Shown piece by piece: positions 1 through 64,000 of a DNA stretch of 64,000 nt. Below the pieces are notes generated by a model that was given only the letters and a program-made list of their open reading frames with translations, was not told the DNA's origin and did no database searches. The translations under genes were made by a program, and so were the position numbers. Position 1 is the stretch's first letter. Each line of letters begins with the position of its first letter. The stretch is from Candidatus Peregrinibacteria bacterium CG10_big_fil_rev_8_21_14_0_10_55_24 (GTDB lineage Bacteria > Patescibacteriota > Gracilibacteria > Peribacterales > Peribacteraceae). Where the stretch lies: the NCBI GenBank assembly GCA_002772745.1, contig PFDV01000005.1, forward strand, positions 31,609 to 95,608, read 5' to 3'.

Positions 1-17
1 AGCCGCATTCTTCTCAG

Positions 18-1445
18 GTGTTCCCCACGGTTCCGGGGGATGCAATCGAGGAATCCGCTACGTTGGAGCAGGTTCCCGCTGAACTTTCGGTGGAGTACTT
101 CGCGCACATGCGCTTGAGTGGCACGGGGTTGACGTTGACGGGTGTTCTTGCCGACGAGCCTCTCTACACGCGCTACTCCATCACGTACCAGAGCAACGGT
201 CTCATGATCAGCGGGATCATGAATATTCCAAAAGGGGACGGGCCGTTTCCGCTCGTTGTCCTCAACCACGGATACATCGCGCCGAACGTTTACACGAACG
301 GACGCGGGCTTAAGCGTGAGCAGGATTACTTGGCACGCAACGGATTCGCTGTCATCCATTCGGATTACCGCGGACACGCGTCCTCGGATCCCAGTCCCGA
401 CGAGCGCATGGTGTACGACGCGGGTCTTGAGTACAGCATGGACAGCGCCAATGCCATCAGCGCCGTGCGCGCCGCCAATCTTCCTACGGTAGATGCCGGC
501 AGGGTGGGGATGCTGGGGCATTCGCTGGGTGGCGGCGTGACACTCAACATCGCCGTTGCACGTCCTGATCTGGTGGATGCCGTCATCCTCTACGCGCCCG
601 TTCACAGCAACGCGTGGGAGAACTTCCTGCGCTGGAGGGATGAGCGCGAAGAAGGAGACCGTACGCGCGCACTCCTCAAGACGCGCGAAGAGAATCCCGA
701 TGCGTGGAACGCGCTCTCGTCATTGACGCACCTCGCGGACATTGACGATCCCATTCTGCTCTTCCATGGTTCTGCCGACGAGAGCGTTCCTAAGGAGTGG
801 TCGGATTTCCTGGCGGAGCGGCTCAAGGTGTACGGCAAGGAAGTTACCTACGTGGAGTACGAGGGGGAGCACCATGAGTTCATCCGGCGTTGGGACGACT
901 TCATGGAGCGCTCTGTGGATTTCTTGCACATGCATCTTGCAGGGGAACAGTGGGTCGCTCCCCTGGATGCAGTTTACGATCGCGTGAGCAAGAAGCCGTT
1001 TGGCATCTTCATCACACCTCAGGATTCCCCCGTGGAACCGGAGCGCTTCACTGGGTACCACACGGGCGCGGATTTTGAGGTACGTCCCGGCGAGGAGGAA
1101 GGAACAGTGGGCGTCCGCGCAGTTTGCTCGGGCGAGATCATTTTTAAGGATTGGGTCCGGGGGTACGGTGGCGTGGTCATCCAGCAGTGCACGCGGGGCG
1201 GCGAGCCTGTCACGGTGCTCTACGGGCACCTCGACATTGCATCCGTCACGTTGCCGCTCCTCCATACGCTGCGTTCCGGCGATCCTCTGGGGACGTTGGG
1301 CGAGGGACACACCGAGGAGACGGACGGCGAGCGCAAGCACCTGCACCTCGCGGTCCATCCGGGTACGGTGATCGAACTGCGCGGATACGTACAGGGAGAG
1401 CAGGAGCTCGCTGCGTGGGTGGATCCGATGCCGCTCCTCCGGTAA
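18..1445 (+). CDS. alpha/beta hydrolase (S9/DLH-like) fused to C-terminal M23/LytM-like peptidase domain; 5' end may lie upstream of window
   Basis: GHSLGGG nucleophile elbow, HGSADESVP; C-term GYHTGAD (HxGxD), LYGHLD, KHLHLAVH (HxH). Confidence 0.8.
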   Translation: MFPTVPGDAIEESATLEQVPAELSVEYFAHMRLSGTGLTLTGVLADEPLYTRYSITYQSNGLMISGIMNIPKGDGPFPLVVLNHGYIAPNVYTNGRGLKREQDYLARNGFAVIHSDYRGHASSDPSPDERMVYDAGLEYSMDSANAISAVRAANLPTVDAGRVGMLGHSLGGGVTLNIAVARPDLVDAVILYAPVHSNAWENFLRWRDEREEGDRTRALLKTREENPDAWNALSSLTHLADIDDPILLFHGSADESVPKEWSDFLAERLKVYGKEVTYVEYEGEHHEFIRRWDDFMERSVDFLHMHLAGEQWVAPLDAVYDRVSKKPFGIFITPQDSPVEPERFTGYHTGADFEVRPGEEEGTVGVRAVCSGEIIFKDWVRGYGGVVIQQCTRGGEPVTVLYGHLDIASVTLPLLHTLRSGDPLGTLGEGHTEETDGERKHLHLAVHPGTVIELRGYVQGEQELAAWVDPMPLLR

Positions 1446-1468
1446 CGATATCCTGTACACTATCTTCC

Positions 1469-2182
1469 ATGACGATCAGCGTCGTCGTTCCTGCCTACAA
1501 CGAGGAGGGGTACCTCTGCGATTGTCTTCGCTTGCTCACGCAGTATCGCACGCCGGATGTCTGCGAGATCATTGTGGTGGATAACGCCAGTACGGATACC
1601 ACTGCACAGGTGGCATCCTCATTCTCCGGCGTGCGCGTGGTCCATGAATCACGCAAGGGACTCACGCAGGCACGCCAAACGGGGCTCCAGAGCGCGCATG
1701 GCGATCTTGTTGCTTATGTCGATGCCGATACGCATATTCCTGCACACTGGTTTTGCAGCATCTCCCGGGAATTCGCTCTCCATCCGAATATGGTGTGTTT
1801 GAGCGGCCCATATACGTTCTACGATCTCCCGCTCCCGCAGCGCATGGCCTCATACGTCTTCTGGCGTGCCCTTGCTCTCCCTGTCTACCACTGCGTGGGG
1901 TACATGGTGGTAGGGGGGAACTTCGCGGCAAAGCGCTCCGCCCTCGAGAGCATCGGAGGTTTTGACTCCTCCATTGCGTTCTATGGAGAAGATACCGACA
2001 TCGCCCGGCGGCTCTCCGCCTGTGGTACGGTCGTGTTCCGTCCAGCGTTCTGTGTCCAGAGCTCCGGTCGCAGATTCTCTTCGCATGGCATCGTACGCAT
2101 TGGAGGAACCTACATGCTCAACTACCTCTCCGAGGTTTTCCTGCATCGGCCCTTCACGCGGCATTACGAAGATATCCGTTGA
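1469..2182 (+). CDS. glycosyltransferase family 2
   Basis: MTISVVVPAYNEEGYL...IIVVDNASTDTT...YVDADT; ATG at 1469 in the 1151..2182 frame. Confidence 0.88.
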   Translation: MTISVVVPAYNEEGYLCDCLRLLTQYRTPDVCEIIVVDNASTDTTAQVASSFSGVRVVHESRKGLTQARQTGLQSAHGDLVAYVDADTHIPAHWFCSISREFALHPNMVCLSGPYTFYDLPLPQRMASYVFWRALALPVYHCVGYMVVGGNFAAKRSALESIGGFDSSIAFYGEDTDIARRLSACGTVVFRPAFCVQSSGRRFSSHGIVRIGGTYMLNYLSEVFLHRPFTRHYEDIR

Positions 2183-2799
2183 TCGTTGTTCTTCCCACGC
2201 AACCACGCGACCCCCAGGTACACGAAGGGCGTATCCAGCAGAGCGAACGCGAGCTTGAAAAGGTAGTAGGGGATGGCGAGTTCGATGATGAATCCGAACG
2301 TGAACTTCGGTGTCATGTGGTAGAACGCGATCATCATGAAAACGAACGTGTCGATGGCTTGCGAAACCCACGTGGACAGGTTGTTGCGCAGCCACAGGTA
2401 CTTGCCCCTTGTGCGCTCCTTCCAGAACGCGAACGACCACATGTCATGGAGCTGTGCGAGGACGAAGGCGACCACGCTCGCTGCCATAATGCGCATGGAA
2501 GATGCGAAGATAATGGTGTATTCGGCGTTGTAGGGGAACCGTGCGTTGGGCTCCAGCCACACGAAGAACCCCGTGAAGAAGAACATGGCGATAATTGCAA
2601 GAACGCCGCTTGCAATGAAGTGCTTCACCACCTCCTTGCCGTACACTTCCTCCACGATGTCAGTGATCAGGAACGTGAGGGGCACCAGGAAGATTCCCAC
2701 GGAGACGGAGATTCCCGCGAGCGTGGTGATCTTGTTCCCCAGAAGGTTCATCCCGATGAGAATGCCCACGAAGAGGCCCAGGAGGATGTGCAGCTTCAT
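2164..2799 (-). CDS. queuosine precursor transporter, YhhQ/VUT family
   Basis: multi-TM; LTFLITDIVEEVYGKE, WVSQAIDTFVF motifs. Confidence 0.8.
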   Translation of the reverse strand: MKLHILLGLFVGILIGMNLLGNKITTLAGISVSVGIFLVPLTFLITDIVEEVYGKEVVKHFIASGVLAIIAMFFFTGFFVWLEPNARFPYNAEYTIIFASSMRIMAASVVAFVLAQLHDMWSFAFWKERTRGKYLWLRNNLSTWVSQAIDTFVFMMIAFYHMTPKFTFGFIIELAIPYYLFKLAFALLDTPFVYLGVAWLRGKNNDQRISS

Positions 2800-2986
2800 G
2801 CTGCAGGGGGAAGAGGGGTGCAATTGGCTCATCAATCAAAGGGGGGAGATGACCCGTCCACGGTACAGGCGCTGTTGCAGTTGAGCAATTCTCTGTCTTG
2901 ATAAATCTTAACACTCCATAATTGATGGATATTGTCCATAGAGTGGACTTTACCACCCACTCCGGAGGGGTTAGGGTTTCCCTCCT

Positions 2987-3421
2987 ATGCGTATTCCCCT
3001 GCTCGTTACCACCGGCCTCCTTACCCTCTGTGTGTTCCTTCCTGCGCAGGCGGATGCGGCTTCTCCCTACTGCGCAGAGCGTATTTGCCACTCCTATGAC
3101 AGCAATGGTGCGTGCAATAACTACACGTGTGTCAGCGACTACGGCTACGGCTACTCCCGCGATTACCGTTATGAGAATAGGAATAGCTACTGCGAGCCGT
3201 ACCGTACGGGCTGGAGCTACTACGATGACTGTTCTTCCCGTTCGTACCGCACCTCCGATTCCTACTCTACTTCCCGACGTTACTACTACGACGGTGTCTA
3301 TAACGTGCGTTACCCAACGTCGTACTCCTCACGGGGCTACTATTACGATTACGGTACGTACTGGGATGGCCGCCGTGATGTGCTCTACGCGCCGAGCGCG
3401 GGGTACTATTACCGCGATTGA
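2987..3421 (+). CDS. secreted Tyr/Ser/Arg-rich small protein
   Basis: signal peptide MRIPLLVTTGLLTLCVFLPAQADA; very Tyr-rich mature part. Confidence 0.6.
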   Translation: MRIPLLVTTGLLTLCVFLPAQADAASPYCAERICHSYDSNGACNNYTCVSDYGYGYSRDYRYENRNSYCEPYRTGWSYYDDCSSRSYRTSDSYSTSRRYYYDGVYNVRYPTSYSSRGYYYDYGTYWDGRRDVLYAPSAGYYYRD

Positions 3422-3440
3422 GCGCCACAGTTTGCCTACA

Positions 3441-3468
3441 CAACGCCCCCGTAGGGGGGCGTTTTCTT
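3441..3468 (+). terminator. intrinsic terminator after Tyr-rich protein
   Basis: GCCCCC gtag GGGGGC gtttt. Confidence 0.6.
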
Positions 3469-3547
3469 GCAGCGTCTTCGCAGGAATCACAGGAGACAAG
3501 GGAGGTGTTTTGCTGTATAATGCAGAGAAAAAGCCACATCTCTCTCC

Positions 3548-5707
3548 ATGGAGTCAAAGGATACACCATACGCTTCCGCCGGCCCGCAACATGCGTACAT
3601 GCCCTCGCAGCCCTATCGTCGCGTATCCGGTCGCATGCATGCGTCGCTTGTTGTTGTTGGCGCAGTGGTGCTTCTCCTTTTTCTGGGATTGAGCTGGCAG
3701 GGGTCACGCCTTGTTCGTGATGCTATTGAAAGCGATGCCATGTCTGTCTTTGAGAAGGAGGTAGACACCATCCAGCGTGCGCTCCAAACCGGTTTGGAGG
3801 ACCACGTACAGGTTCTCTACAGCCTTCGTGGACTCTTCCTTGCCAGTGCGCAGGTTGATGCAGAGGAATGGGATGCGTTCGTGCAGGGATTAGACATCAT
3901 CCGGCGTTTCCCTGGCATGGCGTTCGTTGCCTATGCAGAGCGCGTTCCTGCCAGTAAGAGATCTCTTTTTGAAGAGCAGCATCGCATTTTCCCTCCTGAG
4001 GAGCGTGACGAATACATGGTGATGACCGTCGTTACTGCCCGAGATCGAGATCTCGCCCTCTTGGGCTGGGATGTTTCAGCGGAGTATGGAGCATCGTTCC
4101 AGCGTGTCCGCGATGCCGGAGAACTCTCTTCCGTTGGGCGTATGGAACATGGCGATTACCTCTTTGCCCTGCCGGTCTACAGGCAGGGAGAAGCAACGGA
4201 TTCCGTCCGGGAGCGTCGCAGTGCACACCAGGGGTTTATTGTGTTGGGGCTACGACCGTCACTTTTTCTCTCTAGCCAGGTCATTCTGCATCCAGAAAGC
4301 GTTACCACACTTGCAGTTTCCCTTCTTGATGAACGTGAGGCACTCCTCTACGAGCAGTCTATTCCTCAAGGGTTTCGTTGCCAGGACATTCTCCATCCTC
4401 TCCAGAGGAGCACATTCCTCCACACGGCGGGGTTGGTATGGATTCTGCGCATCTGCGCTCCTTCTTCGTTCGGGCTCACTGATGCGCAGGTCAAGTTTCC
4501 TCTCCTCCTCTTCCTTGGCGGTGCGGGATTCAGCCTTCTGGTTTTCACGGTGTTCTACCTCATCGTCAATTCCCGCATACGTGCTCTCCGGCTTGCCGCG
4601 CGCATGACGAGCGAGCTGGGGAAATTCCAGCTCGCCGTTCGCCATGCGTCCAACCATATCGTCATTACCGATCCCGATGGTGTGATTCTCTATGCCAACC
4701 CTGCATCGGAACGGCTTACCGGATACAGCAGGGAGGAGATGCTCGGCCAAACGCCCAAGCTCTGGGGCAAGCAGATGCCCCCGGAGTTCTACCAGCGTTT
4801 CTGGAAACGCATCAAGGAAGACAGGCTTCCCTTCGACGGCGAGATTCTCAATCGGCGTAAAGATGGAGTTCCCTACGATGCTCTCATTCACGTTTCTCCC
4901 ATTTTGGGCCATGAGCAAAAGCTCTTCGGTTTCGTCGGTATTGAGGAAGACATCACCAGTCGCAAACAGCTTGAACGGGCGCGATCGGAATTCGTCTCCC
5001 TTGCTTCACATCAATTGCGCACTCCCCTCACCGCCATGCGTCTGACCATGGATACGTTGCTCTCCGGTGCACTCGGCGCTCTCACGGGCAATCAGGAAGC
5101 ACTCCTGCAGAGAGCCAAAGAGTACGGTGTGCACATGGCGGAGACCATCTTCACGATGCTCACTATTTCCCACGTGGAAGCAGGGAAAGTCACTGTTCAG
5201 CATTCCGCTGTAGATATCTGTGTACTGTTGCGTGAATTGGAGCGCGAGTACGGCAATGAAATACGTCGCAAAGAGCAACAGTATACCGTGGAGTGCCCGC
5301 CGAATACCGTGCTGCAGACAGACGCGAAATTGCTGAGAGAGGTTTTCGCCAATCTTCTCAGTAATGCTACGAAGTACACACCTGATAGGGGCAGTATTCG
5401 CACAACGATTCGAGAAGAGGATGGGCACCTGCGCATCGATGTCTCCGATACGGGGTATGGTATTCCCGCGCATCAGCAGGATAGGGTCTTCCACAAGTTC
5501 TTCCGCGGCGAAAATATCATGAAGAGAAGCACCGACGGTACGGGCCTTGGCTTGTACCTGGTGGCGTCGCTCACTACACTGCTCGGTGGGTACGCGAGCT
5601 TCCAATCGCAGGAAAACGTTGGAACGACCTTCTCACTCTTTCTCCCCCTTACCCCATCTTCTCATGGCAGCAACCCCCGCAGCGGGGAAGACCATCCTCA
5701 TCGCTGA
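3548..5707 (+). CDS. sensor histidine kinase (CHASE - PAS - HisKA - HATPase)
   Basis: CHASE-like N-term, PAS (ITDPDGVILYANPASERLTGYSREEML), SLASHQLRTPLT H-box, N and G boxes. Confidence 0.9.
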   Translation: MESKDTPYASAGPQHAYMPSQPYRRVSGRMHASLVVVGAVVLLLFLGLSWQGSRLVRDAIESDAMSVFEKEVDTIQRALQTGLEDHVQVLYSLRGLFLASAQVDAEEWDAFVQGLDIIRRFPGMAFVAYAERVPASKRSLFEEQHRIFPPEERDEYMVMTVVTARDRDLALLGWDVSAEYGASFQRVRDAGELSSVGRMEHGDYLFALPVYRQGEATDSVRERRSAHQGFIVLGLRPSLFLSSQVILHPESVTTLAVSLLDEREALLYEQSIPQGFRCQDILHPLQRSTFLHTAGLVWILRICAPSSFGLTDAQVKFPLLLFLGGAGFSLLVFTVFYLIVNSRIRALRLAARMTSELGKFQLAVRHASNHIVITDPDGVILYANPASERLTGYSREEMLGQTPKLWGKQMPPEFYQRFWKRIKEDRLPFDGEILNRRKDGVPYDALIHVSPILGHEQKLFGFVGIEEDITSRKQLERARSEFVSLASHQLRTPLTAMRLTMDTLLSGALGALTGNQEALLQRAKEYGVHMAETIFTMLTISHVEAGKVTVQHSAVDICVLLRELEREYGNEIRRKEQQYTVECPPNTVLQTDAKLLREVFANLLSNATKYTPDRGSIRTTIREEDGHLRIDVSDTGYGIPAHQQDRVFHKFFRGENIMKRSTDGTGLGLYLVASLTTLLGGYASFQSQENVGTTFSLFLPLTPSSHGSNPRSGEDHPHR

Positions 5708-6041
5708 GGACGAGGACTTCATCGCAAATCTGTACAAGGTCAACTTGGAGAAGCATGGTGTCCGCGTTCTCACCGTTGGTGACGGCAATGAGGCCATTGC
5801 TGCAATCGACAGCGCACAGCCAGATCTCGTTCTCTTAGATCTCCTCATGCCCGATGTTGACGGATTCCAGGTACTCGATCACATTCGCAAGAAACAGTAC
5901 GCTTTCCCTGTGGTGATTCTCACCAATCTCAGTCAGGAGATCGATAAGCAAAAGTGTGAGGAACTGGGGGCCAAGGATTTCTTCGTGAAGAGCGACCTCT
6001 CCGTTGAGGAGCTCTGGGAGAGGATCTGTGGGTATCTCTAA
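5664..6041 (+). CDS. response regulator receiver protein
   Basis: ILIAEDEDF, DLVLLDLLMPDVDG, KDFFVKSDL; overlaps 3' end of kinase gene. Confidence 0.88.
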   Translation: MAATPAAGKTILIAEDEDFIANLYKVNLEKHGVRVLTVGDGNEAIAAIDSAQPDLVLLDLLMPDVDGFQVLDHIRKKQYAFPVVILTNLSQEIDKQKCEELGAKDFFVKSDLSVEELWERICGYL

Positions 6042-6053
6042 TGGTTCCTCTGC

Positions 6054-6407
6054 TTAAGGATTTTTCTCTTGAGGATGCTTCTCCTGTTTCCATGCGTGGC
6101 TGGAAAGGCCGAAGTGTGCTTTGAGTAGACCAATGGCGTCTGCCACGCTGGTATCAACCCGGTGCAGCATTTGCTGTTGAGCGATATTGAGCTTGCCTCC
6201 CTGCTGGTCGAGAAGCATCTCCGTATGCCATTTCACGCTGGTGAGCTGATCATCCACCTGATGGAAGATCTTGGCGAAGACTGCGTTCTTTTGCCGTTCA
6301 TTTTCGATGAGCGCGTGGAGCCTGCGTCCCTGCCATGTGAGCGCCAGGAGCGTTCCCAGTGCAAAGGCGGCTGCGCCAATGAGTACGATGACGATTCCGG
6401 TATTCAT
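6054..6407 (-). CDS. membrane-anchored truncated HisKA-like (DHp) protein
   Basis: N-terminal TM helix then FHQVDDQLTSVKWHTEMLLDQQGGKLN resembling the HisKA H-box helix; no ATPase domain. Confidence 0.55.
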   Translation of the reverse strand: MNTGIVIVLIGAAAFALGTLLALTWQGRRLHALIENERQKNAVFAKIFHQVDDQLTSVKWHTEMLLDQQGGKLNIAQQQMLHRVDTSVADAIGLLKAHFGLSSHAWKQEKHPQEKNP

Positions 6408-6561
6408 TTGCTCTATTATAGCATAATTTGGTGAGAAATCGCAATTCCATTCAATTGGAGCCACCGAGTACCTGTTGCCAATGGCTTATGGATACCCCTA
6501 GAGTGCCCACATCATCTTCGTCGACATCACGCTCGCGCTCCTCATTCTTTTCATCTTCGCG

Positions 6562-7047
6562 ATGGCGATGACTGCTGTCTGCGCGCTATGGTCGCGCGTG
6601 CCGTTCGTGCCGACATCCGGCGCCATTGCGCGGACGATGATCCGCGAAGCACATCTGCGTCCTGGGGACAAAGTGTACGATTTGGGTGCCGGTGACGGAC
6701 GTCTGCTCATCTTGGCCCAACGGGAGGAACCGACGATCACTGCCATTGGCTTCGAGATCGTACCAGTCGTGTGGTTCTTCGCTCAGGTGCGTATTCTCCT
6801 TGCGCGCAGTTCTGCGCGCGTGTACCTGAAGAATTCATTTCGTCAGGATCTACAGGATGCGGATTGTATCCTCCTCTACCTCATTCCCGCTGTCCTCAAA
6901 ACACTTGCCTTGAAGTTTGATCGAGAACTCAAGCCGGGAACCCGTGTCATCTCCCATGCGTTCTCGCTTCCTGGGCGCCCGGCAACACGGGAAGTCCTTG
7001 TCCCCAGGCGTTTTGGGAAGTCCAAAGTGTACGTCTATGAATGGTGA
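6562..7047 (+). CDS. class I SAM-dependent methyltransferase (FAM173-like)
   Basis: VPFVPTSGAIARTMIREAHLRPGDKVYDLGAGDGRLLI. Confidence 0.75.
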   Translation: MAMTAVCALWSRVPFVPTSGAIARTMIREAHLRPGDKVYDLGAGDGRLLILAQREEPTITAIGFEIVPVVWFFAQVRILLARSSARVYLKNSFRQDLQDADCILLYLIPAVLKTLALKFDRELKPGTRVISHAFSLPGRPATREVLVPRRFGKSKVYVYEW

Positions 7048-8503
7048 GAAGCACGACAGAGATCAGACATCCATAGTAGACGCAGACGATACTCGCAGAG
7101 AGTACAGGGATGGGGATGGCTGCCCCCGGCAGCGCCGAGAGTGTCTTTGCGACAACGATTACCCACTCGAGAAACGCCCAACCGATGAATGCGAAAAGTT
7201 GCCCCAGGGGGAACCACAGGAAGCTTAAGAGGATTCCGGTGAATCCCAGTAGCATGGCGATAGGGATGGCAGGGATCGCAAGCATGTTGGCGAGTGGAGC
7301 GATGAGCGATAGTCGTCCAAAGGTCACTGCTGCCAAGGGGACCACGGCGATTTGTGCCGCAACGGTTGCCAGGAGCGCCTCGCGGATGCTCAGGATTTTT
7401 GGAATTCTCGAGAAGAGCGGTTCAAGAATTGGGGAGAGCTCCGCCAAGCCGATGACTGCGAGAAATGAGAACTGAAATCCAACATCGTACCAGAGCATCA
7501 TCGGGTTCGCCGCGAGCATGATGGCGAGTGTCCAGAGGATCATGAGTCGCATCTGTGGAACGCGCTCGCTCTGAAGGGCTATGAGCCCCAGAATTCCCAT
7601 AATGCTCGCACGCACGACCGCGGCGCTTGCACCCACAAAGACGGCAAAGAGCACGATAGCCGTAACGGCCGGGAGCAAGCGCCACTTGAGCGGCAGCCAG
7701 AAGAGGAGTCCGCCAATCACAGTGATGACAATGGTGATGTTGTATCCAGAAATTGCGATGATGTGCGTGAGTCCGGATCGGTTGAAGTCCTCCGTTAAAT
7801 GCTCAGGGATTCCGCGCCGCGATCCCGTGAGCAATCCCGCAAGAAACGACGCATGCGGTTCGCTGTAGATGCGGTTGATCTGTTGTTCGAAGCGTTCCTT
7901 GGTTGTGTAGAGCGTTGCGAAGAGCACGTTGCCCCTCCATTGTCCCGTCCCCTCCGTTGCAGCCCATGCCATGATGCTCTGCACGTCAAAGCGTGCCAGG
8001 TAATGATCGTAGCGGAACGTATCGATTGGTGTGGGTTTCTCCAGTGCTCCTCGTATGATCATTTCATCGCCGTAACGGTACTGCGGCCATCCACTGTGGT
8101 CAGAAGCGAGTACGCGACCCGTGAGTCCCGTAATTGTGATACCCGATGCCGTTGTGAGTTCCCGGACAGCAACGGTGTACTTTGTCTGCATCGGGCGACG
8201 ATCCGGTTCCTCCACAATCGTGCCGAGGATCGTCACCTTCCCCTGATCTGCATACCAGTCGATGGTCGTGGGGTTTGGTACGTGTGTCACTCGTGCGACG
8301 CTCAGGAAAGCGAGCCCAATGCCGAGACATGTCGCCAGGACAGGCCCGCGCAGCTTCCGTGCGGTGCATGCATGAAGTGCAACTACGCTCAGGAGTATCC
8401 ATGCGATACGCGGATACCGCGCACACTGCCACCACTGCAGACAGAATATAGATGTGACGTACGTGCCGAGGAAGACGTAGGAAATACGCTCAGGATGGAT
8501 CAT
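6947..8503 (-). CDS. comEC: ComEC/Rec2-family competence protein (no C-terminal beta-lactamase domain)
   Basis: LTGSRRGIPEHLTEDFNRSGLTHIIAISGYNITIV competence-domain motif. Confidence 0.88.
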   Translation of the reverse strand: MIHPERISYVFLGTYVTSIFCLQWWQCARYPRIAWILLSVVALHACTARKLRGPVLATCLGIGLAFLSVARVTHVPNPTTIDWYADQGKVTILGTIVEEPDRRPMQTKYTVAVRELTTASGITITGLTGRVLASDHSGWPQYRYGDEMIIRGALEKPTPIDTFRYDHYLARFDVQSIMAWAATEGTGQWRGNVLFATLYTTKERFEQQINRIYSEPHASFLAGLLTGSRRGIPEHLTEDFNRSGLTHIIAISGYNITIVITVIGGLLFWLPLKWRLLPAVTAIVLFAVFVGASAAVVRASIMGILGLIALQSERVPQMRLMILWTLAIMLAANPMMLWYDVGFQFSFLAVIGLAELSPILEPLFSRIPKILSIREALLATVAAQIAVVPLAAVTFGRLSLIAPLANMLAIPAIPIAMLLGFTGILLSFLWFPLGQLFAFIGWAFLEWVIVVAKTLSALPGAAIPIPVLSASIVCVYYGCLISVVLLTIHRRTLWTSQNAWGQGLPVLPGAQEARTHGR

Positions 8504-9326
8504 GAGACCTATCCTCGCCGAAAATCTCCGCCAGGCGAATCCACTCTGCAATACTGAGTGTCTGCGGACGCCGGGAAGCCGCTACAGAAGCGCGTTCCAG
8601 GCGTTCCATGCCCCCGGGGAACGCCCCCAGGGTATTCCTGAGCATCTTCCTCTTCTGACCGAAGGCGATCTTGGTCAGGCGGAAAATCTCGTTGAGGATT
8701 TGCGTAGAGGTAAGGGGCGCAGAAAAGCATTCGATGTGGAGCACGGCGGAATCCACCTTGGGTGGCGGCAGAAAACTCTGCGGGGGTACCAGGGCAATGA
8801 TGTTGGGTGTTCCGAAGAGCCCTACGAGAATGGTGAGGAGACCCGCGTTCTCTGTATCGCAGATCTTCTCAGCAACTTCGCGTTGGATGAGGAGGGTCAT
8901 ACTCTGGGGCGTTGTCGCGGACTCTAAAAACGCGTGTCGCAGCAGTGGGGACGTGATGTGGTAGGGGATGTTGGCGACGATTTTGTAGGGGTCTTTTGGA
9001 AAGGGAACGTGGAGAGCATTCTCGTGAATGAGCGTCAGGTTCGTTGGTGCATCGGTGTGCTGAGTGACGAATTGCATGAGGAGCGGGAGCATGCGTTCAT
9101 CGAGCTCAATGGCTGTGACGTGCTTGGATTGTTTGAGCAGTTCGCGTGTGAGTGCACCAATGCCGGGACCGATTTCGACGACATGATCCTGCGTAGTGAG
9201 GTGGGCAGCTTCCACAATGCGTTGGAGCACGGATGCGTCCGTGAGGAAGTGCTGCCCGAGATCGGTATTGAGCTTGAGCCCATGCCGAGAGCAGAACTGC
9301 CGGATTTCCTGCGCGAGATCCGCCAT
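8490..9326 (-). CDS. rsmA: 16S rRNA (adenine1518/1519-N6)-dimethyltransferase
   Basis: LGQHFLTDASVL, VVEIGPGIGALT, IVANIPYHITSPLL. Confidence 0.92.
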   Translation of the reverse strand: MADLAQEIRQFCSRHGLKLNTDLGQHFLTDASVLQRIVEAAHLTTQDHVVEIGPGIGALTRELLKQSKHVTAIELDERMLPLLMQFVTQHTDAPTNLTLIHENALHVPFPKDPYKIVANIPYHITSPLLRHAFLESATTPQSMTLLIQREVAEKICDTENAGLLTILVGLFGTPNIIALVPPQSFLPPPKVDSAVLHIECFSAPLTSTQILNEIFRLTKIAFGQKRKMLRNTLGAFPGGMERLERASVAASRRPQTLSIAEWIRLAEIFGEDRSHDPS

Positions 9327-9335
9327 AGGGAGAGC

Positions 9336-9363
9336 TTGACAGTGCTTGCGATACGAGTAAAGT
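9336..9363 (+). promoter_or_regulatory. promoter for Phe-leader 1
   Basis: TTGACA (9336-9341), 16 nt, TAAAGT (9358-9363); leader ATG 12 nt downstream. Confidence 0.55.
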
Positions 9364-9375
9364 GACATCACTTTC

Positions 9376-9441
9376 ATGTCTGCTCAGGTGTTCTTCTTTG
9401 GCTTCTATGCGTTCCCGTTTTGCGCGGGGACGGAAGCCTAA
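9376..9441 (+). CDS. leader peptide, Phe-rich: MSAQVFFFGFYAFPFCAGTEA*
   Basis: 6 Phe and 1 Tyr in 21 codons; followed by antiterminator/terminator pair. Confidence 0.75.
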   Translation: MSAQVFFFGFYAFPFCAGTEA

Positions 9442-9502
9442 TACCTGAGTGAATCCGTATTTTCCTAGGCAACCCTCCCCACGCAGCGGCGAAGGTTTTT
9501 TT
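9424..9502 (+). promoter_or_regulatory. transcription attenuator 1
   Basis: leader GCGcGGGGAcGG (9422-9433) complementary to CCcTCCCCaCGC (9473-9484); terminator 9472-9496 followed by T7. Confidence 0.72.
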
Positions 9503-9521
9503 CGCATTCCGCTTTCCTCCC

Positions 9522-9815
9522 ATGTCTCTCAACACTCCCGATCGTTTTGATCCTCCTCCTTCCCTCAATGGGAAACCCATAGCACTTCCTCTGGTTGAGG
9601 CCATAGCCGAAGTGTACTCACGTGCAGGCAGAACGCTCCGCATTGCCGGCAGAGAGGTTCCCACGTTCCGTGAGGCAGCGATGCGCGTTCAGCGCCTCAG
9701 CGAACTCGCTCGCTCGGGGCTTGCCATACAAGTTGAAGATGTTTTGGGAGAGAGCGGCAGCAGTCATTACACCGTGACGGATCTCGATACCCGTCTCCTC
9801 AGTGGCATCGAATGA
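9522..9815 (+). CDS. hypothetical 97-aa protein under Phe attenuator
   Basis: ATG 20 nt after terminator U-tract; ends 11 nt before leader 2. Confidence 0.7.
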   Translation: MSLNTPDRFDPPPSLNGKPIALPLVEAIAEVYSRAGRTLRIAGREVPTFREAAMRVQRLSELARSGLAIQVEDVLGESGSSHYTVTDLDTRLLSGIE

Positions 9816-9825
9816 TTCTCTGACC

Positions 9826-9906
9826 ATGTCTCACCATTCCTTCCTCTTCGGCTTCTCCTTCGTCCCGTATCGTGCGGGGGACGAGCCGTATGATCCTCTG
9901 TTCTAG
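9826..9906 (+). CDS. leader peptide, Phe-rich: MSHHSFLFGFSFVPYRAGDEPYDPLF*
   Basis: 5 Phe and 2 Tyr in 26 codons; aligns with leader 1 (F6, G9, P14, A17-G18, E20). Confidence 0.77.
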   Translation: MSHHSFLFGFSFVPYRAGDEPYDPLF

Positions 9907-9949
9907 AATGGATTGTAGGTTCCTCCCCCACGCGGCGGAGGTGTTTTTT
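9871..9949 (+). promoter_or_regulatory. transcription attenuator 2 upstream of DAHP synthase
   Basis: CGTGcGGGGGA (9871-9881) complementary to TCCCCCaCGCG (9924-9934); terminator CCTCCcCC acgc GGcGGAGG (9922-9941), then gtgTTTTTT. Confidence 0.78.
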
Positions 9950-9968
9950 CTATTTTCCCCTTTCTACC

Positions 9969-11018
9969 ATGATTATCACTCTCGATCCCAAACTCGATTC
10001 CCGATGTGCAATTGCCAGGCAGGAGGCCATTGAAGCAGTTGCTTGTGAACATGGGTTGAAGGTGCATCCTGTGTACGGTGCAAACAAGACACTTCTCTGC
10101 ATTGTCGGAGAATTCAACGGGCAGTACAGCACTCTGTTGGATAATTTCCAGGCGATGGAGGGAGTGGAATCCGTCCATCAGGTTATGGAACCGTACAAGC
10201 TTGCAGGTAGAACCTCCCATCCAGACAACACTATTGTTGAGGTCGGTTCAGTTTGTATTGGTAACGGTTCGCTCACACACATTGCTGGTCCATGTGCAGT
10301 GGAAAGTGAACAGCAAATACGAGACATTGCTCATGCGGTTCACAATGCTGGTGGACATATATTGCGTGGCGGAGCATTCAAACCTCGCACCAGCCCGTAC
10401 AGCTTCCAAGGGTTGGGTGAAGATGGCCTCAAAATGCTTCGTGATGCCGGCGAGGAAGTTGGCATGCCTACGGTGACCGAAGTGTTGGATACGCGCGATG
10501 TTCCTCTTGTGGCTGAGCATGCAGATATGTTGCAAATCGGTGCCCGTAACATGCAAAATTTCGGGCTCCTAAAAGAGGTTGGAGAAACGGGCATGCCTGT
10601 TCTTCTCAAGCGTGGTATGAGCGCGAGGATCGTGGATCTTCTTATGTCTGCGGAGTACGTTCTCTCCCGCCGAAATGGTACAAGCAACGTCGTTCTCTGT
10701 GAGCGTGGTGTCACCGGATTTGATACGCAAACGCGCAACCAAATTGATATGAGCGCCATCCCCGTGCTCCACAATCTGACACACTTACCTGTTGTTCTTG
10801 ATCCTAGTCATGCTGTCGGTGTGCGGGAGTACATCCCTTCCATGGCACTGGCGGGTGTTGCTGCCGGTGCGGACGGCGTTCATGTAGAGGTGCATACGCA
10901 TCCAGAACAGGCGTTCTCCGATGGTAAACAGTCGCTGATTCCCGAGCAGTATGCGCAACTCGTTGAGCGCATGGGGGTGATCCACAGCGCCGTTCGCGAT
11001 CTCTACGTGCGACATTGA
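9969..11018 (+). CDS. aroF: 3-deoxy-7-phosphoheptulonate synthase (type I-beta with N-terminal regulatory domain)
   Basis: IAGPCAVES, RGGAFKPRTSPYSFQGLG, LDPSHAVG. Confidence 0.93.
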   Translation: MIITLDPKLDSRCAIARQEAIEAVACEHGLKVHPVYGANKTLLCIVGEFNGQYSTLLDNFQAMEGVESVHQVMEPYKLAGRTSHPDNTIVEVGSVCIGNGSLTHIAGPCAVESEQQIRDIAHAVHNAGGHILRGGAFKPRTSPYSFQGLGEDGLKMLRDAGEEVGMPTVTEVLDTRDVPLVAEHADMLQIGARNMQNFGLLKEVGETGMPVLLKRGMSARIVDLLMSAEYVLSRRNGTSNVVLCERGVTGFDTQTRNQIDMSAIPVLHNLTHLPVVLDPSHAVGVREYIPSMALAGVAAGADGVHVEVHTHPEQAFSDGKQSLIPEQYAQLVERMGVIHSAVRDLYVRH

Positions 11019-11043
11019 CGTAGACTCGTCTGTTTCCTACACT
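11015..11043 (+). promoter_or_regulatory. promoter for Pro-leader
   Basis: TTGACG (11015-11020), 17 nt, TACACT (11038-11043); leader ATG 10 nt downstream. Confidence 0.6.
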
Positions 11044-11053
11044 TGCAATCCAC

Positions 11054-11125
11054 ATGCTTCTGGCTCAGTTCAACACTGGCACCTCCACACCGCCGCCGCG
11101 AGCGGGGAGGGTGCCGTGTGCCTAA
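11054..11125 (+). CDS. leader peptide, Pro-rich: MLLAQFNTGTSTPPPRAGRVPCA*
   Basis: three consecutive CCG Pro codons plus a fourth; G9 and A17-G18 as in leaders 1 and 2. Confidence 0.74.
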   Translation: MLLAQFNTGTSTPPPRAGRVPCA

Positions 11126-11188
11126 TGGCATGAGCGAATTTCGTTCGTAAAGCCCCCTCCCCACGCAGATTCCCCGGAGGGGGTTTTT
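11102..11188 (+). promoter_or_regulatory. transcription attenuator 3 upstream of proB-like gene
   Basis: GGGGAGGG (11104-11111) complementary to CCCTCCCC (11055... arm at 11155-11162); terminator CCCCCTCC/GGAGGGGG (11153-11160/11176-11183) then TTTTT. Confidence 0.75.
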
Positions 11189-11210
11189 GTATTTTTTTCT
11201 CTTCCCTATC

Positions 11211-12014
11211 ATGCACCATCGTCAAAAAATTATTGATACAGCAGCCGTGAAAATCGGTTCTGCAGGTCTGGAGAATGATGAAGGCCATTTGGATGTGAGT
11301 TCCGTTGCTTCGATATCAAGGCAGCTTGCGATTGTCCGAAAACACATTGCTCGACTTGGGTTTGTTTCTTCAGGAGCAGTTCCCACTGGTCGCGATGTCT
11401 ATGGATACGAAAAACAGGACGATGAGGATCTTGCCACATTACAAATGTATGCTTCTGCAGGGCAACCCGTTCTTTTCATGCACTATTTGCAGGAATTACA
11501 GAAACAAGAATACGTCTGTGTTGCGAATCAGGTTCTCCTTACGCATTCGGATATGGATAGCCGCTTGAGACTCAGGAATTTGCGCCGCCTCTTGCGTAAG
11601 ATTTTTCAGGATCGCGTGCCAGGAATTCCTATTTTCAATGAGAACGATACGGTAGCTGTTAAGGAGTTCAAATTTGACAATGATTTGTTGACGGGGGATG
11701 TAGCGCGTTTGATTGGAGCGCAGCGAGTTCTCTTTCTCATGAATGCTCCTGGGATTTTGGAGGATCTTCATGATAGAGAGAGTGTCATTAAAGAGATTCC
11801 TTTCGGGTCTACTGCGCATCGGAAGCATTTCCAGAATGGTACGTCGAAAAATGGGAGAGGTGGAATCTGGAGTAAAGATAGAGTTGCCGCCATGCTCGCC
11901 CATCATGGCATTGAGTCTGTCATTGCCTTTGCACACGAGCCCGATGTTATTCCTCGTGTCCTCCTTGATAAAGAACCTATCGGGACTCGTTATCTTCTTG
12001 CCGAAGATTCGTAA
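11211..12014 (+). CDS. proB: glutamate 5-kinase-like (amino acid kinase family)
   Basis: FVSSGAVPTGR, VPGIPIFNENDTVAVKEFKFDND, GRGGIWSKDRVAAMLA. Confidence 0.8.
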   Translation: MHHRQKIIDTAAVKIGSAGLENDEGHLDVSSVASISRQLAIVRKHIARLGFVSSGAVPTGRDVYGYEKQDDEDLATLQMYASAGQPVLFMHYLQELQKQEYVCVANQVLLTHSDMDSRLRLRNLRRLLRKIFQDRVPGIPIFNENDTVAVKEFKFDNDLLTGDVARLIGAQRVLFLMNAPGILEDLHDRESVIKEIPFGSTAHRKHFQNGTSKNGRGGIWSKDRVAAMLAHHGIESVIAFAHEPDVIPRVLLDKEPIGTRYLLAEDS

Positions 12015-12059
12015 AATTTATCAATTTGCAATAGGGTGTATCGTGTACAATCTGAATTC

Positions 12060-13724
12060 ATGCGCAAAATTCTTATCTTCCTCATCGGCTTGTTCCCCAT
12101 CGCAGTTTCCGCCGTGTCATACGACACATTGAACCTTCCCTACAGCGATGCACCAACGGATCTCCCTACGGCGGTTGCCGTGAGTACGCTCACCGATCTT
12201 GAGATACTTGAAGGGAATCCGGACGGCACGTTTCGTCCACATCGGTTGCTCAACCGTGCGGAGTTCATGACCATTGCTATGCGTCTGCTACCGCTCACGC
12301 CGATGCCGGAGCCAATGCAGAATGCCGTTGATCTCAGTTGTTTCATCGACGTTCCCGCTGGCGCATGGTATGCGTCCTCTGTCTGCCAAGCGAAGGCACT
12401 CAATATCGTCCATGGGAATGCCGTTGGGGACGATCCTGCGCAGTGGCCCTTTGTGCCTGAGCGACCCGTACAGTACGAGGAGGCTCTCAAAATTCTCTTC
12501 GGTATCTTCAATTTTGCTGTGCCCCAGGGGGCAGTTCTCCAAACAGCTTCTGACGCATGGTATGCAGTCTATGTTGCAAAGGCGCAATTGCTCAATCTCC
12601 ACCTGTCCGGTCTTCTGCCCGGACATCAACTTACACGTGGGGAGATCGCGCGTTTGGTCGCCAACTTCGTCGCGTACGCGGATGGAAATCTCGACATTCT
12701 CCATGCGGTTCAGGAAGGCACTTCCTCATCTTCCAGCTCTTCTTCTAGTTCCAGCGCGTCAAACAGCACATCTTCCGCATCTACTTCAAGTTCCTCAAGC
12801 TACGATCCGCGCAGCGATACCGAGGTCCGCGCGGATTTTCTCCTGCTGGGTACGACCACTCCTATCCTCGGCGCTGCACAGATCTTCAGTGACACCGAAC
12901 CGCTCGATGTCACGACGATTACCATCGTCCTAACAGGCGAGACTCCCTCCATCCAGGGATTCCTGGTCTACGATCAAGACACGCGTTTCATCGGGAGAGC
13001 ATACCGCGATACTTCTGCGGGCACTCGGCACTACACCGTGGATCTTGCGAGCAGTGCGTTCGTTGTTCCCCATCGTGAGAACCGATCCGTGTACGCGCGT
13101 GCCATGCTCAATCCGTACAAGGGTGGTGGAACCAGTGGAGAAACAGTCCAAATTGAGAGTTTTCAGGTAAAAGGGGATGGTGTCTGGAGCCATCGCGCAT
13201 ACACCAAGAGCACCACGGAGACATATGCCGCTTACCAGACGAGTCGTGCGCGTATCACCGCCATTGAGAACGGCGGTTACGCAGAGGATCCGCTCGTCTC
13301 GGGTACGGATCTTCCGCTGGGCTCTTTCCGATTTACCGGTGAGCTGGGGGATTCGAGCGCTGACCTTGCCGTGACGGATCTTGCAATCACTATTGAGCAG
13401 AATGGCGGGGTCTTGGTTTCTGGCGTGGCGTTGGGTTCCGAGGGGATATCCGATCGGTTTGGTTGTTCCGTAGCCTCCTCCACGATTACCTGCAGCGGTA
13501 TTCCGGAGATGTTCGGTTCGTTTGATGATGCGCCGCGCACGCTCACGTTCTATGGGGACGTCTCGGTTCCCGATGATGCGCTCAATGCGTGGTTACGACT
13601 CAAGATCAACCAGGCTGGTTCCGTGGGGTCATCCGGCGCGATGACCTGGACCGATGGGGACACCGGTTTCTCATGGGTTCAAGGCTCCAGTCCCGTGGCC
13701 GTGAGCACGTCGTTCTCTCGCTAA
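12060..13724 (+). CDS. secreted S-layer homology (SLH) domain protein with Ser-rich linker
   Basis: signal peptide, SLH-type ILEGNPDGTFRPHRLLNRAEF repeats, poly-Ser stretch. Confidence 0.8.
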   Translation: MRKILIFLIGLFPIAVSAVSYDTLNLPYSDAPTDLPTAVAVSTLTDLEILEGNPDGTFRPHRLLNRAEFMTIAMRLLPLTPMPEPMQNAVDLSCFIDVPAGAWYASSVCQAKALNIVHGNAVGDDPAQWPFVPERPVQYEEALKILFGIFNFAVPQGAVLQTASDAWYAVYVAKAQLLNLHLSGLLPGHQLTRGEIARLVANFVAYADGNLDILHAVQEGTSSSSSSSSSSSASNSTSSASTSSSSSYDPRSDTEVRADFLLLGTTTPILGAAQIFSDTEPLDVTTITIVLTGETPSIQGFLVYDQDTRFIGRAYRDTSAGTRHYTVDLASSAFVVPHRENRSVYARAMLNPYKGGGTSGETVQIESFQVKGDGVWSHRAYTKSTTETYAAYQTSRARITAIENGGYAEDPLVSGTDLPLGSFRFTGELGDSSADLAVTDLAITIEQNGGVLVSGVALGSEGISDRFGCSVASSTITCSGIPEMFGSFDDAPRTLTFYGDVSVPDDALNAWLRLKINQAGSVGSSGAMTWTDGDTGFSWVQGSSPVAVSTSFSR

Positions 13725-13747
13725 TATTGCCGTTTATTACGATGTGT

Positions 13748-16018
13748 CTAGAGGGGTGATAGCGGAGCGATGCTCAAGGCAAAGCTCTTGCGCTCACCGG
13801 AATCGAATCGTATGTCGACAATATCACCTCTGCGGTTGAGTACGGTTCCCGTGCCGAAAGAGGGATGCGAAACGCGGGTATTGGGCCCGAAGGCATCCTG
13901 ATTCACATCGAGATTCTCGGTATCAAAATCTTGGTTGAATTCCACCGAGATTTCCCGCTCTTCTTGGCGATAGGGCTGCAGATCGCCCTTGAGAGCGCGC
14001 TCCCTTCCCTTTTCCGAGACCCAAGCAAAGACACTCAGGATGTCGTCGCTGCGGCGCTCAATGACATCCTCCGGAAGATCGTCGAGGAATCTGCTTGGTG
14101 CGTTGGCTTGTGTTGTTCCCCAGAGCATGCGGGAACGCGCAAAGAACATTCTCAAATGGGTTTTTGCCCGTGTCATTCCCACGTACATCAATCGTCGTTC
14201 CTCTTCCAACTGCTCGCGGTCGAACATGCTGTTGCTGTGTGGGAAAATGCCCTCCTCGCATCCCGTAATCATCACATGCTCGAACTCCAGCCCCTTGCAG
14301 AGGTGTAAGGTCATCAGGGTGAGCGCGTCATCCTTTGCGTCCTGGAGCGCATCGACCTCGGAGACGAGCGCAACTTCCTCCAGGAAACTCGTGAGTGATG
14401 TGTGCGGATCAAGCGTGTCGTACTTGTGCATCACGGAGAGAAGCTCCTGGACGTTCTGCCAACGAGTTTCCCCCTCCTCCGTTTCATCCCGCAGCCACCC
14501 TTCCATATCGGTTGCTTCCAACAGATGCTCGGCCAGGTGCGCCACGTTTTCGTGCTGGGCGAGTTCCCGCAGTTTTTCGACGAGCTCAACAAAGCCCTCA
14601 ATCCGCTTGGTAGTGCCCTCACCCAGTGCATCAATATTCTGCGCATTACAGAGGCAGTCCCACAGAGGCATGCCGTTCTCAGCACCGTAGGCTTGGATCT
14701 TGGCGATGGTCGTCTGGCCGATTTTTCGTCCAGGAACGTTGAGGATCCTTAAGAGCGAGAGCGTGTCGTGTGGATTGAGAATCACATACAGGTATGCGAG
14801 GACATCTTTCACCTCCTTGCGTGCGTAAAACTTCACGCCGCCGATGATACGGTAGGGGATGCCCGCGCGCATGCAGGCCTCCTCAAACAGGCGCGATTGT
14901 GCGTTGGTGCGGTAGAGAATCACCTGCATGTTGAGGGGGACGCCATTTCCGCGCAGTTCCTCGGCGGTGCGGATGGCCTCCTGAGCTTCTTTGCGCTCAT
15001 CCTCCACCTCCTGCACCACCACCTTGGGTCCTTCCTTGCGTTCGCTCCACATCGCTTTTTCCGGGCGATTGGGATTTGCTGCGATAATGCCGTCCGCCGC
15101 GGTGAGGACCAGTTGTGTGGAACGGTAGTTCTGTTCCAGTTTAATCCGCTTCGCGTTGGGATAGTCCTTTTCAAACTCCAGGATGTTCCTGATATCCGCT
15201 CCGCGGAACGCGTAGATGGACTGGTCCGGGTCGCCGATGACGCAAAGATTCTGGTACTTCTGCGCGAGCAACGTGATGAAGAGATACTGCGAGTGGTTGG
15301 TATCCTGGTACTCGTCCACGTGCAGGTAGCGCCAGGTTTCCTGGTAACGATCGAGCACCTCGGGGACTTCGTGAAACAGGCGGACAGTCTCGAGAATCAG
15401 ATCATCGAAATCGAGCGCGTTAGCCTCGCGCAACGCTTTTTGATACTGCGCGTACAGACGCACAATCTGCTGCATGCGCGGGATTGTCGCCTGCTCAGCC
15501 GCCTCCTTGGGGCTCACGGCTTCACACTTAAAGCGGCCGATGTACCCCAAGACCGCTTTGGGCTTGAGCTCACTCTGTTCGATGCCTGCTTCCTTGAGTA
15601 CCTGCTTCATCAACCGTTCTTGATCCGAGGCATCGTAGATGACGTACGACCGGTCGCGTCCCAATTTCTCGTAGTCGCGCCTGAGGATCCGTGCACAGAT
15701 CGAGTGGAATGTTCCCATCACCGGGAGCTTGCCGTCCTTCGATCCGAAATCGGGCACCTCTTCGCCCTGCGTGATGTGGAGCAGCTTGCGGATGCGCCCT
15801 TTCATCTCTCCTGCGGCCTTATTGGTAAACGTCACTGCCAGAATTTGCCACGGTGGAACACCGTCGTGCATCAGGCATGCAATGCGGTGCGTGAGCGCCC
15901 GCGTTTTGCCGCTGCCTGCCCCCGCCAAGATGAGGAGCGGTCCCTTGGTATGGTTCACCGCTTCCTGCTGCGGTTCATTGAGAAGTGAGAAGATGGGGTC
16001 GGCGTGCTTTGTCGGCAT
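13748..16018 (-). CDS. uvrD: UvrD/PcrA-type superfamily 1 DNA helicase
   Basis: GPLLILAGAGSGKTRALTHRI, VDEYQDTNHSQY, QNYRST, TLHLCKGLEFEHV. Confidence 0.93.
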   Translation of the reverse strand: MPTKHADPIFSLLNEPQQEAVNHTKGPLLILAGAGSGKTRALTHRIACLMHDGVPPWQILAVTFTNKAAGEMKGRIRKLLHITQGEEVPDFGSKDGKLPVMGTFHSICARILRRDYEKLGRDRSYVIYDASDQERLMKQVLKEAGIEQSELKPKAVLGYIGRFKCEAVSPKEAAEQATIPRMQQIVRLYAQYQKALREANALDFDDLILETVRLFHEVPEVLDRYQETWRYLHVDEYQDTNHSQYLFITLLAQKYQNLCVIGDPDQSIYAFRGADIRNILEFEKDYPNAKRIKLEQNYRSTQLVLTAADGIIAANPNRPEKAMWSERKEGPKVVVQEVEDERKEAQEAIRTAEELRGNGVPLNMQVILYRTNAQSRLFEEACMRAGIPYRIIGGVKFYARKEVKDVLAYLYVILNPHDTLSLLRILNVPGRKIGQTTIAKIQAYGAENGMPLWDCLCNAQNIDALGEGTTKRIEGFVELVEKLRELAQHENVAHLAEHLLEATDMEGWLRDETEEGETRWQNVQELLSVMHKYDTLDPHTSLTSFLEEVALVSEVDALQDAKDDALTLMTLHLCKGLEFEHVMITGCEEGIFPHSNSMFDREQLEEERRLMYVGMTRAKTHLRMFFARSRMLWGTTQANAPSRFLDDLPEDVIERRSDDILSVFAWVSEKGRERALKGDLQPYRQEEREISVEFNQDFDTENLDVNQDAFGPNTRVSHPSFGTGTVLNRRGDIVDIRFDSGERKSFALSIAPLSPL

Positions 16019-16061
16019 GGTGGGCGGTCATTCTACCCGTTTTTCCCCTCCATGCCGAACT

Positions 16062-16274
16062 CTACAACACGCCTAATTTCCGTCGGATCTGGTTGAGGAT
16101 CTGCTCGCGGTTGAAGGAAATCGCATTCATGCGGAAGCTTTCCTCTGTGGTGGCGACAACCTCACCATGGACGCTGCAGAGTTCTGCGACAATGCGGACC
16201 TGCGCAGAGCCGTTACTCTGCCGGTAGTGGATGGCAGTGCCATCCGGATAGGGCTCGATCCACTCGTGTGCCAT
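16062..16274 (-). CDS. hypothetical 70-aa protein downstream of Val-leader attenuator
   Basis: MAHEWIEPYPDGTAIHYRQSNG...; ATG 22 nt after terminator U-tract; 43 nt upstream of uvrD. Confidence 0.65.
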   Translation of the reverse strand: MAHEWIEPYPDGTAIHYRQSNGSAQVRIVAELCSVHGEVVATTEESFRMNAISFNREQILNQIRRKLGVL

Positions 16275-16295
16275 GGTGGAGAAAGGGAGGAATAC

Positions 16296-16356
16296 AAAAA
16301 ACCCCGCTTGGCGCGAGGTGGGGGGGGGGAAATCGTCAGCTACCAACCTACGCGCC
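16296..16356 (-). promoter_or_regulatory. transcription attenuator 4
   Basis: minus strand: GGCGCG-T-AGGT (16356-16346) complementary to ACCT-CGCGCC (16319-16310); terminator ACCTCGC gccaa GCGGGGT + TTTTT. Confidence 0.75.
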
Positions 16357-16410
16357 TATCCTGGGGACGGCGACGAGGACGAGGCTGACGACGACACGCA
16401 CAGATTGCAT
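16348..16410 (-). CDS. leader peptide, Val-rich: MQSVRVVVSLVLVAVPRIGA*
   Basis: 7 Val, 2 Leu, 1 Ile in 20 codons; stop codon lies within antiterminator segment. Confidence 0.74.
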   Translation of the reverse strand: MQSVRVVVSLVLVAVPRIGA

Positions 16411-16420
16411 GAGTGACTCT

Positions 16421-16450
16421 ATGCTACGAAGAACCGGTTCCTCTTGTCAA
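16421..16450 (-). promoter_or_regulatory. promoter for Val-leader
   Basis: TTGACA (16450-16445), 18 nt, TAGCAT (16426-16421); leader ATG 10 nt downstream. Confidence 0.5.
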
Positions 16451-17596
16451 TTATTTCCGGAGAGCGTCGAGGTCTTTTTTGGAGAGTTGAGGGTGAGGCT
16501 GGGTAAGTTCGAGGAGCCTCTCCTGCACTCTTTCGGGATTTGCAACAAGTTCCTTCACGTCCGATGTATTAAAGTTGATGTTGCGGATCTTCTCGCGCTT
16601 CACCAGTACTTCCGTGAGTAGTTCGGGGTCTGTCTCACGTATTTTAGCGAGTGTGGCGATGCCGTGTTGCATGAGGTGCCAATCAACGGCGTTACGCGTG
16701 GAAATATGAAAATCCAGGTGTGCCAGGATATCGACCAGGTTTTCGCGTTGCTGGGGATCCATTTCCTGCGCGAACTCGTAGTTAGCGATGCGCTTGAGTG
16801 TGGCAAGGATCGGTTCCAGTGCCTCCGGCGAAACGACGAAGAATGAGAAGCCGTCTTCATAGTAGGAGAGCTTCTTCAATTCTCCTACGGCATGTGTCGG
16901 GATGACCAGGAACACCGTGGGGTAGATATCCTTCTTCCCCTTCACTTTTGTTGCGGTCTTCTTCACCTGGTCGGCAATGTACGTCTGCATGTTTGACGCC
17001 TTGGATACCTTCGCGTCAAAGATGACGTACTGTCCGATGAATTCGATGAGGACATCGGGTTTCAGGCTTCCGTAGAACCCCTCGGGGAGATTGGCGTTGT
17101 CGTAGCATGTAAAGCCGTATTGTGGTTTTCTACAGAGTTCTGTGAGATGAGCGACCACTGTGTGTTCATGCTCTGCCCACAGCCGGTCACGTTCTTCCAT
17201 TTCCTGCTCTTGGCGCGCTGCGTCGGCTCGCGTGACGCGCTCCCGTTCCCGTTCCAAACTCTTTTGTGCAGCTTCGAGTTTTTCGAGCGAGGTTTGGTGC
17301 TCCCTGTCTTTGCGTTTCTCCTCTGCCTCGAAGGTGGCCACGCGCGTGGAGAGCTCCTTGAGTTGCGCTTTGATGTCGCTCTTCTCCGCGAAGAGCACCT
17401 TGTTGTTTCCGCTCAATTCATCCTTCTCCGATTTGAGCTGTATGCATTGGTTCTTCAGCTCACCGATTTCTTCCCTGCGTCTCTCCAGTTCTGCGGAGAG
17501 GTGAGGGTCGCCAGTTTGCTTGGATCGGAGGAAGAGCCAACTGAGGGTGGCGATGCCAATGACGGTGATGACGAGGAGTGTGTTCGTGAGGAGCAT
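16451..17596 (-). CDS. rmuC: DNA recombination protein RmuC family
   Basis: N-terminal TM, coiled coil, LKPDVLIEFIGQYVIFDAKV. Confidence 0.85.
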   Translation of the reverse strand: MLLTNTLLVITVIGIATLSWLFLRSKQTGDPHLSAELERRREEIGELKNQCIQLKSEKDELSGNNKVLFAEKSDIKAQLKELSTRVATFEAEEKRKDREHQTSLEKLEAAQKSLERERERVTRADAARQEQEMEERDRLWAEHEHTVVAHLTELCRKPQYGFTCYDNANLPEGFYGSLKPDVLIEFIGQYVIFDAKVSKASNMQTYIADQVKKTATKVKGKKDIYPTVFLVIPTHAVGELKKLSYYEDGFSFFVVSPEALEPILATLKRIANYEFAQEMDPQQRENLVDILAHLDFHISTRNAVDWHLMQHGIATLAKIRETDPELLTEVLVKREKIRNINFNTSDVKELVANPERVQERLLELTQPHPQLSKKDLDALRK

Positions 17597-17804
17597 GTCG
17601 CCATCCTAGCACAGGGTGGACGGATGTCCACTCCTAATTTTCCGGCGACTGGGCCAAAGAGGCGGAAAAACCCACATGGAAGGCAAAATACTTGCTATTT
17701 GTATGTTGCCTCCTACAATGAGCGTTGTCCTCGCCCTGCAGTTGCACACGTGCACTGTGGGGCGCGGCGTCATCGTTTTTTGTCGCGTTTCCTCCTCATT
17801 GACT

Positions 17805-18074
17805 ATGGCACTCAAGGGCGCAACGAAGAAGCGGCTTATCTCCAAGCACCGCACGCACGATAAGGATACCGGTTCACCGCAGGTGCAAGTCGCGATTCTC
17901 ACCAAGGAAATCGGAGAACTCACCAAGCATTTGCAGGAGCACAAAAAAGACCAGTCCGCACGGCGGGGGCTCCTGGGCAAGGTCGCGCGCAGGCGACAGC
18001 TGCTCTCCTACCTCAAGATGAATGATGCTGACGCGTATCAGCAGGTAGTGGATGCGAACAAGCTGAAGAAATAG
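17805..18074 (+). CDS. rpsO: 30S ribosomal protein S15
   Basis: THDKDTGSPQVQVAILTKEIGELTKHLQEHKKDQSARRGLL. Confidence 0.95.
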   Translation: MALKGATKKRLISKHRTHDKDTGSPQVQVAILTKEIGELTKHLQEHKKDQSARRGLLGKVARRRQLLSYLKMNDADAYQQVVDANKLKK

Positions 18075-18148
18075 TCCGCCTTCGCTGTGCTATGCCGTGA
18101 CTGATGGAGTTGGGGTTGGGATTGGGATTCGGTACAATGCTGTGTCGT

Positions 18149-18433
18149 ATGGCGATACCCTCCAAGCACCTCCAGGATCTCTACCAGCTCTTTGGCGCAG
18201 TGGAGACACCGCGTGAAGCTCAGAAGCTGCTCAGTGATATTCTCACGCCCCAAGAACTCGCTTCGGTTGCCGAGCGTTGGCAGCTCATCCGGGAGCTTGC
18301 AAAGGGTACGCCGCAACGAACCATTGCGCAGAAGCTTTCCGTGAGTATCAGCAAGATCACGCGGGGGTCCAGGATGCTGCAGTTTGGCAGTGGGGGATTT
18401 CGGTACTTCCTCAATAAACTCCAGAAAAACTGA
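18149..18433 (+). CDS. TrpR/YerC family repressor-like protein
   Basis: DILTPQELASVAERWQLIRELAKGTPQRTIAQKLSVSISKITRGS. Confidence 0.82.
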   Translation: MAIPSKHLQDLYQLFGAVETPREAQKLLSDILTPQELASVAERWQLIRELAKGTPQRTIAQKLSVSISKITRGSRMLQFGSGGFRYFLNKLQKN

Positions 18434-18510
18434 TGGCGGGAATCCAGGGGAACTAGTTGCATTCGTGAGCAGTGTGTGTAATGATGTAACGGTACAGAAG
18501 GATTCTAGCC

Positions 18511-18789
18511 ATGCGCTATACGATTGCCATCGACGGCGGGAGCTTTGCCACAGAGGCATTGGATATTGCGGAGTCTGTCATCCGTTCCCCCAATATCTGC
18601 GGGTACCATCCCGATGCCCAGGAGCGCTGCTCCGTGCTCCAGAAGGTACCAAGGGGAGCCATTGCGAGATTGCTTTCCATGCACGCAAGGCACGAGAATG
18701 GCAGGAATATTTCCGTAACCATTCCACGCGCAGGTGTGACTGTGCAGATAGAATCTACAACCAACGCGCATCGCTGCATGTTTGGATAA
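18511..18789 (+). CDS. hypothetical small protein
   Basis: ORF in gene-sized gap between trpR-like and pnp. Confidence 0.4.
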   Translation: MRYTIAIDGGSFATEALDIAESVIRSPNICGYHPDAQERCSVLQKVPRGAIARLLSMHARHENGRNISVTIPRAGVTVQIESTTNAHRCMFG

Positions 18790-18985
18790 ATTCCGTCTTT
18801 TGCGGTTTCTTTGTCTCCCTAAGGGTGCTAGAATTCCACTGTTCCTTCCTTCCTGCCGGTTCCCGTCCGCTGCCGCGGGTTTACACTGGAGTGCTCATGC
18901 GTTGATTGCTCCCGCGTGAATCCACCGTGCAGCTGGCACGCCAATCGTTAGGGGAAGGATCGTTGTATCCTTTCCTCTTTCCACT

Positions 18986-21238
18986 ATGTCCAACACAGGA
19001 TCTGCGATTAAGCCGCAGAAAGAGTACACCCTGGAATTGGGTGACAAGCCTCTTATTATGCGCACCGGCACGTTTGCAAGCCAAGCGAATGCCACGGTGC
19101 TTTGCCAGATGGGCGGGACCGTTTCCATGGGGAACATCACCATCTCCGATCCCCGCGAGGGAGTGGATTTCCTCCCCCTGCAGGTTGTGTATCAGGAGAA
19201 GTACTACGCCGGAGGCAAGATTGCCGGCAGCCGCTTCCGTAAGCGCGAGGGGCGTCCTGGTGATGCGTACGTCCTCCTTGCCCGTGTTATTGACCGTGGG
19301 CTACGTCCCATGTTCCCCAAACACATGCGCAACGATATCCAGGTGTTCTGCACGGTCCTGAGTTATGACTTTGAGAGCGAACACGACATTACATCCGCGA
19401 ATGCCGCAAATTTGGCTGCCGCGCTTTCCGATTGCCCTGTGGATGGTCCGCTTGGAACGGTGAGAGTCGGACTCATTGGTGGTGAACTCGTCTTAAACCC
19501 TACGCGCGAAGCGCGTACGCGTAGCGATCTTGATATGTTCGTTACGGCATCACTCGACAAAGTGGTTATGATCGAAGCCGGTGCCAATCAGGTGCCGGAA
19601 GCGGAAATTCTTCGCGCAATTGAATTCGGCAAAAAGTGGGCGCAGAAGATTGCCAAGTTCTTCGCCGATATCCAAAAAGAGATCGGCAAGACGAAATTTG
19701 AGGTTTCTCCGGCGTACACGCACAAGGAGGCAGCCGCGTTCCTGAAGGAATGGTCATTGTCGACCGTTACCAAGGCGATCAAAGATCCGTTGGCGAAGCT
19801 TGATCGTCGTCGCATTTTCAATGAGTTCATCAAAGGGGCCGCTGAAAAACTCCAGGAGAAATTCGGTGCTCCCGATGACAAGAACGCAGAGCTCACAGAA
19901 CTCTATGCCCATGCGGGTGACCTTATGGATAAAGTGATTAAGAGTGAAGTCCGTCGGCTTATTCTTGAAGAGGGAATACGCATGAGCAGTCGCAACATCG
20001 ATGAAATTCGTCCGATTGGTTCCATGGTCGATGTGCTGCCGAACTTTGTCCACGGTAGTGCGCTCTTTCAGCGCGGCGAAACGCAGGGGCTCACCACCTG
20101 CACACTCGGCGCGCCCGGGGATAAACAGATTGTCGAAGGCATGGAAGGTGAGCATAAATTGCGTTACATGCATCACTACAACTTTCCGCCGTTCTCGGTG
20201 GGCGAAACAAGCAACCGTCTCTTTGTCGGTAATCGTGAAATCGGGCACGGAAATCTGGCGCAACGGGGCATTGAGCCCGTACTTCCCAAAGAAGAGGATT
20301 TTCCCTACACCATTCGCACGGTAACGGAAATCTTGGAGAGCAACGGCTCTTCCTCCATGGCGGCGACGTGCGGTTCCACACTCGCGCTCATGGCGGCGGG
20401 TGTCCCCATCTCCTCTCCGGTTTCCGGTATTGCATTGGGGCTCATCTCTGATGAAGAGAAAGGCAAGTACGTTGTCCTTTCCGATCTGCAGGATGAAGAA
20501 GACTTCGGTGGCGACATGGACTTCAAAGTTACGGGGACAGAAAAGGGTGTCACTGCTATTCAGATGGATATCAAGATCAAGGGGCTCCCTGATTCCGTAT
20601 TCAAAGAAGCATTGGAACGCTCACACACGGGACGCCTGGAAATCCTCAAGACGATGCTTGCGGCTATTGCGGAACCCCGCAAAGAACTCAGTCCGCATGC
20701 ACCGCGCATCGAGACCGTTCAGATCGATCCGGAGGATATCCGTCTGGTCATTGGCAAGGGGGGTGAAACGATCCAGAAGATTACGGGCGAACTGGGTGTG
20801 GAGATCGATATTGAAGATAGCGGACTCATCTTCATCACCTCGGTGGACGGAGGGTCCATGCAGAAGGCCAAAGAGTGGATCGAGGGCATCGTGGCTAAAC
20901 CCGAAGTTGGCAAGGTCTACGACTGCAAAGTGGTGCGCATCATCCCCGGCGTGGGTGCCATCGCGGAGTTCCTGCGCGGCAAGGACGGTATGATCCATAT
21001 CTCCGAACTGCAGTGGCAGCGCACGGAGAATGTCGAGGATGTGCTCAAGGTTGGCGATGAAGTGAAAGCGAAGTGCGTGGAGTACGATCCCATTGACGGC
21101 AAAACGCGTCTGTCACTCAAGCAGATGCAGGAGCGTCCGGAAGGGTTCGTGGATCGTCCCAGTAATGGTCCGCGCCGTTCTCCGGGTGGTGGTGGGGGAT
21201 TCCATCGTGGAGGGGGAAGGCCGCCCCCGCGTCGGTAG
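18986..21238 (+). CDS. pnp: polyribonucleotide nucleotidyltransferase
   Basis: RNase PH domains, KH (VIGKGGETIQKIT) and S1 domains. Confidence 0.96.
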   Translation: MSNTGSAIKPQKEYTLELGDKPLIMRTGTFASQANATVLCQMGGTVSMGNITISDPREGVDFLPLQVVYQEKYYAGGKIAGSRFRKREGRPGDAYVLLARVIDRGLRPMFPKHMRNDIQVFCTVLSYDFESEHDITSANAANLAAALSDCPVDGPLGTVRVGLIGGELVLNPTREARTRSDLDMFVTASLDKVVMIEAGANQVPEAEILRAIEFGKKWAQKIAKFFADIQKEIGKTKFEVSPAYTHKEAAAFLKEWSLSTVTKAIKDPLAKLDRRRIFNEFIKGAAEKLQEKFGAPDDKNAELTELYAHAGDLMDKVIKSEVRRLILEEGIRMSSRNIDEIRPIGSMVDVLPNFVHGSALFQRGETQGLTTCTLGAPGDKQIVEGMEGEHKLRYMHHYNFPPFSVGETSNRLFVGNREIGHGNLAQRGIEPVLPKEEDFPYTIRTVTEILESNGSSSMAATCGSTLALMAAGVPISSPVSGIALGLISDEEKGKYVVLSDLQDEEDFGGDMDFKVTGTEKGVTAIQMDIKIKGLPDSVFKEALERSHTGRLEILKTMLAAIAEPRKELSPHAPRIETVQIDPEDIRLVIGKGGETIQKITGELGVEIDIEDSGLIFITSVDGGSMQKAKEWIEGIVAKPEVGKVYDCKVVRIIPGVGAIAEFLRGKDGMIHISELQWQRTENVEDVLKVGDEVKAKCVEYDPIDGKTRLSLKQMQERPEGFVDRPSNGPRRSPGGGGGFHRGGGRPPPRR

Positions 21239-21255
21239 CGGTTGATCAGTACTCC

Positions 21256-21282
21256 AAAAAGAGCCCCACCCTGGGGCTCTTC
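21256..21282 (-). terminator. intrinsic terminator of ion channel gene
   Basis: AGCCCCA ggg TGGGGCT cTTTTT on minus strand. Confidence 0.6.
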
Positions 21283-21284
21283 CC

Positions 21285-22151
21285 TTATGTAGTTTTCTGC
21301 AACGCCTCCTGCACCCATGTGTGCGACTTTTCCTTGAGGATCAGGATATCCTCAAAGGCTTCGGTTTTCTGGTACGGGGATCGCTCCTGCCATATGGGCA
21401 TGGTCGCGTCCACGACGCGTATGAGCTCTTTCAGCTCGTGTATGCTCGCCTCGTGGCCCGTCCAATCGATGCCGGTGCTGCTCAATGTGTTAATTGTTTT
21501 GTTAATGCGGTGGAGCGTGCGGTGCACCGATTCGAGAAGAAGCTCCTCGCGCTTGGCATCGATCGTGTAGAACGCGTTCCCTCCATCATAGAATTCGGGT
21601 ATCTCGCTGATCAGACTCTGTGCCTGTTGGTAGGCAATGGTCAGGTTCTCCCATGATTCCTCACTGAGGTTCCCCGTCTGCAGCGCCTCGGTCATGATGG
21701 TATCGAGGTCCTTGCGCACGACGAACAGGTCGCCGCGTGTGTTGTGGAAGACGTCCTCAAAGGTGAGCTTGTGCACTTCCTGGAGTGCGATTTCCTGGCG
21801 CTGGGAAATGAGCTTTGTGACGAGCACGGCAAAGATGAAGAGCGCGGAGATGCTCTGAATACTCACGAGGACCTTGCTCCATCCCTGTGGAATGATATCT
21901 CCGTACCCCAGGGATGTTGCCGTGATGATGGAAAAGTACAAGCTGTCGCCGAAGCGCTGCCACGTTCCTATGGCATTTAGCGGCGTAGGTGCGTGGGCGG
22001 GGACGTACATTTCTAACAGGAAATAGCAGATCGCGAAGAGCACGGCGATCCCGACCCAGAGGAGGATGAGCGTCGTAGACGGAAGTTTGGTGATCTCTAC
22101 CAGGTAGAGAACACTGTGTCGTTTCCTGCCGTTGGTTGTTTTGGGTGACAT
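21285..22151 (-). CDS. 2-TM potassium-channel-like protein (no RCK domain)
   Basis: SIITATSLGYGDIIPQG selectivity filter between two TM helices. Confidence 0.82.
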   Translation of the reverse strand: MSPKTTNGRKRHSVLYLVEITKLPSTTLILLWVGIAVLFAICYFLLEMYVPAHAPTPLNAIGTWQRFGDSLYFSIITATSLGYGDIIPQGWSKVLVSIQSISALFIFAVLVTKLISQRQEIALQEVHKLTFEDVFHNTRGDLFVVRKDLDTIMTEALQTGNLSEESWENLTIAYQQAQSLISEIPEFYDGGNAFYTIDAKREELLLESVHRTLHRINKTINTLSSTGIDWTGHEASIHELKELIRVVDATMPIWQERSPYQKTEAFEDILILKEKSHTWVQEALQKTT

Positions 22152-22176
22152 GGCGTGTCTTAAGTATTATTATACA

Positions 22177-22458
22177 CTAATTATCTGTTTTTGTAGAGTC
22201 TTTCTTCTTTGGCTTCTTTTCGTCCTTTTGCTGAGATTTCCCCTCCTTCGCTTTCTCACTCTTCCTCTCGTCTTTCTTTGCCGGTGCACTGTCGGTTTTG
22301 TAGAAGCCGTTGCCCTTAAAATGAATGACAGGTGGAGCGATCAATCTGTCCGTTGGTCCATTGCACCGAGGGCAGGGAGGACACTCCTGTGACCCGAACG
22401 GAATGGTCCCTTCGCATATCGCCAAGCACTTCCGGCACCGGAAATCAAACCTCGGCAT
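22177..22458 (-). CDS. FmdB-type zinc-ribbon protein
   Basis: MPRFDFRCRKCLAI...CPPCPRCNGPTDRLIAPP. Confidence 0.78.
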   Translation of the reverse strand: MPRFDFRCRKCLAICEGTIPFGSQECPPCPRCNGPTDRLIAPPVIHFKGNGFYKTDSAPAKKDERKSEKAKEGKSQQKDEKKPKKKDSTKTDN

Positions 22459-22522
22459 GGGAGTATCGTAGCATGCTTACGCCGTGAGCGAGAGGCGTCT
22501 CCCCCCTTTGCTTCTTTTGCAT

Positions 22523-23050
22523 TCAATTCAGCAACGTTCTTGCTTTACTGCGGCTCTCCACTATGGGATTTGCGAGATGTGCTCTGCTGTCGAGTGTAGA
22601 CGCTCCTCTTAGGACATCCGCGGCAAAACTTGGGGCAACGTCCAATGCGTCGAGCACCCCTTGGCCTATCTGCGCGCCACCGCGCAGGGGTCGCAGGCGC
22701 AGGATGTTCCCCGCTCCCTTCAACACGTTTCCCACAGCGCCGATGGTGCTCTCCTTCGTGCGCTGGATCCCTCCCAGCGGTTCCATGGGTTCTCTGTCCC
22801 CTCGTACGAGCTTCAAGAGGTCGCTCCCCGGCTTGAATACGACTGCATGACCGATATCACCGGCTTTGGCGAGCCAATTGAAGGGGTCGGCGAGGTTGGC
22901 GTTTGCAAAATCGCTGGGATCGAGTGCGCGGGTAATGTTGTACTTTGGCCCAGAACCCATCGCAGAGAGCTCTTCTGTGTTCTCTTTCAGGCGTAAGAGA
23001 CGCTGCTCGGAGAGATACACGCCGTTGCTCGCGAACGTCCGTGTGATCAT
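22523..23050 (-). CDS. hypothetical protein
   Basis: ORF with internal ATG start MITRTFASNGVYLSEQ. Confidence 0.55.
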   Translation of the reverse strand: MITRTFASNGVYLSEQRLLRLKENTEELSAMGSGPKYNITRALDPSDFANANLADPFNWLAKAGDIGHAVVFKPGSDLLKLVRGDREPMEPLGGIQRTKESTIGAVGNVLKGAGNILRLRPLRGGAQIGQGVLDALDVAPSFAADVLRGASTLDSRAHLANPIVESRSKARTLLN

Positions 23051-23097
23051 TGGAAAACAAATTCTAAGGGAAATGAATGTGTTTTTCAATGTTTTTC

Positions 23098-23195
23098 TTG
23101 CAAAGACATGTTCGAGTCTGTATAACAACGCGGCTTAATTCAAGCAATCGTTCTTTCCATCTCCAACTGGCCGCCCCAATAAGGCGGTCTTTTTT
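23098..23195 (+). ncRNA. candidate ~60-nt sRNA or short leader transcript
   Basis: TTGCAA-N17-TATAAC (23098-23126); terminator GGCCGCC/GGCGGTC + T6 (23169-23195). Confidence 0.4.
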
Positions 23196-23225
23196 ACGTG
23201 TGATTTTTTCTCTTCAGTTAAAGCT

Positions 23226-23250
23226 GGCCGGCGTACGTGGTACGCCGGCC
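23226..23250. repeat. perfect palindrome GGCCGGCGTAC gtg GTACGCCGGCC
   Basis: 11-bp arms. Confidence 0.75.
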
Positions 23251-23329
23251 TTGAGGGTTACGTTGGTGCGCTCTGTAGCACACCAACTCTCGTTGTTTGT
23301 TGCTGTCTTCGCGCTGGTTCGATGGTGCG

Positions 23330-23449
23330 CTAGAGCAGCAAGTGGGCCGCGCCGTCGATGACCTTCTTCTTGGCCGTCTCGTTCGCCCTGTTCGTCTTGG
23401 CGATCTTGAAGTCCATGTTCTCGGTCAACATCATCTTCAGGCGCTTCAC
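23330..23449 (-). CDS. putative 39-aa protein, GTG start
   Basis: AAAGGAGGTGTGCC-GTG; TTGACA/TATACC promoter ~130 nt upstream. Confidence 0.5.
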   Translation of the reverse strand: MKRLKMMLTENMDFKIAKTNRANETAKKKVIDGAAHLLL

Positions 23450-23674
23450 GGCACACCTCCTTTCCCGTCTTCTCAGACGAGAATCTAGAGTGACTGGGCG
23501 TCCCCGGAACATTCCGGGGTTTGCCCAAGGAACAACGAGGGGAAAACCACGGAGTGTGGATCCCTCGAAGAGCGGTATACGGTAAAAGCAGGTTTTCTGT
23601 CAATAATGTTCTCCTCCTTGTTCCCAAGTAGAAACACGGTGCAAGGGGCCGCAAAATTCGCTACAGTCGGACCT

Positions 23675-26392
23675 ATGCTCCCCAAGGCGTACGATCCTCA
23701 GGCGACCGAAGACCGCATCTATAAGTTATGGGAGGAGTCGGGCGCTTTCCGCGCGGACGCCAGGAGCGCCAAGGAGGCCTTTGCCGTGAGCATGCCGCCG
23801 CCCAATGCCACGGGGCAGCTCCATTTGGGGCATGCCGTGATGCTCGCACTGGAGGACATCTTCGTGCGTTTTGCGCGCATGCGGGGCAAGGAAGCATTGT
23901 GGCTCCCTGGTACGGATCATGCGGCGATTGCCACCGAGAGCGTGGTCATCAAGAAGATTCAAAAGGAGGAGAAGGTCAAAGACCCTCGTACGCACTATGG
24001 GCGCGAGAAGCTCGTAGAGAAGATCGCCGAGTTCGTGGAGAAGAGCCAAGGGACGATCCGCTCGCAGATCCGTAAGATGGGCTCGAGCTGCGACTGGAGC
24101 CGCGAGCGCTATACCCTGGACCCTGCGCTCAGCCGCTGCGTGAATGAAGTTTTTGTGAAGATGTACAAGGATGGTCTCATCTATCGCGGCAACAGAGTGG
24201 TCAACTGGGATACGGCGCTTCAGACGACGATTAGCGACGATGAAATCGAATACGTCGATCGTGAGGGAACGCTATGGACATTCGAATATCTCTCTGCCAA
24301 GCAGACGGGTGGTGAGCCGCTCTTTGTGGCCACCTCGCGCCCCGAGACCAAGCTCGGCGACAATGCGATTATCGTGCATCCCGATGACGAGCGTTACCAG
24401 CACCTCGTCGGGCGCCATTTTGAGGTGGAGTGGCCCGGAGGCGTTACGCGCCATGTGACGGTGATTGCCGATCATACTGTGGACCGCGCATTCGGCACCG
24501 GTGCTATCGGCTGTACGCCGTTCCACAGCAAGGTCGACTTTGAAATCTGGCAGCGGCACAAGGAGGAAATTCTCTCAGAGCCCTTGCAGGTGATTGGTGA
24601 AGACGGCCTGATGACGGAGCATGCGGGGGATTTTGCTGGTTTGAGCATTGAGCACTGTCGTGAGCACTTTGTTGCAGGCCTACAGGCACAGGGGAGGCTT
24701 CTCCCAGAGGAAAAGTATGTGCAGCCACTCTCAATCTCGTATCGCTCTAAGCAGCCTGTGGAGCCCATCCCCAAACTCCAATGGTTCATTGATGTGAATA
24801 AGAAGGTTGTTTCTTGGAAGGGGAAGATGATGAGCTTGAAGGAAGTGATGCAGGAGGTCGTGCGCTGCGGCGACGTGCGCATCATCCCCGATCGCTTTGC
24901 AAAGACCTACTTCCAGTGGATTGATAATCTTCAGGACTGGTGCATCTCTCGCCAGATCTGGTGGGGGCATCGGGTGCCGGTGTGGTATCGCGGTGAAGGC
25001 GATGGGGAGCGCGAAACCTATGTCGGTGTCGCTCCTCCTGCAGGTGCAGGTTGGGAACAGGACCCCGATACGCTCGATACGTGGTTCTCCTCGGGCTTGT
25101 GGACGTGGTCCACGCTCATTGATCCTGTGCTTGCGGGTGATTTCTCACTTTCTTTGGAAGATCTCCTGAGGCAGAGCAGCGATTTTCGGAAGTTCCACCC
25201 CACGAGCGTGATGGAAACAGGCTACGACATCCTCTTCTTCTGGGTGGCCAGGATGATTCTCATGTCGACGTACGCCACGGGGCAAATTCCCTTCAAAACC
25301 GTGTACCTGCACGGGCTCGTGCGCACGCGCGAGGGCAAGAAGATGAGCAAGTCCGATCCGCAAACCTGCATCGATCCTCTGGAGATCATCGCCGAGTGCG
25401 GCGCGGATGCCCTGCGGATGTCCATGATTGTGGGGCAGAGCCCAGGCAATGATTTCCGTCTCTACAAGGAGAAGATCGGTGGGTATCGGAACTTCGTCAA
25501 CAAACTGTGGAACGCTTCGCGATTCGTTCTTCTTGAGTGTGAGAAGGCGGAGGTCGACCCGCACACCATCACAAAGCTCCCTGACCTCAAAGAACTCTCC
25601 CTTGCCGATCGTGCCGTGCTCCACGCATCGGAAGTCCTCATTGAGGAGGCGACACAGGGGTTGGAGGAGTACCGCCTGAGCGAGGTGGGGGAACGGCTCT
25701 ACAGCTTCGTGTGGGATTTCTTCTGTGATTGGTACCTGGAACTCTCCAAAGGGAATGCGAACCATGCGGTGCTCGTGCATGTACTGCGGCGCATTCTCAA
25801 ACTCCTGCACCCCTACTGTCCGTTTGTCACGGAGGAACTCTGGATTGCCTTTAAACCTGTCAACGCAGAACTGCTCATTACGGAAGCATGGCCGACGGTG
25901 AAAGAGGAACGCAAGGATCCTGATGCGTATAGCGATTTCTCTCTGGTCATTGCCGTCATCTCCGCTATCCGCAGCCTGCGCGCGGATCACGGTGTGGAGC
26001 CGGGCGCCAAAGTATCCGCCATCATCCACGCAGATTGCGTAAAGCTCCTGACATCTCAGCGTGCGCACATTGAGCGCATTGCGCGCTTGTCAGATCTCAC
26101 GGTCGATGCAAAAGCCAAGAAGCACGCGCATGCCGCGAGTACATTCCTCACGGGGGGAATCGAAGTCCACGTTCCCCTGGAAGGACTCATTGATCTTGAA
26201 AAAGAGCGTACGAAACTTACGAAAGAACTCAAAGACGTGGAGCGCTTTCTTACTTCCATTCAGGCAAAGCTCACGAACAAGAAGTTCCTTGAGAACGCTC
26301 CCGAGGAAGTGGTCGCCCTGGAGAAGGAGAAGCTCACCAACGCCCAGGAAAAAGCTGCGAAGCTTCAGGCGCGCCTTAAGACGTTCGCATAA
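23675..26392 (+). CDS. valS: valyl-tRNA synthetase (start may be 23606)
   Basis: PPPNATGQLHLGHA (HIGH), GKKMSKSDP (KMSKS), C-terminal coiled coil. Confidence 0.96.
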   Translation: MLPKAYDPQATEDRIYKLWEESGAFRADARSAKEAFAVSMPPPNATGQLHLGHAVMLALEDIFVRFARMRGKEALWLPGTDHAAIATESVVIKKIQKEEKVKDPRTHYGREKLVEKIAEFVEKSQGTIRSQIRKMGSSCDWSRERYTLDPALSRCVNEVFVKMYKDGLIYRGNRVVNWDTALQTTISDDEIEYVDREGTLWTFEYLSAKQTGGEPLFVATSRPETKLGDNAIIVHPDDERYQHLVGRHFEVEWPGGVTRHVTVIADHTVDRAFGTGAIGCTPFHSKVDFEIWQRHKEEILSEPLQVIGEDGLMTEHAGDFAGLSIEHCREHFVAGLQAQGRLLPEEKYVQPLSISYRSKQPVEPIPKLQWFIDVNKKVVSWKGKMMSLKEVMQEVVRCGDVRIIPDRFAKTYFQWIDNLQDWCISRQIWWGHRVPVWYRGEGDGERETYVGVAPPAGAGWEQDPDTLDTWFSSGLWTWSTLIDPVLAGDFSLSLEDLLRQSSDFRKFHPTSVMETGYDILFFWVARMILMSTYATGQIPFKTVYLHGLVRTREGKKMSKSDPQTCIDPLEIIAECGADALRMSMIVGQSPGNDFRLYKEKIGGYRNFVNKLWNASRFVLLECEKAEVDPHTITKLPDLKELSLADRAVLHASEVLIEEATQGLEEYRLSEVGERLYSFVWDFFCDWYLELSKGNANHAVLVHVLRRILKLLHPYCPFVTEELWIAFKPVNAELLITEAWPTVKEERKDPDAYSDFSLVIAVISAIRSLRADHGVEPGAKVSAIIHADCVKLLTSQRAHIERIARLSDLTVDAKAKKHAHAASTFLTGGIEVHVPLEGLIDLEKERTKLTKELKDVERFLTSIQAKLTNKKFLENAPEEVVALEKEKLTNAQEKAAKLQARLKTFA

Positions 26393-26393
26393 A

Positions 26394-26424
26394 AAGAGAG
26401 CCCTCAGACGAGAGCTCTCTCGTT
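26394..26424 (-). terminator. intrinsic terminator (minus strand)
   Basis: AGAGAGC...GCTCTCTTTTTA. Confidence 0.5.
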
Positions 26425-26434
26425 TGGATAGCTC

Positions 26435-26815
26435 TCATTCACTCTTCCACTGTTGCAACCTTGCCGCCCGGGTGTGTGTTTCCGTTTCCTGCCGCAGGAC
26501 GCGCGCACTCCTGCGTTCGGTGGTTTGTATGCGCTGCTGCACCACGCTCTGTATGTTCTGCGTGCGTGTACGGGTGTGCGTGGCGGCAGCCTTTTTGGTG
26601 CTTGTCTGCGAGCCGAGGTTTTCTTTTGTTGCAGCAAGCTTCTGCTCTGCACAACGGCGGTCAGAGACACGTATCTCGCCAATGGATTCATTATTGAGAC
26701 GTGTGCAGGAATTCGCTCTCAGGTACGGCATGCTCTCAACGCTGTACGCGAGAGTCACACTTGGAATTGTCGCAGAGAGTGCAGCGAGAGCTACATTTGA
26801 GAAGAATCGGTTCAT
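26435..26815 (-). CDS. hypothetical secreted Arg/Gln/Thr-rich protein
   Basis: MNRFFSNVALAALSATIPSVTLAYS signal-like N-term. Confidence 0.5.
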   Translation of the reverse strand: MNRFFSNVALAALSATIPSVTLAYSVESMPYLRANSCTRLNNESIGEIRVSDRRCAEQKLAATKENLGSQTSTKKAAATHTRTRTQNIQSVVQQRIQTTERRSARVLRQETETHTRAARLQQWKSE

Positions 26816-26880
26816 GAGGGGAGGGAAGAAGGGTTCTTCTATCTTCCTCTTTTGTTTTCTCTGGCGCAACTTGTGCCCCC

Positions 26881-28104
26881 CTAGCGGACGGTGGGGATGC
26901 TTCCGTAGCGATTCGGTGTAACGGTGCGGCAGCCCTTGTGGAGGAGAACGCCTGGTCCCCGTACGATTGCATCGCGTCCGTAGCGTTTGCGCACGGTATC
27001 CAGGGACCGTTGGAGCTCCTGCGCCCGGTCGGTACGTTGCGTGTTCTCGAAGAGCGCATACTGCTGAGCTCCTGCAGGTTGCAGCCGAAAAAGGCACATG
27101 CCGATCTGTGTGTAGGCGACAGAACGGTTCCAGGCATCGCAGAAACATGCGTGGACAGAGGAGAGTAGTTGTTCCTCGGTATCCAGTGGTTGGGGGAGTT
27201 TGCATGCACGTTCTGCATACTGCAGTGCCGCATCCCGCAGCCACACGGCGATGCCTCTGCACTGCAGTCCCTCGCGCCGCATTTTAAGGACGCAGTGAGC
27301 GGCGTGTTGCATCAGGAAGCCCATGAGCATGTCGCGGTTACGCGTCCGCGTGAAGCTCCTGCACCGCGAAATCGACTGTGGTGGACGTACATCCTCCTCA
27401 ATCTCCTCCACAGCTGTTCCCATGAGTTCGTGCCGCATCGTAATTCCCGGTTTACCGAAAAGGTGCACGAGCGTCTCTTCCGGCGCCTGAGCGACATCCC
27501 ATGCGGTTCGCCATTGAAGCGCTTGTGCCTGAATGCTGCGCTGGCGGCCCATCCCCGGGATTGCTTCTTTTGGACGATCACGGAGGAAGCTCTCCACGCT
27601 CATATCTGTTTTTCTCTCATCGATCATGGTGATACCGGAGGGCTTGCGGTACTCGCTTGCCATCTTCGCAAGCAGTTTGGTTGGTGCAATGCCGACCGAT
27701 ACACTCACGCCCACGCTCTGACTCACAATCCTCTGAGTTCCCCGTGCCCAGCGCAGAAGATGATGCGGTACTCCTCCGGGGCATTTTTTGAGATCCAGAA
27801 ACCATTCATCCACCGACATTTTCTCGATGCGTGGACAAATACTCATAAGGATAGATTCGATTTGCTGCGAGGCACTGCACGCTTCGGAGAAGTCCGAAGG
27901 GGCGGCCAAGGCCTCCGGGCAGAGCGTCTGTGCATCGCGCAGGCGCATGCCGGTTTTCACCCCCTTTGCCTTTGCTTCGTAACTTGCAGCGATGACGAAC
28001 CCGCCGCCCATGGCCAGTGCCAGGAGGGGTTTCCCCCTCAGGCGGGGGTTGTGCCGTTGAAGGACGGACGCGAAGAATGCGTCGGCATCAATATGGCAGT
28101 ACAT
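26881..28104 (-). CDS. Y-family DNA polymerase (Pol IV/UmuC-like)
   Basis: YCHIDADAFFASVLQRHNPRLRGKPLLA, SVDEWFLDL, GVSVSVGIAPTKLLAKMAS. Confidence 0.88.
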   Translation of the reverse strand: MYCHIDADAFFASVLQRHNPRLRGKPLLALAMGGGFVIAASYEAKAKGVKTGMRLRDAQTLCPEALAAPSDFSEACSASQQIESILMSICPRIEKMSVDEWFLDLKKCPGGVPHHLLRWARGTQRIVSQSVGVSVSVGIAPTKLLAKMASEYRKPSGITMIDERKTDMSVESFLRDRPKEAIPGMGRQRSIQAQALQWRTAWDVAQAPEETLVHLFGKPGITMRHELMGTAVEEIEEDVRPPQSISRCRSFTRTRNRDMLMGFLMQHAAHCVLKMRREGLQCRGIAVWLRDAALQYAERACKLPQPLDTEEQLLSSVHACFCDAWNRSVAYTQIGMCLFRLQPAGAQQYALFENTQRTDRAQELQRSLDTVRKRYGRDAIVRGPGVLLHKGCRTVTPNRYGSIPTVR

Positions 28105-28141
28105 ATGTTTGAATAGTGAATAATGAATGATGAACGGTGAT

Positions 28142-28540
28142 TCAGATCGTCTTTGATTTTTTGAGGAGGCCACTGGTCAGCTTATCCACGATGACCGTTT
28201 GCCGAGCGAGTTTCTGGAAGGTCTCTGATGGCAGGTAGCCGATATCTCTGGCAATGAGCAATTGATTCTGTATTTCACCTAGCGAACCACGTGCAATCGA
28301 ATAAAATTGGAGTTTCTCCTTTTGAGATTTTCGTCGAAATCCTTCTACAATATTAGAGGTAAAGGATACTGCCGCTCTCCGCAGTTGATTCGTTAGTCCA
28401 AAGAGCTCTTCCCTTGGGAATGTTTGGGTGATGCCGTAAACGTCTACGACGAGTTTGTGTCCATTTTTCCAGGTATTGAGATCAGTGAACGATCGGATTT
28501 TTTTATGTGGCGCCTGTGCTGTGCATTCTGCATTTTGCAT
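28142..28540 (-). CDS. four-helix bundle protein (23S rRNA IVS family)
   Basis: SFTDLNTWKNGHKLVVDVYGIT...FPREELFGLTNQLRRAAVSFTSNIVEGF. Confidence 0.85.
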   Translation of the reverse strand: MQNAECTAQAPHKKIRSFTDLNTWKNGHKLVVDVYGITQTFPREELFGLTNQLRRAAVSFTSNIVEGFRRKSQKEKLQFYSIARGSLGEIQNQLLIARDIGYLPSETFQKLARQTVIVDKLTSGLLKKSKTI

Positions 28541-28570
28541 AATTCATTCTTCGTCATTCAATATTCATGC

Positions 28571-29179
28571 TTAATACTTCCGAATCACCCCCCGCACCAC
28601 GCCGGCCACCTGGAGCTCCTCCAGCGCGTACATATCCGGATACGCGGGGTTCTCCGCCTGAAGATAGTACTTCCCTTTGTCTTTCTTCAGGCGTTTGAGC
28701 GTGAATTCTCCGTCGAGTACCCCGACGACGATGTCGCCTACACGCGGCTCTGCCCCGCGTTCCACCACAACCAGATCTCCTTCCTCAATTTTCGCATCAA
28801 TCATGCTGTCTCCTTTTACGCGCAGGAGGAAGGTCGATGCGGGTTTGGTGATGATGTACTGCTCCAGTGCAACCATTTCTTCCGCCTGTTCCTCTACCGG
28901 GGCGGCAAACCCTGCGGAAATGGGGCCGAAGAGGGGGAGCATGAGCGGTTCTAATTTAGCGCTCTCAGGTTCCTGCAGGTCGATGATCTTGATCCTCCCC
29001 TTGGGGTCCTTTTCCAGTTGCCCCTCGCGTACGAGTGCATTGACCACCTTGGCCACGGCGTTCTTGCTCCTCACACCAAAAGCCAGAGCGAGATCCGCGA
29101 GCGAAGGGGAGTACCCCCGCTTGTGCTGGAACTCGCGGACGTAGTTGAGGACGGTGCGCTGGTGTGGCGTGAGCGTCAT
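28571..29179 (-). CDS. lexA: LexA repressor
   Basis: winged HTH plus S24 peptidase (VKGDSMIDAKIEEGDLVVVERG). Confidence 0.9.
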   Translation of the reverse strand: MTLTPHQRTVLNYVREFQHKRGYSPSLADLALAFGVRSKNAVAKVVNALVREGQLEKDPKGRIKIIDLQEPESAKLEPLMLPLFGPISAGFAAPVEEQAEEMVALEQYIITKPASTFLLRVKGDSMIDAKIEEGDLVVVERGAEPRVGDIVVGVLDGEFTLKRLKKDKGKYYLQAENPAYPDMYALEELQVAGVVRGVIRKY

Positions 29180-29232
29180 GGTGATTGGGGGGACAGATTC
29201 TCCTCCGCTCTGCGGGGTTACGGAGGACAAGT

Positions 29233-29252
29233 GTACACCATGATAGGTGGAC
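29233..29252. promoter_or_regulatory. possible LexA operator
   Basis: GTACACC-ATGATA-GGTGGAC imperfect inverted repeat upstream of lexA. Confidence 0.35.
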
Positions 29253-29316
29253 GATCGTGCACAGTCAAGATCTCTTCTCCTTGAAGAGATACCCGAATGC
29301 TGTGTTGATAGTGTGC

Positions 29317-30510
29317 TTATCGCGGAATTTTCGCCCATACGCGTCGCATGGCAAGCAGCGTAGAGACAATGGTTACTGTACCCAGAGCACCAGCTGCCAC
29401 TATGGCGGTTCGTAGGCTATAGAAGTCGGCGAGGTATCCCCAGAACGGAGCAAAGCTTGCGAAGAGCAGTCGGGAAAAGAACATCTGGGTGGAGAGCACC
29501 GTGGCACGCACCTCCGATCGGGTCATGCGGTTGATGATGTCGCTCACGAGTGGAGAAAGACATCCCCAGGCCATTCGGCCAATGAGGAAGAACACCAGTC
29601 CCCACATGGCACTCACCATCCCAAGGGCGATGTAGCTCATGATGACGAGGGCGGCGATGGTGATGAGGAACAGCCGATCATCGACGATGCGCGATATGCT
29701 GTGCGTGAACTTTGCCGCCAGTGCTCCGGCGATGACGATTGCCGCGTGCGTGATGCCGAACATTTCCACGGGCAAACCCACCTCGATCTGGTAGGGTTGG
29801 GTGAACCAGAAGAGCGAAAGAGTGAGTAAGCCGATGAACCCGTAGAGCATGATAATGCTGCGCAGGGGGGCCATGCGCATTGTTTGGCAACAGACATCTA
29901 CGAGAGCTTTGATGTGCCGCGTTTCCTGCTTCTTGTGCCGCTGTGGTTCGATGAGAGTTAGAGAGATCAGGACAGTCGATCCTATGAAGCCAAGGGTGAT
30001 CCAGAACGGCAGCCGCATGTTGCCGCTGGCAAAGAATCCGGCAGTCGTGGCGACTGCCGCCTCTGCTGCAAAGAAGAGGAAGCGCTGCTGCCCGTAGACA
30101 CGTCGGTACTGGTGTTCCTCTTTAAGTTCCAGGAGCGTGTCGTAGGTGAGTGCCTCGATGGTGCCGGAATGAAAACTGGCGCCGATGGCCCAGAAAATTT
30201 CTCCGATGAGGAAAGCAGAAAACGCTGTGCCAAGGCAGTAGAGCAGTACGCCAAGGAAGATGCAGAGTGATCCTACAACGATGGTTCGCTGCCGGCCCCA
30301 CCGGTCCGAGAGGTATCCCGAAGGGATTTCGAGAATGACGATGATGAGCGAAAAGATTGCTTCCAAAAGCAGCGCCTCACGCAGGCCTAAGCCGTTGAGT
30401 CCGTAGAAGGGGATGATAATGGGCACAACGAGACCCAATTGCCCCGTGATCTCAAGGGCGTAGAGCTTCGCGATGTTCGAACGTACCGATGGGGCCGCTT
30501 CCTGGTCCAT
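29317..30510 (-). CDS. MFS transporter
   Basis: 12-TM; EIPSGYLSDRWGRQRTIVVG loop. Confidence 0.85.
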   Translation of the reverse strand: MDQEAAPSVRSNIAKLYALEITGQLGLVVPIIIPFYGLNGLGLREALLLEAIFSLIIVILEIPSGYLSDRWGRQRTIVVGSLCIFLGVLLYCLGTAFSAFLIGEIFWAIGASFHSGTIEALTYDTLLELKEEHQYRRVYGQQRFLFFAAEAAVATTAGFFASGNMRLPFWITLGFIGSTVLISLTLIEPQRHKKQETRHIKALVDVCCQTMRMAPLRSIIMLYGFIGLLTLSLFWFTQPYQIEVGLPVEMFGITHAAIVIAGALAAKFTHSISRIVDDRLFLITIAALVIMSYIALGMVSAMWGLVFFLIGRMAWGCLSPLVSDIINRMTRSEVRATVLSTQMFFSRLLFASFAPFWGYLADFYSLRTAIVAAGALGTVTIVSTLLAMRRVWAKIPR

Positions 30511-30612
30511 GCGGGAATCCTAGAACGATGGGCTTTCCCGCGTCTATCCTCTTTGGGGGTTGGGGTTGGGGTTTTAGGCTCGGTTTCAACCCCAGCCCGA
30601 CCCCGAACCCGA

Positions 30613-31581
30613 TTACGCGGTTACCTGTTCCGCGCTCGCATTCCCGTTGCGTGAGGTACATTCCAACTCAATGAGGTCGAGCTCTTTGAGCTTGCTCAGC
30701 TCCATGTACGTCAGTGTCCAGATAGTCTGTTTGAAGACGGTGAGGTAGGCAAAAAAGTAGCTGGCGGCGCCAATGAGGATCACTGCCAGCACGCCACCGA
30801 TGCTCCATGCCACAATATGCGGAAGGAAGAGCGTAAACAAAAAGCTGATGCCAATGGCGATTCCGGGAATCAAAATCGCCATGATCAGATTGAGGAAAAC
30901 CCGCAGGAGGATCACGAACGAGAGGAGCAGTAAGAAGACCACATGCCCCAGATAGCTGATGACCAATTTAAAACTGGCTTTCAGTGCTTGGCCGATACTC
31001 AGCTTCTTATTGTCCTCATCTCTACTGATGACAATGGCCTCTTCGCCGAAAATACAGAAGAAGCCGAGGACTAGTGAGAGTACATAAAAGAGGAGCAGCA
31101 TGCCGATTCCCACGGGGGCCAGCCCCCCTGCGTAGCGCAAGAGGAGTGAAATCAGCGTGATGACCGTGGTGAATCGTCCAAGGAAGAAAATCTCATGGAT
31201 GGCAAAAATGGGGAAGAAATTGTACACCGCGAGGACCAGGCCCCCCTTCACTTCTTCCTTGGTATGCGCTTTTGCGGCGAGGCCGATGATGGCACCTTTC
31301 GCCATGTTGGGGAACAACCATTCAATGATGATGGCGATGATGAGTACGACGATGAAAGTTATAAAGAACCCGAACGGCACATGCTCCATAAGGGTGGCTT
31401 CCACAGTGAAGAATCCAATAGGGTTTCCCTCTATGTAGGAGATAAGGAACCAAACTTGATAGATGAGGAGCTTTAAGTTGAGCAGTGTTTCCAGTACTGC
31501 AGAAACGTAGCCCCAGCGGCGTACTTGTCGCTCACTCTTCGTGATCGTCCACGCCTTCGCGATGATTTCACGCGGGGTCAT
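30613..31581 (-). CDS. multi-TM membrane protein of unknown function
   Basis: hydrophobic ORF, 4-nt overlap with upstream LCP gene. Confidence 0.65.
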   Translation of the reverse strand: MTPREIIAKAWTITKSERQVRRWGYVSAVLETLLNLKLLIYQVWFLISYIEGNPIGFFTVEATLMEHVPFGFFITFIVVLIIAIIIEWLFPNMAKGAIIGLAAKAHTKEEVKGGLVLAVYNFFPIFAIHEIFFLGRFTTVITLISLLLRYAGGLAPVGIGMLLLFYVLSLVLGFFCIFGEEAIVISRDEDNKKLSIGQALKASFKLVISYLGHVVFLLLLSFVILLRVFLNLIMAILIPGIAIGISFLFTLFLPHIVAWSIGGVLAVILIGAASYFFAYLTVFKQTIWTLTYMELSKLKELDLIELECTSRNGNASAEQVTA

Positions 31582-33116
31582 TGGGTGGGGGTAATGAGAC
31601 TCTGCAGGGGTTCGTAGCGATAATCCTTCCCTAGGACGATCGTGACCTGACGCAGTTCCTCGGTGGTGAGAGGCTGGGGTGGAAAGGCCGTGCTACAACC
31701 GAGGATTGAGGCAAAGAAGAGGGCAGATGGGCGATTCTCTTCAGCCGCCATGGCCACGAAGGTCGTATCTTGCTCGGGCAACGAAGCATTGGCAATGACA
31801 TCAACAATAAAACCGTACCGCGCGAATTCCGTGGCGAGCGCTCGCGCAGTTCCGCTCTTGGCGCCGGCATTGAGTATGGCGAGCGTCGGACGAGCCAAGT
31901 AGATTGACCGAGTCTCGAACAGGAGCGTTTTGAGTGTCTGAATCTGGCGCCACGTGATGGGGAATTCCGGGATAGAGACGGGGAGCAACACCGAAGCGCC
32001 CTCGAACAGGTCACGAGGAGGAGCGTACAGAAGACCGCCCGGCTCGACGAAGCCGTCATAGAGACCATTGCGGTCATTGAGCTGCATCGCAACCACGCGC
32101 GCAGGGTCAATCTTCCGCGCGAGGTCCGCGAGACCGATAATCTCGCGCATGCTGAACGTGGTTTCTACGTTTTCCCGGAAGATGCGCAGGAAATCAATGA
32201 CCATCGTCGGGTCCTTGTGGATCTCCTTTTCCTTCGCCTTGCTTGCCATAGCACGCAGGAGTTGTTGCTGGCGCTGAGACCGGTCGAAGTCGCTCGTCGT
32301 GTGGCGGCTACGGGCGTACTTGAGCGCGGTTGCGCCGTCCAGATGCTGAGGGCCGGTTGCAATGACAAAAGGCTCAAATCCATAGTTTTCGTCAGGGTAC
32401 TCCTGGTCATCAATGTCATAGGGCACCACAACGTCGACTCCTCCAAGGGCGTCCACTCCCTCCACAAAAGCGACGAAGTCCACCTTCACTGCTCCGTGGA
32501 TGGGAAGCCCGATGTTCCGGCCGATTTCGGCAGCCAGTTCCCGGATGGCTTCCACCGATGCATCCTCCTCACTCATGCCCTGGTTGTACTTCAGGTATCC
32601 TTTGTAGTCGCGATACAGGGAATTGATCCTGCCCTCTCCCATTTTCTCTGTCTTGAGGAAGTAGAGGTCTCTGGGGAACGACAGGAGTACGACGCTCTTG
32701 GTTTCGTTCGGGTCCAGGCTTGCCACCATAATGGTGTCCGTGAGGTCCTTGCCGTCGTGTCCGGCGTCTCCTTGTCCTATGAGGAGGATGTTCGTGAAGC
32801 CGTGCTCGTCTGCGGGTGGCGGGGTTCCCGTAACCGACGTGATGCTGGAGAGCGTGAGTACGCGCATGGCGACGAGCGCTTTTCCTACGCCAGCGAATAG
32901 GAGGAATGCGACGAAGACGGCGATGAGCACAACGAGGATGCGTTTAAGCATATTCGTGCGTTTGTTCTTCTTCCGCTCAGCGAGCGTGCGTTTCTTCCAT
33001 GCGCCGTACCACCCCAGGAGCGGCCGGGTGATCGTGATGCCGGAGAGCAACATCGATTTCCACGGCAGAGAACGCCGGGGCTTGCTCTCGCTGAGCTTGC
33101 GCACCTGGAAGGACAT
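31578..33116 (-). CDS. LytR-CpsA-Psr (LCP) family protein with LytR C-terminal domain
   Basis: VVLLSFPRDLYF, INSLYRDYKG, GVDVVVPYDI, YARSRHTTSDFDRSQRQQQL. Confidence 0.88.
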   Translation of the reverse strand: MSFQVRKLSESKPRRSLPWKSMLLSGITITRPLLGWYGAWKKRTLAERKKNKRTNMLKRILVVLIAVFVAFLLFAGVGKALVAMRVLTLSSITSVTGTPPPADEHGFTNILLIGQGDAGHDGKDLTDTIMVASLDPNETKSVVLLSFPRDLYFLKTEKMGEGRINSLYRDYKGYLKYNQGMSEEDASVEAIRELAAEIGRNIGLPIHGAVKVDFVAFVEGVDALGGVDVVVPYDIDDQEYPDENYGFEPFVIATGPQHLDGATALKYARSRHTTSDFDRSQRQQQLLRAMASKAKEKEIHKDPTMVIDFLRIFRENVETTFSMREIIGLADLARKIDPARVVAMQLNDRNGLYDGFVEPGGLLYAPPRDLFEGASVLLPVSIPEFPITWRQIQTLKTLLFETRSIYLARPTLAILNAGAKSGTARALATEFARYGFIVDVIANASLPEQDTTFVAMAAEENRPSALFFASILGCSTAFPPQPLTTEELRQVTIVLGKDYRYEPLQSLITPTQ

Positions 33117-33182
33117 GGGCCGTAGTGTAGAGGAAGAAAGCTCCTCTGTGGAGGTCAAAAAAGAGCGTACAATGGAAGCGCC

Positions 33183-33416
33183 ATGTCTTTGAGAATTTTT
33201 GACCCAGGGTGGGCAGAATTTTCCTTAGAGAAAAAGGTGTACGGCGATACCCCTGAGCGCCAGGCTACGCGCGAAGGGGTGGCTGCGTGCGTTGCAGCGT
33301 TCCGTCCGCTCCTTTCTTACGCCGCTGGCATGAGGGCAGGCGGCGCGAGGCCATTGCCACGGGAAGAGGTTCCTTCGTGTATCACCGTAGAATCAGCAAC
33401 AGGAGGAAGAGCATGA
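33183..33416 (+). CDS. hypothetical 77-aa protein
   Basis: TACAAT 10 nt upstream of ATG; convergent overlap with next gene. Confidence 0.35.
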   Translation: MSLRIFDPGWAEFSLEKKVYGDTPERQATREGVAACVAAFRPLLSYAAGMRAGGARPLPREEVPSCITVESATGGRA

Positions 33417-34170
33417 TCGGTTGATGTAGCAGGTAGATCGCAAGCGCATGTTTCCCCGGTATGCTCAGGATGCGCAGTACCTTCGATATCACTTGCGGCT
33501 CCCGTTGCGGGCGGATGTACCACGCATCGGCGATTGCGATCCCCAAGAGGATGACGCCGAACCATGGGAGCAGAGGGTAGTAGTCGACGGAGGCGAAGTG
33601 CGGAGGAAGAAATCCAAATGGGAGGAGAAGAGAGCGGGAGATTGAGGTTTGGGTTGGGGTTGGGAGGTGAGTGATGACATTCCCTAAGAGAATGATGCCT
33701 AGTCCCAGGAGCGCATTTCCCTCACGCAACCTGCGTACGAGTGGCAGCAGCATCACGCTCACGCCGATCATGTGCAGGATACCGAACCGTACGAACGTCT
33801 CCGGATCAAAGAGGTACGTGGAAGCAGTGACGAGCATGCCGCAGAGCACGATTGCCATCCCGCGTTTCAGGTATTTCATCACGCGCCTCGGTGCGCTCGC
33901 AGTGCTGCGCTCATATGAGATGGCGAAGCTCACGCCTACCAGGAGCAGGAACAGTACTGCAGTGCTTCGGCCCAAGAGCCATCCTCCTCCATGGAGAACG
34001 TGGAACACGGGAATGTTGAAGATGTATTCCAGATCGTACGCGCTGTGGTAGACGATCATCATGAGTATTGCGAGCGTGCGCAGGAGATCAATCTCCACGT
34101 ACCGGTTGTGGGATGCGACGGTGGGCAGAGGCGTCGGGGTTAGGAGCTCTTCTTCGGGGCGTGTGGCCAC
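33382..34170 (-). CDS. acyltransferase-like membrane protein (DUF1624/YeiB-like), probable GTG start
   Basis: RYVEIDLLRTLAILMMIVYHSAYDLEY. Confidence 0.72.
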   Translation of the reverse strand: MATRPEEELLTPTPLPTVASHNRYVEIDLLRTLAILMMIVYHSAYDLEYIFNIPVFHVLHGGGWLLGRSTAVLFLLLVGVSFAISYERSTASAPRRVMKYLKRGMAIVLCGMLVTASTYLFDPETFVRFGILHMIGVSVMLLPLVRRLREGNALLGLGIILLGNVITHLPTPTQTSISRSLLLPFGFLPPHFASVDYYPLLPWFGVILLGIAIADAWYIRPQREPQVISKVLRILSIPGKHALAIYLLHQPIMLFLLLLILR

Positions 34171-34586
34171 AGAATCATGGTGCTCACGGCGAGAACCAAG
34201 AGCGCCACAAAACGTAAGAGCGGAATGTACGGCGCCAACCACAAAAGGCTCAGGCTAATGCCCAGCAGGGAGATCGGTATTGCGAGGCAAACGGGGCACA
34301 GGAGTGCCAGGGCGCCCAGCGCGCCTGCGAGAACGCTAGCTCGCCGCGTACCCATTGGACACGTTCCCTGCTGCCTGCGCCACGCAAAGAGCCCGGCATT
34401 GAGGGCGAAGAGGCCGATGAGCGTTGCGGTGAAGAGCATCTCACCCTGTGTTGCCGTTGGTCGTGGAGGACTCGCGATAACGTTCGCGAATGCTCCCAGT
34501 TCCCATGCGAAGAAGAGGGCCAGTGCTCCTGCCGAAATGAGTGCTGTTCTCCAGAAGTGCAGGCTCTGGACGAAAGGGGGATGCAT
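34140..34586 (-). CDS. 4-TM membrane protein with CPVC motif
   Basis: LLCPVCLAIPISLLGISLSLLWL. Confidence 0.6.
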   Translation of the reverse strand: MHPPFVQSLHFWRTALISAGALALFFAWELGAFANVIASPPRPTATQGEMLFTATLIGLFALNAGLFAWRRQQGTCPMGTRRASVLAGALGALALLCPVCLAIPISLLGISLSLLWLAPYIPLLRFVALLVLAVSTMILWPHAPKKSS

Positions 34587-34593
34587 GCGATCA

Positions 34594-34815
34594 CTATAGA
34601 TTACGGGCTCTACAACGGCCAGGACAGTCGTGCTGGCAGACCGTTGTCGTGCAGTCGCACCCTTCGCTCGCGCAATCGGTGTGATGCGGGCACTGGCCGA
34701 TGGAGGCCAGAGGTGCTGCCTGCACCGTGACGATGACGTAGCCGATTACGATGCCCGCAACGGCCATCGAGAGTGCAAACCAGGGGGAGGAGAAGCGGGG
34801 ACTCACGGGAAGCAT
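34594..34815 (-). CDS. membrane-anchored Cys-rich small protein
   Basis: TM helix then CPHHTDCASEGCDCTTTVCQHDCPGRC; promoter TTGCCA-N17-TAGAAT. Confidence 0.55.
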   Translation of the reverse strand: MLPVSPRFSSPWFALSMAVAGIVIGYVIVTVQAAPLASIGQCPHHTDCASEGCDCTTTVCQHDCPGRCRARNL

Positions 34816-34909
34816 TCTACGATCGAATGTGTCTATTGGCAACGTTGGGGCGCGAACAAAGAAATCGAGGGCACCTTGCGGTCCCCCGATCTCCTCTGGT
34901 ACGGGTTGC

Positions 34910-35329
34910 TTATTTGAGCGTCACCTTTGCGCCAGCTGCTTCGAGCTTCTTCTTCATGGTCTCGGCTTCCTCTTTTGCTACGCCTTCCTTGAGGATCTTG
35001 GGAGCGCCATCGACTGCAGCCTTGGCTTCGCCGAGCGCAAGCCCTGTGATCTCGCGGACCACTTTGATGACGCCGATCTTCTGGGCGCCAGAGTCGGTGA
35101 GTTCCACGTTGTACGAGGATTTCTCCTCGGCGGCTTCGGCTCCGCCTGCTGCTGCGCCTGCTGCTGCGGCAACGGCAACGGGGGCCGCAGTGGAGATGCC
35201 GTATTCCTGTTCCATGTACTTCACGACGTTGTTGAGCTGGATCACATTGAGTTTCTCCAGTGCGTCGATGACAGCCTTCTCCTCCTTGGAGAGGGAGACG
35301 GTGTCCTTGGTTGCTGCTTCTTCAGCCAT
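34910..35329 (-). CDS. rplL: 50S ribosomal protein L7/L12
   Basis: [50 protein letters not shown]. Confidence 0.96.
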
Positions 35330-35377
35330 GGATAGAGAGGGAAAGAGGGATAAAAGAATTGTGAGAGGTAGGGAAGG

Positions 35378-36028
35378 TCAGGAAGGTTCGGAAGGTGCAG
35401 AAGGTGCAGGAGGTTCGGAAGGCTGTTCGATTCCTACCACAGCTGTCTCTGCCTTCGGTGCCTCGGTTGCCTTATCGCTTTCAGCGGCAGGGGTGTCCAT
35501 TGCCAATCCGCCCTTTGCGGCGAGCTCTTTGAGTCCGCGAGCAAAACCACTCAACGGGCTGCTGCATATGCTGGCAAAGGTCACCAGAGGTGAGCGCAGC
35601 ATTCCGGCAAACATCGCAAGAAGCTCCTGACGGCCCGGCATCTGTGCCATGGTGAGCGCCTGTTCACGCGTGAGGAGTTTGCCATCGAACATGCCGCCGA
35701 TGATGGCGACTTGTTCGTGATCCTTGGCGAATTTAAATGCGACTTGTGCGCCCGTAAGAGGATCAGAAAAGCTGAAGATGCACGAGACAGGTCCTTCGAT
35801 ATTGCTGTCATCAATCTCGGGCAATCCCGCTTCCTTTGCGGCGATCTTGATGAGCGTTTTCTTCGCAACGCGCATGGTGGCCCCCTGGTTCTTGAGCGAT
35901 TGCCTCAATGCGCTGATATCTGCGACATTGAGGCCGATATAGTGGGCGAACGTCACGGATTGTGCGGCTTTGAAGTCTTCGGTGAGGATGGCTACCTGTG
36001 CCTCCTTCTCTTTGCGGGTGAGTGTCAT
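35378..36028 (-). CDS. rplJ: 50S ribosomal protein L10
   Basis: MTLTRKEKEAQVAILTEDFKAAQSVTFAHYIGL...; Pro/Ser/Glu C-terminal tail. Confidence 0.94.
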   Translation of the reverse strand: MTLTRKEKEAQVAILTEDFKAAQSVTFAHYIGLNVADISALRQSLKNQGATMRVAKKTLIKIAAKEAGLPEIDDSNIEGPVSCIFSFSDPLTGAQVAFKFAKDHEQVAIIGGMFDGKLLTREQALTMAQMPGRQELLAMFAGMLRSPLVTFASICSSPLSGFARGLKELAAKGGLAMDTPAAESDKATEAPKAETAVVGIEQPSEPPAPSAPSEPS

Positions 36029-36190
36029 GGAAGTTAAGGAAATGATACGAAAGCCGGCCTCCGTCCGGGAGACCAGCGAGGCACACGACACGAAACACCA
36101 AGCCGGAGCCAAATGTTCGATGCTGTATGCCTCGGAGGGACTTATCTTCAGCCATCAGCCTAATGCCCTCGGTCTTCGGACAATGTGTAA
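36029..36190 (-). promoter_or_regulatory. probable ribosomal protein L10 leader
   Basis: position immediately upstream of rplJ; GGTGTTTCGTGTCGTGTGCC stretch in structured 5' UTR. Confidence 0.45.
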
Positions 36191-36298
36191 TTGTAGGGAT
36201 TGCCATCGCCAGGTCAAGATTTTGCCGTTGTATTTGTTCGGGTTTGTCAAATTTTCTTTGCATGTGCCCTTCATTCGCGTTCTCGCTATGCTGTTTTC

Positions 36299-36742
36299 AT
36301 GCGCCTCCTCCTCCAGCGCGTCAGTAGTGCCAGTGTCCGCGTAGACGGCACGATCGTCGGCAGCATTGATCGCGGATACCTCCTCTTTCTCTGTGTAATG
36401 GAGGGAGACACCGAAGAACAAGCACGCTGGCTGGCGGAGAAAGTGACGAAGCTCCGTCTCTTTGATGGTGCGGATGGTACGGTGAATGACCGTTGCCTTC
36501 TGGATATCGGCGGCGGCCTTTTGGTTGTATCCCAGTTCACGCTTGCGGGGCGCACAGAGAAGGGCAACCGTCCCGACTACACTTCTGCTGCCTCACCTCA
36601 ACAGGCGCAACGACTCTACGAATTTTTCATTGCATGCCTCCATGCGGCGGGAATTCCCCGTGTGGAAGCGGGAACATTCGGTGCTCTGATGGCTGTGGAA
36701 CTCGTGAATGATGGCCCTGTAACACTGTACATGGAGCGATAA
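36299..36742 (+). CDS. dtd: D-aminoacyl-tRNA deacylase
   Basis: MRLLLQRVSSASVRVDG, VVSQFTLAGRTEKGNRPDYTSAA. Confidence 0.94.
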   Translation: MRLLLQRVSSASVRVDGTIVGSIDRGYLLFLCVMEGDTEEQARWLAEKVTKLRLFDGADGTVNDRCLLDIGGGLLVVSQFTLAGRTEKGNRPDYTSAASPQQAQRLYEFFIACLHAAGIPRVEAGTFGALMAVELVNDGPVTLYMER

Positions 36743-38686
36743 ATGGTGATAGAATCTTTAGCCCCTTCCGTTTCTGCCATGGTGCAGCACGCTGCGACGT
36801 TCACCGCACTCATCCAGGGTATCCAGGAGCGTACGCCGTCCTTCAACGCCGGTCGGGTGTTGGAGGGGTACCGTTTTGCGCGGGACCTGTACGCCGACGA
36901 GCAGCACTGGAGCGGCATGTCGATCATTGACCATGCGTTGGGCGTTCTCGAGATTCTGGCGCCGTTTGAGCCGGACGAGGACGCCATACTCGCGTGTCTT
37001 CTGCATCATGCTCTCCTTACACCCAACGCGGTAACGCTGACGGAACTTGAGGATCATTTTGGGTCGGACGTTCGGCAACTGGTAAGTGGTGTGCATCTCC
37101 TCACGTCGCTTATGCATGGAGAACGGAACTCCATCGGTGATCTTCGTCTTATGCTCCTGAGTGTTTCCGATGACGTGCGTACCATTCTCATTACACTTTG
37201 TGATCGCTGCTTCGTGCTCAACTCTGTCGGCGCACTTCCGCGCATGCGCGCCCGAACCATCGCGAGCGATGTTCTCAATCTCTACGCTCCCGTCGCCGCT
37301 CGTTTGGGTATCTACTCGCTCAAGCACGAGCTTGAGCGACGGGCATTCCCGATCTGTTACCCTTCCGATGCCGAACGCATCACAGGGCAGCTCTCGGAGT
37401 TGCACAGAGCAACCGGCGACTTTCTCACTGCGACGGCCCGAGTCCTGGAGCAGCATTGTGTCGAGAATGGTCTCCATGTCCAGCTTGAGTGCCGAGAGAA
37501 ACAGGCGTACAGCATCTTCCGCAAGCTGGATTCCAAGAGTCTCTCTTCTGTTGAGGATATCTACGATCTCTTTGCCATTCGCGTCATCGTTTCCACCCCT
37601 GAGGAGTGTTACCGTGTTCTCGGTCTGCTCCACACTCTCGGGCGTCCCTTGGCACACCGCTTCAAGGATTACATCGCGTTTCCCAAGCCGAATGGATACC
37701 AGAGCCTGCACACCACGCTGGCGCAACTGCCCTATGCGCCTAAAGATACGGCTATCGAGGTGCAAGTACGTACTCATGCGATGCATCGCGAGGCCAAATA
37801 CGGAGTTGCCGCGCACTGGAGTTACAAAGAGTACGGCGCAACGCGGCAGGCGATGGAGCATGTGCAACTCAAGAAAATGCTCACGGCCCAAGAGCCGGTT
37901 TTGGAAGATGCAGTACACCGGCAATCTCTGGCCGATCATATCTTCGTGCTCACGCCCAAAGGCGATGTCATAGAATTGCCCGAGGGGGCAACGCTGCTCG
38001 ACTTTGCATTCCAGGTGCACACAGATCTTGGGCTCTCTTTCCGCTCTGCTCGCGTAAATGGGGGCATTGTTCCTCTCGATTACCAACTGGAGAACGGCGA
38101 TGTTGTGGAAATCCTCAAGTACCGTACGCCCCGTCCTTCGCCGCAATGGATGCAGATGCTTAGGATGGCTTCGTCGCGCTCCAAGCTCAAGCGCTACCTC
38201 AACACGCAGCGTCGGACGGAATTCGTCGCACGTGGTCGCGAACTCCTCAATGCGGAACTGCGTCGTCATGGTTTGCCGGCGCTCGATGGCGATCTTACGT
38301 TCCTTCGATCTTGTGATGGAGAAGACCTGCCGCTTGCTCGGCGTGAAGATCTCCTCATGAAGATTGGGCAGGATTCGGAGCGCGCCTCGTCGGTGCTCCA
38401 GCGTCTCGATGCGCTCAGAGGATCCATCCCTTCCGTGACGATGGAACGACCGCAAAAATCCCGCGCAGAGCACCAGCATGAACACGTCGTGCTTGAGGGG
38501 GAGATGCCGATGCCCACTCGTTATGCAAAGTGCTGCAAACCTCAGGAAGATACGCGCGTGCCGATCATCGGCATTGTGAACCGTTTGGGCGAGGTCATGA
38601 TCCACCGGCGGACGTGCAGAATGCTCAAGAACGCTAATCCCGAGCGCCAAATTGGGGCCATGTGGAAGCAGACGGTTCGTTCCTAG
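36743..38686 (+). CDS. bifunctional (p)ppGpp synthetase/hydrolase-family protein (HD - RelA/SpoT - TGS)
   Basis: HD-like region, YDLFAIRVIV, FPKPNGYQSLHTT, TPKGDVIELPEGATLLDFAF. Confidence 0.92.
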   Translation: MVIESLAPSVSAMVQHAATFTALIQGIQERTPSFNAGRVLEGYRFARDLYADEQHWSGMSIIDHALGVLEILAPFEPDEDAILACLLHHALLTPNAVTLTELEDHFGSDVRQLVSGVHLLTSLMHGERNSIGDLRLMLLSVSDDVRTILITLCDRCFVLNSVGALPRMRARTIASDVLNLYAPVAARLGIYSLKHELERRAFPICYPSDAERITGQLSELHRATGDFLTATARVLEQHCVENGLHVQLECREKQAYSIFRKLDSKSLSSVEDIYDLFAIRVIVSTPEECYRVLGLLHTLGRPLAHRFKDYIAFPKPNGYQSLHTTLAQLPYAPKDTAIEVQVRTHAMHREAKYGVAAHWSYKEYGATRQAMEHVQLKKMLTAQEPVLEDAVHRQSLADHIFVLTPKGDVIELPEGATLLDFAFQVHTDLGLSFRSARVNGGIVPLDYQLENGDVVEILKYRTPRPSPQWMQMLRMASSRSKLKRYLNTQRRTEFVARGRELLNAELRRHGLPALDGDLTFLRSCDGEDLPLARREDLLMKIGQDSERASSVLQRLDALRGSIPSVTMERPQKSRAEHQHEHVVLEGEMPMPTRYAKCCKPQEDTRVPIIGIVNRLGEVMIHRRTCRMLKNANPERQIGAMWKQTVRS

Positions 38687-38790
38687 ACGCTCTTTTGCGG
38701 TCGGGAACAGCTGCTCTCGTTCCATGGAAAATGAGAGCGCCCCTTCGTATGCGCGGGTGACGGATGCTCAGTGTCTTCATCGAAGCCGTA

Positions 38791-40086
38791 TCAGGCACTG
38801 AGCAGGTCTTCTATGAGGCGCTCCAGGCGCTTCTGCCACTTGAGCTGATGCCAACCTTGGAAGTCCTTCTGGAAGTTGGGGGATACCCGCTCGCGTTCTT
38901 CGGGTGAGAGCGGGGAAAGATAGGCGGTAACTGCCTGTTCCATCTCTCCATCGGTAAGATCAATCTCGCGCTCCTCCGCAATTTTCTGGATGCCGAAGCG
39001 CAGAGTCAGCCGGTTCTCCGCCTGTTTGCGCATGTCCGCCGTGAGTTCGTCGGCCTTCTTGCCGCTCTTGGAAAGCCACTGCTCCAGTGTCAGATTCTTC
39101 CGTTCCAGCTCGGCGCCGAATCGCTCCAGGATGTCACGTTCCTCTTCCTCGACCAGTTCCGGTGCAAGGTCGACCACCGTTGCTTCCCGGATGCGCTTGA
39201 GGAGTTCCTCCTCCCGTCGGCGATGTTCGATCTGTTCTTCCTGGGTACGGAGCGATTCCTCCACACGCTTGCGGAACGCATCCACCGATTGCTCTCCCAG
39301 TTGTTCCTTGACGAATGCATCCGTGAGCTGAGGTTTTTCCACACTCTCCACCTTCGTCACCGTTACATGGAACGTGACAGGTTTCCCCGCCAGCGCTTGG
39401 GCGTGGTACTTTTCCGGGAAGGTGAGCGTGAAGGTCTTTGCATCGCCGCGCTTCATGCCGATGAGTTCCTCCTCGAACCCGGGGATGAGCGTTTTGCTTC
39501 CCAGCAGGACCGTGTGGCCCGAGGTGCGCGTCCCTGCAACTTCCTTCTTCGCCGAATCTTCTCCCCAGAAATCCATCGTGACTTGATCGCCCTCCTGGGC
39601 CGCCCTCTCCACCTCCTGAGTTTTTTGATGTTGAGAGAGCACGTAGTCCATCATGCGATCGATGTCTTTGGGGTCGATCTTCACCTCTTTGCGATCCACG
39701 CGGATCTTGCTCGCGCCTTTCACTTTCACGTCAGGATGTTCGACAAACGTGATCGTAACTGTGAGAGGATCGCGACTCTGCGCTTCCACTTTGGGTGCCA
39801 TGATGGGTTTGAGATCATGCTCCTCCACAAGTCGTTTGAAGGTCGAGGGCATCAGGGCGCGTACGGTTTCTTCTAAAAGAGCGCCCGGGTCCACGCGTTC
39901 GCGCAACATCTTCGGGGGCACTTTCCCGGGACGGAACCCCGGGATGCGTACCGCTTCGCCAAGTTTCGCAAGTGCCTGGGTTTCTGCCGGGGAGATTTCC
40001 TGAGCGGAAAACGTCACCGTGCACACGATGCGGTTGCCCTTTAGGCGCTTGGGAGCTGCGGTGGATTGCACAGGTTTCGCAGACAT
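38791..40086 (-). CDS. tig: trigger factor
   Basis: IPGFRPGKVPPKML signature, FKBP-like middle domain. Confidence 0.92.
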   Translation of the reverse strand: MSAKPVQSTAAPKRLKGNRIVCTVTFSAQEISPAETQALAKLGEAVRIPGFRPGKVPPKMLRERVDPGALLEETVRALMPSTFKRLVEEHDLKPIMAPKVEAQSRDPLTVTITFVEHPDVKVKGASKIRVDRKEVKIDPKDIDRMMDYVLSQHQKTQEVERAAQEGDQVTMDFWGEDSAKKEVAGTRTSGHTVLLGSKTLIPGFEEELIGMKRGDAKTFTLTFPEKYHAQALAGKPVTFHVTVTKVESVEKPQLTDAFVKEQLGEQSVDAFRKRVEESLRTQEEQIEHRRREEELLKRIREATVVDLAPELVEEEERDILERFGAELERKNLTLEQWLSKSGKKADELTADMRKQAENRLTLRFGIQKIAEEREIDLTDGEMEQAVTAYLSPLSPEERERVSPNFQKDFQGWHQLKWQKRLERLIEDLLSA

Positions 40087-40100
40087 GCAGTGGAGGGGAA

Positions 40101-41006
40101 TCAGTCCCGTTTCCTCCAGTACACCAGGAGTGGCGTGGCCAGGAAGATGGAGGAATACGTACCGACGATACAGCCTACAATGAGCGTAAGCACGAACCAC
40201 CGGATACTCTGTGACCCCAAGAAGACGAGGGCGAAGAGCATGATGAGTGTGGAGAAGACCGTATTGATGGTGCGCGTGAGGCTCTCGTTGAGACTGCGCT
40301 CGCACACGGCGGCAAACGGCTCGTTACGCTCCTGTGTGAGAACGTTATCGCGAATACGATCGAAGATAACGATGGTGTCATTGACGGAGTATCCGATAAT
40401 CGTGAGCAGAGCCGTCACAAAAAGCGTATCCATTTCAAATGATGTCCAGTGGCTCAAGAGGACGAAGATCCCCACGGTTACGGCCACATCGTGCAGCAGG
40501 GAAACAACGGCAATGATACCGAAACGCCAGGGGCTTAAGCGCCGCGGAACTTTGCGGAATGCGAATGCGAGGTACACCACGATGGCGACGCTGGCGATGG
40601 CGAGGGCCATGAGCGATCGGCGTTTGAGAGTCGCGCCGACCGTCGGTCCGATGGTCGTGAATTGCAGCTCATCGGTCTCCCCCAATGTCGTTGACAGATG
40701 TTCGATCAATGCGAGGTGTTCTTCATTGGAAAGATCACGCAGGCGAATGAGCATCGTTTGTGATCGCGTTGAGGAAATAGAGAAACTTCCGATTCCTTCT
40801 CCGGTATCAAAGGTGACAGAAGCCAGTGCTTTCTGAAGGTCTTCCTTGGTCGCAGAACTGGGGATCTTAAGCTCCACGAGCGTGCCTCCCGTAAAATCAA
40901 TGCTCAGTTTGGGCCCGGGGACGATGAGGAGCACTACGCCGCTTATGGCGGCTATGGTGGAGAACGTGAGGAAGAATTTTGCCGGCCTTAAGAAGGGGAT
41001 TGTCAT
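40101..41006 (-). CDS. secF: protein translocase subunit SecF
   Basis: LSIDFTGGTLVEL, YSVNDTIVIFDRIRDN. Confidence 0.94.
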   Translation of the reverse strand: MTIPFLRPAKFFLTFSTIAAISGVVLLIVPGPKLSIDFTGGTLVELKIPSSATKEDLQKALASVTFDTGEGIGSFSISSTRSQTMLIRLRDLSNEEHLALIEHLSTTLGETDELQFTTIGPTVGATLKRRSLMALAIASVAIVVYLAFAFRKVPRRLSPWRFGIIAVVSLLHDVAVTVGIFVLLSHWTSFEMDTLFVTALLTIIGYSVNDTIVIFDRIRDNVLTQERNEPFAAVCERSLNESLTRTINTVFSTLIMLFALVFLGSQSIRWFVLTLIVGCIVGTYSSIFLATPLLVYWRKRD

Positions 41007-41064
41007 GGTGTTTGAGCAGAAATATCGCGGACTGGGGCAGGGTAGCGGGTTTACAAGGGGGAAT

Positions 41065-42471
41065 CTAGCGATTGACCGGGGAGTTCTCTGAGGATGCCGC
41101 ACGCACGGAGAGTGTCGTCGTTTGTGCAGAGCTTTCCATAGACCACATCAGCGTTCTCGATAGCTGGGGCAACAGGGGGGCGAAGCCCTCGACATTGAGA
41201 AATGGCGCATACTTTTGGGTGATGGGTGCCCAGAGCTCGGTGTCGATCCAGCCATCTGCGAAACGTGTTCCGGGAATGAGCCCGGAGAGGACGGGAGAAA
41301 CTACAGTGTCCTTTGGCTGTAGCGCATCCGTCACGGCCCTGATGTCGTTGCCCATGACGAACGTGCCGCCCCGTTGTGCCGTTACAAATTGGATGCCGTC
41401 TCCTCTCGTGGTGAGCAGAATCTTCCACTGCTCCGTTTTCTGAAGCAGGAGTTCTTCGGTTTGCATTTCCCCCATGCGGATGTCCTTGGATGTAAAGCGA
41501 TGATCGAGCGTACGCGTTACGACATGCGTAGCAGGGTGTGCGGAACGAAATGCCGCATGGAGGTTTGTGAGAGTTTCCTCCACGTTCTGCCTGTTGTTCC
41601 CGACGCTCTCCATGGTGAAGAATGCTCCGGAAGCCGTGGTACCTATGTTCAGTGTTGTGGGTCCGGAGAGGAGGGGGAGAATGCCGTAACGCAGTTGGAT
41701 TTCCTTTCCGAATGTTTTCTCCAGAAGACCATTGATAGCGCCAAAGAGCGCACTGCGCGTTTCTTCGCTGGCATGCGTTTCTATGTGTGAGTACAGCGTC
41801 TGTACATCTGCAATGCGTAGGAGCAGAGCGCTCCCTGTACTCGCTGTGTGCACGGTTGCGGGCAGCGAGTGTGTTGCTGGCCGTTGTTCTCCAAACCAAG
41901 ATATCTGCACGTCATCTCCTCTCCGTAGAACAGAGACGTACGTTTGCTGTGGCGGATGAAGGAGCGCGAAGAGTTCTTCCATGATGGTCTGTGATGCAGG
42001 AAGCACGTCTGTTTTTAGGAATATCCAAGGCGTGTTTCTCTGTTGCAGTCGTGCGAGTGCTCGATATGCATTGAGCGCGCTTACGGTGTTCTGTGTTTGG
42101 AAGAAATGAGCGTTCTCTGGTTGGGACAGCACGACGGCGTATCGTCCCATCGTGAGTGCATCTGCATTTCGCCGTGTTGTGGAGAGAGAGGAAAAAATCG
42201 CCGTGCTTCCATCATGGAAGAGTGCAACGGCATCGCAGTCTTTCGGTACGTCAGCGAGTGCGGGGAAGAGCGGTTCGAGCAGGCGCACATCCTCCTCCAT
42301 TGGTGCTGTGAGCAGGGCTGCAGTCTGTTGCGCTGGCAGAAAATCTGCCGGCGTGTTCCCCATGGCGGTCAGCTGGGCGGTCATGATGGCGATGAGAACG
42401 AACACCACCGCCCCGGCCACTACGGCGAGCGTGATCGTACCTACGGTGCGCAGGACAGAAGGCAGCTGCAT
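41065..42471 (-). CDS. hypothetical secreted/anchored protein
   Basis: N-terminal TM anchor, long conserved-codon ORF. Confidence 0.6.
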   Translation of the reverse strand: MQLPSVLRTVGTITLAVVAGAVVFVLIAIMTAQLTAMGNTPADFLPAQQTAALLTAPMEEDVRLLEPLFPALADVPKDCDAVALFHDGSTAIFSSLSTTRRNADALTMGRYAVVLSQPENAHFFQTQNTVSALNAYRALARLQQRNTPWIFLKTDVLPASQTIMEELFALLHPPQQTYVSVLRRGDDVQISWFGEQRPATHSLPATVHTASTGSALLLRIADVQTLYSHIETHASEETRSALFGAINGLLEKTFGKEIQLRYGILPLLSGPTTLNIGTTASGAFFTMESVGNNRQNVEETLTNLHAAFRSAHPATHVVTRTLDHRFTSKDIRMGEMQTEELLLQKTEQWKILLTTRGDGIQFVTAQRGGTFVMGNDIRAVTDALQPKDTVVSPVLSGLIPGTRFADGWIDTELWAPITQKYAPFLNVEGFAPLLPQLSRTLMWSMESSAQTTTLSVRAASSENSPVNR

Positions 42472-42569
42472 GGCTCCCTCTACTCTAGAGATCCTGACGC
42501 TGCATGCAAAGAAGACTCCTCATGTTGGTATGATCCAGTATCCAGGGACACTGTCTCCATCTCCATACG

Positions 42570-43886
42570 TCATATTTCCTGCATTCCCTGCAGGAGTTCC
42601 CGCGCCTCCATCAGTGCAGGATTGAGTATCAGGGCCTTCTCGAGCGCGGTACGGGCTTCCGTGTTGCGGTCTGTCTGAATACTGGTTTTCCCAAGGAGCA
42701 GGAACGCACGGGCATCCTCCGGCCAGCGCTGGGAGGCTTCTTTTGCTTTGACGTAGGCCTCTTCCGTGTTGCCGATGATGGTGCTTGCCGTGATGAAGCC
42801 CTCAAAGGTTTCTACCGTTGCGCGCTCCTCGCGCGTGAGGGCCTCGTACTGCTCGAGTGCAAGCAGCGTATCGCCTTCCTCCAGCGCTTCCTGAGCGATG
42901 AGCATGCGCACTTCGGATCCTGGTTCGAATCCGTTGACGAGCGCGTACTCAAGGAAGGTGATTGCATTGCGGTGCTGCGCGAGCGCGGCGTATGCGCGTC
43001 CCAAGAAGTACTGAATCTCGGGCTTCTGTGGATCTAAGTTGTACGCCTGTTCCAAGGATTCCAGCGACTCCTGCGCACGTTCCGTAACAAGCTCGCAGTA
43101 CCCCTGTACGATCCATGCATCGCGGTAGTTGGGTTCCGTCGATGTCACTTGGACCAGGAGCGGCAAAGCGAGTTCGCATTCCTGCACCTGTGCAAGGGCG
43201 CGGGAGAGCAAGGTGATGAGGTGGAGGTTCGAGCCTTCCGGGAAGAGCGCAAACTCGTCATACGCCGCTTGCAGTGTATGGGCGTAGGAGCGCAGCACGG
43301 GTTCCCAGCCATTCATCACCTGTGCGAGTTCCTGCTGGGCGATGGTGTGGTCGCCCTGGATGGTGGCGAGGAGTGCCAGACCGTAATGTTTCTGCGGGGA
43401 TTCCTGCGCATTGGTCAGGAGCTCCTGTGCCTTGAGGAGTTCGCCTGATCGCAATTCCAAAACACTCTCCAGAAGCAGCAGGTCTTCCGCGCGTGCTCCG
43501 GCGTCGCGCATCTTGCGGATCGTGGCGCGTACGCCGATGGTATCACGGCGTTGCAGCTGTGCCTGGGCCAGCTTCCTGAATGCGGGGAGGCCTCCGTCTT
43601 CCTTTACCGCCTTCTCGTAGAGTTCCTGCGCCTCTTTCCACTGTCCGCGCAGTGCGAGCAAGTCCCCCTGCCGCAGGGCAACAAGGGCTTCGTCACGTGG
43701 GTCAATGGGTGGCAGGGGCAGGCGTTCCTCGGTTTCCGTACCGCTGGTGGTCACTCCCGGGATTGCCAGCGGTCCCACGAGGATGTTCGTTGATTGCATG
43801 ATCTGCCACCATAGGAATACGACAATTGCCCCGGTGCATGCGAGCGCCAACAGAATCGGGACGACAATGCGAAGAGGAACCTTCAT
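42570..43886 (-). CDS. TPR repeat protein, membrane anchored
   Basis: multiple TPR-like helices (PEIQYFLGRAYAALAQHRNAITFLEYAL). Confidence 0.8.
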   Translation of the reverse strand: MKVPLRIVVPILLALACTGAIVVFLWWQIMQSTNILVGPLAIPGVTTSGTETEERLPLPPIDPRDEALVALRQGDLLALRGQWKEAQELYEKAVKEDGGLPAFRKLAQAQLQRRDTIGVRATIRKMRDAGARAEDLLLLESVLELRSGELLKAQELLTNAQESPQKHYGLALLATIQGDHTIAQQELAQVMNGWEPVLRSYAHTLQAAYDEFALFPEGSNLHLITLLSRALAQVQECELALPLLVQVTSTEPNYRDAWIVQGYCELVTERAQESLESLEQAYNLDPQKPEIQYFLGRAYAALAQHRNAITFLEYALVNGFEPGSEVRMLIAQEALEEGDTLLALEQYEALTREERATVETFEGFITASTIIGNTEEAYVKAKEASQRWPEDARAFLLLGKTSIQTDRNTEARTALEKALILNPALMEARELLQGMQEI

Positions 43887-44020
43887 GTGGGGGAGAAGAC
43901 TACCAACGTTCTATGCAGGACGCTAGGAAGGGAAGTTGTCATCCTCAGCCGAAAACCTTGCAATGACGAAAATGCGAATGGCACGCACGGCCTTCGCTTT
44001 GGGAATTTATTTGCTGCAAA

Positions 44021-44638
44021 TCACATATCCTCCTCCACCTGTGGTGTGAGCTCGCCATCCGCATCGCTACTCGAAGATTTGGCGATCGTGGCTCTTGCAG
44101 CGGCTTCGGAAAGCTGTTTGGGGATCACCGCTTCCACGGCACCCCACTTGGCTTCGCTGCCCTTGGGAAGCAGGATCGTCACCTGGTCTCCCACTTCGGC
44201 ACGGTAGAACGTTACGGAAGCAAGGAGCACGCGTAATGCTTTGCCCTCGGCGAGCACCTTGTACTGACCGTCTTCCTGAATCAGAACGCCAACGATTGTG
44301 CGGCGCTCTACGGGAGCGATTTGCTTGTAGATGAACTTCCCCTCATCGGTGATGGTGAGCTTCATGCCATCGCCTTCGACAAGTTTGCTCTTACTGGCGT
44401 AGTTGGCCGGAACGGGATAGGTCTGACTGTTGCCATCCACCATGTTCTGTCCGTCGAAAATTCCCTCAATCACTCTGCCGCTCACGGAGGTGCTCATGCT
44501 GCTTGCCCTGGAGACGATACGCTCGCGGTCCGTATCCACCACACCCGTGAGATCCCGCAGGAGCGCATGGGCTGTTTTCAATGAGGACATCGCCGTATCG
44601 ATGAGTTCCTGGATTTGGAGCAGTTTGTCGTCGGACAT
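44021..44638 (-). CDS. hypothetical protein
   Basis: MSDDKLLQIQELIDTAMSSLKTAHALL...; operon position. Confidence 0.6.
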   Translation of the reverse strand: MSDDKLLQIQELIDTAMSSLKTAHALLRDLTGVVDTDRERIVSRASSMSTSVSGRVIEGIFDGQNMVDGNSQTYPVPANYASKSKLVEGDGMKLTITDEGKFIYKQIAPVERRTIVGVLIQEDGQYKVLAEGKALRVLLASVTFYRAEVGDQVTILLPKGSEAKWGAVEAVIPKQLSEAAARATIAKSSSSDADGELTPQVEEDM

Positions 44639-44655
44639 GGCACGCAAGGGGAGGA

Positions 44656-45660
44656 TCAGAGCGGGCGGGCCGCGACATCAAGATCCACACTCTGGAGTTT
44701 CCTGTGTATCTCGCTGTCTGTGAGCAGCCCCGCCTGGGCGCCGATTGCGCCCACAACACTCGCTGCGTTTATGGTACCTGCCTTGAGCGCTGTTGGCAAG
44801 TCTTTGCCCGTGAGAAGAGCCCATGTCATGCCGGTATCAAAGGCGTCCCCAGCGCCCGTCGTGTCCACAGTTTCTGTGTTGAGAATAGAACAGGAGAAGA
44901 GCTGTTTCCCATCGGATGCGATGGTGCCGTTCTTCCCATCGGTCACGCAGATGTTCTTTGTTCCTATCTCTACTGCGGTACGAATGGCCTGCTCAGGAGA
45001 GTCTGCTTGCAAGAACCGCATTGCCTCCTCCTTATTGAGGAGCAGTAGATCGGTGTGTGCGAGGAGTTTGCGATTGTTCGGTTCCGTAATACCCGCATCA
45101 ATCTGACAGCCGCCGGGGTTCCAGGTGAAGCGAGGATTCCCTTCGGCGGCAAGAATGTCGATGAGATCATCTTGGATGACGCAGCTGCCTTCTTGGATAT
45201 GGTTGAGCACCACCCAATCCACGGCGGACGCAGTCTCTTTACCAAAATTTGCGTCATGAAGGTGCGTGTTCGTTCCCGGTGTGTAGAGAATCACGCGCTC
45301 ACCGCCGCCAGAAGAGAGAATGATGGAAAAGCTGGAGACTTCGTTCTCCACTACGGTTGCGCACTCCACGTCCACTCCTTCGCTCTTCAAATTCTCCAGG
45401 AGTTTCTCTCCCCATTGGTCACTTCCGATTACGCCGCAGAATCCTGCTGAGCAGCCCAGGCGCGCGAGACCGACAGCCGTATTGGATGCACCCCCTCCGC
45501 ACGTTTCGATGACTTCCTTCACTTGCACTTTCTCTCCCAGGGGCAGTGCGAGCGATCGCACTTCCTTACACTCATGCACCAGTTGCTTGTCCGTACGTAC
45601 GAACAGGTCGTAGGTCGCTCCGCCGATGGACATGGTGCGGGGACGGCGAGAGGATTCCAT
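44656..45660 (-). CDS. PfkB-family carbohydrate kinase
   Basis: CGGGASNTAVGLARLG, DTTGAGDAFDTGMTWAL. Confidence 0.9.
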   Translation of the reverse strand: MESSRRPRTMSIGGATYDLFVRTDKQLVHECKEVRSLALPLGEKVQVKEVIETCGGGASNTAVGLARLGCSAGFCGVIGSDQWGEKLLENLKSEGVDVECATVVENEVSSFSIILSSGGGERVILYTPGTNTHLHDANFGKETASAVDWVVLNHIQEGSCVIQDDLIDILAAEGNPRFTWNPGGCQIDAGITEPNNRKLLAHTDLLLLNKEEAMRFLQADSPEQAIRTAVEIGTKNICVTDGKNGTIASDGKQLFSCSILNTETVDTTGAGDAFDTGMTWALLTGKDLPTALKAGTINAASVVGAIGAQAGLLTDSEIHRKLQSVDLDVAARPL

Positions 45661-45664
45661 GGGA

Positions 45665-48133
45665 TTACGCGCGGTAGCGGGACTGCATTTCCTCCAGGAA
45701 CTGCAGCGTGAGCTTCATTGTACGACGCCGATGCCAGCGGGCGAAGAGGAAGAGTGCTGCGGCACCCAGGGCAGTCCACCAGACAGAGAGGGGAATACCT
45801 TCTTGGGAGAGGCCGGGTGCGCCGCCATGGAGATTACCGCCGATCGGGGGGAATGCGGATGCAGGTGTACCGATGGAACTTGGTGCCGGTGTGGAACTCG
45901 ACGGGTGGAAACCTCCTGCCCCCTGGGGTGTCCCCGATCCCTTTGCCGCTTGATCCGTGAGGACGTTGCCGGTGGTTGCCACCGGTGTCAGGCGCAGGGA
46001 GTACGTAATCCCGTTGATAAGATCGCGCAGTGTGTAGGCTTGCAGGTCACCGCTCAATGTCCGTTTTTCGGTGTAGAGATCCGATTCCACTCCGTATTCC
46101 AATAGATACGAAGAGAGTGGGGTGCCCGAGGCAAGTACTCCCCATTCAATGAGTAATGCTCCATCTTGTTCCGTGATGGTGAGTGCCAGACCCAGTGCAC
46201 TGGCCTGGACCGGATCGCTCTTCTCACCACTCTCGCGGTCTCCCTGCAGGGCGGTGACGGCAAAGGTATATATCTTCCCCGATTCCAATCCGGCGACGGT
46301 TGCAATAGCCGTTGCACGGTCGGTATCCAATGTGTAGAGGTAATTTTCTGACGTTTCACCGACGTAGATGCGATATGCATCCACACGCTCGCTCGTCACG
46401 GGGTCCCAACGTAGCGATACTGCGCTGGCCCGTGATTCTGCAGTGACATTTTCCACCTTCGGAAGGCTGCGTTTGGTTACGACGATGTTGTTACGTACCT
46501 CTGTGGTATTGCCTGCTGCATCCGTAGCCCGAATAATGGGCTGGTGCGTTCCTGCTGCGGGGGCCGCCATGTCCAGTGCGTATGTGCCAGGGGTTCCTTC
46601 GGTGAGTATCAATTCCTCATTCTCGATGGTGAGCGTGACCGAGGCAAGTTGTGGTTCGGTCTCCACGGTCACATGCACGGTGTCTTCTTCCTGCGGATTG
46701 AGAGGATCGAACGTAATCATCCCCACCTCGGGATCCTGGGTATCGAGAGTAATGTGGATGTCACCGGAGTCGAAGAGCGGGTTCTCTGCGCCGCGCACGC
46801 GCAGAGTATGTTCCGTTCGCTCGGAATCGAGCTCAACGGGGATGGCGAATTCTCCTTCCTGGTTCGTATCGCCGTATTCGTCCTCCTTTCCGCCAGTGAC
46901 GACGAGGTTGATGAACGGTGGTCCTTCTCCTTCCACTATGAGCTCCGGTGAACCCACGGTGGATTTCTCCTCCAGCGAGGTGACGCTGATCGTGTGTGTG
47001 GTGGTCGTGCCGTCGCCAACTACTTCTATCATGACTTGCGCGTTGATGTTCGGGTCTGTGCCATCCTCAACGTAGAGGATGTGCTGACCGGGGGTGCGGA
47101 ACCTGAGTCCCAGTGTCAGGACTTTCTCCCCAAGGTTCTGCGGATAGAACTGTATCTCTCCACTCAGTGGCAGAATTGCCATGGGATCGGTGGAGGAGAG
47201 CAATACCGTTCCTGCGTAGCTCTCGACGCGCTTGCCGTACTGGTCGATGGCCGTAATGCGCAGTGTTGCATCCTCATTGACCAGGAGTTGCTCCTTTACT
47301 TCTATCACAAAGGAGTCCGTAACGTCGTAGTTCACGGCCTGACCGTAGAAGTTTCCCGGAAGCACGCTTCCCACCATGCGGCTGCCGCGGTAGAGCGTTG
47401 TTCCCTGTGTGCGCGAAACAGTGGTCGGTGCGTACGGAGTTGCCACTGCCGTGCGCGTCGGCATGGGCATGGTGGTGTAGGTGTCGTAGTACCCGCCTCT
47501 GCCCGTACTCGCGTTCAGTTGGAGTTCGGACGGGAGCAGTGTTCCGCTCAGGAGGTCCATGGCTCGCAGTGCGATGGTTCCCTCTTGCCATGTGGAGACC
47601 AGGAAGTCCTGCTGACCATCTCCATCTGTTTCGCTATTGAGCGGCGTCGCAGTGTCTGCGGTTCTGCTCGGGATGAGTTCCACAGGACGACCGGAAAGTG
47701 CGTTCCCTAAGCGATCGCGCAGGATAACGCTCACGGTCACCGCGTCCTCACCGTCGGGTTCCACTGTGGCGCGCTCCGCTTGCAGGGAGCTTGCCGTGGG
47801 ATCCAGTGCTTCGGGTAGCACGCGGAATGTGGTTGTCGCACTCGTCTGTGCCTCGGTCAGTTCCGCTGCATACGTTCCCGCGATTTCCGTCTCCTCCCCC
47901 GACAGTGTTGCAGTGCCGACACCACTTTGGTTGGCAGTGATCGGCACAGCGACCTGCGCACCGAAGGGAGGCTCCACCATCACGGTTGCACGTGCTGAGG
48001 GTGCGAGCCCCTCGACGCGGATTTCCGTGCGCATCCCTGCGATGGTATCGGGGATGCTCAAGAGCACCGCGGCGTGTGTAGAGAGCGGGAGCAGCAGGGC
48101 CGCTGCAGCTGTGAGGGGAATGTGTAATTTCAT
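45665..48133 (-). CDS. secreted Ig-like/fibronectin type III repeat protein with C-terminal TM anchor
   Basis: signal peptide, FN3-like VSLRWDPVTSERVDAYRIYVGETSENY, TM + RWHRRR. Confidence 0.78.
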   Translation of the reverse strand: MKLHIPLTAAAALLLPLSTHAAVLLSIPDTIAGMRTEIRVEGLAPSARATVMVEPPFGAQVAVPITANQSGVGTATLSGEETEIAGTYAAELTEAQTSATTTFRVLPEALDPTASSLQAERATVEPDGEDAVTVSVILRDRLGNALSGRPVELIPSRTADTATPLNSETDGDGQQDFLVSTWQEGTIALRAMDLLSGTLLPSELQLNASTGRGGYYDTYTTMPMPTRTAVATPYAPTTVSRTQGTTLYRGSRMVGSVLPGNFYGQAVNYDVTDSFVIEVKEQLLVNEDATLRITAIDQYGKRVESYAGTVLLSSTDPMAILPLSGEIQFYPQNLGEKVLTLGLRFRTPGQHILYVEDGTDPNINAQVMIEVVGDGTTTTHTISVTSLEEKSTVGSPELIVEGEGPPFINLVVTGGKEDEYGDTNQEGEFAIPVELDSERTEHTLRVRGAENPLFDSGDIHITLDTQDPEVGMITFDPLNPQEEDTVHVTVETEPQLASVTLTIENEELILTEGTPGTYALDMAAPAAGTHQPIIRATDAAGNTTEVRNNIVVTKRSLPKVENVTAESRASAVSLRWDPVTSERVDAYRIYVGETSENYLYTLDTDRATAIATVAGLESGKIYTFAVTALQGDRESGEKSDPVQASALGLALTITEQDGALLIEWGVLASGTPLSSYLLEYGVESDLYTEKRTLSGDLQAYTLRDLINGITYSLRLTPVATTGNVLTDQAAKGSGTPQGAGGFHPSSSTPAPSSIGTPASAFPPIGGNLHGGAPGLSQEGIPLSVWWTALGAAALFLFARWHRRRTMKLTLQFLEEMQSRYRA

Positions 48134-48172
48134 GAATCCTCTTATGGTAGCAGAAAAGCCCGGTCCACTCAA

Positions 48173-48188
48173 CGCTATATCTATAGCG
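48173..48188. promoter_or_regulatory. palindrome CGCTATATCTATAGCG at divergent promoter region
   Basis: 7-bp inverted arms next to TTGACA-N-TATAGT on minus strand. Confidence 0.4.
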
Positions 48189-48271
48189 GTATACTATAAT
48201 CAAAATTTGTCAGTACCTGCTCTCTGATCTGAGCGGTGCGCCCGGGTTTCATTCAATTCCATTCCTAGCGT

Positions 48272-48856
48272 ATGATGGAGCGCACTATGACAGCACGCTC
48301 ACCACTTTTCGTTTTCCTCCTCGGTCTTTTCTTGGTCTCCTGTGGTGGTTCTACGTCGGAGGTTGCCTGTGTCGAAGACTATTGGGATGGAACAGTGGGG
48401 GTCTGTCTTCCGGAGGGGTGGTCCGCGGTCGATGCCGAAACACTGCGTCTACGCGGTGTCCCTACAGAGACCATTGCGGCGTTCCGCGCTGGCGAGCCGG
48501 TCTCCGGTCAATTCCCCACGGTCACGGTGACTGCGGAACCTCTTTCGCAGGTGATAACTCCTGCCGATTACAGTGACGCAAGCATCCGTTCCGTGACGGG
48601 TCTTCCCGGGTATACGCTCATTGATGAGAAAGATATGAAGGTTGACGACAATGATGTGAGACTCCATGTTTTCTCCTCGCAGCCGGTGGAAGGCGAGCCT
48701 GCCCGTCGCTTCTACCAAGTGAGCACGGTGCAAGGGGAGTATGGGTATACGGCGACGGCCGCCGTTCCGACATTCGTCAGTGATGACATTGTTGCCCAGA
48801 TTCTCGCGGTGCTCGAAGGTGTCACCTTCGTCGGTGAGCCGATTGAAGAGGAGTAG
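48272..48856 (+). CDS. putative lipoprotein
   Basis: lipobox LFLVSCGGS. Confidence 0.6.
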   Translation: MMERTMTARSPLFVFLLGLFLVSCGGSTSEVACVEDYWDGTVGVCLPEGWSAVDAETLRLRGVPTETIAAFRAGEPVSGQFPTVTVTAEPLSQVITPADYSDASIRSVTGLPGYTLIDEKDMKVDDNDVRLHVFSSQPVEGEPARRFYQVSTVQGEYGYTATAAVPTFVSDDIVAQILAVLEGVTFVGEPIEEE

Positions 48857-48941
48857 CCTCTTCCTTTGCGTCGAGCGCAATCTTCTCTATCCTTTGCGTT
48901 GCCTATCGCAGATGGATCATTCTCGTTACCGTTCTCCTGTT

Positions 48942-49016
48942 GGTGCCGTAGCCAAGTAGTAAGGCAGGGGTCTGCAAAACCCCCATACGTGGGTGCAATT
49001 CCCACCGGCACCTCCA
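48942..49016 (+). tRNA. tRNA-Cys (anticodon GCA), CCA encoded
   Basis: GGTGCCG...CTGCAAA loop...GTTCAAT-like T-arm (GTGCAATTCCCAC)...CGGCACC T CCA. Confidence 0.93.
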
Positions 49017-49103
49017 CGTAAAATCGCTCGCAGCGAAGCGAGAAGCGATTTCACGTGGGACGTGGCGGCGCAGCCGCTTTACGTTCCTGCGAGCGATCAC
49101 GTG
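49015..49103. repeat. palindromic element abutting tRNA-Cys 3' end
   Basis: CACGTAAAATCGCTCGCAG / CTGCGAGCGATCACGTG inverted arms with internal hairpins. Confidence 0.65.
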
Positions 49104-49214
49104 GCACTGCCACATATCTTGTATCGGAAGGGGGGCCAGTACAGTTCTCTCATTGCCGCAAATCTGCTGTTCTGGTACAATAGATACGTACTACACACAT
49201 TCCACTCCCTCATC

Positions 49215-49814
49215 ATGGAACAGAAGAAACTCGCACTCGGAGTAGTTCTGGGTCTTGCTGCCGGGGTCATCACGACGCTCGCCGTAGAGGACACGATTCT
49301 GCAGGCGCAGGTCTTTGGCGAACCTGTCGTCGTTGCGTACCGCGGCATGGATATCCGGTTTGATCGCCAGTACTACAAACGCCGCGCGGTCAATGAGCGC
49401 GATCAAGAGACCGAGCCGCGCGCGCAGGATCAGATTTCTGTTCCTTCTTCTGTGAAGGCCGTTCCGGCATCGCCGCGGCAGACTTCGACGGAGGGTTCCG
49501 CCGACTGTTCGCTGAGCGTTCCCATTGTTGCGGAGATTGAGCGCCAGGTGTTCCTGCGGATCCCCACCGGTCGTGATTACCTGCAGCTGAGAGCGGGCAT
49601 TGCGCGATACTTTGAGACCATTGCCTATGGGGATTGTGCGCGTCCCGTGGACGTTGAAGGGGCGCAGGCGCCGGAGCACTCCAGCGCAGCCAGCCCAGTT
49701 GCGCGCGTGAATAATCACTGCGATGAGTACGCCAAGGATACGCAGCGCTACACGCGGTGCATCGTCAACGAGCGCGAGGGCCAACGCTATATCGGCACGC
49801 CGGTGCAGCGGTAA
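49215..49814 (+). CDS. hypothetical membrane-anchored protein
   Basis: MEQKKLALGVVLGLAAGVITTLAVEDT TM helix. Confidence 0.6.
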   Translation: MEQKKLALGVVLGLAAGVITTLAVEDTILQAQVFGEPVVVAYRGMDIRFDRQYYKRRAVNERDQETEPRAQDQISVPSSVKAVPASPRQTSTEGSADCSLSVPIVAEIERQVFLRIPTGRDYLQLRAGIARYFETIAYGDCARPVDVEGAQAPEHSSAASPVARVNNHCDEYAKDTQRYTRCIVNEREGQRYIGTPVQR

Positions 49815-49835
49815 GAGACCACTCCATACTCGATA

Positions 49836-49923
49836 TGTCACCCTGAGGAGGGCCGGCGTGTCCGTGCTTCGAGACGTCGCATGCTCCTCCTCAGCATGAC
49901 ACGCCGGCCCGTCTCGAAGGGTG
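49836..49923. repeat. interlocked inverted-repeat element
   Basis: GGCCGGCGTGTC/GACACGCCGGCC, CTTCGAGACG/CGTCTCGAAG, CTGAGGAG/CTCCTCAG. Confidence 0.75.
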
Positions 49924-50042
49924 ATATTCCGTGTACGCGCGCATACCAAAAGACCGGGAGTTTTGAATGCACGAGGCACTCAATTCCCGATCTTCGGTGG
50001 TCTGACCCACGAGGTCAGACCATTAGGAACACTGCTTTGTTG

Positions 50043-50543
50043 TCACATTCCGTCGAAGTTCGGCTCCTCGGCTGGAGCCGAGGTATCCGTCCGGGGAGCT
50101 TCCGGCTCCTCCTCCTCGTCGAGAGGCGCAAGCGCCTCTTTGACGAAAGCAAGGAGCTCTGGAACCCCGACAATCGCCGGCGTGAGCAGTGCGAACGCTG
50201 CGACGCCAGCCAGGGCTGTCCAGACACTGTGTCCGTGCTCGAAGACACAGACCAGCGCGAGGACAAGCCCCGTCACGGAACCCAGCATGTCCGCGCCATG
50301 CGACGCGAACATGCGCACGCCTCTTGCGAGCCGCACGATTCCGGCGAGAACCGCCGGAACCTGGGGGGCCCGCTCCTTGCGAGAACGGGCAAAAAACTCC
50401 AGTGTGTTGGCTAGCAGGTTGGCGGCGCAGTAGGCGCCGCCGAATCCGCAGAGGACGGCAACGGGGTCAGTGATGACCCCGTAAACCCCGGCCGCAATGG
50501 CCAGGGCCAGGAGTACACACGAAACGATGGCGAATTTGCTCAT
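50043..50543 (-). CDS. hypothetical multi-TM protein
   Basis: GGAAGGAGGTGGCGG-ATG; TTGCAT-N16-TATAAT upstream. Confidence 0.65.
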   Translation of the reverse strand: MSKFAIVSCVLLALAIAAGVYGVITDPVAVLCGFGGAYCAANLLANTLEFFARSRKERAPQVPAVLAGIVRLARGVRMFASHGADMLGSVTGLVLALVCVFEHGHSVWTALAGVAAFALLTPAIVGVPELLAFVKEALAPLDEEEEPEAPRTDTSAPAEEPNFDGM

Positions 50544-50665
50544 CCGCCACCTCCTTCCCTTTCTTTGTTGTGATTGAGCAGCGTTCCTAAAGATAATTAT
50601 AAAACTAATTAGTAATTATGCAAGTACAAGGGAGGGCTTTGGGAAGGCGCATTCTCTCTCGACGC

Positions 50666-50706
50666 TTCGTTCCCTCTCCCGGCGGGAGAGGGACAGGGAG
50701 AGGGGC
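50666..50706. repeat. TTCGTTCCCTCTCCCGGCGGGAGAGGGACAGGGAGAGGGGC copy 1
   Basis: identical 41-mer in 3 copies. Confidence 0.9.
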
Positions 50707-50925
50707 TTTGCGCTACGGTGGACTTCATCGTACTTCAGTCATTGGAACCACCGCGTACGCGGTCGGCTTTCCCTCAGATTTCCCCCCTCTCCCTTACCCT
50801 CCCCCAAGGGGGGAGGGAAACACGCAGTGCCTCCGTTCTGTTGTTGTGGTTCGCTCTCTTTCTCTCTCTTTCGGGGGGAGGGAAAACGAGCAGGACATCT
50901 GTTCCGACTTGGTGTTTCGTTCCCT

Positions 50926-50966
50926 CTCCCGGCGGGAGAGGGACAGGGAGAGGGGCTCCGTGCTAC
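50926..50966. repeat. same repeat, copy 2
   Basis: identical 41-mer. Confidence 0.9.
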
Positions 50967-50977
50967 AGTTATCCGCT

Positions 50978-51355
50978 ATGCTACGGAATTTCGTTTTCAG
51001 TGTGCAGCGGCCGAAGACGACGTTCGCCCGCTACCTGCGCAAGCACTCCACGACGGGGGAGCGGATACTTTGGCAAAAACTTCGTGCAAAGCGATTCCAC
51101 GGACTCGTATTCCGGCGTCAGGTACCCATCGGGCCATACATCGTGGATTTTCTGTGCGTAAAGCACAGGCTCGTCATTGAGGTCGATGGAGATTCCCACT
51201 ACGCGCTCGGAGCGCAAGAGCGTGACGCGCGCAGGGAGCAGTACCTGTGTCAGCAAGGTTTCCGCGTTCTTCGGTTCGGGAATGCTCAAGTTGTTCAGGG
51301 CGTTGATACGGTCATTGGAACCATCACGCAGACGCTCGGCTTCCCCTCAGACTGA
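50978..51355 (+). CDS. DUF559 (Vsr-like) endonuclease-fold protein
   Basis: TTGERILWQKLRAKRFHGLVFRRQVPIGPYIVDFLCVKHRLVIEVDGDSH. Confidence 0.9.
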   Translation: MLRNFVFSVQRPKTTFARYLRKHSTTGERILWQKLRAKRFHGLVFRRQVPIGPYIVDFLCVKHRLVIEVDGDSHYALGAQERDARREQYLCQQGFRVLRFGNAQVVQGVDTVIGTITQTLGFPSD

Positions 51356-51422
51356 CCCCCTCTTCCTTGCCCTCCCCCAAGGGGGAGGGAAAAACACACA
51401 AAACCTCCGTTTCGTGCTGTGC

Positions 51423-51463
51423 TTCGTTCCCTCTCCCGGCGGGAGAGGGACAGGGAGAGGGGC
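51423..51463. repeat. same repeat, copy 3
   Basis: identical 41-mer. Confidence 0.9.
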
Positions 51464-51623
51464 TCTGTGCTACGGTGGACTTCATCATGCTTCCGTCATC
51501 GTTACCGGAGCGCAGGTGCTCGCTTTTTCCTCAAACTAAATCCCTCTCCCTTGTCCTCCTCCAAGGGGAGAGGGAAACACACAGTGCATTCTTCTGACGT
51601 GGTTCTTTATGAGGGCACTCTCC

Positions 51624-52877
51624 TCACGCGAACGTGAGCACCTCTGGGGCGAAAATCAGGAGGACTCCCAGCGCGTACATCAAAAATCCGCCGAAAATCA
51701 GGGTGAAGCGCGCGTACTTCTTGGTGAGCCCCGTGGCGTGGAGCGTGTACACCGCAATCGTGAAGATGATGAGATCATCGATCATGTAGAGCAGGATGTA
51801 GAGCAGCATGTAGCCGTAGCGTGCAGCATTCGAGACCTGGTTGAATGCCAGGATCTGCGTGAAGATGGCGGGGAGCCCCGCGGTGCACACAAGCTCGATC
51901 AAGTTGACGGAGAACGCGAGAATGGCAACGCCCAGGAGCATCGCCGGCCATGCGGTTCTCATGAGCACGCTCTTCATCTTTTCAATCAGGCGCTGACGCT
52001 GCTGGAGGTTGGTCACTTGGCACTGGTTGGGGTCCTTGCCCAATGCTTCGTAGAAGTAGAACGCTCCGCCGCCGATGGCTACGATGCCGATCACCTTCTG
52101 CACCCAGAGGTTGAACCCGATCAAGAGGAACGCATTGAGCCATGCGGCGATAAACAGGTAGTACATGGCACCGCTTACAAAGAGGAACGTCCCACCCACG
52201 AGCCAGATCTTCTTCGGGTCGCGCGTGGCAATGAGTAGGGTCAACAATGTGATGAGCACCCACATCGCGCACGGATTGAAGCCGTCTAAGAATCCCAGCA
52301 GAATCGAGAGTGTGGGGAGAGAGAGGAGGGTTAAGTCCACTTCTCCCAAGAAGGGCAGGTCAAAGAGAAATTGATCCAGGTCCACCTCGCATCCTTCGAT
52401 GCAAATCCCCTCCGCGCTCTGCACGGAAACCGTGCGCTCGCTTGCCAGGAATTCCTCAAATGGCAGGCAGCCTTCCGTACTCTCCTGGCACTGCGTACGT
52501 TTCAGGGCCAGGATGCTCCCCGTCGTATCGTCGCGGTCGTACCCTTGGATGACCTGACCGTTGAGGATGATCGTCGGTACGGCCTGTTGGAGCGAGGGTG
52601 CGCGTTTCTGGAGCGCGCTAAAGAGCTGTTGGCTCTCCAGCGCGGTGATATCGTAGTAGTTCACTGCCCATCCTTCTCGCTGCGCATACTCCTTGAATTC
52701 CCTGCAGTGGGGGCAACTCTCACTCACGAACGCGACGATGTCCGCTCCCTCCGCGGAGACATACACCGCTTCTCCCTCCGGCGTTCTGCCATCCAGGGCA
52801 CGCTGGGGGAAGATGAGCCCGAGTGCAACCACGGGGAAGAATGCGAAGATGAAGGCAAGGGTGAGGCGTTTATTCAT
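51624..52877 (-). CDS. glutaredoxin/thioredoxin-like domain fused to DsbD/CcdA-like membrane domain
   Basis: VSESCPHCREFKEYAQ (CPHC) plus 6+ TM helices with GFLDGFNPCAMWVL. Confidence 0.8.
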   Translation of the reverse strand: MNKRLTLAFIFAFFPVVALGLIFPQRALDGRTPEGEAVYVSAEGADIVAFVSESCPHCREFKEYAQREGWAVNYYDITALESQQLFSALQKRAPSLQQAVPTIILNGQVIQGYDRDDTTGSILALKRTQCQESTEGCLPFEEFLASERTVSVQSAEGICIEGCEVDLDQFLFDLPFLGEVDLTLLSLPTLSILLGFLDGFNPCAMWVLITLLTLLIATRDPKKIWLVGGTFLFVSGAMYYLFIAAWLNAFLLIGFNLWVQKVIGIVAIGGGAFYFYEALGKDPNQCQVTNLQQRQRLIEKMKSVLMRTAWPAMLLGVAILAFSVNLIELVCTAGLPAIFTQILAFNQVSNAARYGYMLLYILLYMIDDLIIFTIAVYTLHATGLTKKYARFTLIFGGFLMYALGVLLIFAPEVLTFA

Positions 52878-52977
52878 GTTGGCCGATTCTACAGGAACTT
52901 TGTTCCAAAGAAAGGTTTCTCCACTGGCCGTCTGGTAGTTGCCACATCACTATTATTGGCGTATTATAAAAGAGAAC

Positions 52978-53853
52978 ATGGAAACGAGTACCTCCGAAGA
53001 TTCAGCACTGGATGCCGGTTCTCAGCAAGATGTTGTGGGGATTGAGCAGCTGATGCAGCAGTGCTCGGTTGATCCAGAATTCATGGAGCAGGTCATGGGT
53101 CGTGTTCGCAATGTTGCAGAAGAGCTGATGGAACGTGATAAGGAAGATGGCGTGCCATGCAGAGATTATCTGCAGAGCGTACGTGGTGCGATTGCTACGC
53201 TTACGGGAACACAAATGGATCCCATGCGACCACCCCATCGCAGAATGTTCGGTCACCTCTCTGCAGGGGCTGCCGATGTTCTTTTGGTTGCACTCACTCA
53301 GTTGGAGGTTACGTACCGAGACATTGAGAACTACGAAGAGCGCCAGCGTTTTCTGCATGCATTTCAAATCGCCATTGAGGAAGGAGTAAAGCTGCTCGCC
53401 GACGGAAGATCAACTCCGGAACGCGTCAGTCATGCGCTGGAGCTCATCTGCATTCGTCTCAACGACACGTTCAAAGTTCCCATGGCGTACCGCGGGAATG
53501 GCAACGGCAGCGAGGAGAGCCGTCCGCGTCCGCACACGAACGAGGAGCTCAAGCGGCTGGTGGCGGAGTGCTACGAGCCCGGAGCGGATTTCCTCTACTG
53601 GTGCGATTGCGCGCAAATGCACGTGGATACCGTCGTGCGTGAGGAACAGCGCCTGTTCCAGCACCACGGCGACAGCGACGAAGCGCCTCGGCTGACGCGC
53701 GAGCGACTGGAATACGAGCAACACGGAGCGCGCGAAAATCTGGCGAAGGCACGGGAAATCCTCCGTGCCTATGAAGACGATCCGCATCTCACGGAGAAGT
53801 TTTCGGCGCGTCTCAAGGAGTTGGAGGAGCACATCGCTGTTGTTTTTGGCTAA
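52978..53853 (+). CDS. hypothetical protein
   Basis: long ORF, charged helical C-term. Confidence 0.6.
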   Translation: METSTSEDSALDAGSQQDVVGIEQLMQQCSVDPEFMEQVMGRVRNVAEELMERDKEDGVPCRDYLQSVRGAIATLTGTQMDPMRPPHRRMFGHLSAGAADVLLVALTQLEVTYRDIENYEERQRFLHAFQIAIEEGVKLLADGRSTPERVSHALELICIRLNDTFKVPMAYRGNGNGSEESRPRPHTNEELKRLVAECYEPGADFLYWCDCAQMHVDTVVREEQRLFQHHGDSDEAPRLTRERLEYEQHGARENLAKAREILRAYEDDPHLTEKFSARLKELEEHIAVVFG

Positions 53854-53939
53854 CCAATCGGCGCTCCGGTCTCTCCATTCCGTGGGCCACAAGATCTTGA
53901 TCTTTGACCGGATTTCTCTACAATGCCCAAAATACCAGC

Positions 53940-54992
53940 ATGGCTCGCCCCGCTCCCATCCTTCCGGCCTCCATCAACCCGAGCGACTTCACCGTTGCAA
54001 CCATCGGCAGTCACTCGGCGCTGCAGATTCTTAAGGGTGCCAAGGATGAAGGAATGAGGACACTCGTCATCTGTAAGGAAGGGGCCGAGCGTCCGTACAG
54101 GAGTTACCCCGTTGCCGATGAGATTCTCACCATTCCCGACTGGTCTGCCTGGGATGAAAAGCTGGAGGAAGAACTCATCAAGCGCAATGCCATTATCATC
54201 CCGCATGGGTCGTTCATTGCGTACATGGGGCACGAACGCGTGAAGCAAATGCAGGTGATGTACTATGGAACCAAGGAGATCCTGGAGTGGGAGAGTGACC
54301 GTAAGAAGGAGCGTATCTGGATGGAGAAGGCCGGGCTTCAGCTCCCCAAAGTTTTTGAGAAGCCCGAGGACATCAACTGTCCCGTCATCGTGAAGTTCCA
54401 CGGTGCCGGTGGAGGGTTTGGCTACTTCGTTGTCAAAACACCGGAACAGTTCTACGAGGTGAAAAACCGCAAATATCCCGAACAGAACGACTTCGTTCTC
54501 CAACAGTACATCGTGGGGGTCCCGCTTTACATCCACTACTTCTACTCTCCGCTCACCAAAGAACTTGAGATCATGAGCTTTGACAAGCGCTACGAATCGA
54601 ACGCCGATTCCATCGGGCGCATCAGGGCCGAAGATCAGCTTTCTGCGAACATTCATACCAGTTACACGATCGTGGGCAACATTCCCGTCGTCGTACGTGA
54701 ATCTCTGCTCCCGCACATGTTCGAGATGGGGGATCGTATCGTGGAGACCAGCCACGAGTGCTGCGATAAGGGGCTCTTTGGGCCGTTCTGTCTGGAAACC
54801 ATCATCACGCGGAAACTAGAGATCTTCGTGTTCGAAATTTCCGCCCGCATTGTTGCCGGCACGAATCCCTTTGTAGAGGGGTCGCCCTACACCGCACTCA
54901 AGTACAAAGAGCCGATGAGTACGGGCAGGCGCATCGCGCGCGACATTAAGCAGGCGATAGAGGCGGGAAGACTGGAGGAGGTGTTGGGGTGA
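53940..54992 (+). CDS. purP: PurP-family formate-dependent ligase (FAICAR synthetase-like), copy 1
   Basis: VATIGSHSALQILKGAKDEGMRTLVICK, IVKFHGAGGGFGYFV, YYFYSPLTKELE-type core, EISARIVAGTN. Confidence 0.85.
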   Translation: MARPAPILPASINPSDFTVATIGSHSALQILKGAKDEGMRTLVICKEGAERPYRSYPVADEILTIPDWSAWDEKLEEELIKRNAIIIPHGSFIAYMGHERVKQMQVMYYGTKEILEWESDRKKERIWMEKAGLQLPKVFEKPEDINCPVIVKFHGAGGGFGYFVVKTPEQFYEVKNRKYPEQNDFVLQQYIVGVPLYIHYFYSPLTKELEIMSFDKRYESNADSIGRIRAEDQLSANIHTSYTIVGNIPVVVRESLLPHMFEMGDRIVETSHECCDKGLFGPFCLETIITRKLEIFVFEISARIVAGTNPFVEGSPYTALKYKEPMSTGRRIARDIKQAIEAGRLEEVLG

Positions 54993-55088
54993 TCTTTGAG
55001 TGGTCAGCGGTCAGGAGTCAGCGATCAGTGGCCAAGAGTCAGTCGACGTCTTCTGCTTTTCCCGTTCTTCCTTTACACTCTCTCTTAC

Positions 55089-56231
55089 ATGGAGCCTCAG
55101 GAGCTTCTCAAGGGCTACGATCTCCAACACCTCACGGTGGGGTCGCTGGGGGGGCACAGCGCGCTCGATGTCTGCCATGGAGCCAAGCGGCACGGATTCA
55201 ATACTGTCGTCGTTGCGCGCAAGGGGAGGGAAAAGACGTATGGGCAGTACTATCGAACTCGGGGTTCGGGTTCGGTGGGATGCATTGATGATGTCATCGA
55301 AGTGAAGAGTTTCGCCGACATCCTCAACCGGGATGTGCAGCAGCAACTGCGCGCGAAGAACACCATCTTCATCCACAACCGCTACTTTTGGGTGTACTTC
55401 GACGATTTCACCAAAGTGGAGAATGATTTCTCTGTTCCCATCTTCGGATCACGGAACCTGCTGCGGATCGAGGAGCGTGATCAGCATTTCACACAGTACG
55501 ACCTGCTTGCGCTGGCCGGCATCCGCACGCCCAAGATCTTCGCGTCACCCGATGACATCGATCGTCCCGTGCTCGTCAAGGCTGCCGAGGCGCAGCGCGG
55601 GTACGAGCGTGCATTCTTCATCGCAGGGAACAAGCCTTCGTGGCAGAACGAAGGCGCACGCTTGGAGAAGGAAGGGAAGATCGCCGCAAATTGGCGGAAA
55701 GCCACAATCGAGGAATTCGTCGTCGGGGCGCCCGTGAACTTCAATTACTTCTACTCGCCGCTCACCAAAGAACTCGAACTCCTGGGTACCGACATGCGGC
55801 GCCAGACGAACCTGGACGGATTCCTCAGGATGGTTGCTCCCGAACAGGAGAAGGCACTCAAGTCCGGCATCGATCTCAAGATGATCGAAACAGGACACGT
55901 CGCCTGTACGGTGAAGGAATCGATCTTGGAGAAGGCGTACGAACTCGGAGAGCGCTTCGTGAAGGCGACGCAGAACCTGGTTCCGGAAGTCGATCCCACC
56001 GGCAAGGGCATCATCGGCCCCTTTGCGCTCCAGGGAGCCGTGGTTGCCGATGAAGGACGTGAGGATATCGTCATCTTCGATGTCTCCCTGCGCATCCCCG
56101 GGTCCCCCGGAACATTTGCGACCCCCTACACGCGTTATCTCTACGGCGAGAGCATGAGCGTTGGGGAACGCATCGGCATGGAACTCAAGCGTGCCAAAGA
56201 GGAGAACCGCCTCGGTGAGATCGTGACGTAG
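55089..56231 (+). CDS. purP: PurP-family formate-dependent ligase, copy 2
   Basis: VGSLGGHSALDVCHGAKRHGFNTVVVARKGREKTY, VLVKAAEAQRGYERAFF, FYSPLTKELELLGTD. Confidence 0.85.
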   Translation: MEPQELLKGYDLQHLTVGSLGGHSALDVCHGAKRHGFNTVVVARKGREKTYGQYYRTRGSGSVGCIDDVIEVKSFADILNRDVQQQLRAKNTIFIHNRYFWVYFDDFTKVENDFSVPIFGSRNLLRIEERDQHFTQYDLLALAGIRTPKIFASPDDIDRPVLVKAAEAQRGYERAFFIAGNKPSWQNEGARLEKEGKIAANWRKATIEEFVVGAPVNFNYFYSPLTKELELLGTDMRRQTNLDGFLRMVAPEQEKALKSGIDLKMIETGHVACTVKESILEKAYELGERFVKATQNLVPEVDPTGKGIIGPFALQGAVVADEGREDIVIFDVSLRIPGSPGTFATPYTRYLYGESMSVGERIGMELKRAKEENRLGEIVT

Positions 56232-56243
56232 AGGCATGGTGAC

Positions 56244-56264
56244 TGTATATACAATGTATATACA
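56244..56264. promoter_or_regulatory. tandem palindromes TGTATATACA-A-TGTATATACA
   Basis: two perfect 10-bp palindromes at 11-bp spacing upstream of TrmB-type regulator. Confidence 0.55.
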
Positions 56265-56354
56265 CATCTGCGGTGAGCGTCGGCGGAATCCAATTTGTTG
56301 AAAAAACTAACAACTCCATTTGCGCTTTCCATGCCAGCAGCGTAGTACTGGAGG

Positions 56355-57119
56355 GTGATTACAAAGGACCTCCTCTCCATCCTCCAATCCGTCGGGCTCG
56401 AAGAGAAGCAAGCGGCGCTCTACCTTGCCGGACAGCAGCTTCTCTCCGCTCCTGCCTCCGCCTATGCCAAGCAAACAGGTCTTAACCGCGTGACGGCCTA
56501 TACCGTGCTCGAAGAACTCGTCGGGCGGGGGCTCTTCACGGTCATGAAGAAGAATCGCACCAAGTGGTACGCGCCCGTGGCGCCGGAGTACCTGGCCGTG
56601 GAGGCGCGCAAGAACGTCGATGCGCTGCAGCGATCGCTCCCAGAGCTGCGTTCCCTGCGCGGAGCGGAGGAACGGAAGCCTGTTGTGCGCTTCTTCCAGG
56701 GTTGGGACGGTGTGAAGCACGTGTACGAGCACACGCTCACGGCCAGGAGCGAACTCCTCAACTACGCGAACTCCGCCATCGTCCGGAGTCACTGGGAGCG
56801 CTACGACGAAGAGTACGTTGCGCAGCGTGTGGAGCGGGGGATTAAGCTTCGCGGCATCGCCCCGGATGATGTGGCCGGCCGCATGGTGCACGGCGAGGAC
56901 AAGGAGCGCCTCCGTGAGATTCGGCTGGTTCCCGCGAAGGATTTCAACTTCGACAACGAGATCAACATCTACGACAGCACGGTTGCTATCGTTACGTTCG
57001 GGGAGCGCGCAGAAGACGCATTCGGCGTGATTATCGAGAGCAGGGAAGTTGCCGAAACCCAGCGTCAGATTTTCGAAATGGCGTGGCGCTATGCCCGGAT
57101 GTCTCGGCGCAGAAGATAG
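56355..57119 (+). CDS. TrmB-family HTH transcriptional regulator (GTG start)
   Basis: LLSILQSVGLEEKQAALYLAGQQLL...GLNRVTAYTVLEELVGRGLF. Confidence 0.82.
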   Translation: MITKDLLSILQSVGLEEKQAALYLAGQQLLSAPASAYAKQTGLNRVTAYTVLEELVGRGLFTVMKKNRTKWYAPVAPEYLAVEARKNVDALQRSLPELRSLRGAEERKPVVRFFQGWDGVKHVYEHTLTARSELLNYANSAIVRSHWERYDEEYVAQRVERGIKLRGIAPDDVAGRMVHGEDKERLREIRLVPAKDFNFDNEINIYDSTVAIVTFGERAEDAFGVIIESREVAETQRQIFEMAWRYARMSRRRR

Positions 57120-57329
57120 CTGGGAAATATGTGCAATTCTTTGACAATGTGTTATCAATTTTAACAACTCCAAGGATTTTCCCCGCAGCGTCTCTCGCTG
57201 TCCGTGTCGCTGCATGTTGTAGCCTGTTGAAATTTTGTACGCAGGTTTCCTGGAATCGCTGCGGGCTCTTGACGCTCAGGGGGGCAGGAGCAGAGTGAGG
57301 CATCTTTTTCCTCTTTCCCTCTATCTCCT

Positions 57330-57740
57330 ATGTCGATGGATGCGCTCACGGGTTTCACTTCGGAAGCAGTTATTTCCCGTCCCACTCAGCCTCTTCCCAC
57401 GTTTCTTCCTGCCGATCATTACGGCTCCAGCAGGACCAAGGATGATGCGGGATTGCGGTCGCTCCTAGTTATTCTTGAGGGTCTGCCTGCGATCCAGGCG
57501 CACGTGCGTGCCATGGACGAGAATGGAGATCAGGAAAAAGCCCGTCGCATTGAGACGCTCCTTGGCGAACTGCGCTTGAGTGATTTGGGACAGGAGGAAG
57601 GTGCTGCGATCTCCTCTGAAGATTTGCACAAACTCGAAGAGGCAATGGGGCTACTGGGCGTGCGTGAACGGTCTCCGGGTCGTGTTTCCTCGCTCCTGCG
57701 CCGTGCAGGCGGAGCGCTGCGTGGCATTGCCGGATTGTGA
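57330..57740 (+). CDS. hypothetical protein
   Basis: ORF with promoter-like TTGACA upstream. Confidence 0.5.
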   Translation: MSMDALTGFTSEAVISRPTQPLPTFLPADHYGSSRTKDDAGLRSLLVILEGLPAIQAHVRAMDENGDQEKARRIETLLGELRLSDLGQEEGAAISSEDLHKLEEAMGLLGVRERSPGRVSSLLRRAGGALRGIAGL

Positions 57741-57919
57741 GGAGCAGTACGATCATCAGCCTTTGATCGGGATCATGGCCGGTTATCCTCATGGGTGTTC
57801 ATGAGGTTGTCTCTTGTCGTTCGTGTGCAAATCATTCTACATACTTGGAACATGCAATCCGCAATCGCAAACCATGCACGAACTGTCAGAATACGTTGTA
57901 CTCCTTCCGTAGCACGTTT

Positions 57920-60187
57920 ATGGCGAGTCCTACAACGGTGATCCTACGGGTGACGGGCATGTGCTCGGACCACTGTGCCCTCACCGTGCGCAAGATCATT
58001 CTGGAACATCCTTCAGTGGATCATGCGGAAACGAGTTTTGCGAATGAGGAGGCGAAAATCGTCTTCAAGGACGATGCTTCCGAGCTGGATACCATCCTCT
58101 TGGAGATACGCAGAGCGGGGTACACGCCGCAGGTGGTGCAACAAGCCGAGCATCCCGGGCATCACGGCATGCATGCTCCGCAGGATGATCATGGTGGCGG
58201 GCACGAACACCACGCGGCCACGAGTCTCAAGCAAAAGGTTATCGTGAGTGCCGTATTCAGCGCTCTGACGCTCGCACTGGCGATGCACGACCTTTTGGGC
58301 ATTCCCCTGAGCCAGAACGTCTCCGCCATCCTGCAATTCTTCGCCGCAAGCCCCGTTGTGCTGTGGGCGGGAAGACATTTCTACACCTCTTCCTGGGCAA
58401 AGGGAAAACGTCTCATTGCGGACATGGATACGCTCATTGCGCTCGGCACGGGAGCCGCCTATGTCTACTCCATCGTCGCGACGTTCGTGCCGGGTGTGCT
58501 CCAGAGTGGCGGTATTACGCCTGCCGTGTACTACGACACGGCAGCAATCATCATCACGCTCATCCTCCTCGGGCAGTTTTTAGAGGAGCGTGCGAAGCGA
58601 GGTGCGTCGGCAGCCATCCGCAAACTGCTTGGACTGCAGGCGAGTACCGCTCGTGTGTTTCGCAATGGAACGCAGCAGGATATCCCTATTTCCGATGTGC
58701 TCGTTGACGATCTTCTCCTGGTCCGGCCCGGCGAGAAGATCCCGGTTGACGGTGTTTTGGTGGAGGGCTCGTCATCTGTCAACGAATCCATGGTGACGGG
58801 GGAAAGCATTCCCGTTTCCAAACGCGTCGGCGACATTGTCATTGGAGCTACGATCAACGAAACGGGGAGTTTTACCATGAAGGCAACCAAGGTCGGTGCC
58901 GACACCGTCCTGGCTCACATCATCGATACGGTGAAGAAGGCGCAGGCCAGCAAGGCGCCCATCCAGCGTTTGGCGGATCGGGTGTCCGCATTCTTCGTCC
59001 CCGCGGTTATTGCCATTGCCGTTCTTTCCTTTGGTGCATGGCTCTTCTTTGGGGGCGGGGCGCACGCCTTCACATCGGCACTCGTTGCCGCTGTTTCCGT
59101 GCTCATCATTGCCTGTCCGTGTGCTTTGGGTATTGCCACACCGACTGCGGTGATGGTGGGAACCGGCAAAGGTGCTCAGCACGGTATCCTCATAAAAGAT
59201 GCGGCTGCTCTGGAAAACGCGCATAAGGTAACCGCAGTGGTGTTCGACAAAACAGGAACACTCACGGAGGGGAAGCCTCGTGTGACGGACCTGATTCTTG
59301 CGGAGGGTATGTCCGAGGAGCGCATTCTCCCCGCGATTCTCGCGGCAGAGAAGCTCTCCGAGCATCCACTGGCGCGGGCGATTGTGACGGAGATACAGAA
59401 GAGAAACACTCCCGAGCGCGATGCCAAGAATTTTGAGGCACATCGCGGAAAAGGTATCGAAGCGACGGTTGCGGGTGCGGTGGTCCTGATCGGCACCGAG
59501 CGGTTTCTGGCGGAAAAGAACGCCACGGTTTCCCCGGAGCTTCACCAGAAATCCCTTGCGCTGGAACGGGAGGGCAAGACTGTCGTCTTCGTGGCCTACG
59601 ATGGCAAGATCAGTGCCATCATCACCATTGCAGACACGCTCAAAGATAGTGCCGTTGCAACGGTGCAACAGCTGAAAAACCTTGGCATCGAACCCGTGAT
59701 GATGACAGGAGATAACGAGGATACCGCAAAGGCCATTGCGCGGCAGGTCGGTATCGAGCGTGTGTTTGCGCGTGCGCTGCCCGAGGAGAAAGCACAGCGC
59801 GTGAAAGCACTGCAATCCGAGGGGAAGATCGTTGCCGTTGCTGGCGATGGCATCAACGATGCTCCTGCCCTTGTTCAGGCGGATATCGGCATTGCCATGG
59901 GATCGGGAACGGACGTCGCCATGGAATCGGCGGGCATCACGCTCCTGAAAGGGGACATCAGCAAGATTCTTCAGGCACTAAAGCTCTCGCGTTCCACGAT
60001 GCGCACGATCAAGCAGAACCTGTTCTGGGCGTTTGCGTACAACACGCTGGGCATTCCCATTGCAGCAGGAGTGCTGTATCCCTTCACGGGGTGGCTCCTT
60101 TCGCCTGTCATCGCATCGGCGGCCATGAGCTTTTCGTCGTTGTCTGTGGTGTTGAATTCACTGCGACTTAAGAGCCTGCGCCTGTAG
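57920..60187 (+). CDS. heavy-metal (Cu-type) P1B ATPase with N-terminal HMA domain and His-rich linker
   Basis: [45 protein letters not shown] loop. Confidence 0.94.
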
Positions 60188-60329
60188 TCATGCCGACAGA
60201 GCAATGGGTGTGCAGAATCATGTGTTGTGGTGCCACGGGGTGCAAACGATATTACGTGATCTTGGTGGACTGGAAAATGGCGTATGTAAGGGAGATGACG
60301 AAAGAGGAGAGGATAGAAATTGTGCAACC

Positions 60330-60725
60330 TTATTCACTCAACGAGTGAAGGATTTCCATTGCCTCCATGCGTTTTTCCCAAGGAACAAAAAGATGGTCGT
60401 GATAGAAAGCGGAAACAGCATTTACCGAAATGCCAACCTCTGCCAGTTTTTCAGTAATGGCAGCTAAAAATCCTACTGCGTTCAAATCCGAATGAACTGT
60501 GAGAGTAATCATTGCCCATTGATGCTCATTTTGTGCACTGAGTGTTCTGGCAAACTCTTTTCTAACAATCACAGTCATGCCTTCAACTTCTTTAAAAACC
60601 ATCACAGCTTCCCTCTGAATTTCCTCGGAAAAACCTTCCTTGGATGTGAGAAAGACAAATGCATCATCCTGCATGGTAGGACTCATATTTTTCAGCAACG
60701 CCTTTAAATTATTTTCGCCAGTCAT
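60330..60725 (-). CDS. ACT-domain protein (DUF2241-like)
   Basis: WAMITLTVHSDLNAVGFLAAITEKLAEVGISVNAVSAFYHDHLFVP. Confidence 0.8.
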   Translation of the reverse strand: MTGENNLKALLKNMSPTMQDDAFVFLTSKEGFSEEIQREAVMVFKEVEGMTVIVRKEFARTLSAQNEHQWAMITLTVHSDLNAVGFLAAITEKLAEVGISVNAVSAFYHDHLFVPWEKRMEAMEILHSLSE

Positions 60726-60769
60726 ATGAGCATTATAATGTTAGCAGTCGATATGGTGGAGCTGACGAG

Positions 60770-60795
60770 ATTCCCTGCCTGCCGGCAGGCAGGGA
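60770..60795. repeat. CCTGCCTGCCGGCAGGCAGG palindrome
   Basis: perfect palindrome just beyond tRNA-Ala 3' end. Confidence 0.7.
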
Positions 60796-60814
60796 ACTCG
60801 TGATCTTCTTGTTC

Positions 60815-60890
60815 TGGTGGAGCATGCCGGGATCGAACCGGCGACCTCCTGCTTGCAAAGCAGGCGCTCTACCAGCTGAGCTAATGCCCC
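60815..60890 (-). tRNA. tRNA-Ala (anticodon UGC), CCA encoded
   Basis: GGGGCATTAGCTCAGCTGGTAGAGC...CTGCTTTGCAAGCAG...GGTTCGATCCCGGCATGCTCCACCA. Confidence 0.97.
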
Positions 60891-60958
60891 GATGTTGCGA
60901 AAGACGGTGTGAGGCTTTCACCCCATGCCGTACCTAGTGTACACCACATCGGCTCGTT

Positions 60959-61216
60959 TTAGAATGGCATGGCGTTCTTGTCTACTGTCCAAGGCATCAG
61001 GAGCCTGAGGATGGGTTCCCACACCGAACTCGTCATGCCGGTCATCAGTACCATGCTGTAGAAGAAGATGAAGATCGCCGCGTAGATGACGATCATGTAA
61101 TTCCCTCCCACTTTGTGCATCCAGTCGGCGTCGCCGATCATGTCGCCGATCATCTCGCGCTTGCGCATCATGATGAGGGAGAGCACCACGCCGATGAAGC
61201 CGAGAACAAAATTCAT
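60959..61216 (-). CDS. small membrane protein
   Basis: two TM segments; adjacent to trxA. Confidence 0.55.
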   Translation of the reverse strand: MNFVLGFIGVVLSLIMMRKREMIGDMIGDADWMHKVGGNYMIVIYAAIFIFFYSMVLMTGMTSSVWEPILRLLMPWTVDKNAMPF

Positions 61217-61225
61217 AATCAGCAG

Positions 61226-61546
61226 TTATTGCATGACCGCATCGAGCTCCTTTTTCACGTCCTCCTTGGACTTTGCGCCGATGAAGGTGGAGACGGGCTT
61301 GCCGTCTTTGAAGAGGATGAACGTCGGGATACTCATCACGCCGAACTTGCCCGGGGTTTGCGCATTCTCATCCACGTTGATCTTCACAATCTTCACGCGC
61401 CCTTCGTACTCCGCGGAAAGTTCGTCCACGATGGGGATCATCATCTTGCAGGGGCCGCACCACGGTGCCCAAAAATCCACGAGTACCGGCACGTTTGCCT
61501 TGAGCACTTCCTGATCAAACTGATCGTCGGAGATCGCGTTGGCCAT
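61226..61546 (-). CDS. trxA: thioredoxin
   Basis: VLVDFWAPWCGPCKMMIPIVDEL. Confidence 0.96.
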   Translation of the reverse strand: MANAISDDQFDQEVLKANVPVLVDFWAPWCGPCKMMIPIVDELSAEYEGRVKIVKINVDENAQTPGKFGVMSIPTFILFKDGKPVSTFIGAKSKEDVKKELDAVMQ

Positions 61547-61654
61547 ACAAGAGAAGGGAAGAGAACGCAGCGAGTATACGGGATGACGGACGGCCGTGCC
61601 AACGATTGCTCATCACTTTTCGCTGGTCACTGGTCATTTGCATGCACCTCAGCT

Positions 61655-62947
61655 TCAGGCAAGCTCCGTATTTTTCCCCTTGGAGAGGATCTCCTTTGTG
61701 ATGGTCTTGCCAATCTCCACGCCTGGTTGGCCGTAGGGGTCGATGCGGTAGAGCTTGCCTAAGAGCACGACTTCGGTGAGGAGCAGGAAGAAGAGCTGAC
61801 CTAAGTGCGCGCTATCCAGACGGGGGAGCGTGATCGTCGCGTGCGGACGTTTGGCACGGGTGAGTGCCTGGCTCGTTCCTTCGTAGCAGGCGTCGATGAG
61901 CTGGCCGAATGTCTTTCCGGCGATAGAGGAGAACGGTCCTTCGATGTTCTGAGGCACGCTCACACGAGGGCGCTCTTCTTCACGGATAAAGAGGTGCCAG
62001 CACATGCGGGGGCCGGCCATCCACTGCTGCAGCAGCGAGTGTTGATCCTGCGTACCGATGGCAGCCAGAGGGATGGGGTTACGTGTCTCCACCTTGCCCA
62101 GACTTTCGGCGATCAGCTGTTGATCCCAGCGTGCGATAGATTCCAGACGTTGCGCGTAGGGCATGATCACGCGCACGGCGTACCCACGCTTGGTATCCAG
62201 TAAGAACTGGATGCTCGCCAGCAGTGCTGCGGGATTATCGTCCAGATTCAGGTTTTGGCAGACAGTGTCCATTTCCTTTGCGCCGCGCACGAATTCGTCC
62301 GTGTCTCCATCCAGGAGTGCAAGCGGAAGAAGGCCAACTGGCGTGAAGATCGAGAAACGTCCTCCCACGCCGGAGGGGATAGGGAGCATCGTGATGCCGT
62401 GTTCCAGACAGAAACTTCTCAGTGCCCCCTGATCCGGGTCCGTGATGGCGATGACGCTCTCTGCTGCTCGATCCTTACGTACAGCTCTGAGTGCCTCCCA
62501 GCAGGTGAAAAAGAGGCTCATGGGTTCCAGCGTCCCTCCGGATTTGCTCGCGATTACAAGGAGCGCATGGCGCCAATCGATCAGTCGCATGGAGAGCTCG
62601 ACCATGGCAGGATCAATGGAATCCAGAAGGATGAACTCCAGCGTGTCCGGGGATTCGAACACTTCCTGGATCACTTTGGGTCCCAGTCCGGATCCACCAA
62701 TACCCACCCATACCACCGTACGAATGCCGTCGGCCTTGGCGCGTGCCGCGACCTCTTTTACCGCAGCGATCGTATCCTTGTTGTAGGGATCCATGGACCA
62801 TGGATGATTGCCCTTTGCGCGTTCCTTGAGCCAATCTTCAATGTATCGTCGCATGGAGGTGTGCACGCCGACGATCTCCTGATCGGGAATACCCATGGAG
62901 GGCGTGATGGCTTTGCCGAGGCAGGCGGAGATGTCGAGGTGGAGCAT
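61655..62947 (-). CDS. pgi: glucose-6-phosphate isomerase
   Basis: VWVGIGGSGLGPKVIQEVF, VIASKSGGTLEPM. Confidence 0.93.
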   Translation of the reverse strand: MLHLDISACLGKAITPSMGIPDQEIVGVHTSMRRYIEDWLKERAKGNHPWSMDPYNKDTIAAVKEVAARAKADGIRTVVWVGIGGSGLGPKVIQEVFESPDTLEFILLDSIDPAMVELSMRLIDWRHALLVIASKSGGTLEPMSLFFTCWEALRAVRKDRAAESVIAITDPDQGALRSFCLEHGITMLPIPSGVGGRFSIFTPVGLLPLALLDGDTDEFVRGAKEMDTVCQNLNLDDNPAALLASIQFLLDTKRGYAVRVIMPYAQRLESIARWDQQLIAESLGKVETRNPIPLAAIGTQDQHSLLQQWMAGPRMCWHLFIREEERPRVSVPQNIEGPFSSIAGKTFGQLIDACYEGTSQALTRAKRPHATITLPRLDSAHLGQLFFLLLTEVVLLGKLYRIDPYGQPGVEIGKTITKEILSKGKNTELA

Positions 62948-62968
62948 AGGAAGAAGAGAAGTGAATGG

Positions 62969-63544
62969 TCAGAGCGATCGCAGCACTGCGGTGACACGTT
63001 CCTGCGCTGTGGTGAACTCTGCAGGGAGTTCGCGCAGCGCATGGAGAGCAGTGGCGGTGTCGTATCCAAGCGCAGTCAACGCATCAAGCGCATCCTGGTC
63101 ATGGGGAGTAGACGGAGCACCCGTCGCCGTATGGAAGATTTCCGGTCGTCGCTCAAAGAGAGATTTGAGGTCTAAAAGCAGTTTCTCCGCGGTTTTCTTC
63201 CCCACTCCTTTGATGGTGGTGAGCAGATGTGTTTCCTGTTGATCAATGGCCGTGCGCAGCAGGTGCCGGGGGACCGAGCAGAGTTCCAGTGCCAGTCGCG
63301 GACCAATGCCGGGGAGAGCGAGTGCCGCCTGGAAGAGCGCCTTGGTTGCTGCATCAGAAAATCCGAAGAGTTCCAGGCGATCTTCGCGCACGAATGTGAC
63401 GATGGTAAGCTCCTGCTCCTTGCCGTCTTCTGTCTGCTCCCATACATCCAGCGGCACGGCAACGCCGTACCCCACACCATGCACATCGATCGTGAGCTCA
63501 CCGGGTGCGCCTCTGCGGACCATGCCGCGAAGAAGGGAGATCAT
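62969..63544 (-). CDS. ruvA: Holliday junction branch migration protein RuvA
   Basis: MISLLRGMVRRG, GIGPRLALEL, GVGKKTAEKLLLDL. Confidence 0.94.
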   Translation of the reverse strand: MISLLRGMVRRGAPGELTIDVHGVGYGVAVPLDVWEQTEDGKEQELTIVTFVREDRLELFGFSDAATKALFQAALALPGIGPRLALELCSVPRHLLRTAIDQQETHLLTTIKGVGKKTAEKLLLDLKSLFERRPEIFHTATGAPSTPHDQDALDALTALGYDTATALHALRELPAEFTTAQERVTAVLRSL

Positions 63545-63725
63545 AGGGGAGTCATGGTAGCAGAAGGTTGCGGCCAAGGCTGCTCAAGAAAGTTGACAAG
63601 GACGGAGAGGAAAGTGCAGAAGGTGCGAAAGGTAGTGCATTGTACCTGCAGCACTTCCTGCACATTCTGCACGTAACCGTACCCCCGCTACCACCCACGC
63701 CCGATTTAGGCTATACTATAAGGAA

Positions 63726-64000
63726 ATGCACATCCTTCAACGTTGTGTTGTGGTCATGGCGCTCCTCGTGGCGCTCATTCCACTGGGGACAGGAGCACTC
63801 CTGGTTCCCCAGGAGCGTGAGGATGCTCAGAACAATTTGCAGCAGGCTATCGGCAAGGCCGCGCAGCAGTACCGCTCACGCACGGTTGTCACGGAGGCGA
63901 CTGCCGAGGAAGCGCACAATGAGGAAGTACAACTCCAGCGTCTGGCGCGCGAGAAGCGCGTGCTGCGTTTACGCGTTGCTGACCTGCGCTGGAGCATCGA
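63726..64000 (+). CDS. secreted coiled-coil protein, truncated by window end
   Basis: MHILQRCVVVMALLVALIPLGTGALLVPQERED...; TATACTATAAG promoter element upstream. Confidence 0.55.
   Translation, partial: MHILQRCVVVMALLVALIPLGTGALLVPQEREDAQNNLQQAIGKAAQQYRSRTVVTEATAEEAHNEEVQLQRLAREKRVLRLRVADLRWSI

Follow-up and report, generated by a model that had tools for sequence, protein, structure and literature searches.

What does a valine-rich leader, equipped with its own promoter and terminator, control when the genes behind it encode a 70-aa protein and the helicase UvrD, and which signal does it read? The question arises on the minus strand of a 64,000-nucleotide stretch (the window) from a Candidatus Peribacteraceae genome of 1.29 Mb (98.8% complete, 13 contigs), which represents the sole species of its genus among the genomes that we compared. 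Relatives were taken from a family sample of 74 Candidatus Peribacteraceae genomes, and a wider class sample was searched with a covariance model. The set used for conservation was assembled by reading the regions upstream of uvrD in relatives, and comprises 21 Candidatus Peribacteraceae genomes with the element at that position, the window genome included.

A valine leader with alternative pairings lies before the 70-aa gene

All parts named by the original prediction were located: the minus-strand promoter TTGACA-N18-TAGCAT (16450-16445 and 16426-16421), which scores 10/12 with its 18-nt spacer; the leader with 7 Val among 20 codons (16410-16348); the sequence GGCGCG-U-AGGU over the leader stop codon (16356-16346), complementary to ACCU-CGCGCC of the terminator (16319-16310); and the terminator with its U-tract, followed by the 70-aa ORF and, 43 nt further on, by uvrD. 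The features are as follows.

16450-16296, minus strand: whole element, made up of promoter, leader, antiterminator and intrinsic terminator
16445-16450, minus strand: -35 hexamer TTGACA, directly next to the stop codon of the rmuC-like gene upstream
16421-16426, minus strand: -10 hexamer TAGCAT, ending 10 nt before the leader ATG
16348-16410, minus strand: leader ORF MQSVRVVVSLVLVAVPRIGA with stop codon (20 codons, 7 Val)
16384-16391, minus strand: segment 1, TCGTCAGC, within the leader ORF, pairing with 16340-16333 (from the inverted repeat and the fold)
16346-16356, minus strand: segment 2, antiterminator strand GGCGCG-U-AGGU, across the leader stop codon
16333-16340, minus strand: 3' part of segment 2, GCTGACGA, the partner of segment 1 (from the inverted repeat)
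16310-16319, minus strand: segment 3, ACCTCGCGCC (ACCU-CGCGCC), pairing with segment 2 and forming the 5' arm of the terminator
16301-16319, minus strand: terminator hairpin 3:4, ACCTCGC-GCCAA-GCGGGGT
16296-16300, minus strand: terminator U-tract, TTTTT
16062-16274, minus strand: 70-aa gene, the direct target, without a Pfam match and with relatives behind the same attenuator
16030-16035, minus strand: own -10 element of uvrD, TAGAAT, 12 nt before the uvrD ATG
13748-16018, minus strand: uvrD (UvrD/Rep helicase), 43 nt after the 70-aa gene
16451-17596, minus strand: upstream rmuC-like gene, a conserved neighbor

We also found an exact 8-nt pairing of TCGTCAGC with GCTGACGA (16391-16384 with 16340-16333), which supplies a 1:2 stem and had not been part of the original prediction. 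Against dinucleotide shuffles, the duplexes of the window sequence reach z -3.2 (2:3; p 0.007) and z -3.8 (1:2). Among the window's 534 ORFs that start with ATG and span 12-30 codons, the leader is the sole one with at least 33% Val, and its terminator hairpin pattern was found once in the 1.29 Mb genome. A search of the window with Rfam 15 returned two tRNAs only, the attenuator having no match above the gathering score. The upstream gene (16451-17596), presumably rmuC-like as judged by recognition of its sequence, gave no Pfam match above the cut-off.

The element is kept upstream of uvrD in the family

A single-sequence search of the 74 family genomes with the 70-aa protein yielded weak matches only (best E 0.007); several of these sit between rmuC and uvrD, and it was these that led us to the conserved element. 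The original prediction had suggested looking for relatives beside branched-chain amino acid genes; they sit between rmuC and uvrD instead. In 21 Candidatus Peribacteraceae genomes the element stands before uvrD and keeps its Val-rich frame, its promoter spacing and its alternative pairings; leaders of this kind include MQQHQIVVSLVLVVVPQG, MSQLNTLISLVLVVVVP, MLLNLVTVVVVVVPQG and MKQFMVLAVVLVAVPLG. A -35/-10 pair whose -10 hexamer ends 8-10 nt before the leader ATG is present in 19/21 genomes, and because the start codon lies so close to this hexamer, the leader mRNA should be nearly leaderless. The leader frame contains no in-frame stop across the 21 leaders (the other two frames hold 21 and 7 stops), and its valines are encoded by GTC (95 codons), GTT (10), GTA (3) and GTG (3). 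The leaders of three relatives (G064, G081 and G083) carry an inserted, repeat-like stretch of 24 nt (CTGCCCTGAGCTCGTCGAA..., containing CCTGAGCTCGTCGAA), across which the reading frame is kept.

Using a covariance model of the Val element, we recovered 22 strong copies (E < 1e-10) from the 74 family genomes, one per genome. Within the class sample the model matched 28 genomes, 25 of them in the family and the other three weakly (E > 5e-5), so that the element is essentially confined to the family.

Segments 2 and 3 covary, and the predicted folds switch

Leader peptide and complementarity are both present in the relatives, and they covary in the 21 genomes, which supports the central proposal of the original prediction, a transcription attenuator with a Val leader before the 70-aa gene. 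Compared with dinucleotide shuffles, the 2:3 duplex has a mean z of -2.8 over the 21 genomes, with a negative z in 21/21 and p<0.05 in 18/21 (it falls short of this level in G027, G089 and G090). Two-sided changes were seen even inside one genus, where GGCGC/GCGCC of G089 becomes GGUAC/GUACC in G090, and again in G075, which has GCACGAG/CUCGUGC where others have GCGCGAG/CUCGCGC. In the terminator stem 90.5% of cells are paired, and covariation lies above every slid control. The 1:2 stem is less general: despite its exact match and low z in the window genome, its mean z is only -1.0 across the 21 genomes, and it is no stronger than shuffles in most relatives. What the computation shows is the sequence of the element, its conservation, its alternative pairings and its promoter positions.

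In a fold test, the footprint of a ribosome was masked out of the RNA, the stall and the 13-nt length of the footprint being assumptions. With the ribosome at the stop codon, the terminator was predicted in 20/21 genomes; the free RNA folded into the terminator in 15/21 and otherwise in the other 6/21. A stall at one or more Val codons gave the antiterminator in 16/21 genomes, as compared with 23% when spacers were shuffled, and in the remaining 5/21 no Val codon gave it. The window sequence switches cleanly in this test, with the terminator predicted for the free RNA and for the ribosome at the stop codon, and the antiterminator for stalls at codons 8, 11 and 13.

The predicted direct target is a fast-evolving small protein

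The direct target of the Val attenuator would be the 70-aa gene. In relatives, too, the ORF behind the attenuator encodes a small protein, usually of 70-140 aa, which differs among genomes and varies far more than the attenuator does. The description of the 70-aa protein as an orphan holds insofar as a Pfam search with it and seven other small ORFs found nothing above the cut-off, but not with regard to the family, in which divergent relatives exist. Nine small proteins, the 70-aa protein among them, align at ~30% identity to it, and a profile built from the nine recovered its own members only. Where dN/dS could be computed for pairs of small proteins, values of 0.11-0.39 were obtained, indicative of purifying selection, and for this reason we regard the small proteins behind the attenuator as real genes. 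The 70-aa gene belongs to a fast-evolving set of small proteins under purifying selection.

The fold of the 70-aa protein is predicted as beta-beta-beta-beta-alpha, with a pLDDT of 84.9 from the single sequence (44 to 85 across the five models), and a fold search of this structure against the PDB gave no match below E 0.1. Nucleic-acid binders of the PC4 and PUR types share a like topology among the weak fold matches only, and, with E above 0.1, were not counted as evidence. In seven relatives (G027, G082, G083, G084, G011, G096 and G006), a second leader-like ORF (MSHSSAYTMKQVLNTPKR, MHRPAAMPAPKYFNTKNR) and terminator, followed by a second small ORF, stand in tandem before uvrD; in this second leader-like ORF no single amino acid predominates.

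Leaders for other amino acids occur in the genome and the family

The original prediction had compared the terminator with three others; the window holds two other leader-terminator elements, both on the plus strand. A leader-plus-hairpin scan of the window gave no convincing element. The one at 9826-9956 has a Phe-rich leader (MSHHSFLFGFSFVPYRAGDEPYDPLF), a hairpin and a U-tract directly before a DAHP synthase gene (9969), and is a probable Phe attenuator. The other (11054-11190) is a probable Pro attenuator, with three consecutive Pro codons in its leader (MLLAQFNTGTSTPPPRAGRVPCA), a promoter (TTGACG-17-TACACT) and a strong terminator; it precedes a proB-like kinase gene (11187), whose best match is glutamate 5-kinase at a score below the curated cut-off. 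An RNA model pointed to window positions 9826 and 11118.

Elsewhere in the same genome (G000:C6:32385-32504), an Ile leader (MTVRFIQISIISIPRLA) and terminator precede ilvA, although no acetolactate synthase was found. A covariance model of Ile leaders matches 36/74 family genomes, and at most of the loci that we read the leader stands before threonine ammonia-lyase (ilvA), a citramalate synthase-like gene (as in G088:C69 and others) or a small ORF. In five relatives (G064:C18, G090:C59, G035:C4, G031:C40 and G021:C6), the arrangement of leader, terminator and small ORF recurs behind an Ile leader, the ORF being of 105-192 aa and lying ahead of ilvA in two. In addition, a Val/Leu leader stands before acetolactate synthase (ilvB) and an ilvE-like gene in G067 (C61:27141-27251), and a Val leader before an ORF and valS in G073 (C50:57681-57792). 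In every case with a nameable pathway, therefore, the leader fits it, and this speaks for the Val leader as a sensor. Val and Ile leaders in the family have a common layout and similar hairpins (CTCGC/GCGGGG and CCCGC/GCGGG, respectively), a likeness that would favor divergence over independent invention.

Proposed mechanism and competing explanations

Taken together, we consider it highly probable that the element is a classical ribosome-mediated transcription attenuator which reads the supply of charged tRNA-Val and drives the 70-aa gene, uvrD being transcribed mainly from its own promoter. Transcription would begin shortly before the leader ATG. On completing the leader, a ribosome would sit at the stop codon and cover segment 2, allowing the 3:4 terminator to form. 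When charged tRNA-Val is short, the ribosome would stall in the Val run (codons 8-13 in the window), covering segment 1 and leaving segment 2 free to form the 2:3 antiterminator, and RNA polymerase would read through into the 70-aa gene. If the leader were not translated at all, 1:2 and 3:4 would form and transcription would stop. The 70-aa protein would thus be made during valine starvation. Stalling, termination, the direction of regulation and valine as the signal are what we infer from the pairings and the leader.

We give very little credence to the reading in which the hairpin merely terminates the rmuC-like gene and the Val-rich ORF is a (GTC)n triplet repeat that arose by chance. In its favor, 132 nt separate the rmuC-like stop codon from the hairpin, which follows in the same direction, and the leader consists of a low-complexity GTC/CTC run. 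On the other side, a promoter stands between the rmuC-like gene and the terminator, at fixed spacing to the leader ATG in 19/21 genomes; the ORF stays in frame although its codons vary and insertions occur, the latter preserving the frame; covariation links segments 2 and 3; and similar leaders occur at other loci in G073, G080 and G021. The alternative that the attenuator governs an operon of the 70-aa gene and uvrD, such that valine shortage raises the UvrD helicase, appears unlikely. The gap between the two genes is just 43 nt and contains no terminator-like site on the minus strand, and many genomes keep the module in the interval from rmuC to uvrD; yet uvrD has a conserved -10 of its own, a TANNNT hexamer 12-22 nt before the gene in 46/65 genomes, a frequency that falls to 2/65, 8/65 and 9/65 in three control stretches. 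In seven relatives uvrD is separated from the first small ORF by a second terminator, uvrD lies 1.6 kb further on in G062 and on another contig in G061, and the module is located elsewhere in the three genomes with leaders at other loci. Because of this separate promoter element, the second terminator and the occurrence of the module apart from uvrD, control of uvrD would be at most partial, whereas the short gap would still permit some read-through. Thus, uvrD, which the original prediction had entertained as a target, is not supported as the main one: it would be at most a secondary target reached by read-through, driven mainly by its own promoter.

A further question is whether the leader senses valine alone, or instead a general slowing of translation or the whole branched-chain supply (Val, Leu and Ile). 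The latter seems to us rather improbable, albeit worth keeping in view. Residues of the 21 leaders are 30% Val (6.4% in the background), 16% Leu and 4% Ile, and the ilvGMEDA leader of E. coli is likewise multivalent for branched-chain amino acids; since Leu and Ile are present, the signal may be branched-chain supply generally. Against this, Val is the most frequent residue and, of the three, the most over-represented (4.7x, versus 1.6x for Leu and 0.7x for Ile), and Ile leaders in the family have a peptide of their own, rich in Ile. Acetolactate synthase had no match in the window genome and is present in only 5/74 family genomes. As the enzyme had no match, control by Val cannot serve to adjust de novo valine synthesis by that route, and the switch probably reports valine uptake or import rather than synthesis.

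Relation to known attenuators

The ilvGMEDA and ilvBN leaders of E. coli are ribosome-mediated attenuators of branched-chain operons. Like them, the Peribacteraceae element has a leader rich in Val, Leu or Ile, a stop codon inside segment 2, mutually exclusive 2:3 and 3:4 stems with a candidate 1:2 stem that is strong in the window genome, and an intrinsic terminator before the first gene. Unlike them, it is followed not by ilv genes or other genes of branched-chain synthesis but by a gene for a small protein (in the window, the 70-aa gene and then uvrD); it has a nearly leaderless leader (8-10 nt between -10 and ATG); and it occurs in a genome without acetolactate synthase and in a different lineage, Candidatus Peribacteraceae. 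The Ile leaders of the same family share its promoter layout, its start right after the -10 and a similar hairpin with U-tract, and differ in having an Ile-rich peptide and matching pathway genes downstream.

In Actinobacteria, ilvB is preceded by candidate leader peptides with terminators and leuS by classical attenuators; in the ilv case, codon substitutions were reported to leave regulation unchanged (PMC1262725). The Peribacteraceae element resembles these in its short ORF with Ile, Val or Leu codons and its poly-U terminator, and they illustrate that attenuators can serve aminoacyl-tRNA synthetase genes; in contrast to these leaders, which precede biosynthetic or synthetase genes (PMC1262725), its alternative pairings are conserved and covarying. 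The paper on the first complete Peribacteria genomes makes no mention of leaders or attenuation (PMC4736985). Our literature search, which covered few subscription journals and preprints and for that reason provides weak evidence of novelty, found no paper that treats attenuation by leader peptides together with Patescibacteria or the candidate phyla radiation in this sense, and the sole paper combining attenuation, leader peptide and uvrD concerns E. coli persisters. The mechanism is known; the lineage and the orphan target, an unexpected one, are new as far as searchable papers go.

Implications

Most amino acids of candidate-phyla bacteria are believed to come from other organisms. One tentative possibility is that amino-acid leader attenuators in Peribacteraceae have been extended beyond biosynthesis into cassettes that respond to starvation and encode fast-evolving small proteins; the Val switch would turn on such a protein in bacteria unable to make valine, perhaps to alter nucleic-acid handling or the acquisition of amino acids from the surroundings or a host. 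If real, a conserved Val sensor alongside pathway-matched Ile, Phe and Pro leaders would mean that even reduced genomes still monitor single amino acids by way of the ribosome. The leader sequence alone would then offer a clue to which nutrients are scarce for uncultured cells, and the small proteins behind such attenuators would be marked as probably starvation-induced.
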